Below, one piece after another: positions 1-64,000 of a stretch of 64,000 nt of DNA. A program made the position numbers and the translations under genes. This DNA comes from Tubulanus polymorphus (Eukaryota; Nemertea; Palaeonemertea; Tubulaniformes; Tubulanidae). The notes beneath the pieces are model-generated. The model was not told the origin of the DNA. It searched no databases and saw only the letters and a list, made by a program, of their open reading frames with translations. Within the stretch, counting starts at the first letter, position 1. The number at the start of each line of letters is the position of its first letter. The DNA lies in contig NC_134026.1 in assembly GCF_964204645.1 (NCBI RefSeq), positions 5,642,001-5,706,000 of the forward strand, read 5' to 3'.

Positions 1-217
1 ATGCACTTAGAGATTGAGTTGACGTAATCACAACGGACGAATAGTCCTTTTAATAAGTACAATATAATGAATATCATTACGCGAACCATTTGAATAAGTC
101 TTTGATTTGCATGCACGACAGATGGCAGACATGTAAAATCAGTCATGTATGAAAATACTTTTACATCTTGAAACCCACATATTTTGCATCAAGTTCTTTA
201 TAAATTGTCCTTCGTAG

Positions 218-3200
218 GCGTGTGTAATTGTACGAAAAGTTGGGCTGGGCCAGATTGCAGCGTACCGGCTGGAAGCGTTCCCAAGGTTTACGGGATCGCA
301 AATAATGGCTTGTGCAACAGTCGAATACAAAACTGTTCAATAATTCCGGTAAAAGGGGAGAATTTCATCAACTCGCCCCAACCATCGTGCCAGTTGGAAG
401 AGATGAAGGTATACCGATTGAAATCGATTTGTGGTTAGTTTGTGAAAATATGCTATTGAATTCTAGATTGCGGAGAGATGAATTTTCCTTTTTTTAGATA
501 AGCAGGCACGGTCTGCCTCCTACAACCAGCGGCCAGAAGATTACAGTCCCAGCGGTTTACAATAATAAAAATGAAATAGATTGCATAGCCCCGAAACCGG
601 GAAGTTATAAAGTATCGCCGCAGAATGCCGCTCCCAGCAATTCGCAACCTGGATTACCACTACCACTGCCTCCGCTACCACCCCCGGGCGCGAATCCAAG
701 TTCAACAACCCCTTCTCCGCTAACGCCTGGTACAAGTCCTCAAGCCGCGTTCTTAACCTATGATCCGATTTGTGAGGAGTGCACGCAGAACAATCTAACG
801 TGTAAATTAAAGGTAACTGTGAATTCCTTTGACCAAATATATAAATATAAAGTATATCAATAAAGATGTATCTTTTAGTGTAGGTAAAGCTGTCCAGTGA
901 GGTGGCATACGATTTTTAGTGGATAAATCAAAAACCACCTGTGATTTCTTAATCGTTTTCTTACTTAAGACTTTGCGTGGTTTGAAGCAAAGAAGCCCAA
1001 TTTCGATTCAAAATTGTAACATACGTCTGTGGAAATTTCTTTTTCTCCTCCAAAATGCAGCTGAATAATAAGACGTTCTGTTTCGTGGGTGAGAAATGCT
1101 ACGCCCCCGGAGAGGCTAAACCAGGAACAAATGGCTGCCAGTACTGCGATCCGAACTATTCCCCCAGCGCTTTAGCTCAGAAACAAAGTAAGCAATCCTT
1201 CGTTCACAAAGCTTCTGCGTTAGGGTTTGATCATTTTTGACAACAATATCTTGCATAATAAGTTGCATAATTAATGTTATATAATATACAGGCCCGTGCC
1301 GATACGATATAGATAGATAACTAACCGACTTGATGATCTGTTTATATTGGCAAATCATGTCTCTACTATGATGGTTGCTTTTGATGTGTCGTCGTAATGA
1401 AATATGAATAAATAAAAAAATTCATAAAGACTAGTCTTTATTGATATCTGATAAAAAGCATTACATAATAACTACGCAAATGTCAGAATTTATACAATTG
1501 AAAAACCATAAATTGAAAACTAGTACATATCTCTTGTATTTTGATTCCGCATATGCAATTCGTTTCAGCTGCCGACTGTGATGATTCTGCAATACCATGG
1601 TGGATATTCCTAGTTGGGCTACTGTTACTTTTACTTCTGTTGGGCCTAATTTTGCTCTTAGTCTGGCTGTGTTGTCGAAGGTAAGAATTTCACTGCCTAC
1701 CAGTTTCATATGCGGTGGAGTAGGGCCGACCTGCCGACCTTGGTTGGACCAATAGTTCAGTTCCATCCAAATCCGTAATTTTCAATTTCCACTCACGTAG
1801 TAATTCTTGCTCAATATCTTTTCTGGAGGAGGGCACCTGACACCCCCCCCCGTGCCGAGCTTGGCACTTCCGGGTCTTGTTGGTAACAACGCCGACCTTT
1901 TGAAAAAGTTCCACCAATCCTGTGGTTGTACCAAAACCAAACTGCGCTTCATAAGCAATAGTTCAACGCGTGCTAAAATATGGCACGGACCTGGTCCAAC
2001 GTTTTTGGTCGCGTTAAACACGGACCCATGCACGGACCCATTTGGCATCTGTATGCCCACTCAGCCCCGGGTCTCCGTGAGATCGCAGCTATAATTACGT
2101 ATGTTACTCCCATTCATTTGGATTCGGGGATGATGGCTGAATTGATTAAAAATCTGATGATCCATTCTCAAGAAAAATGTCGCTGGTGATCCGTCTTCAA
2201 AAATGAAGATGCATTTCTCTTCTTCATTATTTTCCCCTTTTTCTTCTTCCGCAACAGCTAATATTTACCATCGATATATATCAAGATATTGCGCTGTTCA
2301 CCAGTCTCAATGAAATATAGAAATATACGAACCTTATTTCTATATTCTTCACGCTTTTTTTTCATGTTCGGATACATAACTCTTGTTTACCTTAGGACTA
2401 CAAGGTACAATTGGCCACTGGTCGGCCGGTACGGTTGACAAACATTAATCATCGTTGATGCGTGTATGGCCTGTATGGCTGTCGAGAAAATAAACATTCT
2501 GGTGTCAACCGAAATATCATAGAGTTTCGGTTAGGAGGGAAATTAGATACGTATCGAGGGACTTCACTAGTGGTTAAATTTCCCGATACGACATGCACTT
2601 CATAACGTATATCATTACTGTATAGAAGATGTTCCACTCACTCAGTAGCCCAGACGGCAGATGACTGTTGTTTCTGTAACGAAAAAAAGACAAAATACAT
2701 GGCATTACAACATTTCGATCTATCTTCAACAAGTTTTGTAGTAGATCCAGTACGGCGACGTCTCAAAATAATTATCAATTCCCGTATAGAATAACTCATA
2801 TAAGTGCATAAAAGATACACATTTGCGATGTTTTCCCCACCAGTCAACTGAATAGATATTGATTTTAAAATCGAAATGATGCACTTGATAATGATCGAAA
2901 GAATACAAAAGTACAAATGCATAACTTGCGTATCTTGATTTATTTTAGTTGTTGTGCCAACTGTTGCGATTCGTTTTGCCCATGCTGTTGGCCATGTTGT
3001 GGAAGATTATGCCCGTGTTGTTGCGGAGGTTGGGGTGCCGCGAATGCGGTCGATGAGAAAGCTGCATTCGCCGCGGCTGAAGAATCGGTTGTAGCTAATG
3101 GTATTTACCCAGCTGAATATTCAGATCCAGAATTGATGTAAGTTTGTAGCTATTGACGATTTCGACTTTGCATATTAAAAAGATTTCATCGTAAAATTCT

Positions 3201-5412
3201 TCATTTCAGAAGTCCTTCAAATGCCGAGACGGTCCATGCGGCTTATATGAGCGGCGGAGGAGGAGGTGCTTTGGCGGCTAGTGCTGGAGGGGCTTCAGGG
3301 GCGGCGATGGCATCAACAATAGCACCAGCAATCGTGCCCGTGATAATGGCTCAAAATCACTCGGCTGAACCGAAGAAATTGTATCTCAACGACTTGATGA
3401 GTTCGGGTGGTACGGTGTATGCTAGTGGTGCGGGCCAACAGCAGTATATAGTAGATGAGAGCGGAGCTGGAGGTCTGTTACAGTCAGCGTATTATGGTGG
3501 AGGATTAGGCGGCGCCGCAGGTGCTGGACAAGGTGGAGGTGCTGGAGGATATGAATACTACGTTTCAGCAGCCGATGGCGTGGATATAGTGGACAGTGGC
3601 GCGGGAGGATTACATTCGGCGCATTACATTAGTTCGGGAAGTGCTGGAGGAGCAGGAGGTGGAGCACATGTCTATACACTTAGCAGCAAGGGTGCAGCCA
3701 GTGGAAATTCTAACCATGGCTATTTGAATGATGAAGCCGGTGCTGAAGTAGCTGAAGTAGAGTATTTACAAGGAAGTCCCGCTGACGTCGTGGTACCGGA
3801 CTACAATTCTGATTATTTTACGGAGGTTCCTGGTACTGCAGCGACTCATAGCGCTATCCACTACGTTTATTCGGGTAGTAACAACCGACCAGCTAGCTCA
3901 ACCGCGTACAACATCGTCGATTATGGTAGCGAGTCGTGCGGGGAATATACAGGTAATAACACCGAAGACTCGGTAAGCACGTCTACGTATGTGATAGATA
4001 GAAATACTGTGGGAAGTGTAAGATCATCTGCCTATCTGCACCCAGGGAGCGCCGCGACAAGCACGACGTATCTGCTCAGTGACACTTCTCCAGAATCTCA
4101 CGTACAAAGTGATGGGAACGTCTTGTACATGAAACAATTTTCTGATGAAGGAGGACGATATTTAATTTTACCGGCTGAATCTTCGTCTGATGTACAACAA
4201 CAACAGATCCATCACATCGAACCAGAAGGACACGGAACGAACCGACTTTACTCGACGCCGACTCTCGTGGCGCACGGCACTCGTATTCGACAACTTCTTC
4301 AAGACGACGGCGGAAACGAGTATATCGTGATCAGTGACGACGAATCCAATGCTTCAGTCCATCTCAATCAATCGGACGCCACACTCGTCCATGCTTCACA
4401 GTTGAGAGCGATCCCAAATCACCAAACAGAGATCTATGATAGAAGCGTTTCCCCGATAGCCGTCCACTCAGATCAAGTGGTCCGTTCAAAGTCACCGACT
4501 CGGTTTGTTCAAGTACAGCAGCCTGAAGTGTACCGACAAACATCTCTAAACGCTGGACGGAATGCTCCAGAGCAATTCGTGGCGAACGACCTCGATACCG
4601 ATAAATCGAGTGCTAATAATAAGAAGAGAAATCAAAACGGCGGCTTTTTCAGCGCGTTCGCATCGGGTAGATTCATGAAAGGGCGACGCAAACAACCGAA
4701 ACCGAAAGAGGAAGTGATAATAATCAGGAAAAATGAGGCCGAAACCGAAGCAAGGATGAATCCGATATTCATAGAAAGCACGGATGAGATACCGACCCGA
4801 GTTTTGTACGAATACAATAATAAAACTCCGCAAAGTAACCGAAAAGGAAGTCTAACTTCTTACAGTTCAACCGAATCAAGTTCAAGCAGTAGTCCTACAA
4901 TGTCCGACGGTATAGAAATGGCCAGGGTTCACCGCACATACTCGACTAGAGCAGCGCAGCAGAGTAGAAGTCAAGGCGGTTCCAGTTATGGGTGGAGTGG
5001 CTACGGAGGCGATTACGATGGATTTTCGACGAGGAACGTCGGAGACAGAGACGGGAAAACGAAACGGACGACGTACATCTATGAAAAACATCAACCTGAT
5101 CTAACCGGAAATACAAGAAGATCTGCGTTTAGATCTACTCAGAATAGGGCTTCGGCCAGGAGCGCTGATAGCCGATTAGTGAACGCTGATGGAAGTAGGA
5201 AAGCCAGATCAAAAAGCGTAAGCCCGCATCGGGGTGGCGGTGGTGGTGGTGGCGGTGGCTCCAATTGGCACTACAGTTGGAAGTCTTCGAACCAGCAGGC
5301 ACCGAAATCAAAAAAGAAAACTTCCCAATCGCGACAGGGACCGACAGAAAGTTACAGCTATAGCTGGAAATCATCTTCTAACGACAATAAAAATCACCAG
5401 AAAGCGAAATAG
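218..5412 (+). CDS. VWDE/EGF-type single-pass membrane receptor, 3' part (5' end outside window)
   Basis: Six exons fit by phase: 218-408, 498-812, 1061-1187, 1569-1680, 2949-3137 and 3210-5412; the first enters in phase 1, so earlier exons lie to the left. Order of parts: an EGF-like end (CNCTKSWAGPDCS) followed by a cysteine-bearing segment of the kind seen in von Willebrand factor D and EGF domain proteins; a Pro/Ser/Thr-rich stalk (about 640-750); a small cysteine module with CFVGEKCYAPG and CQYCDP (1061-1187); one transmembrane helix of mostly Leu (about 1595-1665); a cytoplasmic cysteine cluster (1667-3030); then over 700 residues rich in Gly, Ser, Tyr and Asn with a basic end. The last 2.2 kb is one uninterrupted exon. 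An AATAAA lies at 5500. Membrane topology and family are inferred from these parts; the ligand and function are unknown to me. Confidence 0.75.
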
Positions 5413-5499
5413 CCCACGTATATCATATCGATGGTTTCCCAGCTAGTACAGTTCAACAGCAGCAAAATATCTACAATTCGTTGGACAAAAAAAAAATCA

Positions 5500-5505
5500 A
5501 ATAAA
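5500..5505 (+). promoter_or_regulatory. Polyadenylation signal of the receptor gene
   Basis: AATAAA lies 88 nt after the TAG stop at 5412, in an A-rich 3' flank. It is the first such hexamer after the stop. Confidence 0.5.
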
Positions 5506-8500
5506 AAGTGTGTATAATTCATGCTATATAGAGCTTTAAATATCTTATCAAGGAAATATATGTAAACGAAATAACAACAGAAATTTAGAAAAACAAATCT
5601 AAATGAGGATACATAAATATAGTATTCACTATAAACATCAGGGGTTTGGTGTAGAAGCTAAATCAGTAATGGTACCCAAGGCCTATATAGGAGCTATGAT
5701 CTCGTATGAGATGTGTCAACTTGTGGAACCGAGTCCAGCAATACAATCAAAACTCATTCTGATATTTAAAACTTTCTGCCATGGCAACATCATTTTCTTT
5801 CTTGATAACCTGACAAGCCAAATGAATTAAAATTTGCTTTCTAAACTTTAAAAAGGCTGGCTATAACTATAAATATTTGTAGAAACAGCTTTCTATTTGT
5901 AACTACTTGTTCTTGATACGAATTGCACTATTCCTCCAACTGTTATTATAGAAATAAAATTCATTGAATGCTTCATTTAATTTTTCTTCGAGTTACGTAT
6001 TGTTTAAATCATTGACCAAACGTTATCAGCAAACCGATTCATAAATCCACCGTGGATGCAATAAAATACGTTTATGTATTCCGCTATCAAAAGAGGAGAT
6101 CTTGAGAAATGCATACATTGATCCCGAGAAATCTAGCTGGCGTTTAGTTTAGACATCGTCCAAAAACGAGAGACGTTGTAAACGGGGAAATTTATCACGC
6201 AAGCGCGGGGTATTAGGGAAGAAAGGATTATTCATTACTGGAAGCGTTTGCAGAGTGATCTATTACACTGATCGAATACACTGGATAAATGCCACGTGAC
6301 CGGACTGACTGAACGGTCATTGCTTTTTGGAACAAAAATACATATCTGCGCGCATTCTACATCGATGTATTCTTTTTGCTGTTCTTGAGATTTTCTACGA
6401 AGTCTCTTTCTTCGGATATACTTGTTCGAGGGGTAATGATAACAATGAATTATTCAGTTTACTACGTACGACATGTTTTACTGAAAATTTAAATTTGAAT
6501 TTTCACTGGTACGAGAATCAGATGAAGGGGTTCGGGATGGCGAACGATTCTGAATTAAGTTCAAAAAGAATTCGTTATTTTTCAGAAAGGTTTTACATCA
6601 CATTAGTTGCTTCGCTCAGCTCTGGTATGGCTTTCGAGAGAGGTTCTTGCTTGTGTAGCAAACACCTCATTAATGTTAAAATTCGGAATTTGAACCCCTT
6701 GGACAATAGCTAGGGACGCCTGTCAATCCGCTTGGTTAAGTAGAAGAATGTTTCTTGCAACGACAGAAATGTCTGTGTATAGCCTACTTAAGCTTCTGAA
6801 GATACCCGGTCGAGAAATATCATATATGTATTTTTGGGATCGTATTATTCATGATAGCTTGTGAATTCGAGATTGCCTCATCACTGAGAATGTACGACGT
6901 AGGTAGCAAATCTCATGCATACATACGATATAGTTGACACGTAGGAATTACGTGCTTGTCAGTATTTTCGGCTCGGGCGGCGATTAGACGTACGAATGTC
7001 TCTCTTGAGTTCATCCCGTTGGCTCGGATGCTAACGAGATCCATCTTGTTTGGTGCGATCCCTCGGTGATTTCGCGCGTAGGAGGAATATCTTCCACACT
7101 CCACACCCACTGAACTGAAATCAAAGCGTAAATGACTATTTTATGAATGACACCGCGCGAACAGGGTCGAATAAAACCCGATACCATGTAAAGTAATTGA
7201 CTAGATAAACGTCATTCTCGTTCAAATTCTGATGATAGTTTCGCGGCGGTTTTCTGAAGACATGACGGCTCCACGATCTAATAATGTATGTTTTGACTAA
7301 TACTAGACCAGTCCAATTACCACCAACACCAGACATAGTTTCGTATGTATGGCGATGTCTTTCACTAGTGAATTATCACCAAGTGGGACGCAATACAATC
7401 GTGTCCTGACGCATAAAAACAACTTATCTCTGGAATTGCAATATAGTTGTGAGCCAACGAGCTAGCCGGCGTAAATTTCCGCAAATTGATCGTATAGAGT
7501 GACTCATTCAGATATATTGATATTGATGGCATTTTCTCTTGTTGCGTCTTGTACTTCTTTTTTATATCGATAGACTACAAGATTAGTTTGACACAATAAA
7601 ATACATTTACTCGGTCTTTGGGTGATATTAAATCTCCATTTTGCCCGTCTACTTGAGAGGCTTCGACACTCCTTGTCGGGTCATGAATGACGTGATTCGC
7701 AAAATGTCCAGTCCAGATTCACTGAGAATGCTTGAAATGATTCCACATCAGTGAAACTGTGGTATCGAGAGCCATTAGCATTTGGAAATTATCAGGACTA
7801 TCAAAATAATAGATCCCGAATTAAATGCATATCAAAGCAAACGCCCGTCATCTTTTCATCGACCCAAATGCATCTTTTCGCAAGTTTTATCCCCTTAAGC
7901 GCATTTCGGATCCTAATCTAAATGTAAGTGTCGTATGATCAAAGCTTCGAGCAACATGCAGAATGATTACACTCCGGCCCGGCAGTACCAGATTCAGTAT
8001 CGTCGTTTTTATTTCTTGCCACGTTTTGACCCTGACTTCAGTGCAAACCCCCATCATGGAAAATGCCTATCGTCGGTGAAAATTTTGCGACAATATTTAT
8101 GACATTGCCAACAAAACTACTCAATTAAGACTGGCGAATCTGAAGTACCGTGGCTGCAAGATGATGGCCTCTCGACAGAATTATTTATTTGTTTATTAGT
8201 GTGACATATATATCAATAGCCTTACATACAAATACGAATCTTCGCCCTGTTAATCATTGAAAATCGGAATGATTTTTACAAAAATTATCGTTAAGCGGAG
8301 ACATTTACCGTACGTTTCATTGGAAACGGAAAACCATTTTTGTCCTATCGCATATTTAGTTTATGCGTACAATATCTAACCGTGGAATATATGTTTTCGT
8401 TTTCACGCATTACATTAAATCATTATGATCAGGTCACTTCTTTTTCGTGTGGAAAATATATCTTTCCTGAAATCATCGAGTCTACGGAACCACAGCGCGC

Positions 8501-8666
8501 GAATCTCACTAGATTTCTCTGCAGATTCTAATCTGCTAATAAGTAACTTAATGGGTCCCAAAAAGCAACCAGTTCTTTTAGTCGAGTTATCTAACAAAAT
8601 TTAATTATACTGAATTCAATTTCGTTACGGGAACTAAACTGCATTGATTTGATTACTTTGACGCAG
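5506..8666. other. Intergenic region, no gene seen
   Basis: AT-rich sequence between the receptor gene and the orphan exon at 8.7 kb. Short open frames such as 6327-6713 have no family signature and no matching splice sites. No RNA gene or clear repeat was recognised by eye. Confidence 0.5.
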
Positions 8667-8985
8667 GCACGTTTTGGTCCCACGGGAAATTCCTCGCAAT
8701 TTTGTTCGGTGCTTCGGGATTATGGATTCAAAAAATAAGCAGATGTTTGAAGCGATTGCCGAGTCTGAGTTGAAAAAGTATAGGCCATACTATATGTTAG
8801 CAGTACGGAATACGTGGGAACGGACGAGGATTGATGATTTGATGAGGCTAAAGAAGGGATTGAACTCAAGCAGAATTTCTTCACGCGGTCATTCACACCG
8901 TGGCATGCCGCCAATAAGCGGCGAATTAGCCCGTCAAGCGCAAGCGGCTTACTTAAGTAAGGAGACTAGCTTGAACGTTCATTGA
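8667..8985 (+). CDS. Orphan coding exon or small protein, function unknown
   Basis: A good acceptor (TTTGACGCAG) ends at 8666 and the frame is open to TGA at 8985. An ATG at 8722 would give an 88-codon frame including the stop, rich in Lys, Arg and Glu (ESELKKYRPYYMLAVRNTW, then GELARQAQAAYL). The composition looks like real protein rather than chance. A strong donor (TTAA|GTAAGG) at 8955 would end the exon in phase 1. That phase is the one required by the acceptor at 12380 in the DEG/ENaC gene downstream, so this could be an alternative 5' coding exon of that channel. Equally it could be a free-standing small protein or the last exon of something else. I recognise no domain. Confidence 0.35.
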
Positions 8986-9654
8986 CGCTATGAGGAAAAA
9001 TGACATACATATTGCCTAATATGATCGACAATGAATAATATAATGCAATGTTGAGTACCAATATCTGACCTATTTTGAATTTGGATATATCGACAATTGA
9101 ATTCAATTGACCGGCAACCAGTCTAACCGGACTAGCCCCAATATTGATGACGTGGACACATCCACTCAAAATTTATCATTAAAAAGACATACAAATTCAT
9201 CGAAAAGAAAGTAAGAGTTATGACATATATTTGATTATAAAATTAACGCCAAAATTCTCACAATTGTAATTGTTATTTTGAGACGCCAAAATTGATGACG
9301 TAGTGCACGTCGACTCACTGATAGTTGACTAGGGTTAATTAGATAATGATATAAATATTAATAACGTCTGGGAAAACAAATAGAAATAAGGATTCAATGT
9401 GAAGAGTTGGCTTTAACGAAGAAAAAAAAGAAATGTAATAGCTTAGTCTAAGGGAATAATTCAGAAAACATGATTCAGAAACTTGGAAATATATTTCTGT
9501 TCGGAGAGTGGTTGGTGGAGGTTGCAGATTCTATAGAAACCAGACTTGATTTGGTTGGGAGAGATCACGTGATTGAAACTTGGAGAACTTCATCTATCTA
9601 AGAGGCGATCGATCATCACACAGAACCCCATAAATAACGCATACTACTAGGTAT

Positions 9655-10300
9655 CAATGTTGAAATTGAAATTCCATTGTGAAATTGAAATTGAAATTCT
9701 TTATTTACGAATCAAATTACATTAGATAATTACAGATAATAATATGGTAATGTAATATAAGTCGATGGATACCAGGATAAGTTAAAAAATTGTAAAAACG
9801 AAGATACTCTTCGACTCCTTTAAAATTGGATCGAGTGAATTCCAAAGTAGTGGACCAGAAGTCTTTACTGAAAACTTACTTCTTCGAGTTTGAATTCGAG
9901 GGATTTCCATACTGTTTAAGCTACGAGTTCGATAATTATGAATTTCATATCGAAATTGAAAATAATTATTAAAACAATCAGGTAGCATGGATTTGTTATA
10001 ATTAAACATAAAGCATCCTAACTGTAATTTGTTCATTTCTCTGATTCATAGTATTTTCAGTCTTTTAAAAAGTGGCTCAGTGTGTTCTAAATAGTTTGAA
10101 TTTGTTATTATTCGAACCGCACGCTTTTGAAGTAGCAATAAGGAATTTAAGTAAAAATTGAAATTTTGAGCCCAGACTATGTTGCAATAACTGAGATACG
10201 GTTCCACTAAACTGAAATATAATTGAATAAGATTTTTCTCCGGTAAAAATCGTTTTAATCTATTTAACATGCTATATAAACATTATTTGTAACGGTTTTT
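9655..10300 (-). mobile_element. 5'-truncated LINE (non-LTR retrotransposon), end of reverse transcriptase
   Basis: Two in-frame pieces on the minus strand (10270-10046 and 10036-9782) show the RT C-terminal pattern of Jockey/CR1-type elements: LYFSLVEPYLSYCNIVW, the LQKRAVRIITNS block, HTEPLFKRL, and further on LQLGCFMF, IHNYRTRS and GPLLWNSL. One TGA just after the KRLKIL stretch breaks the frame. Nothing of the rest of the polymerase or an endonuclease is present, so it is 5' truncated. The 3' end at about 9663-9700 carries short TTTCAA-type tandem units, as LINE tails often do. Inactive. Confidence 0.8.
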
Positions 10301-11693
10301 ACGGCGTCAGAAAAGTTCGACGGCCAATTTGACGCACGTCAACAGTATGTGCATGATCTGTATAAGGAAAAAAATCAAGTTAATTTTTCTCTATTTCAGC
10401 CCATGAATTACTCATCACTTTCAGACCGATGGTGAAACTAATTGAGAACGACAACAACTTCAACTAACATTTAAAAAAACCGCAAAGTCAATCTTAGTAA
10501 TGAAAAACATTTTTTAATCGAAATTATCATCAATCACTTCGCTATATCTTCACGCGAACCTTCATTCGTGTTTCGGCTTTTAAGCTAGAGCTTCTACCGG
10601 ATCGCATCCGAAACCGTCATTAAATGGACGTTATGAATGTTCTCCAATAACGCGCCGGCAATCGAGGATGTATCTCATCTAGCACATCGACGACGCCTTG
10701 CCTGACAAGATGGTCTATAGCAGCTATAACCTATCAAACATTGAGAAAAAATGCCAAATACCATCTGACAGTGCCTTCGGAGAACCGCGCACACAAATTA
10801 ATCATGACCAATGCAAATCCCTGCCACCAATGTTTATGGAATATTGTTTTGATATAAGATTTGCAAGTTGATACAACAAATTGATATACGGCCCCAAAGC
10901 AACAAGGATAGAATTACTGCGTTATAAACATTTTTATTGACCCGTAGGCGGAATGGATGCCTTAGATGAATATATTATCGCGTTTCCCATGCTCGGTTGT
11001 TTCGGATGTTTCGGCACATCTCGATGAAGACGATGCCGGGATGCCGATATTCGAGGATTTAGTGTCATGAACATGCATCGGGAAAATTACATATGCCGTT
11101 TAAATATTGTCCGAGAGACGCATGTTCCCCATTGCGCAGCCACCGCTTAAATAACTAAACGCTTGCGCTTACAGATGGGGTGCCTACTTCCAGACGAGTT
11201 ACACGGTACAGTCGGCTAAAAGCGCGAGCGGTGCTTTTCGAACGAACGAGCGGCACTAGGTAACAATCGGTGTGATAAGCGGCGATGTCCACTGGATTCA
11301 CATAAGAACTTAATATTTTCGATGAAATATTCAGTGGCCATATAAAGACTGATATTAAATTAAATCCCACACGGGACCTAAGCGTCTGTATCATTCCAAA
11401 TTTAGCGTGTTCATTGCATCGCATATCGGTATATTGCGATATAGAGAGCGAAGTTGGCGGGCTCGGCGTTGGCGCATCAAAACAGCAAAAGCCATTGCCA
11501 TCAGTTGATGTGTTTCGAGTGAAGTGTTTCTTAGGGAATTGCACACAACACTTTGTGAGACGTACAGCGTCTGGATTGGACGTATACATCTTGGCTAATA
11601 TAGCAAGAAGGTTTCTGTTCGTTCGTCAAGAGATATATACGTATTGGTTTATTGCACGAAGAGGCAGCTGCTTCCACAGGACTGGTAGACACT
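10301..11693. other. Upstream flank of the DEG/ENaC gene, nothing recognised
   Basis: No exon, RNA gene or repeat that I can support. An antisense open frame across 11155-11589 has no family features. The promoter of the downstream channel gene probably lies here, but no core element stands out. Confidence 0.4.
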
Positions 11694-14600
11694 ATGATGA
11701 CAAACGATGAATGGAGAGAACATAGTTCCAATACTGATAACAGAAAACACAGCATCCGGGCCGCTCTTAATTATTACTGTAAGTAATTAGTCTGAGCAGT
11801 AATTAGTCAATTTACTTCACAAATTGATCGCGACTAACGTCGCCAACGTCTCTTCTCAAGTGCGGCAAAGTTTCTTGTCCGTATTTCGTTAACGTTTGCG
11901 AGGATTTTGAGATTGATACATTGCATTCCAGAATAATGAAGTTCCGTATAAGGCAATTTATGTATATGCGTCGCAGGAAATTAGGCTAATTTCTATCCTG
12001 TTGTTAAAAAAATACATGATGATATTGCATTGTCTGATGTGTTACAACTTATATTAGCACATCAGACGTTGACACGATATCGAACATTCATATTCATCTG
12101 ACGTTTGCATGCTCGATGAAAGATACATACGTTCGAAATCATTCAAAAAAGGAAGTTACATAATAAATATCTAGATACAAAAATGCAAAATTTGCGATTC
12201 GAAATGCGAAATTTGGAGACATCAAAAATTCACGACAACAGCGAAATTGGTAAATTCGACCAAAATGATCCGTCACATTATCATAACATATCGTTAGATG
12301 ATTGCTTATCAAAGAACGTTTTTGTTGCTATCATTATCATTATCAATCATTATTATCATAATCATGATATCTTTTGCAGATGAAATTCCCACTAGCGCCA
12401 GTCAAGGATCTAACCAAATACCGCCGCATTTGACAATGCGGACAAAATCAAGGAGTTGGTTTTGTCAGCCATTTGTGAAGGAACATAAAGAATACACGAA
12501 CTACACGTCTATGCACGGAATATGGCATATTGCAAATACACGAAATTGGCTTTTAAAAATTATCTGGATTATTGTGCTACTCTTATCATCAATATTTTTA
12601 TTGTGGCAGATGATCATTTTACTCAGTAGTTACCTTAATCACGACACGACCACTAAGGTTACCGTAGAGGTAGGTTTCATTGAAACTTCGAAGGGTTTCC
12701 ACAGGCTCGTTTTGTGTATTCCCCATAAATACTATGAATTATACATAATTTCTACCATTTTTGGATTTGATCTTTAATCTCTGCATAAAGAAATCTGTTT
12801 GCGGGCATTTGATTCTGCGATATTGGAATGGCGGTTTTACCAACGAGCTTCTGAATATACGAGCATGTCGTGTTCGGTTCTGAGATAAATTCTCCCGGTG
12901 GGTTCGCACGGGATAAAGTGCTAATTCATTTATTACCCGCTGAATCACCCACATTTGAATACGGGGATAAATTGAAATTTATGATGATGCGCCATGTGAT
13001 GATCGTCTAAAATTCACCGCCAAAAGTATGCGCATTAGATAAAGCCCTACTATGATATAACCGCGTGCGTGGGTCGTCGTTTCGCGCGTCGATTCCGGTG
13101 AATTCAGCCCTCGGATGTAAAACCGACTTCGGGAGTAATTCATTATATGTTTTTATTGCCGATTCGACATTTATCTACGGTAGACGCTTCGACGGCCATA
13201 TTTACCAGATTAACGTCTGTCTCGTTTCATTTCGTCTAATATTGCTAATTTTGTGGAAATCCACGTATACGAACAGATAACGTACGAACACGTGTAAATA
13301 GACATTTTCGATATTCTGTAGAGAATCCCGTAGTAATGAGGAAAACATCGAGGACCGAAAATGTTTCCTTGAGTTCATAGTTTATTCGACGTTTCGACTA
13401 TATCCTAATAGGCGAGAAGTCGAATAAGCTATATTTACTCCAGGGCCCTGTTTTATAGACTGGTATCACCTTTAACCCGGGGGTTTACTCGATTGAAAAT
13501 GAATTAAGTTAGCCCCCGGTTTAAAGGTAATACTAGTCTATAAAACCGGGCACTTGAAACATTTTCGGACTTTTTCGGTATTTTTTCGCTATTATTTTGG
13601 GATTCTCAACAGATTACAGTGGAACCTCGTTACAACAAACTTCACGGGACCAGAAAATATGTATCCAAGTTCGTTATAACGAGGTTCGTCTGTATCATCA
13701 ACGGAAGTAGTGTCGTTTTATCAATGGTTATTGTCGATATGCGTGGTTCTTATAGCTTGATCGTTCGTGTTCTCTTATTTTCATGTTCTCTTATTTTCAT
13801 GGGTTGGACATGGAGGAATCGAGTTTCCGGCCGTTACGATATGTTCCCTGCAGCCTATCAACAAGACAGCTCTTTTAAGTATGTATATGTTTCCAAACGA
13901 TTAGATTGCGCTAGCAAATTGTTCTACATTTATTATCATGTCGTCGACTGCATTAAAACGGAAATTCAAGCTCGTAAATGTGCAAGTCACGTTTTTGCTA
14001 CATTTCAACTGATTCTCGTCAACGAATGGCCTTAGGGGAAATTGGCAGTTTAAGAAACTGCTGCAAAAACATCTTTCATTTCACGACATTTTGAGCCGTA
14101 TGCATTCCAAAAATAGTTTTCTTTACTAACTGTTGCTTTCTTATCTAAAAAACAAACTATTTTATTTGAGAATTATGGACGCGTATGACAAGGCATTTTG
14201 ATGGCATTATGGATGTGAGGACGAAAAAACTGTCCTGCTATATGGAGAGTGCATGTAACTTCGTCATGCATGTTCGGTCCCCATCGTATATTAGAAAGTG
14301 TCACAACAACAAAAAATAGTACATTTAACAGATCGTTAATTCCATCGGGCGTTTAAGGCGTTCACGCGAAGTCACGGTTTAAATTGATATATATCTCTAC
14401 CGTTTTCAGTGATGGGAATCGACGCGGATAAAGAAGAGCATAGGGATTTAGTAGATTACATTCTGAGCGGTTTCGAAATCGGCTCGGAAAGATACACGAA
14501 CGAGCAAGTGCGCTTCTTTCAGAGACAATACCGCATCATAACCGGCAGACGTTGGGATTACGACGATATCATAAACAAAATGATATACAGAGATTTAGAT

Positions 14601-17600
14601 ATGTTCGCCATACAGTGTCAAAACAATACCGATCAGGATCATAAATGCGAGTACACCCGAGGCAGGACGGCTTTTGGCCAATGCGTAGTGATTCATAGCC
14701 ATTCGGTGGATGCTAACCTGATGCAGTCATTCCCAGGACTAAGTGGTGGAATGAGTGTCGTTCTTGATTTACATCGTAACGATTTTATGGGTAAGTTATA
14801 ATAATGTCTCTATGGACTGTATGGTGATGTCTAATTAACAACCAGAATTGGAGTCAACGTAAATGCGCTGTGGCTCAATTATACTCACATCTGGCATTTT
14901 AGTGTAGAAGGGACACAAGCGTATTCGTCACCGGAAGCTCTCGTATCGGGCAAAGAAAATATGAAAAAATATGAAAAAAGTAATACAAGAATGAAAAAAG
15001 TAAATAAATGAAAGAAGTAAAATGAAAATAAGAAGCAAACTCAGTTTGCAATGCAACCCATAAACCACTGCAGTGCAACTAGGACCAGGTCGTAACTTAG
15101 TGGGACTGAATTTGTGAACGACCCCTCCAACTAACTAAGTACACGCACCGTGGCACGTGCTATACCGTCGCGAACGTTTCGTGTCCTTTTTGATTTTTTT
15201 CAACCCCAAAGCAAAAATGGCACTTTTAGTCATCCCCATCAATCCCAAAAGTAAAAAGGGTTCTTTTTCACAAGACGAGGCAAATAATTTTCAACAAAAG
15301 GCACATCATTCTTCAGGATTTCATTTGTATTGCCTGGAAACTACATCTAAATGCTGTAAATTTTCTAGAAAGCACTTCATCAGGACTACATTTCTGCTTG
15401 GAAATTGCTGCAAAAAGCAGTGCATTTTCGAAATTCTCTAGGGGAAGACCCCCACACACATCTCCTTTATCATGGATTATGCCCTTTTTTATAAGATGTA
15501 CATACCCTTATCAGTGGTCGCTGGATCCGGCCCTGCTAAATGCATGAAAGATATTATCGTGTTTATTCGGCCGAGAAATTCGTGTTGTCATTAGAAGCGA
15601 AACGAAACGATTTGAAGATGTACTTATTCATGCGTTTGCTTTTGGAAAATAAAGACCAGGCAACTATGAAATATTTGCAACGATTCATTATTATCTTTTT
15701 GCATATATTTCTTAACCCCGTCACAGAGAAGCTGGCTATGAGGGTTTCGACGCAAAAAATGCCGTCGTTTCTGTATAGGTTCTGACAAGGCCGTCGAATA
15801 GTATAAATAATTAATTTACGACAGAAAATCAGCGACGCTCTCTGGAGCTTTGATCGCGAATTTATTCCGACTCTCTTGATATTCGGCATCAATGGGAACT
15901 ATTACGACGAACTGTAGCGCGGTCCTGTTTAATAAAATGCGTCGTGAATCTGAATTTCATGCGATATTTAACTGCAATAAATTATCGACAGAAGCTAACG
16001 ATGACAACAGCGATAACGATGAGCTAAATTCCGGTAGTTATCATTGAGATAATGCGATTATCATACGATAGATTGTGGAATATATATTTCAAAAATCAGA
16101 ATTTCAAGCTTGAAGTAGATGGAATACCTAAAACGTCGGCAGAGTAACACGCTTTGCATCATTTCATTACATCAGCTCCTTTTAACGGAATTCGCCGGGG
16201 AAACTGTTGAATTTGGTTGAGCGATCCCTAAAGATTCAACTCTGAATTCAAGGTTAATAGATTACCTTATAATATTTACGAGGTGACAAACTTGGAATAT
16301 TAATTTTTATTCAAAATGAAGTTTTAAACTATAGTGCGGATATGTCAAATATGTTCAAAGGAAATAACGCATCTGATTTCGAAAACGGTGTCCGTTATCC
16401 AGGGATTTGGATATCCGGTGCTGCCCCCGTTGCTACCTGATCAGTGTTTCGTAGCGGTGATAGCAATATTTCCGAAAGGTAGATCACTTAAATCTGCCAC
16501 AATATTTGTGACAATTCTTATATAAGTATACGATATATATACCACAGTAGTAATGATGGCTTGTAACTGGCTTACCTAGCGAAACTGTTTACACGGTCGA
16601 TATGTCTGTATTAACCTGACCAATATTCTACCCTAAGCCAAACCCCGTCAATTTTCATAATTCCAGTTTAAACTTTAATTACAAATAAGCGGTACTTCAT
16701 AATGTCGTAACTTTTTCAATTCGCTCGATGTCATATCGGAATTAAATGTCAATAGCCATTTAAACTGAAGTGATACTTGTAATATCGTAAGAAAATGTAT
16801 AAAGAGGTGAAGCCAGTGAATCATTTCGTTGGTTAAAGCTTTGAGGAAGCCGAAGTATACATAATTCTTAAGACTACAGGCGGGTGATCGTAATAATTGA
16901 AATCAAGTATGAAGATATCCGCTGACAAACTCCCATTCACGCATTGTAAACCCTTTTCGAATTTTATGCTCAACCGTAATCAAGCTCTAGTCTATCCTAT
17001 CGCAGTTTCTGTTAAAAATGTCACATTAAATGGTCTCAATTTCTGCGAGCGTTACATCGTACTTCCATATGACTTCTACGTATTTACCCCGGCATATCCG
17101 GCAGTATTAGCGTGCCTCTCGTTATCAGCATTTTCTGTATACGCAGAAAACGTGCATAAAATACGACTGAATTAATTTCTCCTGTTTTCAGAATCTTCCC
17201 CCGAGAAATACGATGCGGGTTTGATGGTGTACGTTCACGAGAGACAGGAACCGGCCGAACTTGTGTCTCAATTCGGGACGGCCGTTAGACCCGGAAGTGA
17301 GGCCTATTTTGCATTTACGGTACAAAAAGTATGTATAACACCCACTGCGTGATCGAACCTGGACCCATTCAGATTAATGAAATCATCCGCTCACCAACCA
17401 AAGCAGTTATTACATCCTCCGTGTTCCTTTTGAACTGCAGTGATAATCTCTCGTCTGACCTAAACCTCATCATACCATAGAAAATGAACGGATGAAAAGA
17501 AGGAGATAAGATTATATTGTCTGCTTATATAGGGTCTGCTTATGACGGTTCTGCGGACAGGTTCTCGACTAGACTAATACTAAATAATTTAAAAAAAATC

Positions 17601-20600
17601 ATGACTTTATTTCCCTACGTAATATAAGAAGATGAGAGCTAACCTTTTCTTAACAAATCATTTAGGTCTGACTGGGGAATTATTGCGCGACATATGGACA
17701 GTGATGTCATATTTTTTCTATTATTTCAGTTCATTGACATGCAACCGCCGTTTGGAGAGTGTAACGAAGAACAAAAATTAGCGCATTTTCCCGAATTCTC
17801 GTATCGAGGTTGCTTGTTAGAGTGTGATATACAACATTCCATTAATGTGTGCAAATGTCGGTACGCCCGCACAGAAAAACCAGGTATCTACACTAAACAC
17901 ATTCTCCAGTAGTCGCCTCTTTTCTCCCTCTCTCTCGACCATCAATTTTAACTGTAGAATAATTGACAGATTCCATTACGACCCGTCTCCGTTATTTTCA
18001 AGTATATCGCTAGGCATGATTTGTTTAACCTCGTGTGAGTGAAATGAAAGCAATTATGCCTGCTGTGTTAAAAAGGCGGATGATTTCCTCGGAATCACCT
18101 TAATGATTCGTCTGTTCGTATTCATTGTTACAGTGCAGGGGGATATGTGTCTTAGACGCTCTAAAATCCATTTCTGTCTTCGTCTATTCGTCTATTTCGA
18201 TTTTTTTTAAACGTTTTAAGCCAATTGGCATTCGTGCATAGTTAAAGATATGAAGATGATCTCTTCGATGACGTGTTTGTTTAAGAAGCCATTCTAACGG
18301 AAAATGTAATTACTCACTCAAAGCAACGGCAATCATGATCTATAACATGTTGTGTACACCGTCAGATAGGATAACTTCATTCATCCTGGTGATATCGCTT
18401 TGATAAGGATATAGAAAAACATGCATACGTTATGTAAAAGATGAATTATTTACAGTAACATTTCAACGTATTCATAATGTTCATCACTAACTTCGGGTCC
18501 TTCGTAGCCTTGACCACAGTGTTCTTGGTGGACACTATGACATACGAACCATTGACCAGTAATCTCCTTAGGTGTTGAACACGCACGTAATGTGTACATG
18601 CCGTATCTACTGTAGTTTTTCGACTAAGTGTCAATAAAACACAAGTATCCGTTCTCGGCGATGATCTACACGGTGCTATGTTGTCATTTACGGCTTTATC
18701 CTTTAATGTTTCATCGTCACTTTTATTGTAGTTGATCTCCACGTCTGTCAACCACAGCAGTTCGCCGAGTGCTTATACGGTAAGCATTATTATCGCATAA
18801 GACTGTTAAACTTAGTGTTGAAACGTGGATGGTTCTAAATTCAAAATTCAAATCATCTTTTTCTCGTTAATTCAAATAGGAATTACAAATAATATCACAT
18901 AACCATGTATATAACCTACGAGTAATCATCTCAAGATGATCAAGTTGAGATGATTGAGATGATTGTAGATATTAACCTATTTTACGTATTATTCCCATAT
19001 ACAGATCCCACCGACCTAAAAGCATCATTTTCTATTCACCAGTAATTTCTCTCGTGAATATGCCTATTTAGTAATTTCTTTTTCGCTTTGAATATCACCG
19101 CGGGTTTTTTTTTCCCATTTTTACAGGAAGCTCGAAACCTGAAAATCGTGAACATCACGATGATTTGGCCGAATGTCGTAAAAGCTGCAAACCAGAATGT
19201 CAATATATATCATTCGACAGTATTTCGGTATCGACAGCAGCGATGCCGACAGCCCGTGCCGAAAAGAAGTGGGCCAAAAAACTTGGCAAGTCCGTGAAAT
19301 ACGTTAGGTATAACAGCCTTCACAAGATATGAGAATATCATCATTTCTTTACAATAGCCGTTCAATGAACTTTCCACATGGGCACCTCTCAACCGAATAC
19401 TGAAATTTTATATCGAGTAAATGTTTTATGCATACGCACGTGTTTTGCTTGGTATTAGCCACACATTTACTGTCAAATAAGGCTATGCGTCGGAACAGCC
19501 TGATTTTATATCGATTACAAAATCATACGCTCATCATCTAGTCTCTAAACGGAGTGTTTTCATTCGGAAATAACTGCACCAATTTGCCGAGGTCTCGTTA
19601 AAACGCACCAGTTAATGGGCTCTTAAAATTAGATAATTGCAGATTTGTCAAAAATCAATCGTCAATTGCTCTCGTGGCTCGTCTCGAGATTCCGTACGGC
19701 TGATGCCACCGCGAAGAGATGTTTCGCATCTTTCTCTCTCGATTTTGAAAAGATTTGCATATAAATGCAAAAATGACGTTCATCGTGCAACAATCGAGCC
19801 GGGAAGTGGCAACAGGATTCAAGCGTTGAGTGTATATTATCAGACAGTACGGAATGTGTCACTATACGTACCAGCCCTTTCGATACATACGATATATTAT
19901 ATATACAAGATATTGAGACTCGACAATCATGCTCGTCTGCTTGCTTGCTATTTCGGTTCAAATGCATAACGTATTTTTGGACAATAAGTTGCAAAATCAG
20001 AAATCCTCGAAGAGCTAACAGTAATTGTAATTTTGTCCCGATGTACTTTTTTCTTTGTAGAGCAAATATTGTAAAATTAAACTTATTCTTCAAATCTATG
20101 GAATACGTGAAGTATGAAAAATTAGAAGCGATTCAACTCGTAAACCTCATCAGTAAGTATTTGCATTTGATATTATGCCTTGAGCTCCAAAAACAATGTG
20201 TATAGACCAATAGCATACGCGATGCGATGGGCCCAAATCTTGTGACATATCAGCAAACAAATACATGCATTTCTTATGTTAGTCATCATTTCTCATTTGA
20301 CCTGACGATGGATGCTACAAATGTAGTATATGTGGACCTTTCATTGGTCTCGGTAGAAAATTCATTAAAAGGTTTTCGTTACCGATTCAAAACGAATCAT
20401 AAGTCTCCAATTCATCGGAGGTTGCCATCCACAATTATGCTATCCATAGAAAAACGGACGCTTCTGCTGAGAGGGATGTATAGACGACGTCATTTTCACT
20501 CGAAACTTTTTGCGATTCTGTGTCCAAATTGTATTATCATAAAACAGTCTCAACGCTCTTCTCGTCTTCGGCAAAAGCGCCTGTTTAGGCCATTCAGCCG

Positions 20601-22238
20601 AATCTGCAGATACATAAGTCCCACGTGAATTGTGAGAAAAATACCGAAGAGGAGCACATTAATAATACAGGACATGATGCGTAGGATGTACCGAGTCAGT
20701 CTCACTTGAAACGAACTACATCCGCGAAATAGATCTTCCGAAGATATGGTGAGGACGGTATATGATGGCATTATCAAAATATCCGAATACATAAAGAAAA
20801 ATTGTTCATTAACTTTTCGGGATATATTCACCTGATTGATTACAATCAACAAACACAAAACAGAAAATAGAAACATTATGATTTATTGTAAATCGTATGT
20901 CCGGTAATGTTTTATAAACGTGCTCCTTTTTCGCCGCTTTATAGCTTCTTTGGATCAATATTAATGGTTATAGATATCAAAACGGTCTCGACAAATCAGT
21001 CATCTCATAGAGTGGTAATCGTGATCGAATTTCAAATGGCCTGTTTCATAATGATGAAAATATAGGGCTGACTTTCATCGGGGTGTTCGCGCAGGCGACA
21101 ATCGACTTCTTAGTATTTAATCTCACAATTCTGCGCACGTAAATCGTTACAAAACTCTCACTGTACTGTGTCGCGCCTTTTCTTCAGAGACTCCGCTTTT
21201 TAGTCGGTATAATTTCCCGGAAGGAAGCGTCTTTTTGTATATTCATTGTTTTGCGTACGGGGTCTGGAAGCAGTTAAGATTACGCAATTCTGGGGGCAAC
21301 AGCAAGGAAGGGCGGATCTGAATCGTCGGTGTAATCAGTAGATTTCAAAATCTTGCAGATACTTTCATATCATGAAAATAATAATGATAATTTTTTTTTT
21401 CAAATAGAAGAATTTATCATTTATTTCATAATTTGCACAAAATTTGAGAGTTTTGAGAGGATGTTTTCAGGGGTGGATCCAGACGATGGCAGCACAAAAA
21501 GCACCCTTCGTACCTTTGTCCTTTTGAACAACAATACGAATTTTCTTTCAGGGCAATTTTATCACCCGCAATTAATTACTACCCAAGTTATTGGCCTCAA
21601 GCGCCAGAAACTGCATTAAAAATGCCCTGCAATTTGAAAATTTTCCGGACACCTTTTATGGCTCTGCGCGGATACTGCCTTTATTAACAGTATGCACTGT
21701 CTGCCCTTCCCTACTTTCCTGTCGAATTCTGCCCCTGGTTTTACGGTTTACAGTTGCGTAAATATTTAAAGATCTCATCAATTTTTTCATTTAATATAAA
21801 GAGAATTCCACACTGATAACAAAAAATGATATTAAGTCCGAAAATGTTTCCTTGAGGAGGATGAGGAAGATGACTGTTAGGATATAGACGAAACGTTGAA
21901 TAAACAACTAGCTCAAGGAAACGTTTTCGGACATTTTCGTTGTAATTGTGGGATTCTCTTCATGTTATCTCCACAACACGAATATAGTGTCTTATCAACG
22001 GTTATCATCTTTTTTTGCTTGTATTACAGGTAATATCGGAGGGCTTGCTGGATTGTGTTTTGGCTTCAGTTTTCTGACCATTATCGAACTATTTCTCTTC
22101 TACGTCGGGCTGTGCGTGTGTCGACGAGGAAGCAGACAGGGACAGACGGGAAACGAGGACGATGACGAGGAACTCGATTCATCCAGACAACATGACAATC
22201 CTACCCAACTTTCCGACTTGAGTAGTGTTAAGTTCTGA
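11694..22238 (+). CDS. DEG/ENaC (ASIC-like) ligand- or proton-gated sodium channel subunit
   Basis: Eleven exons joined by phase: 11694-11778, 12380-12673, 13816-13878, 14410-14790, 17192-17328, 17730-17883, 18134-18189, 18758-18779, 19127-19307, 20061-20152 and 22030-22238, giving 557 residues, the usual size for the family. In order: a short cytoplasmic N-terminus with the His-Gly gating motif (TSMHGIWHI, about residue 70-78); TM1 (about 85-108); the family signature GIEFPAVTIC (13816-13878); a long extracellular domain with paired cysteines (YRGCLLECDIQHSINVCKC, then AECRKSCKPECQYISFDS); the NLFFKSMEYVKYE strand; and TM2 with GNIGGLAGLCFGFSFLTIIE (from 22030). The start was chosen because exon 1 has an ATG-ATG, a strong donor and the right phase. 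The end of exon 7 (weak donor TTC|GTCTAT) is the least certain boundary. Forms a trimeric plasma-membrane cation channel; the activating stimulus cannot be told. Confidence 0.88.
13321..13607. mobile_element. MITE family A, copy 1 (carries a nested family B element)
   Basis: Terminal inverted repeats of about 55 bp start GAGAATCCC at the left and end GGGATTCTC at the right, each followed inward by a CCGAAAATGTTTC-type block. The inside carries GTTTCGAC and a TTCGAC motif, shared with copies at 21.8 and 40.6 kb. It sits in intron 2 of the DEG/ENaC gene and is interrupted by the element at 13445-13551. No coding capacity. Confidence 0.75.
13445..13551. mobile_element. MITE family B, copy 1: 107-bp perfect-looking hairpin
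   Basis: Nearly the whole element is a palindrome. The left arm reads TTTTATAGACTGGTATCACC and then TTTAACCCGGGGG; the right arm returns as CCCCCGGTTTAAAGGTAATA and GTCTATAAAACCGGGC. The loop is about 30 nt. A second copy is at 24.97 kb. It lies inside a family A element, so it inserted later than that element. Confidence 0.8.
13617..13694. mobile_element. Short pogo/Tigger-like inverted repeat element
   Basis: The left end has CAGTGGAACCTCGTTACAAC and ACTTCACGGGACC; the right end has TTCGTTATAACGAGGTTCG, which is the reverse complement of the left end with a few changes. This CAGT..AACCTCGTTATAAC end is typical of pogo/Tigger-type elements. Only about 78 bp remain, next to the family A element. 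Confidence 0.6.
14791..17191. other. Intron 4 of the DEG/ENaC gene
   Basis: A 2.4-kb intron between exons ending ATG-G|GTAAGT and starting TTTTCAG|AA. Open frames within it (15157-15441, 15540-15785, 16897-17175) lack family features and splice support. No repeat was identified with confidence. Confidence 0.6.
18758..18779 (+). other. 22-nt microexon of the DEG/ENaC gene
   Basis: The sequence is flanked by a good acceptor (CAACCACAG) and a near-consensus donor (ACG|GTAAGC). It encodes Gln-Phe-Ala-Glu-Cys-Leu-Tyr plus one base. Its exit phase matches the next exon at 19127, and the residues align with the Glu-Gln-Tyr-x-Glu-Cys segment of ASIC extracellular domains. It supplies one conserved cysteine. 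Confidence 0.65.
21801..21958. mobile_element. MITE family A, copy 2
   Basis: Ends GAGAATTCCACACTGATAAC and TAATTGTGGGATTCTC are inverted; inner blocks GTCCGAAAATGTTTCCTTGA and CTCAAGGAAACGTTTTCGGA are also inverted. It has the same ends as copies at 13.3 and 40.6 kb. It lies in the last intron of the DEG/ENaC gene, about 70 bp before the final exon. Confidence 0.75.
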
Positions 22239-23330
22239 ACCTGTGAAACGCTTCAAGGCCACAAATGCGTGAACTGCTGTAACCACTGTGGGAACATGGA
22301 TCACGGCCATTCGGGGGCTTATCGAAAATGACATGAAAGTACAACTGTGGTGCTCTGTTTCCCCTAAAAAAAAAGATTTTCATTTTATGAATCGGAAATA
22401 ATCGGGTTCGAAATGGTAAATTCCTTTCTACAGAAACATTATTATCAACTCCTACTCATTTCTAAAGGCTATTCGAATGAAGAAGAAAAGCCTCCGTTAT
22501 CAATGGTCGAACCGGTGTACTGTGAAGGCTTAGACATTTTCTATCTATACTGTTTTTCTCTATTGTAGATTTAGTAGCATTTTTCAATATACAATAATCT
22601 TTTCTCTGTCTATAAGATGGATTTTTCATCTGCTTCAATAACGGGCGCTGTCATTTTGCTAAACGTAAAACATAAACGTCTTCCGCATTTCAGTTCAAGA
22701 TTGAATTTGGTTTTAGTATTGCCCTTGAATAGCTTCCAGTTCTACGTCTCAGAAAAAAACCCATCTCAAACCTGTTTCACAACTCGGTATGAAGCTATCT
22801 GCTATTGCTTCGAGTATTGAATAATTACTCCATGGGTATTGCGAGTCATCAGAAGCGCCAGAGGCGTGCGCATTATGGGGATTCACTTTGTATTAAATTC
22901 AGAGGATGTTACACAGTATTATATGGAATTTTAGGATTTTTGGGGCTCTCGTGGTGTATTGGAGGGACGCTATATAGAAGGTCGTCGAGTTGAAAATTAC
23001 GTTAAGCGCTCGGCGACGCATACCAGTGGTATACCGGATCCCCTAACGCCGACTTAAAGTGATTTTTTTTTTCATTTCAAGAGAATCGAAAAAATTTTGT
23101 ACAATCGACTTTCAATAATGTTGTAAATACGCGCGGCCAAATGAATATTTAATGTTCCTTTGCGATATTTAATTTACTGCTTTTTATATGAAATATTTGC
23201 TGCTGTTTTTGCTTGTAACGTTGTGTAATAATACATTTATTAATAGCCAAAACGATTTTATGCGTACGTGTAAATAGAACTGTTGTGAAGTAGGTGACTA
23301 GACAATGCTGTATAATAACGAAAATACGAC

Positions 23331-23336
23331 AATAAA
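23331..23336 (+). promoter_or_regulatory. Candidate polyadenylation signal of the DEG/ENaC gene
   Basis: AATAAA about 1.1 kb after the stop codon at 22238. It would imply a long 3' UTR; no closer canonical hexamer was noticed. Confidence 0.3.
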
Positions 23337-23404
23337 CGATGCTATATGATAGAAAATAAGAGAAATGTTCGGTATTTTTAAACTTTCCATAATCTTACAC
23401 AGTG

Positions 23405-23740
23405 CATGACCAGGAGGGCGGGAGTTATGTTGAACAATCAGTTGATCCTGTGATGGACCCGGGTACTGAAAGGCACAAAATTAATCGTGAAGGGCACACC
23501 GACGTGGCAAGCGCCAAAGGCCGGTCGAAGGGGTCTTGTCTCCTCAATAAAATTCGGGTCTTCTCCGAGGCTATTTGATGGCTGTCATGAAGGATTAATA
23601 CATATTTCTTTATAAATGAGATTATTGAATTTTTATTAATGAAATTTATTTTATGAAAAAGAATTTTCCTCAACATTGTGTGGGAACCTTAAAAAGATTT
23701 AGTGGGGACTAGTCCCCCCGTGGATCCGCCCTTGCCAAAG
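23405..23740. repeat. Possible hAT-like MITE
   Basis: The right end reads CCGTGGATCCGCCCTTGCC, a variant of the GGGGCGGATCCAG end that recurs in this window (21470, 60730). The left end GACCAGGAGGGCGGGAG is only loosely its inverted partner. Boundaries are approximate. Confidence 0.35.
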
Positions 23741-24157
23741 GCCTCACTGAAAACAGCCGATTACGTGCGTCCTTTGTTTACTTGATTCGTATTCTACCCT
23801 AATAATCCGGAAAAAAATCAAGAAATTATAATATATCTTCATCGAAACGTTCTCGTTTATTTTCTATAAAAAAATGACATTATCACGTCGTATTAGCTGG
23901 ACATCCGATCAAATAAAATTTGTATCTAAAACGAACAAAACGCATGATAATATGCAACGAACACACCGAGTGCACTTGATTATTACAGAGAACGACAAGC
24001 CAACATCATTTTGTTAACTTCGATTGGAAAGCACATGTAAAATCGTTTTTGACGAAATCGGCAACTGAAGAAGCCTAAGTTAACTCTTACAAACATTTTA
24101 CTTATTAGTAAGTAACATATAAACATTTTAGAAATACCAAATGCCTATTACACCACT

Positions 24158-24460
24158 TAAGCCCAACGCACACGGGGAAACATTTGTTTCGCCGAAACAG
24201 AAAACACGTTTTCACAAAACGTTTTTCGTAAAACGTTTTGCCCGCAAACGATAAAACGTTCAACGCACACGGGACGAAAAACGTTTTCGACTACACAAAA
24301 CGTTTTTCGCAAATCAAGCAGTGCTTGTTTCGCGAAAAACGTTTTTCAGTTCGGCGTTTTGTGTTTTGCCTCCCCCGCACACGGCATAGCAAAAAACATC
24401 GAAAAAGGTTCTTTTCACGAGGAAAAAAGTTTTTTCGGTGCCGTGTGCGTTGGGCTTTAA
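24158..24460. mobile_element. MITE family D with 20-bp TIRs
   Basis: The left end TTAAGCCCAACGCACACGG is matched by CCGTGTGCGTTGGGCTTTAA at the right. The inside is packed with AAAACGTTTTT-type units in both orientations, so it can fold extensively. TTAA or TTA at both edges may be the target duplication. Lies between the convergent DEG/ENaC and cystinosin genes. Confidence 0.75.
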
Positions 24461-24972
24461 AATTACATAAACGATTTATCAATGAAAATCGGCCAATTGA
24501 TATTTGTAATGTGCTCGACCCTGAAATCCAATACGTATTTCGTTGTTTCTGGTTAAGCGCATCAAAATAAACATACACGAATAAAATATGATTAGATAAT
24601 TTGCATTGCACTAGTTCAACAAATAAATCAACCACCTGTCAGGGTTTAGACAATTAGACAGGATACTGAACAAGAGAGACAGAGACTGGTCCCACACTAT
24701 AAATCTGTGGGGAGAGAAAACTACTTGTATGACAAATGTATGTTGAATCATTTGAAATGGATGGAATGTAGGATCTTTTCAAGATACAATCTTAAAACAT
24801 ATATTCATTAAAAGTGGAAGCATCTGAACACAAGAAAAAAGATATCGATGTACAGTAGACTCCACCCGAATCGGATCTGATCAACGAGGGTTTGATTGAA
24901 GTAAATGAAAAAACAAGTACATGCACTTCCATTCCAACATTTAGATATCCCTAGTGTATAAGTCAATACCCA

Positions 24973-25262
24973 GGGCCCGGTTTTATAGACCGTTATTACC
25001 TTTAACCCGGGGGCTAACTTCATTCATTTTCAACTTAGTTAGCCCCTGGGTTAAAGGTACGTTACACCGGTCTATAAAGTGGGGTGTATCCAGAGGCTAA
25101 TTTTGAAGGACTTGTCACATCCCAAGCGGGCACCTTCATATCCACAAAGGTACCGGTAAATTAGGTGTTCGACAAAATAGAAAAGGGCACTCAAAAATTT
25201 TGATGGACTTGTACAAGTCTCACAAGTCGCCCTGGATACGGCCCCATCTATAAAACCTAAAA
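24973..25262. mobile_element. MITE family B, copy 2, split by a hAT-like insert
   Basis: The left arm CCCGGTTTTATAGACCG and TTTAACCCGGGGGCTAAC pairs with GTTAGCCCCTGGGTTAAAGG and CCGGTCTATAAA. The right arm is then cut at 25079-25246 by another element and resumes as TCTATAAAACC. Compare with the intact copy at 13445-13551. Confidence 0.75.
25079..25246. mobile_element. hAT-like MITE with 8-bp target duplication
   Basis: The ends GGGGTGTATCCAGAGG and CCCTGGATACGGCCCC are inverted. The 8-mer TCTATAAA flanks it directly on both sides (25071-25078 and 25247-25254), the duplication length of hAT transposases. No coding capacity in 168 bp. It interrupts the family B hairpin and is therefore younger. 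Confidence 0.75.
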
Positions 25263-25566
25263 CCAGTTGGGGGGGGGATTGTTGACTTTCAAAACGTAGC
25301 GTTGTTCAACAACCTATGGACAATCCTTTATTTCTATTATAAATACTATGAACTGCCAACTTAAGCTTAAAATGGTCCAGTTTGAATTGTTGTCCTCATT
25401 GAAAAAATGAGGTAACCAATTGCAATCATACCAAAAATTTGAGTTTAACCTTTCCGTGAAACTGGGCCCAGGTGGTGTGGCCTCTATTTTTGAGTAATAA
25501 ATTGTAATCACTTGTCATTTTTTAAATTTGTATGTAGTGGATTTTAAACTTACTATCTATTCTCTT

Positions 25567-28500
25567 TTATATAACATGGACAATGTTGCGAGTTTTATTC
25601 GGAAACAATTTCAAATCATTGGCGATTACATCCAACTTTTGTTCATTTGATTTGTTTGTACTGTTCTTGCGGAATCGCGGAGCTTGACCTTTATACAAGT
25701 AACACTGAGTAATGAATACAACATTGAAACACATTCCTATCACAGCCAAACCTAACTTCCCTGGATTACCGAACAATAAATTCCAGTCATCTGAAAAATG
25801 TGAGGAAGAAAAACACGTGAAAATCGATTGAACTAAATTCTACGATGGACTGAAAACAAACATACTAACCACTGTTATAGGCGTCTATTGTACATTGCAA
25901 AAGGCTAAGTACACTGCCGGAGAAATCGAGAAAAACTCCGCTAATAGCGAAGCCCTCTGTACTTTGACGTATGAAGTTTAAATAAGCCTGGAATGAGAAT
26001 ATAGTAAGAAAGCTTATAAGCGAGGAACGCTTATCTATTTTCAGTTGATCATTGAAATTTCAATTAGCAGCCTAGACCCACACCTTAAGATGTTTTAAAT
26101 CTAATTAATTTTTGATCACACAGAATCAGTGTGTTCATTTATGATTGAAAAGGAATAGACAAAAAGACAAACTCCAGGGGCTGCAGTGGCTCAAAAGAAA
26201 GTTAAAGATAAACGGCGGATTAATATCGTAGTAACAATGAACTTTCAATTGTCACTATGTCAACTATCGAACTGGTTAACTCTTACCAACTTTTCAGCAA
26301 CTGGCCCACGAACATTCAAAATCATAACATCACTGAACTATCAAAAACTAATCATCCTTCATGGTGAATCTTTTTTTTAATCTTAAAATAGGGAATTTCC
26401 CTGTTATTTATTTGGCTGGTAAATTTCGTTTGATTTTTAGATTGAGTGTCCCATACAGACCCACTACACCTGCCGGGAGCGAAACAGAATCTTTTAGGTG
26501 TGAGGTTCGAGGCAGTAGATTGATATACAATGTAATGTGTGTAATAATGCATCCTACCTGCGGTATATACTTCAGTGGAGTAATACCCACTTTCACGTAG
26601 GATAACAGATAAAGGTAGGCCAACCAGGTGATATTTTTCGTCAGCGCCGACAACAACCCACTGAACACTATAAGGATCATTCCTGCGGCTAGCACCATGA
26701 ACGACAAAGAAATACGTTGATCTCCGCGATCAAAAAGAAAACACTGTAAAATCATCGTTGACGTCAACATGACGGCGTGTATGGAGAAGAAATTGTCATT
26801 GGCCTGTACTGGAATTTCACTCTTCGGGTTCATTTTGAAGTAAGCCCTCTGAAAGATGTGACAATTTCACACGGTTAGAACTCTAACTCAAATTCTAATC
26901 TCTATCACCGTTATAAGCATAATGAATATTAATTAGGGGTACAGGGACACCACTAAGAAAGTGATGCTCAACAATCTGACAAGTTCAACTCTTGAAACTC
27001 ATGAGCTACTGCGCTGCAATTGAATGTGGTAGCAAAATATATACACAGATCAATATGCAAATGGAAATACTAAGTAATTTCACCATTCAATACCTGGTGA
27101 ACATATGCAATGACCTTGAAAGTCACTACATGCATAGAATTGTCATGATCTACATCTTTGCTCTTGAAACCTGGCATTTAAAGAAATGAACTAGTTTACG
27201 AAAGTGCCAGTTATGAGAAACAAGGTGAATTTTTTAGCCATAGGATCAGCTACAGACATAGCTACAGGCATAGCTTATAGTTGACCGTTTGAAAACTCTT
27301 CAATCGATTTGACCGCGCGGAACTTACTTGGATATAAGAATTCCAGTACAAGAACGAGTTAAATATACAGTAACAAACATGTCCGATTATATTCAACAAC
27401 AAGTAGTCGAAACTAAGTCCGACCACACTGCGGCGCTTCCAGTTCTTGTAAACCTGCGGATAATAGGAGATACTCCAACTCAGGAAATACGCCCAGCCGA
27501 TACAAATACTGAGATAGCCGAGATAGATGTTCTGCACGACTTTCACGTTGACGTGAAGTTTATAGAGATCGTCTAGATCTTTTTCCTTCGATTTGAACGT
27601 GATCGTGCACAGGCCGGCTTTTCCTTTCGATTGCAGCGGCAGAAATATGGACTTGGTGGAAAATTCGGGAATAACGAACGTTTCGATCGTGTCGATGATG
27701 TTTGGATCGCTGAGTATCACTTTCACTCGTGCTCCATTTGGTAGAGGAAATCTGAAAAAAAAAACATGAGCAAGACTATACATTATATCCACGATGCAAA
27801 AAGCACAGTAGAACCTTGTTAAGGCAGATTCGGGTATAAAAACATACATTTTGAAAGAAATGACATCGACCTAATGGTAATATCTTGCATTATGGTAATT
27901 TAATTTCAATTTCAGTTGGTCAGAACTCAGAATTGATTATTTCAAAAGGAACTTACTGAGGTTGGACACTTAGATAGCCGCCAGATGTCCTTTCAAACAA
28001 TATGAATTCAGCTGACAGAACCAGAGAGGAGGATCCTGAAAAGTCATTCATTTACATTTAGTTAGATTAAAACTTACAGAAATTGATGCTTTTTGTCTAC
28101 TAAGACTACGCTTACCAAGCTTTATTTTGGCAAATATCTATCAGCTTTTACCGAATTTTCAAAAACCGTCAGGCCTGACTAATAGAATAGAGACTTAAGG
28201 AATACTCATCTAAGACTTCAACATTTCAATAATGTGGTATTGTCGAAACGTTAAATATTAGCTGAAGAAAACATTTCGGACTGAGGTGGAATTTTATATT
28301 AACTTTAAGATGGACAGTGCGCTTCATCAATGGCTGTGTTCATAAATGACTGACAATAATCGAAATTTTTCGTGGATCTTCGTGTTCAATAAAACCTTTT
28401 CAGGGTCGCTACGGATTGGTCATTCCTGGATATAAGGAAGGAGTTCTCAAGGAGTAAAGAAGGAGAAAAATTTCGAGGAAGGATCTGCATCACTTAGATA

Positions 28501-28816
28501 TATCCGTAACTCAATTTCTACTTCGGTAAATGCCTAATTTCTAAAAAAAAAAGAGTCATTCGAGTAATCCCTTACCAGCGGACTTTGCAACGACGAACGA
28601 ATAGGCGAGGTACATCAACGCGAGCAAGGTGAATAGAATAACGAGATAATAATCGCGGTTAGAGCTGAAATAACGTCTGAGAGGCAGATACATGACGTCT
28701 GACGGCGAGGAGGACGAGGTAGATCGGCGACGTTTCCTCTTAATCACGTCATCGTCGTCGTCGCGATTTCTACGGAATGGAACTTTGCGGTCGAAACCAT
28801 TCACGACGTTTTTCAT
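25567..28816 (-). CDS. CTNS: Cystinosin, lysosomal proton-coupled cystine exporter
   Basis: Six minus-strand exons: 28816-28576, 28035-27957, 27751-27328, 26848-26558, 25987-25870 and 25790-25567, giving 458 residues (human protein 367). The first PQ-loop is SWSISYYPQVYKNW with RRSVVGLSFD; the second is LKYIPQ joined across an intron to AYLNFIRQSTEGF and VFLDFSG. The acidic residues known to matter for transport in the family (in GLSFD and FLDFSG) are kept. A lumenal domain (exon 3) precedes the seven-helix part. The extra length is at the N-terminus: about 60 polar residues, with an acidic run and a KRKRRR patch, before a hydrophobic segment near residues 55-77. The C-terminus ends in a polar tail without the GYDQL sorting motif of vertebrates. 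Acts in the lysosomal membrane, exporting cystine with protons. Confidence 0.93.
26391..26500. repeat. Dispersed repeat family G, copy 1 (intron of CTNS)
   Basis: The stretch from CCTGTTATTTATTTGGCTGG through ATTTCGTTTGATTTT to CCGGGAGCGAAACAG recurs with moderate changes at 63462-63565. About 95 bp are shared. Origin not recognised. Confidence 0.6.
28225..28300. repeat. Fragment related to MITE family A
   Basis: Contains TTGTCGAAACGTTAAATATT followed by GAAAACATTTCGGACTGA, resembling the inner and right part of family A. No intact terminal repeats. Lies in intron 1 of CTNS. Confidence 0.4.
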
Positions 28817-30703
28817 ACTTCCCCCCGCGGTACACAGAACTATAGACTGAAAATAAGACGAATAGGTTTATACATAACATTCTTAACCTTGTCTTACTAA
28901 TTCCAAATCTAATCTACCCTAATCTACTTCAAGCCTTATCGAGAAAATATAATTTTTATCAACTATAGTGGGTCAGCAAAGTATCCCATCCTGAATCCAA
29001 TTATTGGCAATAGTCCTCAAATCACGCCAACTTTTGGTTCTCTACCCCTAACAATATCTTTTAAGGCCTAAGGCCTCTATGTGTCCGGATCTGAACATTG
29101 TTGTCATCAACATCATCCTTTTCTCCTCCATATTTTTTGCAAATATTTTGATTGATATAGGCCCTAAATAAAATGCTGACTAATATCTGATTGTGGGCCG
29201 TCAGATGCGTAGGTCAAATAAATATTTTTGAAAGTAGAAGTTAAATTTCCATTCATTTCTGCTAAAAAACAAAACAAAATACTATTTCACATTTCTATTT
29301 GGTATTTCTTTACATATTCTTTCATGCCCTTTCAAAATTATTAATTAGCCAGCTCTGCCAGGCGCTGAAAGTGAATCACTGCATGCAGATATATATCCTG
29401 TGAGCAATCAGGGAAATGGAGCAAAATCACCATGAAAATAAACAGTCGCCCAATTGTGTTGAACTAGACTATAGTAACCATCATGGAAATGTACTACTGG
29501 GATGGACACTAATATTCCACGCTATTGACACCCATGCACTTCCCAGTACATAGCCTATAGGCCTACATTTGGAGTAATCAAACTGAATACTGCAAGTTAT
29601 AACGGAAATATGTCCATGCCTAGTGTAATTAGGCCTAAATCAAAAGGTCAGAGCGTGTGACTAAGGCCAAGGGGACTATACAATCCATTGACAGGCGCTT
29701 TAATTGGCCTACCAGCATTGATGACATCATAAATTTGCCGCGGCAACAAATAAATCCATGATATGCTGCCACAGCGAATTTAGTTAAATTTTGTCAAAAA
29801 CATGCTGTTCAAAGAAAAAAAAAGCGTCACTCATTCAGCAAACTATTCTATTGCCGCAGCTTTCGACTGCAGTTCCAATGCCACTGAACTACGCATCCTT
29901 TCATTATTCAAATAGCCTATTTCTTACGCCAAACTATTTTCTCTCAAAAAGCTCTTTTGTTTCCTTCTTTTCTCTCCCATCTTTCCTCACCACTTATTAC
30001 TTTCCCTTTTTTGAAAACGGCCCATATGGAAAAAAACTCTTTAATTTTTCTGCTGTTTTGAATTTGTAAATTTCTTATCCCCTGATTTTACTATTTCTTA
30101 GATTTTCTGTGAAATAAATGACGCTTAATATTCAATCCGATTATAGGGTCGATAGGCCTAAAAATTAGGCCTATTCCCTGGAATATGGTGGAATGAAATA
30201 TTTATTTAACAGGGATCAGCCACCATAAATACGAATTACGGGAGTATTCCGTTCCGTAGGCCTAATAGGATAAATTGAGCGGCCTATTTATGATTTAACC
30301 GGGGATTATCCTACCTAATTACGATAAATTCATGGTAATTAGTACATCATCGGAACGTCATCAGGTGAGTTCAGGAACGTCAACGCGTCAATATAACCAT
30401 TCATCCGTAACTAAAAGTATCGACGATAGGTGGCGGCATTGAGAGAAGGTCACGGTCAACAAGTTATCCACTATATCGCACAATAATCGTTGATTACGGA
30501 GTTTTCTTATACAATGTAAGCACTTTTTCATCGGCTTATCAAACTTAGATGCCAATTCTATCCGTTGATTTAAGTTTAAGTATAATTGCACCGTGATCAA
30601 GCGCATAATTTGTGTTGTAAATCGTAAAAATGTTACTTCCGGGTTACTGATAGTCTGTGTTTAAACTGTTAGGAATTTACGATATTTATTATTTACAGCA
30701 ATT
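28817..30703. other. Intergenic region between divergent CTNS and NDUFS5
   Basis: AT-rich, about 1.9 kb, with no supported gene. It must contain both promoters, as the two genes point away from each other. A GT-rich donor-like site (CATCAG|GTGAGT at about 30366) and an acceptor (TTTACAG at 30698) just before the NDUFS5 ATG suggest a possible 5' UTR intron for NDUFS5. Confidence 0.45.
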
Positions 30704-31402
30704 ATGAAGCCACCACTGATTGACACCCCGTTGACAAGATATACCGAACATCTGTTCACTGCACAGAGGAATAAACGTTGCGCTGGTTTTGAAATGGATT
30801 ATTACAAGTAAATTATTTTCTTCTAAGACTAAGAAGATTAATTTTACAGTAGTTAGAGGTACAACATAACCAACGTTACAGTACCTTTGAGAACTATATT
30901 TAGATTATCATATTACCAAATTAAAAACTAAAACAATTAAATTCAATAGATTTCTTGTGTAAAAAGAACATTTTTGCTTTGGGAAGCATTAACCAGTTTT
31001 TTTTTTCAGCCTGGTAGGCCTAGCATAAAAGAGATGTTTTTTTCATGTGTTTTAGATGTGCTAGCCAAGTTGGTATTCACCGAATGAAAATGAATGAGGA
31101 ATGCAAAGAACTGTTTGAAGATTTCCTCGAATGTGTCACTAAGAGAAAACAGGTAGGAAAATATAGATGAAACTTTTAGAACTATGTTTGGAATAATTGA
31201 TGTGTGTGACATTTGACCCTGCAGATAGGCTACGTTCAGGATATTAAGATTTGTTTTGTGAATGTCTGGATATTATTTAACGTTTTTCTTTTATATTCTT
31301 CCATTTTAGAAAGAACGCTACGTCATTTTACAAGAGAAACTCAAATCGCAGAATGGGCCATATTTGGAAAAACCACCGGCTGACACGTTTATTCCAAATT
31401 GA
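30704..31402 (+). CDS. NDUFS5: NADH dehydrogenase (complex I) iron-sulfur protein 5, 15-kDa subunit
   Basis: Three exons, 30704-30807, 31056-31152 and 31310-31402, give 97 residues, close to the vertebrate protein (about 106). The twin CX9C pattern of the CHCH fold is exact: KRCAGFEMDYYKCA and then ECKELFEDFLECV. The tail KERYVILQEKLKSQ and a proline-bearing end also fit the family. It is an accessory subunit of complex I on the intermembrane-space side and, like other CHCH proteins, is expected to be oxidised by the MIA40 pathway with no cleavable presequence; none is visible. AATAAA follows at 31489. Confidence 0.93.
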
Positions 31403-31488
31403 GTGAATTTCATCGGATTTTGCCATCATAGTGTGACATTGATAGTGATGTTTGTAGATATTAATTGTTTCTTTAATTGATTGATCAA

Positions 31489-31494
31489 AATAAA
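31489..31494 (+). promoter_or_regulatory. Polyadenylation signal of NDUFS5
   Basis: AATAAA 87 nt after the TGA at 31402. Confidence 0.55.
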
Positions 31495-31705
31495 TGTTTA
31501 GTAAACTAGCTGAGACATTGATTCTTTATATTCTGGTTTGGTGGTTTGGGCATTTGATTTGAGATATGATGGTTTGGAAGATTTCTCTTGGAGTCAACTA
31601 TCAAATCTTTTTTATCTTGACTGCATTGTCACCAGCCTAGAGAATAAATTCAGAGAAGAATACTCTAGGGACGTCACTGGAAAACAGTAATAGTACGGTT
31701 TTAGT

Positions 31706-31817
31706 TAGTCAGTAACCTGTCTGTGGTTTAGTTTCACAATCGGATATTTTCACAAACCACAAGTATAAGCCCATCCGATTATAAAAAGCTTACCACCAAC
31801 GATTAGGTAACTAACTA
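31706..31817. mobile_element. MITE family C, copy 1, with 9-bp target duplication
   Basis: Begins TAGTCAGTAACCTGTCTGTG and ends AGGTAACTAACTA, an imperfect inverted pair. GGTTTTAGT flanks it exactly on both sides (31697-31705 and 31818-31826). A palindromic pair (ATCGGATATTTT and CCATCCGATTAT) lies inside. It sits in the 0.6-kb gap between NDUFS5 and DDX52, likely in the DDX52 promoter region. Confidence 0.8.
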
Positions 31818-31994
31818 GGTTTTAGTCTGAATACCAGGAAAATACAAAAGGAGAGCCATACCGAAGCCGTTGTCCGCATATTCTTCTGCCGAGGCCGTTT
31901 CCGTACTTTAGACCTAACCGCATTTTGAACATGTGTGATCCGTCGTAAAAAATTCTTCTAAAACATACTTTTCTTTGATCGAGACACATAGATT

Positions 31995-37987
<5,993 letters not shown>

Positions 37988-38013
37988 ATATAGGAATTGA
38001 TTTGTTTTTTAAT

Positions 38014-38019
38014 AATAAA
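38014..38019 (+). promoter_or_regulatory. Polyadenylation signal of DDX52
   Basis: AATAAA 27 nt after the TGA at 37987, giving a very short 3' UTR. Confidence 0.5.
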
Positions 38020-38311
38020 AAGCCTGCAATGATATGAATGGTCACGTTACTGATTTCTCTGCTATTTATATTTCAACGGTGAATAATACATGGGCAGAAC
38101 ATGTTGTGTGCCCCCTGTAGAGGTAGAAGTGATTCTTTTGAACGGATCAAATGAGGATTAAAAGTTACCCGGGGTAATCTCGTATATAAATAAGGGATCA
38201 ATTCCAGGGTTTCTAGCGATCAAAGATGTGTTGATATAGGTGAGAAAGACTAGGCAAAAAAGTTATGTTAAACAATATTCATGTATTGAAATGATGTTTA
38301 CATAAAGATAT

Positions 38312-38468
38312 ATTGAACTCGCTTAATTCGGATGACTAGGGACTGCCAGATTTCTCCTAATTATGAATAATAGTATACATGGTTCCAGGTTAAGTAATGT
38401 ACCAAAAATTCATCCGAATTAAGTGGAAATGCGGATTGAAAAATCCGAACTGAGTGAGTTCTACTGTA
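38312..38468. repeat. Inverted-repeat element, pogo-like
   Basis: TTGAACTCGCTTAATTCGGA at the left is answered by ATCCGAACTGAGTGAGTTCT and ACTGTA at the right; CCGAATTAAG also recurs inside. The remainder of 37988-39352 shows no gene and no other clear repeat. Confidence 0.55.
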
Positions 38469-39352
38469 TATACGGTGATCCAAATTAAAAAGTTGCTTGC
38501 TAAATAGATTGAAGTAAATGTGAAAGTAGACCATTTGCAATGACTGAATGATATAAAGAATGGATGGAAGAATACCCATATTAAACCTGGTTTGACCATT
38601 AGAATATATTAGGTTCATGAGATATTCTGTTGTTCCGGTGTTATTACATCTATTTCATTACTTCTTGTATGAAAAATCTCATGAATACCCGTAGTTCAAA
38701 TTCTGCATAAAGCTGAATGGGAATTCTAAGGGATAGACTCTGATACGACCAAGTTAAGTTAATAATCCAATGGTTATCGTTAATCTTTATTTTTTTTTAT
38801 ATGGGATAAAGCTAGTGAAAAAATATCCATTGTTGGAATTTAACGGAACTCTAGGTTTGGCTAATTGATTATTCATTGGCCATTGTTGATACATGTATAA
38901 AAGTCAAGATATTTTTATCGTGCAAGGAACAAGGAACGTGTTCAGCTGACATGTTCAATGAATTGATTAATCCCCGCCATAGAAAAATTCAATCGGCATT
39001 GATTTTCTCGAGCAGCCATGCGTTCGCTGCTCTCTATGTCAATTAAAAAGTGATTTGATATGGATTAAAAGGATTAGCGATCGGCCACTAGGTGTCTCTA
39101 CTGCCAGAGATTGGCCGGTCGTGTACATGGCAACCTGTCTTACTCCAGTGATCATTTAAGTGTTAGTATTAAGACTCCCGATTGAAGTAATAAAACCGCA
39201 CTGAAATTTAACGACCGGGAATACGTACGCATATATACCCAAATGAATGATAGTGCGTCTGAGAAAGAATGAACACCGGCTGATACTGTTCTGGAATTAG
39301 AGAAAGAATTTCTTTTCGTCGTTTTGCGCAAAGCGATTACTTTCCTGAAAAT

Positions 39353-42300
39353 ATGAGCGGGCGAAGCTTTTCTTCCAGTAGACCGGTCGTGCAAAAAAAT
39401 CGGCCGAAACCGAAATTGGGTGAGTAGAAATTTTTATTCTTACATAAATGCATCGAATCTCGATTATTTTGCCTAATGCGTATTAGAATGTTTTTCATGC
39501 ATGTACGCGATAATGGGAAAAGTATGCGTGAATAACGAGTTGACCGTATACTTAGATTTATTGCAGGCATCACTATTTGAAGTGAATGTTTAATTTTACA
39601 CCTGCCATAAACTATTTAAAGAGGTTTTACTGTTGTTTGTTTGCCTGTAAGCTTCCACGTATAGAACACAAACATAAATTATTTCATACTTGGGTTTTAT
39701 ATTCCGTTGACTCTGTCAATTGTGTCTATTATAATTGTTGTGTGGTTTGTTTTTCTGGCCGGTTTAAAGTCGAGGCAATTATTATTTGCGAGCAATCAAT
39801 GTCTGTCGTGTCATTCATATTCCAAACGACTTGTCGGATTCGCATTGAAATTTTCCGTTCAAACTATTCTTAATGGCGTCATACCGATTGAAATAAATCC
39901 AAAAACAAAAAAAATTCTTTTCATATTCAAACTCGAATGAAATGCATTGATAAAAGAGCAAGTTTTACCGTTAAGTTAGCTTTAACTACTGGCTGTGGTA
40001 CGCTGTAATAATGCCAGAGGTAAAAATGCTGAGAAATAGATACACTATATCGTTGAACTAGAATTGTATTGCTTTGATCTCAATGATTATAGCAAGCTGT
40101 TGATCTGAATATTTTCATCTTTTGATTGTGGAACTAGTGTCTTGATACCCGAGATACTTTGATGGCTTTTCGATTCAGCTACTCCTCAATGATTATTTTA
40201 TTATTTCATTGTGTATATTTCTGACATCTATAGATGCATTGTAAGCTATCGTTATAGTATATGTATAGAAATATCTGAAATAATGTTAAGAGCCAGTGTT
40301 TGGATCTGTATTATTTCAGACGGCTATGATACATGGTGTCATCTGCATATTTGATGTCTAAAATGAACAATGATGAAATGTGTTGAACATATAAATTATA
40401 TAGAGACCGTCTTCATACAGATATGGAAATTAGAATTGAGAATATATACCGATATGTCAATTTAAACCGATAGGTGGGAGAGACTCACTGCTTCGATTCT
40501 ATTTTGAGTTTGAAATTCTACTTGAAAATCAGATTGGGCCCAGTAAATGTAACAGGGTGAAATATTAACCATTGACGATAAAACGCTATCCATGTTGAGA
40601 TGATAATGTTTAGAGAATCCCACAATAATAACGAAAAAGTAATATCAGGTCTCAAAATGTTTCCTTGAGCCAGTAGGTTATTTAATGTTTCGACTCTCTA
40701 GAGCTGCCTATTCCTAATTGTCAGGGACAGTCCCTGAAAATGCCTCACTGTTCCTGCTGGGGTTTTTTGATGCTATTGAAAATTTATTGCTGTCCCTGAA
40801 AACAATTTCTACATGTTTAAAAATGTTGTAATTCTCTATGAAAATTTACTCGAGCTAAACTACTAGCTTGAGGAAACATTTTGGGACCTTATATCATTTT
40901 TCGCTATTATTGTTGGATTCCTTACACTGAGTGAAATGTTAACTGTGGAACTGGGTCTAGTGGTTTTCGTGTTAATAGTTCTCAGGTCTCAGTTTATCAA
41001 TGAAGAAAGAGCTAATTGTTTCGTATAACAGTCGTTGAAAGTCTGATGAATGTATTATGTCTATAGAACTTAAATGTTTTGAAAATTTATGTGTGAGATT
41101 TTACCCGGTTGACCACGTTGTGTTCCAGTTCTAGTTTTGCAGTAAAATCTCGAGAACAATATCAGTACCTCGGCGAGTGATTTATAACTTGTCTGAATAC
41201 GATCTTGAAGTTTACTCAGTGTAAATGTGTACCCAACGTCGTGGCTGAGCTGATTAGATCTTTATCATTATGCAGTCAAGCCGAAATTTTTTTTTGACTG
41301 GAAAATAATGATTGAACGGACCTGATTACGACTACTATTTGAGAGTAGTTTCTACTCTGTTAAGGAGCTGCTCCCAAAAATATAGAAATGCTGTCAAAAT
41401 CAGAATAATTTCTAGTTTCATTTCAATTAAACTACTATTTTTGATAGCATATTACTCCCATTTTTGGTAAAAACTACTACATATATCAGATATCAGTTAG
41501 TTCAGTTTGATAAAATGATTGTAACAGGTATACTTCATTCTAAGACTGGATTGAAATTTGCGATGATGAATGTAAACCTTGGTCAGTATTTGAAACAATT
41601 CAAAGGAGATTTTGGAAAAAACCACGGACAGAGGCTGAATTGGAATGAATATCCAGTTTAAAAAGGCGAAAAAATGATACCTTGTTTCTCATTTCTGCTG
41701 AGCTTAAAAGTTGACTCAGGAGCCAGCCGTTTATCAACCCCGGGGTAAATTTTCAGTTTTGCAGATGTACGTAGAATAAATTGATCTACTAGCAACGTAA
41801 CCTAACATTTTGCCCTGTTCCCATATTAAACCCTGAAATAAATTTGTTTCAATGATTTTCCTCTTTAAGATTTGGTAAGTCCGTACGGCTCCGGAAAGAC
41901 TAGAAATGTGCGCAGTATTCATTCGAACTTATTCGTCACCGAAGCCGATTTGGAGAAGACCGAACGATTTTACAGATATAACTACCTGCCGAATCGTGTA
42001 CTCACGGAAGTTAAAGCCGTCTTACACGGAGTCGCGTCGATTGTGGAATTACCGGAGAGTAAACCGAAACTGACGAGGATTTTCATTTGCTCTAATTCAA
42101 TTGGTAAGTATTTCAGGGATCATGGATCTTGCATTACCTTTATTATACACCGGGGTCCCTACGACTCATCGCTTCCTTAAAGACTCCTCCTAAATGGAAA
42201 ATGCTTGTAAAGGTGCTTGGAACTCCTTTATTTTGAGCAAAATGCCTGAAACTTTTTCAGAACACCTTCAATTTTGAGAAGTAGACAGTTAGAAATTTTT

Positions 42301-45300
42301 GTATAGCGGTACAGTATAACTATGCCTAAATCAGTACAGTTGGGATCGAGTTAAATTAGAAACTGAGTTTAGGTAGTCTGATATCCAGGAATGACTGATC
42401 TGTAGGGACCCAGTATGGTGGTTGAGTAAAGAAAAGTTAATTGAACCCGATATCATTATCGTCATACGCGAGAATGTTCTACCGTATATGACCGTCGCGC
42501 ACCGAGTTCGTAATTGTTTAATTGTTGTCGAATCATCGAAATGATCCGTACGCACAATGACCAGTAATTTGCAATATCCTATTTTGTTTACTAAATAATA
42601 CCGCGTGCGAACGCAGAACGCCAGTTTCCGGGCATTTATTGTAAGTACATTTATCACTCGAGGCCAATGTGACTGGACTCCTCGACGTGTCAGGGTTGAT
42701 TAGTTTCATGAGTTGACGGCAGCTTAATTCTTCTACCAGGGAGCTACCTCCCTGACTCTACTTACTAGGTATCTAATAATGTGCAGCACACTTACTGTAT
42801 CACTGAGATAAAGCTATTTCTAGATTGAATGTAGCTTTACTATTATACCCGATATAGCTAGATTTGTTTTTCAGAAATAGTGAAGCCCTGATTAACACCT
42901 CTAGCTCTTACATCTGAAATCAAAGAGTACCGGCATCTCTGGTACGGTTGTGACCAGATTAAAGATTAGTATGACTTTGAAATATCCAGGCTAGTGCCCT
43001 TGTAGTTATGCTTAATCAGGCCCGTAGCCAGCCATGTCCTTGGGGGGTTTGATATTCGTGAAAGTGGAGCTTTTTTCATGAAAGTTGAACATTTTGTAAG
43101 GTACCTATGCTGCAGCAAATGTAGGAACCCCCCAAAAATCAGGCCTGTTAATGAGCCTTAAGTTTTCTTGGATTGCCTTCTTAATTCCAAACATGGCATT
43201 CTACCATACCTTCGATATTCTTATAACATAAAAATGTACATGTATTCCGAATTGCAGACACTGTTCACGAACGCAATGCAATTATGTCAGATGTTTACCC
43301 ACGATTGAGGAATGCTTGTAGGGAACAATATGGTTTGGAAATACAGGTAAGAATTTCAACTTCAAATCAGATTTCATTTAAAGATTTGGATATATCTTTG
43401 GAAATGAGAGCAATATAGGATTAATGAAGGTTTGTGTACGAGCATACATTCTTCGAAAAGAAAATGACATAAACGTACTGCTAGGGATGGCAAAAACCCA
43501 TCTAGAAAAGATTTGATTCATTCAATCTAAAGAAAACAAGAATAGCTTTGGAAAGGTCCGCAGTTGTGTTTTAATGTTGGGTACCGGTATTTGTCTCATG
43601 TTTTTCATTTGGACTGTTAAGACACAAGCAACCTTTATAAAGAATATCATAACAAACTTCAAATGGTAACATTTATTCACCGGCTGAAAGGTTCAAGTAG
43701 CCTACAAAATCTGTATATACTATACTATACTATACCATAAGATAGTGATTGACATGTGCAATATTTACTATTCAATTCTACAAATTCGTTTAATTTCATT
43801 GAATTGTTTGCAGTGATCTCATCCATGAAATGCAATTTCAAGATCTCCAGTACCGTTAATTGAAAGCTATTATTTCACGCAGTGGTTCAAATGTTTTGTA
43901 GTTAGTGGACATGCATTTCGGCCGGCCTATTCATGAAGAACACAAACCCAAATTGATGAAAGAGAACATTCGTCAACTTTTACATTGCAAAGAATCATCT
44001 AACGGATTAAATTTCATGGTGAGTATTAATTATGAACCAGTTATTAGACACCATTGTAACTAGCGAGACTTAAGGTCTGGGTTTCAAGCCAAAATTGTAA
44101 GCTCGCGTTCAAGCATATTGCCAAGTAAATCTATTATTCTAGCTAAAATCAATTCTTGAATTAAAATTGCCCCAGTATGTTTTATAGAAGTTCTAGAACC
44201 CGATGTGATCGGATTAATTAGATTAATATTTACTTCAATAGAATTCTCTGCTCGTAGACCATGAAATCTCTCCGTAATAAGTAAACGTTAGTGATGATAA
44301 CTGTACGAGTGAAAATGAAAATTTGATCTGCTTTTATCAACAGGCAATAGTAGGTCAGCGTTACGGCGAGAGGCCGGTTCCTGAAGAGGTATCGCGGCAT
44401 CATTTCGAACCGATTTTACAAGAATTAGAAGAAACCGGGGCCGACACAGAACTGCTGCACGCGTGGTACAAGAAAGATCAGAACAAGATACCAAGCGTTT
44501 ACGTGTTACAGAAGTCAGTATCCATGAAAGGTAAGCAAAAAGATCACAACCCAGTTATGCAGGTGTTAGATTCGATTCTTCATGGTGGCCACCTTTATTT
44601 CACTCGCTTTTTTCCCTGACTTTTCCCTGACTTGTGCGTTGTTTTCCATGACTTAATCTGCTAAGAATCCAATCAATTACCACAGTCAAATACGTAAGAC
44701 ATAGACGGAAACTGTTTGATTTTAAATATTTTGTACTCATGATATATCTTTGTAAAATTTTCAGTAAACAGTGAATTGAATGATTGGCCAAGTATTGAGA
44801 ATGCCCTCCGAGAACTGTTCGTCAAAGGAGCTCGATTGTGCATGGAGAAGAATGAAATGACAAAAGAATTTGTTGCATGGATCATTGAATCTGGTAAGTT
44901 ATGAATACAGCATTAAGTATGCTATTGGATTAAACTAGCGGCAGACGACTCCGTGCATATTTTTGATTGAATTCGGTGTGCTCCCAATTATGAACGGGCA
45001 ATGAATTTAATTGAAAATAAACTAATTTTGATCAAGTTCATCTGATATGTTAGTGGCGCCATCTGACCGGATAGCCGTTGTGCCGGTACCCCATTAAAAA
45101 AACTACAGCTTTGATTACTAGATTAAACCCTTCGATTTTCGTAAGCGTAAATTTACGTTTTCATTTCAGTTCTTCACGAGCATCTGAACGACGGTTTACT
45201 GAATGTAAAACACGAGAAAGATCGTAAATCGGGATGCTTCGTAGTGATGCGTTCGATCCACGATATCGATATGCACCTGGCCGACGAAGAAGCACGGGCT

Positions 45301-48300
45301 TACGTCGATTCGCGGTTAGAAGACGGAAATTACGAAATCGACATGGAATCGTACAAGGATCAAAACGCGCTGCGCGGTGAAATCGAAGCCAGTTTACCTT
45401 CGACGAACCTTAAACGTTTGACTATCGCCTGGGACGATATCGAAAACGCCGCCGCCAGAGAATCGTACCTGACGGAGTTCGGTAATTCGGTTTACAGCTC
45501 GATCATGGAAATCGTTGAGCGGGGCGTGAAAAAATACGTCGCTGTTGATAATCTATACGAAGATGTTTTGCACCATTGGAAATACGCGAAATACTACGCG
45601 ACGAAATTTTACGGCCGATCGGACGAACTGGAGCGTATACGCGCGTATTTATCGGAAGTTTCCGATAAACCGCTCGTGATTTCGGGACCGAACGGCGTCG
45701 GAAAAACGGCGTTGATGTCGTACGCGGCGTCGAAAATCAATTCGATGGCCGCCGAATTGGAAATCGACACGAAATTCGCGACCGTTTTGCGTTTCGTCCG
45801 TATTTCCGACCGTACGACGAACATTCACCAGGTGTTGTTGAGTTTGAGTCATCAGATCGCTTACATCACCGACGGCTATCGTTCGCTGATTCCGACCGAT
45901 TACCGATCGTTGAAGAAACACTTCATGGAAATTCTTCATAAAGGTGATTTCAGCGGCGTTCTCGTGCTGATGATCGACGGACTAGAGCTCATATCGCGTG
46001 AATACAACGGCTATTTGTTGGATTGGCTGCCGGCGCAGATCGCCGGTAATGTGAAAGTTATCGTGTCGGCCGCTTCAGGCGATGAGGGCATCATTCATCG
46101 AATAATCAGTCGCGTCAGCGATCCGAATCAGTTCATCGAACTGAAATGTCCGAGTCCGGAGGAGTGCCTCGATCTGTTGAAGGTTCATTTGGAAGATCAA
46201 AACTCGCTCATACAGTATAAACAATGCGAAGGTTGTCTGAATCTGTTCAAAGAAACGCCGCTGCCGTTGTTCGTAACGTTGCTATCCCAGGTCGTCGAAC
46301 CTCTTCGATCGTACGAACCGTTTCCCGACTGTATCCCGAGCGATATGAAAAGTTGCTGTCAATATTTATTCACGGCTTTAGAGCAAAAGCACGGTAAACT
46401 TTTAGTGTCGCATATATTGTCATTCATCACCGCTACACAGTATGGGATCTCGTATACCGAACTGGAAGACTTGCTTAGTCTAGACGACGCCGTATTGGGC
46501 CAGGTTTACAAAGAATTCGAACCGGTCGTTCGTCGTATTCCGGCTGCTTTGTATCTGCCAGTTCTGTCCGATATTCAGGCCTTACTCATGGAGACGACCG
46601 CCGACGGAATGACCGTGATAACCTGGACGAATAACATTTTCCGACTAGCCGCCGAGGAGCATTACATGAATACACCCAACCTTCGACATTATATTCAAAT
46701 TCTGATTATTGAATATTTCGCCGGCAAATGGAGCGGAGACGTTAAAAAACCTTTCACGTACGACGCGGAGTTGAGAGTCAAACTGGAGAAATTATCCCCG
46801 CAAGGTGAAGCTTGTCGTTACATTCCGTTTCAGCCCGACACGTTCACCGATTGTGAAAATTCGACGTCGTATAACTTACGAAAATTGAATCAACTGCCGT
46901 ATCATCTGTCGCAAAATGGCTACAAAGATTATCTGAAAACCGATCTGCTGTTGAACTTCGAGTGGATTTATAACAAACTGAGGGCGACGTCGGTGCACCA
47001 CGTTCTGTCCGATTACACGTTCAGCAAAGAGCGAGAGATCATCATCATGTACGAGATGTTTCACATGGCCGAGAGTACGTTGATCAATCAACCGGAATTG
47101 CTCGCGTTCGAAATATCCAGTCGACTGCTGCCGCACTATCACTCGTTTTCGCATATCAAAAATCTGATCGACCAATGCGATTTGATGGCGATGAAATTTA
47201 TGCCGATCGTTCCGAACTATCAAATATGCTCGACTCCCGGCGGACCGTTGCAGTATATTTTCGAATTAGATAAAATCGTTAAGTGTTCGGTCGACATGGA
47301 CTTGTTATCGACGCCGGATAAGAATGTCGTATGCGCGAAGCCTTACTATAGCTCTTGCATGCAGGTGTGGGATGTCGTACACGGTCTACCGTTGCCCGAT
47401 GTGACACTTCCTGCGGCAAGCGACGTGTACCCAACTCCGGGGTATACGTACTTCGTTTTCTTCAATAATTGGAAGTTTTTGCAAATATACAAGGCCGATA
47501 CCGGACACGTGTGGGGCGAAGTCAACTACGGCTACGGTAAACCGAATCATATAAGCATGTCGGAGAAGTATCTGGCTTTCACGATAGATAAAGTGCCTAG
47601 CCCTTACGTATTCGATCTTGATGAAAAGAAACTGATTCATAAACTGAAATTCCAGTCGACAGCTGTGGCTATATCTCCCGATAGCAAATATCTGGCTTGC
47701 AATGCCGGGCAGGTTCTAGCCGTTTTCGAACTGCCGATCATGGAGCGAAAATGCGTCGTGTCGCTTACCGAAATACCGAAAGTATTGTGTTTCTCGCCGA
47801 GTGATTCTACAAAGATTTACTCGCAATTCGCCAGTTCTTTCGGTTCTATATCGCTGAATGTCGCTCAACGAAAAGGTGAAGTGTCGATGATTATGAGAGA
47901 TATGGAAATCAAAGAATTCATCCTGTCGTTCACCGAGCAGTATTTGTTGGTCAGATGTTTGCGCTGTTTGTTTTTGTTCGAGCTGAAATCCGAGAAGTTG
48001 ATCCATCGTATACAACAGATGCCGAAAGAGGTCGTCGTCGAAGCGATGTCACCGTTCACCGGCGCAGCGTTCACTCGCAACGACGAGTACATCGTCGGTT
48101 CGCGGTTCACGTACGTCGTCGTCTGGGACCGTAAAACGGGCGTTCCGATCCGTCTGCTGCCGTCGTCCGTGTCACCGATCGTCAGCATGTACTCGACATA
48201 CTGCAGCGAGAATAAAGTCGTCACGCTGTCGGAAGACAACACGATGCGAGTCTGGAATATGGACAATCTGCTGCAGAGCGTTGAATTTACGAATCAAGCT

Positions 48301-49704
48301 TTGACCGAACGGATCACGTCGATAACGTGGGCCGATAACACGCGCGTCGTCGCTTGTCTCGGAGATGTCGGCGGCACCGCGGCAATCGTCGACGCTACGA
48401 CGGGAGCATGTATATCATCGGTGCTTCACCCGATGAAAGAAGCGTACATGATGCACCCGATCGTTGTATCGCCTGATGGAAAGTTTATCGTAACGCGAGG
48501 AGAGGCGATCACCGAGAAGAAATACCTCAGCAACCTGAACGACGATGTATTATGGGACATGTCATCGAAGGAAAAGTTGTTGGCGCTCGAAAACTGCAGA
48601 CATCGGATTTTCAATGCAACGTCAACTTTGTTCGCGTCTTTCCAGGTTCGCTTGTTTACAGAGCGCGGCAACTGGGGAGAGTTGGCGTACAGTTGTGTTC
48701 TCTACAAGCTGCCGTTCTCTGGCGACGTAGAAAATATTGATTTGCCGAGAGGAGACATCATCTCGAAGCCTTTCTTCATGAATACGAATATCGTCTACTT
48801 GTCCTACCAGAAAGTCGATATCGATGAGTACAAAATCAGTTTATGCATCGTTGATATTGATGACAACCTCAAACGAGTGAAGGCATTTGAACTGAGCGAC
48901 ATATGGAATGAAGCGTTGTCCGGGGATAATATTCTGGCAGTGTATCCCGTGCCAAATGAGCAAACCGAAATTCTAATCGTGTATGCTAAAAACTATCGAA
49001 AGGTGAACTATTTTTCGGACGGGTCAGTGAATTATACAAAAGACCTGGTGAAAGGATGCCTAATTTATGATTTGCAAAGGAGTTCCGTTTTGAAACACTT
49101 CAAGTCATTTTTGAGGCCCAATTCTGACCTATCGGAGACACTTATTTCGAGGGATTGTAACATTGCCATGGATCAACAGTTTCAGGTATTCAACATTCAG
49201 AAAAGTTTGTTCATAAACAAATTAAGCTTGGACGTCGACGGTAAATTGTTTCGGTTTATCGTCGATGGAAAATATGTCGCATACATATCGTCGAATAGTA
49301 AACAGTTGAAACTGGTTCGCTCCGAAGACGGCGTCGAGAAAGGCTCGTGTCATCTTCACGGGCGTGGTCTAGCGATCGAGGTATATAAGGACGATCGTAC
49401 GGTGGCTATCGGAATGGAAGACGGACGTCTGTTCGTTGTGACCGTGATTCTCGATTTGAGCGATCCCGTTCGCGAGGTCGTATCGCTTATTCCGAGTCGA
49501 ATGAAGAAAGTTCGCACGAACGCGCTCGTCGCTGGCAGAAAGTCGTCAATGTTATATTTTGAGCAGTTGCGTTTTTCTCAGAAAATCGCCGCGTGCAACG
49601 AAAGGAAAATGCTCAAATCGCAACCGAGTTTTAAGACATTGGCAACTGGGGTGATAATGTTACAAAAGACAAACAATACATCTAGAGCTTGCAGTATTCA
49701 ATAG
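39353..49704 (+). CDS. DUF4062-NACHT-WD40 STAND NTPase (NWD1/NWD2-like)
   Basis: Seven exons: 39353-39419, 41870-42103, 43258-43346, 43902-44018, 44344-44530, 44765-44893 and 45170-49704; 1785 residues. After a basic start, residues about 90-230 form a DUF4062-like unit: RIFICSNSIDTVHERNAIM, DVYPRLRNACREQYGLEIQ, LVDMHFG and FMAIVGQRYGERPVPEE. The NACHT P-loop ISGPNGVGKTALM is near residue 447 and Walker B VLVLMIDGLEL near 540, followed by a winged-helix-like part (SYTELEDLLSLDD, YHLSQNGY) as in NWD1. From about residue 680 to the end are WD40-type blades (VVVWDRKTG, MRVWNMDN, VSPDGKFI). Layout agrees with vertebrate NWD1. STAND proteins switch from a closed ADP form to an ATP-bound oligomer; the trigger here is unknown. 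The last 4.5 kb is one exon with a more GC-rich, CG-dinucleotide-rich codon use than the neighbouring genes. Confidence 0.87.
40613..40921. mobile_element. MITE family A, copy 3
   Basis: GAGAATCCCACAATAATAAC at the left and CGCTATTATTGTTGGATTC at the right are inverted; AAATGTTTCCTTGAG and CTTGAGGAAACATTT form the inner pair. The middle holds GTTTCGAC and about 150 bp not seen in the other copies (with GGGACAGTCCCTGAAA). Lies in the 2.4-kb first intron of the NWD-like gene, whose other sequence shows nothing recognisable. Confidence 0.72.
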
Positions 49705-49769
49705 TACGCAGGGTCTAATTGTCAAAAGCTTATTATATTACACAAAAATTATTTACTCATTTGTGATGA

Positions 49770-49925
49770 AGTAGACTCCGCCAAAGTCAGATCAAACTCA
49801 GATATTTTTTAAAATATTTTTTGTGACACTGCATGAAATATATAACATCCAACTCGGATATCGATCAAGTTGGAGACACATTTTTACAGTCCCAAAAGGT
49901 TCGGCTTGAGCGGAGTCTACTGTAG
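49770..49925. repeat. Inverted-repeat element in the 3' flank of the NWD-like gene
   Basis: AGTAGACTCCGCC at the left pairs with GCGGAGTCTACTGTA at the right, and CAACTCGGATATCGATCAAG sits in the middle. A related single end (ACAGTAGACTCCACCCGAAT) occurs at 24851. Only 66 bp after the stop, so it is likely in the 3' UTR. Confidence 0.55.
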
Positions 49926-50321
49926 TTATGATTTGACTGTGGAAGTGAACATCTCTTCCTGTGAATATTGTCACGTTTCTTAGCTAGTCAACTGAAAACA
50001 GTATTGATAGTTTACTCTCGATCTGTTGACTATTTTTCAGGTATAATTTTCTGTGTTTGTGTAACTAAGTCTGGTACATATAGATTACTAGAGCTATGAA
50101 TATGAACCTTGTATAATTGTGACAAAGACCATCGAATTCTTCGGGGTTAATAAGTCTAATATTGTTTTTATCATTAGTCACGCCAAAGGGATTCTGAAAA
50201 TAGCAGTTTAAGTTTAGTTTTACTGGAATAATCTACTATCATACTGTATGACTCAATGTATGACATTATTTTTTCTCTATATCGTTATATAATGTATTCA
50301 TTACTGTTTTTCTGTTATTCT

Positions 50322-50327
50322 AATAAA
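50322..50327 (+). promoter_or_regulatory. Candidate polyadenylation signal of the NWD-like gene
   Basis: AATAAA about 620 nt after the stop at 49704. Confidence 0.3.
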
Positions 50328-50514
50328 TTCTGTGATAATTTATTGTACATGCGTTGTCGTTATCTATCTATTCACCAAAATCTTTCTCGAGAAATTTCAT
50401 CATTTTGGAGACCTGGTTGTTCAATGTGGAAGACAAACTGGTACATCTTGGACATGGATTACATATTCAGGGAAACACATGTACAACCTATTGCCAAACT
50501 GGAAAATATTAAAA

Positions 50515-50615
50515 TTAGGGTTTGTAGCAGTCAGACTAACACATAAGTAGGCACATTTAAAACTTAAATTTCCCAAACAAATTGAGACTATCCTGACTGG
50601 CTACAAACCCTGAAC
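50515..50615. repeat. Short inverted-repeat element
   Basis: TAGGGTTTGTAGCAGTCAG is answered by CTGACTGGCTACAAACCCTG about 60 bp later. No coding capacity. The rest of 50616-52496 holds no gene or repeat I can support. Confidence 0.45.
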
Positions 50616-52496
50616 ATGTGGGTATAGCTGCCGTCCAAGACACTCCATCAGAATTCTTAGCTAGTTTGAATGATGACGAAGACTTGTATCGAACATTGTA
50701 GTCTATTTATTAGTTCATTTCCGACGAAGACAAGAGGCGAGGTCCTGAAGACGCATGAAGCCTAGACGAAAAGAAATTGGAAGGATAATGTATTGTGGAT
50801 GTCTGAAGGATCATGCTGCAGACCGATACTTGTGGAAAGGCAAGGCTTTTTTGATGTAATCACATCTTCGGCCAAAACAGTGACGAATGTGGAAAATTGG
50901 GAAAGGTGAAAATCTACTGCGCTTTGTCAAAGCATCAGAAAAAAAGTTAATGATAAACAAAACATTGATTTTCTATGAAATGGAAGTTGTTTATTTACAT
51001 TATATACTATACACGACTATATTATCTCATTTAAACAATCTCATGATATGAGCATTTTACCATTCATTGGAACCTCATTACTATGAATTTCAGTACATGT
51101 TTGTTAAAACTGAGTATGAAATTATTACAATGCCTGTGTAAAAAATGCAACCAGCCCTAGTTACCATGTTAAATTCAAATATTTTGTTCATCAGTGGTCA
51201 GTACTTCAACGACAACTGTTAATAAATGCTGTTTAACGAACAATGTTTTCTTTGAAATCAGGCCCCATCAGGACATAATTGCCGATTGCATTATCACTCA
51301 TGACTAGATTTTCGGACAACACTTTCGGACTAGATATTTAGGTTGTCAGTCCAGTGTTCTGCATCCTCTTCAACCTACAATAAATATCAACATTACTGAT
51401 TTTGATAGTTTTATGATTATTGAACAATGTAAGCAGTCATACTTGGAGCATGCATAAGCACGATAGGCGCATTATTGATAAGAGGACTGGGGCCCTCTTC
51501 CAGAAACTTTTAAATCTAAAAAGCCCTAAAAATCTACTAAGCCCTTTCTATAATTATTGTTGGTAATGAAACTAAATGACGAAGGAACAGCTTTTTTTTC
51601 ATCTTATCTGTATGTCGAGAGTGCAAGCGATTTTGAAATTGGTTGTTTCAGAATTATTAGTAGCGGCGCTGGCTAGGCTAATATGTAAAATGGGTGTATT
51701 ACAAAAGGGGATCAGAGTAAAATGACCTTCATAACAGTGGCGTGATTCGCCTCATGAACCCTGAATTAATATCAAATGAAATCTATTATCACGTACTTAA
51801 GTATATATAATTGACATTTTTATGAGAACTCACTAAGAACCAACTAGTGTTTCAATGCCGAGTGGTTTATGGTTAATAATTCTTTTAGGGCATTAAGAAC
51901 GAAACGACAGACTACTGATCACATATAGAGGACCACGTAGAGGATTTTAAGAAATCAAGATCGTTAATCACATCTAGCTGAACTAATACTTTCATTGTGA
52001 ACGACGAATGTGTAGTCACTCCATGAGTGTTTCTTTCATCGACCTAAGTTTTCAAAAGGATTTTAAGTTGGAAATGTTAAGTTTAATCCGCTCAGTGACT
52101 GACTCCAGGAATTCTTCATTCATACCACAGCAAATAATAAATGACACATGTATATCAATACATGTATATCTTTAAAATCATATTCTGGGTAATCAACACG
52201 TCGGCATTAGTTTAATCAAGAAATTCAAATTTGTAGACGCAATATGAGTAAATCCCACGATTTGAATCAGACATAATGCTAGCGCTTGTCTACATGGATG
52301 ACTTTTCAATTTCGATTCCTTCTGACAGAGTCGAGATTAAATCTAACCAGAATTTAGTGCTAGTCAAAAAACTCATTCATCTATGCTGTCAACCCCTGAC
52401 ATACCGCTTCCCAATAAGCCACCACCCAGTTCCACCGAAAGTTAACTTTGAGCTAGAATTAGTTCATTTGTAATGAGTTAAACTCCAAGTCGAATA

Positions 52497-54550
52497 CTAA
52501 CTCATGACTGTGGAACTGGATCCAGGTTTGCCCTGAGAACGGAACATCCATATTTCATCAACTAGTTTGTCGAAATCGACTGTATTTTCATGATCAATAT
52601 TTTGACGAACCTCTTGTAAATTCTGATAGCAGCCTTTCTTGTATCGAATGAGATCGCCCCAGAGCATGGTTTTCCGACACGTTGGACATTCGCCATTCAG
52701 TGGAATGATATGTTGACTGTCACCGAGGAAATGCTTAGCTAAACAAGCGATGTGTGCGTGCATCGAACAGTTGAAATGGATACATTTCAAGCCATCATCA
52801 TGCTACAAAATAATTTGTAAAAGACAGGCCAGCATTTCTAGTGTTAAACAGTTACATTTAATGGATTTCAACTTGTTCGTTCTCAGGCTTCTGATATGAG
52901 ACCCTTATTTTCGACCTGTCTGTTTGTCTGTCTTTCAGCGACTTAGCTTCATTATTAGTGGGTAGATCTTGATGAATCTTGGGCACAATGTTAGTATGGG
53001 GGTCTAGTTGTTGCAGTGGCTCAGTGTGCCACCTAGCGGCCGAACTAGGCACTAAAAACACTTTCACAGCAACATGACCTCATTACTGAGGAACGGGGTC
53101 GAAAACCAAGTTGTCTTGACAAAATTTAGCTATTGACCCTAGATACAACATATCTTAAATGCAATGGGAACTAACGCAGGTGAATTTCGGAGTTCGAGTC
53201 CGAGCACTGTTGTCACCTGTGGCTTGTCGCACTTATTTATTGTTCTAGGATTTTGGAAGTGTAACACCCACAATACCTACCTTAATTTTCCTTTTACATA
53301 TTTTGCATCTCATAAGTACTCTCGCAGTTTCATCCTCATCCACTGGCTTGTCGACTTTTTTAGTTTTCACCAATCCATACGCCAAAGCCATATGATAAGG
53401 CGGCGCACAAAGCGGATTGAACTCGATCTTGTATTCGGGTTTTAGCCATCGAAATGTCAGCGGTAATCTATTCCACGGAGCTGTACGCAACATGTTACAA
53501 GCTACGCGAAATCTGTATTCAAATCGGCTTTCTTTCTTCTTTTTTGAAATTGTGGGCAAAATTTTCAGTCGTCGTGATTTTAGCGGATTTTGCCACGCCC
53601 ATTCGAACTGTTAAAGACATGAGAACAGTTGATGATAAGAACTGATGAGAATGTTCGGCTTTTGACAAATTGTACAGTTGACTGTTTACACTGCCTTGGA
53701 TAATTGCGTGTCCTGGACATTATTTACATTCTGATATCAGCCTTTCTCATGAAGAATAACATAAAAGAGTGACAATAGAAATAAAAAATCTTATGCCAAT
53801 TGACTTACTCTTAATGCCGAAACATCATTCGGGAAACCGTGTATGATCAAAACCATATCCCTAAAATATGATGTATGAACAGTGTAAAAATTGATTCAAC
53901 AATTGTATAGCAGTTAGTTATTACAGAACCTGAAATGAAAATCTACTTCAGCCATGGGAACTTGTATAAGTTTACTGTGAGAAATGTTTTGAAAAGTGAC
54001 GACGTAGGCCCACATGTCTTTGTTTAAACCCCTTTTTAAGAATAAGAAAGCAGCATTCAGATAATATACTTGAAAGCTTCCATTTCTCTGTTGTCACCTT
54101 GGAAGCAATTAATCTTGAGTGAACTCATTGTCCATCTCCCCCTTTTGGAATACTTAACGTCTTTCTGTCATACTTTGGTAAAGACCGGCAGCAGTGACAA
54201 TTTTCCAATTCAGAGGAATGAACAAAATTATGCTTGGAGCTAAATTTTAACCTTTCATCATGGGAATGATGAAATTCTTCTGCGGTAACTCCATTATGCA
54301 ATTTGTCAACAGTAAACATTTAGACCCAAGTTCCCACAACCTTATTAATAAAGCATGCTTTTGATTACCATGGTCCTTTACTACTAGTTCTTTTCGCACC
54401 ACCAGCTTTCACTCCTTTGTTGTGCTGTTGGATTCTTCTATTCGGATTGACAGTGTAGCCGATATACGTGTGACCTTTATATTTCGGATTCGTGCAGTAC
54501 AATAAGTAACAACCGTAAAAATCTTCAATCTCCGAATCATTAGACATCAT
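52497..54550 (-). CDS. SLX1: Structure-specific endonuclease subunit SLX1 (GIY-YIG nuclease)
   Basis: Four minus-strand exons, 54550-54369, 53860-53809, 53607-53281 and 52802-52497, give 288 residues (human 275). The GIY-YIG core is clear: [27 protein letters not shown] with the catalytic Arg, then [17 protein letters not shown] and FEWAWQNP with the metal-binding Glu. The C-terminal RING-like zinc finger starts with RCKICKRK in exon 3 and continues across the intron with [20 protein letters not shown] and ECPTCRK. SLX1 is the nuclease of the SLX1-SLX4 complex, which cuts Holliday junctions, replication forks and flaps in the nucleus; it needs the SLX4 scaffold, not present here. All catalytic and zinc residues I can check are intact. 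Confidence 0.95.
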
Positions 54551-54627
54551 TAACCCTAGAACAACGAACTACCAACTAAAAAGCTAACTAGCTAGCTGCA
54601 TGGTCATATGAACTGACATGAATAAAC

Positions 54628-54663
54628 GATCGTGAAACTAAACCACAGACAGGTTACTGACTA
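54628..54663. repeat. Truncated MITE family C copy
   Basis: Reverse complement of the left end of family C (CACAGACAGGTTACTGACTA). Only 36 bp remain. GAATAAAC flanks both sides directly (54620-54627 and 54664-54671). It lies just upstream of SLX1. Confidence 0.6.
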
Positions 54664-54671
54664 GAATAAAC

Positions 54672-56539
54672 TGTACTATATACTATAGTGCCTACTAACT
54701 AAACTAACTAGTGCTACTCTAGTAGAGGCCTAGGGATGATCGATTTGCTCAAATTATGGAAAATGCAATAAATTTGGATTTTGGACGGGATTTATTCTTC
54801 ATTCATTTTCAGCAGCTCTTGAACCGGTTTGAGAACAAATGAAGTCTTCATTTTTCCCGTAACTAAAAGGGAATCAGAAGCAGTTGGCAAAAAGTCATCT
54901 ACATCATAATCGAAAACTGAATTGAATTGAATTTCTCCACAGAATTTCTAATATCGCGCGGTCAAAACGAGAAGTGGGTAGCTCCGAGAATATCCAAATC
55001 AGGGTATCCATATCGTGGCGGTGACATTGAGGTCTCATATCCAAAGGCGGGGAATATCGTGTTGGGACGGAGCCGCGAAATAGCCATCTCGGGGAAATTA
55101 TTGCATTCAATCGCTAAAACGCTTTATAAACCACGCTATTCTACAAGATAAATTATCGTTGAGATATAAATCAATATTTACGAGTTTTTTTTAGCCACCA
55201 CAACGAAGATCACCGCCGCGCGGCTCGGGTCTGACCGCCGGTAGAACGATGCCCCGCTCTAACCTTCAAGTAATTTTCTGAATTGGCAGACCGTATTGAT
55301 TAGATTTTTACGAATGCAACGCACCAGTACAAGATAATTATCTATGCAGCCACAGTCCGTGACTGCCAATTAAAAAAGATGCAATCCAGAATCAAGGTTC
55401 GTGATCTACGGAACTGGATCTATTCTCGCGGTTTTAATTATTCAAAATTCTAAATCAAGAAGGTGCAGGGTCAAGACAACTCTTACACCACGTCTTAAGT
55501 TGCTCTCCCGATTCATTTCTGTTTTTCATCGTCAGGTTTTTTATCCATAAAAAGGACCGCGTCATGAAGCAATTACATAGATTATCGGATACTCCATGAA
55601 CCTATTGAGCGGTGTACCAAGCTCGGGGAATTTTCAACCTTACATATAATATGCATCGCTATAGATTTTATAATGTAATTCCAGGGAGATGCATATTTCA
55701 TGACCGAATATTACTAAGTAAGTGGGGTAATTGGTGATAGGCGGCAACCGGTTCCCGATTCAAGCCTCCGTTCACTTTTTTCTCACAATTAAAATTCCTT
55801 CAAAAAAAAGAAATTCAAGAAATTCGCAAACGACGATCGAATACCCCGCCCGCCAACGCATGAATCGGTTCGAATAAGCAAAGAAATTCGTTTATCCGCT
55901 TTGAATCTTGACCGACCGATATTAAGTTTGAAGAATTTCATTTGAACGACCAGCTTTATTATTTTTTCATTGAAAAAGTGTTAGAAAAATATCGATAAAA
56001 TCAATTGCAGGCACACAGCACCGACGGAGTTTATTCATTTTCAGGTGGTTGCGTTGTGTATCTAGTTCAACCGATAGCTAATGGATGGTTGATACATATA
56101 TTGGATTTATATATGTACAAAATGCGAATGTTGGCGACTGAGAGATCGACTTCATTTCATACAAAAAGTCACAGTTTGAAGGATGTGTTGGGATACGGCG
56201 ACGGTGTTTTAAAACTCAACCGGTTGAATGGGAAACTGAAACGACGTGTGTGTCAACAGCTTGCGATTGGTATATATTGGTAATTGAGAGATGTGATGAG
56301 TGGCGCATTCACAATCCGAAGTCTCGCCTGGTTTGAATTCAACTGCTAATTGATGATAAGTGCATTATTGACATTTGATAACTCGGTACTTAAAAATTGA
56401 AGTGAATATTTTTTTCTACAGTTTATGCTCGTTTAAGTTGCCTCACCAAGGTACTCTTAACCGCGTTAATCGATGCGCGCCCATATCACACAATTTGGGT
56501 GTTTTGTAATATGCTATTTATTGGAATATACTGTCAACG
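54672..56539. other. Intergenic region between divergent SLX1 and Kv genes
   Basis: About 1.9 kb with no supported gene. Open frames at 54927-55151 and 56005-56283 show no family features. Both promoters must lie here; no core element is clear. Confidence 0.45.
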
Positions 56540-59500
56540 ATGAATAAGGCGCCACATAGGCAACAGAACGGAGTCAAGCCACCCGTCCGCACGGATACTC
56601 GCGATGACACCATTACGACTTCAGAAGACGAACAACTCGATCTTATAGTGACCATCAACGTCGGCGGTCGTCGATTTGAATCTACAGTCCGGACGTTGCG
56701 AGCGATTCCGCACTCCAAGTTAGCCAGTCTGACACCGCATCACGAGAGCTACAGACCGGACAAAAAGGAATACTTCTTCGACAGAAGCGAAGATATATTT
56801 CGGGCGGTTTTGGACTATCATCGTACCGGTGAATTTCATTTGCCGCTCTCCATCTGCGGTCCTGCGGCCAGACGAGAGCTGGACTTCTGGGGAATGCACG
56901 ATGCGGATATAGAATTATGTTGCATAGGACATTACCAGTCATTCCAATCGCAGAAGACGAGCTTATATACATTCAGTGAGGCGTTGAAAATCTTGGCAAC
57001 CGACGCGAAACCGGCGCCAAATACAAACTTTCAAGGTCGTATTTGGAATATTTTGGACCACCCGAGGTCATCGACTTTGGCTATGGTTAGTATGGCATCA
57101 TCATTGATTATTCAAAAGCAAGAAAAATTCCTATCATTATCATTTATCAGTGAGAATATTACAGCCAATAGTGCACTCTCACACCACAGCTTGTCTTGTC
57201 TTGCTCCCTGTTCTGATGAAGGCAATATGGGTTTGCCGAAACATGTCAACACTAGTTTTTGTATATACGTAATTATAACCAAAAATATCTAAACCTGTTC
57301 GCCTTGGCGTTTCTTTTTACTATCGAAACTCAACACGTATTTCACAACCGCAATATCATCATTTTCATCATTACTATTTGAGGCGAATTAAAGGTTTTTA
57401 TTACGACGCAGCCATGGACTCAGCATTATATAGATTTGGAATTACGTTTTGTAAAAATCAGATGTTCCAATCGACTCAAAATCAGGTTATTTCATTTAGC
57501 GGAAAAATACAGCTTCGATAACATCTTAAGAACTCAAGGACCCTCGAACGAAATTCTAACCGCTTGAATTTTATACATAAAAATCAAGTCAGATTTGTTC
57601 CTTCGGTAATCCTGGTACATGAAAACAAGCTACCACCAGGCCCTTAACATCAGATGTTTTGAAATTCAAACACACTCAGGAAACTTTACGTCGACTCCGA
57701 CGTTTATAGGCAACGTAGAAAGCAAATCGGGTCAGTCAATAATGGTTAATTTATTTGTAGTTGCTAGTATGCGCCGGTGACAGAAATAGGTAGCCCACAA
57801 TAGCCGCTTTTGTTCACTTAATGACGTGTTTCAATTTTGACTAAATAATCTCGGAAGAATCGATAGACCAGTCGCCTTGTTCAGGAAATATAAATCGCAA
57901 TACCTACGCATTTGACTAACGCTTTTTACAAACAACTAAAATAGCATTAATAGTTTTAAATTGATTTCTGTGTAGTACCTTACCGAACAATCAGCCGTGT
58001 CCAAAATTGAACGAAATAAATAAAAATGTAGGAGGCAGAGAATTCAGAATTGGGGGGTTCTGGGTTTTGTTTTAAAAATGAGCGCAAATTATCGCAACAA
58101 TGGGGACCTCGAGGGACCGCCACAAAATGGCGCCTAGAAACTAGAAACTTCTTTATTATGTCATATTTCAACGGGCGAATTTTCACAATGAAAACCTCAC
58201 GGAAAAGTCCGTTAGATATTTTTTTCTTTTTCAAAAATGAACACAGTTATGCTAGGCAATTCCAGTTTTATCTCACGCATTCGAGTATAGATTCAAAGTG
58301 TCCTTGGCAAACATCGATTTCAAATTCAAGAGGGCGGAGAGAAATCGGGTTTCACCTTTTCCATTATTCTTAAGAACTTGTTTTCGTTATGAAAATTGTT
58401 TGCTTTGTAGAATCTAAAAGCCGAACTTGGCTTTACATTGTCTAAAGGTATTAGTCGAAATCGATTCGAAATGTAAGGGTATCCTTCAAATCATGCTACG
58501 GGGATGATATTGATTTTAAGAATGTTCGAAGAAAATGTATCAAAATATATCATGACTTATGAATTCCTCATCAAAATCTGATAATATTAACTTCAGATCT
58601 GCAATGTGTTTATAATCAATTCATTTTCAATCTTTTAGGTTTACGCAATAATATCCATTATGGTCATCTCGATGTCGATATTTTCGTTGATTTTATCCAG
58701 CCATCGACGATTTCGCATCGGCCTCAGTCTGGAGGAGAGAGCCCTGATGCACGGTATCACCGCGCAGGAGTATCGCCTGTACAAACTGAACCTCACGACT
58801 CCGGCCGAAAAGCTCCGGGTTGAACGCGCCATGGAAGTCAGAGAGGGCGATACGTTCGATACACAAACCAAAGAGTTTCACGACTTTATATACGTCGATA
58901 TAATATGTCAAGCATTCTTCACCATCGAGTTTATCGTTCGTCTCGTTTTCTGTCCGCGTAAACTTCGCTTTTTGTCCAGCATGCTGAACGTCGTCGACTT
59001 TTTATCGTTGCTCCCACCCTACATCAAATGGACAGTGATCGCTATAGATCCCGGTAAACGGCACGACGCGGCGTTTTTACACGGTATAAACGCGGTTCAA
59101 GTGATACGAGTACTACGATTAGCTCGCCTGACGAAGCATTACCGCGGCATGATGGTCATCATGTATACGATCAAAGCGAGCTCGCAGGAGATCATATTGA
59201 CGTTCGTGTTCGTTACGATGGGTGTACTCGTATTCGGATGTTCCATATACTACGCCGAGGACACTTTAGATAGTAAATTCACGGACATCCCGAAGAGTTT
59301 CTGGTGGGCAATTATCACCATGACGACCGTCGGATACGGGGATATGTACCCGAAGAGTGCCTGGGGATACGTGATAGGGTCCACTTGCGCGTTGTCCGGC
59401 GTCATGGTCATTGCTCTTACAGTTCCGGTAGTTGTGAATAATTTTATGATGTTCTACGGACATTCGCAAATTGTTCTCGCTCATCAGGAACGCCCGGCGT

Positions 59501-59994
59501 CCCGGATGCGGAGACTGATTAACAAATGCAAGAAACACACCGACGCGTTTACTCGGAGAAATAAGATAAGCGCAACTTTGGATGGAAATATGTCGAAGGA
59601 TTGTATGGTTGTCGAGGTACAGCCGACCAGGAATCAACCCGCTCTTCTGAATTACGTCCCGACTAAAGAAGAGATGAAGGTCATCTCCAAAAGTAAACAT
59701 CTCATCGAATCGGCAAAATTGAGTATGGTTGATTTAAGCAGTACGGCTCGTAGGGCTCAGCAACCGAAAGGACCAGGCTATATCCCGGCTCAGCGAAGAA
59801 CGATCCAGAACGCGAGCAGTGACGCGCCAGCGGAAACGACTGTCATCGAGATACAGGAAATGACGTCAATACAGTCTGAAACTGAAAACTCCGACGAAAA
59901 CGGAACCAATCAAACGCAGAGTGAAAAACGTCGTAAGCAAACTGTTCAAACGCAAACCCCTCAACAAACACGAAAAAAGCCTTGGGTTCACTGA
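56540..59994 (+). CDS. Voltage-gated potassium channel subunit, Kv3/Shaw-like, with altered S4 and S6
   Basis: Two exons, 56540-57085 and 58639-59994, joined in phase 0, give 633 residues. The T1 domain (about residues 33-130) carries NVGGRRFESTVRTLR and the zinc site of non-Shaker channels, HX5CX20CC (from FHLPLSIC to ELCC). S1 starts at exon 2; S2 has FFTIEFIVRLVFCP, S3 NVVDFLSLLPPY. S4 reads GINAVQVIRVLRLARLTKHY: compared with Kv3 channels, Asn-333 and Gln-336 replace the first two arginines, the rest being kept. The pore has TMTTVGYGDMYP, so it should select potassium. S6 has ALTVPVVVNNF where Kv3 has AMPVPVIVNNF. A 170-residue C-terminus is polar. Plasma-membrane tetramer; may act as a modifier subunit. 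Confidence 0.92.
57086..58638. other. Intron of the Kv gene
   Basis: 1.55 kb between donor ATG|GTTAGT and acceptor TCTTTTAG. No exon, RNA gene or clear repeat was recognised inside. Confidence 0.6.
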
Positions 59995-60070
59995 CATACG
60001 CGTTCATCTTCTTACGATTTTGACCCGGTTGCACTTGTTATGAGTTAAGCTCATCGCTTAAGTTAGAAAC

Positions 60071-60231
60071 AGGGCCGTATCTAGCATTTGGATTTTCTTT
60101 TCTTTTTTTTCTGGCAGAGAAACCCGAAGAAGGGCAGTTCTATTGGATATAACAATAATATTTGCTATTTGCAAAAGCTAGGATCCTTTCCAAAATTTCG
60201 GGGGCGGCCCCGCTAGGTACGGCCCTGGAAT
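60071..60231. mobile_element. hAT-like MITE
   Basis: CAGGGCCGTATCTAGC at the left and GCTAGGTACGGCCCTG at the right are inverted with one mismatch. CAGGG ends are typical of hAT elements. No exact target duplication is visible. Lies just after the Kv stop codon, probably in its 3' UTR or flank. Confidence 0.65.
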
Positions 60232-60728
60232 AAGTTATTTTTCAGTTGTAAAATATGTTTCTCATTGATATTCTAACCATGTATAGTGTTGATTTTTTGT
60301 CTAAAATCGGTTGATAAGATTAGAAGCCGACAAAAGCGGAAGAAGAAAACATGTTGGTGGCCCAACTGAATGGAAACATCAGACGAATGAATACTCCAAA
60401 AATATGAAAAAGACTCCTACCGGGTACATTATTTATATTCACACATTTAATAAGCCGTATGTCATACAGTCGCTCAATGATTATTTTTAAAAACTGGGGA
60501 ACGAACACATATCTTCGTAATGTTGTAAAATGTGTCGAAAACCTTGATACAAAACATTATTATTAATCTGACGAAACGATAATTTAATCTCTGAGAGTGT
60601 ATCATTGTTGACCAGTATTTGTTAGTATGTATTTAGAAAGATCACCACGGAGAAAAATGCACGCGCGCGCACACACCACGACACTCACACAACACGACGA
60701 CAAATAGTCTATATACAGTATAAAGCCC

Positions 60729-60992
60729 AGAGGCGGATCCAGGAACATAGGAAGGCCGGGCTCCAGAAAGAAAGGGACGGCATTTCTCGGATAAAGCAGC
60801 CACGTCAAAGACCACAAGTGAGACCCCGCCCTCGGTGTTAAGATATTTTATATACATCGTAAAGATCCAAACCCTTATAGGATGAGTATCAAGTTTAGAG
60901 GTTTCAACTATCTCTGTCTTGACGAAAACGGCAATCTCAATGGGAAGGCAGGGTTTGAACCACCGTGACAACCCCTTAAATCCGCCCCTGGA
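60729..60992. mobile_element. hAT-like MITE with GGCGGATCCAGG end
   Basis: CCAGAGGCGGATCCAGG at the left pairs with AATCCGCCCCTGG at the right. Single ends of the same kind occur at 15.5, 21.5 and 23.7 kb. No coding capacity. Confidence 0.6.
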
Positions 60993-60993
60993 G

Positions 60994-61190
60994 CCTCCAG
61001 GGGCGAACTCTTTTATCAGATCGGAGAATCCGTTTGCCTCCAATCGTACTCTTTTATTGGTCACGTGACTTTTTGGAGTCTCCGAAACCTCCTTTCTGTC
61101 GAGGTGGTGTGATTCGGATTTTGTGTGGAGCCAACCGGAGATTTCGGACGGAGACTTCGGAGGTCATAAAAGAGTACGCCCCAGTAACAC
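60994..61190. mobile_element. MITE with 20-bp TIRs, directly abutting the previous element
   Basis: CCAGGGGCGAACTCTTTTAT at the left is the inverted form of ATAAAAGAGTACGCCCCAG at the right. The middle is rich in CTCCGAAACC/TCCGTTTGCC-type words in both orientations. Confidence 0.65.
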
Positions 61191-61413
61191 CGGTTCAGAG
61201 ATCATGATAAATAAACATTAATAATGGCCTAATAACAAGATCTGTTGATAGATGAGTACTGCGTCAACGCACAAAATCGCCATAATTTTCGAATTAAATA
61301 AAAATATACTACAAGAACGGCGTCATGATCCAATATAATACATTTTTCTTATCTCAAACCTTTGAACGACCGCCCTCGACGCCACCCGCCCTTGTACTGA
61401 TTTATCTACGCGT

Positions 61414-63824
61414 TCAGACCCCGGCTGATTGTTTGTGGGCGACGTATTTGTCTGGAAGCTCTAACAATTTTCGTTTCACCATCAAAGGCGTACACGGCAT
61501 CTGACTCAACCGAGAATTAGTAGATTCGTCAAGCTGTTCGAATACATTCAATAAATCCAAAATGGCCGATAAACTCTCGGCGACTGTATCATGGAACTGA
61601 GATATCTTTGTTTCCATGTATTTTACGTGTTTTAAAGCGTATTGTACGTCCAACGCCACCTTATTCGAGACCCACTTGCGATTTTGTAAATCCGACACCT
61701 GGAAAAATTAAATCATACATGATCGTGATTAAGACACTAGATATCAATCATACTTTTGGTGTCAAACTGCATTCATCACGATAAACAGAAATCTCTATGA
61801 CTGTGAATCAGTAATAATAATAAAATAATAATATCTCTTACAATATGATTTCTTATAATATATAATATTCAAGGACAATGGGCAAGCCGGGAGGCTGCAC
61901 TCGATAGGACGGATAGTACTTATATAATAGGTTAATTAGTTTATTCGAGATATGAGCTTTCGCTACTAATCCATAGTAACTACTAATACCTTCAAAATAA
62001 ACTAGTTAACCTATTAAGTATCTATCCGTCTTAACATTTTAACACCCAAGTTAAAACCTATGGCAGTATGGTACGGTAGCGACAAGAACAACCTAAGTTC
62101 AAACATTGATATCAAATGAACTATCAAATTTAAAACAAAAATGTAATACCTTTAATAAACAGAAAATTAGAAAACATAATGATTTATGCATTCAAAGTTT
62201 TTAAGTTTTCATTACCTCTTCTAGTTTCTTGATAGATTTATCCATGCGTTTGCCAACCTGGGGCGGTAGTTCATTACGTATACCGTTAATCCAATCTTTC
62301 ATCATTTTCTCCATTTCTATCGAATCATCCATCATCGTCGTCAGTTTCTTCAACCGGAAATGACGTGTTACGGTCGCTAACGTTGGTCGCGCCTAAGATA
62401 TATCAAAGATGGATTACATTTCTTTAAATGTTATTTGAAGATGGGCCGGTCGAGTGATAACTACATACCCCTTGGAGTAAGCAGCCTAATTATTTTCAGG
62501 TGACAAAGAATAATTGCATATATACCTTTTCTGAGTTAATCTCTTTGTCGAGGGCTTTTAGATAATATTTTCTTATGACACCGACGGTCTCTTCTTGAGC
62601 TACTATAGCTCCCTCTAGTGGAGGCATTTTACCAGCTAAGCTCTGATATGTACACTTCATCAAAGCATCTTCTTCGTCCGCCTTCCGTGGATTTCGTCCT
62701 CCACTGCCCTGAATTATATTCATAGAATATTCATTGAAACAACATTCGTTTGAAATGACCATGGGAAATTTAAAAAAACACATTTTGTGAACCCCTAGTG
62801 CCAAACGCCCACGACGCACAGAAATACGGAAACAGGAGGCAGTCACATTGAGGTGATTCCGAGCGTTTCCCTATGTCGTGTGCGTTTTATAAGAAATATG
62901 TTTTCGAGATCGAACATGTTTGATTGTGTTCTGTGTTTCCCTGCGCCGTGTGCGCAATAATTCTCAATAATCTCAAAAAATAACTCACGACCTGAACTTT
63001 TACGCAGTAATATAACGATATTCATTGGCGAAAAAAACAATCCACTGATGAAATAATCCGAAGCACTTCCCAATTCTTTTACGCAAGATATATCTAAGTC
63101 CAAAATCCAACTGTATTGATGAACTCACTCATCACGACTAACCACGATTTACACGGTGACTATAGCATTGCTACTGCATGCAAATGTGGGATAGATTCTG
63201 TATGTTTTTGCAATTATTAAAGCTTCTTGCAGCTGTTTCAATGTTTTTTATTCTCGATAAATATCAATCAATATTTCCAATTCAATCGTCTGGGGATGGT
63301 GGCGGCGGCGGTTAAAGATTGTGCAATCACGGATGCTCATTCAGCAGTGTATAAGTTTGAACGAATATCTATAATTCTAAATCCTAAGTCGTTAGAAGGA
63401 ACGATTTTAGTATTAACAAAGCTCTTATACTATTTAAACGTACATGTTTTGATCTTAAAACAGGGATTGACCCTGTTATCTATTTGATTGGTATATTTCG
63501 TTTGTTTTGTTTTGATTTGGTGTCCCTTACAAACCCACCACACCTAGCGGGAGCGAACAGGGGATTTGATTTTGAAATCGGAAATCGAAGTACAAGTATA
63601 GTTGCGTGATCAGCGGTCGAATTTACTTAAAAATAATTCTAACCGCCACCAGAAAAACTATTCCTGGCAAATTATCAGCCGTTATATTCATAGCAGGAAA
63701 GTCATTTGCTTCTTCGTGCAAAACATCCATTTCTATTACTTACCAATTTTTGGGGCTCGATGGGTCCCGATAATTCATCGGTAAGTTGAAAATCGAAGGC
63801 CTCGTTCAGAAAAGATGCGCCCAT
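61414..63824 (-). CDS. Unrecognised 241-residue helical protein
   Basis: Four minus-strand exons, 63824-63744, 62708-62526, 62392-62216 and 61698-61414, all break between codons (phase 0) and have good splice sites. The product starts MGASFLNEAFDFQLTDELSG and ends DKYVAHKQSAGV. It has no membrane segment or signal peptide. The middle and C-terminal parts look alpha-helical, with charged heptad-like stretches (EMEKMMKDWINGIRNEL, and VQYALKHVKYMETKISQFHD leading to a Leu-rich helix), then a short proline-bearing tail (MPCTPLMVKRKLLELP). The consistent phases and codon quality make me confident it is a real conserved gene. I cannot name a family; a small coiled-coil subunit of a larger complex is a guess. 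Confidence 0.75.
61910..62031. repeat. Foldback element in an intron of the helical-protein gene
   Basis: GACGGATAGTACTTATATAA and TAGGTTAATTAGTTTA are mirrored by AAACTAGTTAACCTATTAAG and TATCTATCCGTC. The loop is about 50 bp. Lies between coding exons 3 and 4. Confidence 0.6.
63462..63565. repeat. Dispersed repeat family G, copy 2
   Basis: Shares about 95 bp with 26391-26500: CCTGTTATCTATTTGATTGG, ATTTCGTTTG, GTGTCCCTTACAAACCCACC and GCGGGAGCGAACAG. Lies in intron 1 of the helical-protein gene. Identity not known. Confidence 0.6.
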
Positions 63825-64000
63825 CTTCCGACATTTTTTCATCATCTTACAGCCCTCATTACTGTTATTACGCCGTATACCTCAACATCATTATCAATTA
63901 CTCGTCGAAAACTAAATTCCATATCCTGAATGTTCGATTCACCCAATTCCGAAAAGGATTCAAAATTTTCTACACAAATTATTCATATCAATGATTTCCA

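Follow-up and report, generated by a model that had tools for sequence, protein, structure and literature searches.

Regulatory Kv subunits have evolved several times, Shaw-type ones exist in Nematostella, and among the regulatory subunits of mouse and Nematostella taken together the S6 gate is degenerate in 43 of 44 (PMC9989356). Cnidarian and bilaterian channels branch apart (PMC9989356), and in the literature cited here the functional proof of such subunits within bilaterians comes from the Kv2-derived KvS of vertebrates. Expanded Shaw families were published in 2012 for a limpet (13 genes) and an annelid (9 genes), without a functional explanation (PMC3519636). The effect of changing the first proline of the S6 hinge is known from human Kv1.1, in which P403S gives no measurable current and P403A gives small currents with a +30 mV shift and is dominant-negative on the wild type (PMC9331732). 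The gene described here is a member of the Kv3/Shaw family in which the first hinge proline is replaced, and we compared its residues, its position in the Kv tree and its paralogues in the same genome with those of the described systems.

Structure of the window gene

The window (the whole stretch of DNA analysed, 64,000 nucleotides) carries on its plus strand an intact two-exon Kv channel gene of the Kv3/Shaw family, with a full-length product of 633 aa. The exon junction (57085/58639) was read from the sequence and is a prediction. The features of the gene are:

56540..57085, plus strand: T1 exon with the start codon and the T1 (BTB_2) tetramerisation domain, 182 aa, followed by a GT donor at 57086
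56837..56923, plus strand: zinc site HX5CX20CC of the Kv2/3/4-type T1, read directly from the sequence
57086..58638, plus strand: phase-0 intron between the T1 exon and the channel exon, GT at 57086 and AG at 58637-58638
58639..59994, plus strand: channel exon with S1-S6 and the C-terminal tail, 451 aa, stop codon TGA at 59992
58897..58899, plus strand: outer acidic position of S2, here Asp (equals Glu226 of Kv1.2; Glu in Kv3.1)
59089..59100, plus strand: outer S4, with R1 = Asn (AAC, 59089-59091) and R2 = Gln (CAA, 59098-59100)
59326..59340, plus strand: selectivity filter TVGYG, intact
59398..59400, plus strand: conserved S6 glycine (Gly466 of Shaker), kept
59419..59427, plus strand: S6 hinge Thr-Val-Pro (ACA-GTT-CCG) in place of Pro-Val-Pro, the first proline gone and the second (59425-59427) kept

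The T1 exon matches BTB_2 of Pfam (E 7e-22), and its zinc ligands are His 56837-56839, Cys 56855-56857 and Cys-Cys 56918-56923, in a motif that is also common to Kv2 and Kv4. The channel exon is a single open frame, directly preceded by the AG acceptor, and matches Ion_trans (Pfam, E 2.8e-34). In S4 the inner positions R3-R6 read R,R,R,K, and the lower S6 gate VVVNNF is normal. The residues named in the preliminary description were all recovered, i.e., Asn and Gln at the first two S4 positions, four inner basic positions, Thr-Val-Pro in S6, an intact TVGYG and an intact T1 zinc site, the last of these in the separate upstream exon. These residues are not sequencing noise, since Asn, Gln and Thr-Val-Pro recur in a paralogue (C2:30185) with an identity of 41% across T1 plus channel (388 columns) and of 51% across S2-S6.

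Three further open frames were observed in the window: a single frame of 1486 codons at 45244-49704, with an AAA/NACHT-like ATPase, an NWD1-like winged helix and WD40 repeats and no intron there; a frame with a PQ-loop repeat (cystinosin-like) at 27262-27849 on the minus strand; and a Gly/Ser-rich frame of 721 codons at 3247-5412 that has no Pfam match.

Placement within the Kv family of the genome

When solved structures were searched, the best match of the window T1 was the Aplysia Shaw T1 (E 1e-23), with Kv3.1 also near, and Kv3.1 was the best fold match of the AlphaFold model of the channel exon (pLDDT 86). A branch of 21 Kv3-like rows that includes the window gene stands apart from Kv1, Kv2 and Kv4 with a support of 99/98, which agrees with the preliminary assignment as Kv3-like; the gene groups with Kv3, away from Kv2.1 and from the Kv2 of the genome, and hence does not share the Kv2 descent of KvS. 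It has TVP where Kv3/Shaw alpha subunits have PVP. Its S6 gate is changed, as in regulatory R-subunits, by the replacement of the first PXP proline with Thr, a mild change with the remaining gate conserved. Grouping the window gene with the PVP-bearing Kv3/Shaw genes was rejected (p-AU 0.002). The T1 identity values, 38% to Shaw and 44% to Kv3, do not single out a partner.

About 24 Kv genes occur in the genome (G000, 268 Mb), namely one each of Kv1, Kv1-like, Kv2 and Kv4 and about 20 Kv3-like ones, with every T1 exon matched to a channel exon. A COX1 search gave no match for the host, and its Shaw T1, near-identical to that of Aplysia, is too conserved for assigning a phylum; together with the gene set, this T1 makes the host a probable bilaterian. 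At R1/R2, Kv1 and vertebrate Kv3.1 have Arg/Arg, Kv2 has Gln/Arg, Kv4 Val/Arg, the PVP-bearing Kv3 orthologue (C11:11126) Gln/Lys and the PVP-bearing Shaw orthologue (C8:9706) Glu/Ser; among the compared rows, Arg at both positions is kept only in the first two, while R3 and R4 are basic in 26 of 26. The description of the outer sites as the first two arginines of Kv3 channels is accordingly right for vertebrate Kv3.1 but does not apply to the Shaw and Kv3 genes of this genome. On its own, the S4 change says little on whether the window gene is silent, because both outer charges are also missing from the Shaw orthologue, which bears PVP, and the related Drosophila K-Shaw2 is a working channel alone, with weakly voltage-dependent gating (PMC4657974).

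Trees were built from T1 plus channel (combined), from the channel alone and from T1 alone, after removal of the columns for the traits themselves (R1, R2 and the PXP triplet); the T1-only tree, from which three genes with split T1 exons were left out, has moderate support. In the combined tree 18 Kv3-like genes, the window gene among them, form one clade apart from Shaw, Kv3 and Kv3.1, with moderate support (87/94) and some long branches. The first PXP proline is absent in all 18 members (Thr, Ser, Asn, Ile, Val or Ala instead) and kept in all eight rows outside the clade, and its loss takes one change on each of the three trees, compared with a minimum of three and a mean of 7.1 in 500 permutations of the labels across the combined tree. 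The agreement of the trees is not circular, as the T1-only tree has no S6 sequence. Most likely, to judge from these trees, the clade shares one ancient loss of the first S6 proline in its common ancestor, an account which presumes that the proline is ancestral and which its presence in Kv1, Kv2, Kv4 and Kv3.1 supports. The earlier emphasis on two independent changes in one gene was therefore misleading: the S4 change is common in the normal Kv genes of the genome, and the S6 change most likely belongs to the ancestor of the clade.

A separate clade of the TVP genes (the window gene, C2:30185, C5:839 and C2:27437) was rejected (p-AU 0.021); Thr is therefore either the old state of the clade or arose more than once. 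The window gene and C2:30185 as sisters were not rejected (p 0.42), nor is this arrangement required. A single scan of viral_contigs returned no orthologue from another species.

The second proline is also gone in seven clade members (two changes on the tree). Several Kv3-like loci have individual features. A clustered trio on C2 at about 30.187-30.335 Mb (L011, L020 and L023, at 30187, 30190 and 30335 kb) has lost the S6 glycine as well as both prolines of PXP (SVT/SVS); of these genes, L020 and L023 hardly differ in S4-S6 but diverge in S1-S3, as if by gene conversion. Three genes on C7 and C6 (L016, L017 and L018) have TFS/NFS for PXP and an intact filter, and the close pair among them is under strong purifying selection (dN/dS 0.08). 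Another clade member (L029, C2:7312671-7313306, minus strand) keeps its frame open and its T1 exon (C2:7323512) intact, and its filter reads TMTKIGYGD; with Lys in place of the signature Thr, it is probably non-conducting on its own. Asp instead of Glu at the outer S2 acid occurs in 12 other clade members and in the flatworm omega-current channel as well. dN/dS was 0.08 for the pair C7:20139/C7:6426 and 0.33 and 0.37 for two other close pairs; the value of 0.07 for a pair on C1 (29105/26362) is unreliable, as dS is saturated. As measured on sister pairs other than the window gene, the clade is maintained by purifying selection and is not decaying.

A candidate regulatory subunit and its alternatives

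With a probability of roughly one half, slightly on the favourable side, we consider the window gene to encode a regulatory-type subunit of the Kv3/Shaw subfamily, belonging to the 18-gene clade with its single loss of the first proline; that loss suggests that many members may work only when mixed with ordinary Kv3 subunits. In favour of the regulatory reading are the silence of Kv1.1 P403S and the dominant-negative effect of P403A (PMC9331732), as well as the degenerate gates of known regulatory subunits and the Shaw-type ones of Nematostella (PMC9989356). The window subunit would join PVP-bearing Kv3/Shaw subunits through its zinc-type T1. Its Thr-Val-Pro S6 would be less kinked, such that a homotetramer would open poorly or not at all, and a mixed tetramer would tolerate one or two such subunits, with gating shifted or slowed; the reduced outer S4 charge, common to Shaw, could lower voltage sensitivity further. 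In AlphaFold models made with the same 23 sequences, the S6 helix of the Shaw control is broken at residue 246, just before PVP, and that of the window subunit is unbroken from 241 to 296, through TVP; these two monomer models from a shallow 23-row alignment are weakly consistent with a straighter hinge. Against a regulatory role, only one gate position is changed, with the glycine hinge, the second proline, VVVNNF and the filter all intact, Kv1.1 P403A still conducts (PMC9331732), an AXPP version of Kv1.5 conducts as well, and hERG gates without PXP (PMC3440756). A candidate modifier role evolved apart from KvS, as the preliminary description had proposed, remains the best reading, and its separate origin is indicated by the Kv3 derivation of the clade that the S6 change marks, while in KvS, which are of Kv2 descent, it is the second proline that is missing.

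The same intact parts (filter, glycine hinge, second proline and lower gate) are what would be expected of a normal alpha subunit with unusual gating, forming conducting homotetramers whose voltage dependence is weak or positively shifted as a result of fewer charges and a stiffer hinge, and we regard this as a realistic but lesser possibility. K-Shaw2 of Drosophila, which works alone with its weak voltage dependence (PMC4657974), the missing outer S4 charges in the Shaw orthologue of the genome and the conduction of Kv1.1 P403A (PMC9331732) all speak for it. On the other hand, Kv1.1 P403S is silent and Thr is closer to Ser than to Ala, and in other clade members the second proline and the glycine hinge have subsequently gone too, the kind of drift expected of subunits working only in heteromers.

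A gating-pore (omega) leak through the voltage sensor, as in flatworm N.at-Kv3.2, where a small R1 side chain is combined with Asp at the outer S2 acid, appears improbable. The window gene does have Asn at R1 and Asp at the position of Glu226 in S2, and a short R1 with Asp is the combination named for the flatworm channel, but N.at-Kv3.2 has Gly at R3, where the window gene has Arg, and G331R alone turns it into a delayed rectifier (PMC2443804); moreover, Asp in S2 together with a non-Arg R1 is also seen in the Kv4 of the genome. That the gene is decaying or an artefact, its changes being meaningless, is very improbable, since, for all the divergence of the sequence, its frames, splice signals, T1 zinc site and filter are intact and the same residues recur in a paralogue of 41-51% identity.

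Beyond the regulatory reading of the window gene itself, we tentatively propose, at odds clearly below even, that a bilaterian lineage built from Kv3 a large set of obligate heteromers, apart from vertebrate KvS and cnidarian R-subunits. This set would have been founded by the single loss of the first proline, with some members later losing the second proline, the glycine hinge or the filter Thr, and would present graded steps from channel to pure modifier in one genome. If true, a Kv3-derived set in which the opposite proline is lost would serve as a separate experiment of nature, addressing which of the hinge prolines a tetramer requires and in how many of its subunits. The state of the first proline is also a sequence test that can be applied at once to the Shaw families of limpet and annelid.

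Comparison with known systems

Kv3-family subunits with an altered gate in an expanded family are a known kind, from cnidarians; a bilaterian-type Kv3 clade united by the loss of the first, not the second, proline provisionally appears to be new with respect to the literature cited here. The Kv3/Shaw alpha subunits (Aplysia and Drosophila Shaw, human Kv3.1) share with the window gene the zinc-type T1, the S1-S6 fold, TVGYG and the same branch of the Kv tree, and the Shaw orthologue of the genome has likewise lost both outer S4 charges; they differ in having PVP in S6, whereas the window gene has TVP and lies in a separate clade. Flatworm N.at-Kv3.2 resembles it in Kv3 membership, a non-Arg R1 and Asp at the outer S2 acid, but conducts through the gating pore with Gly at R3, where the window gene has Arg (PMC2443804). 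The vertebrate KvS (Kv5, Kv6, Kv8 and Kv9) also have a changed PXP in an expanded subfamily; they are, however, derived from Kv2 and miss the second proline (PMC3440756), while the window gene is derived from Kv3 and misses the first. Nematostella ShawR, finally, is alike in its Kv3-family membership, changed S6 gate and expanded family, with the difference that its need for a partner was shown by expression (PMC9989356), whereas the window gene is known from its sequence.
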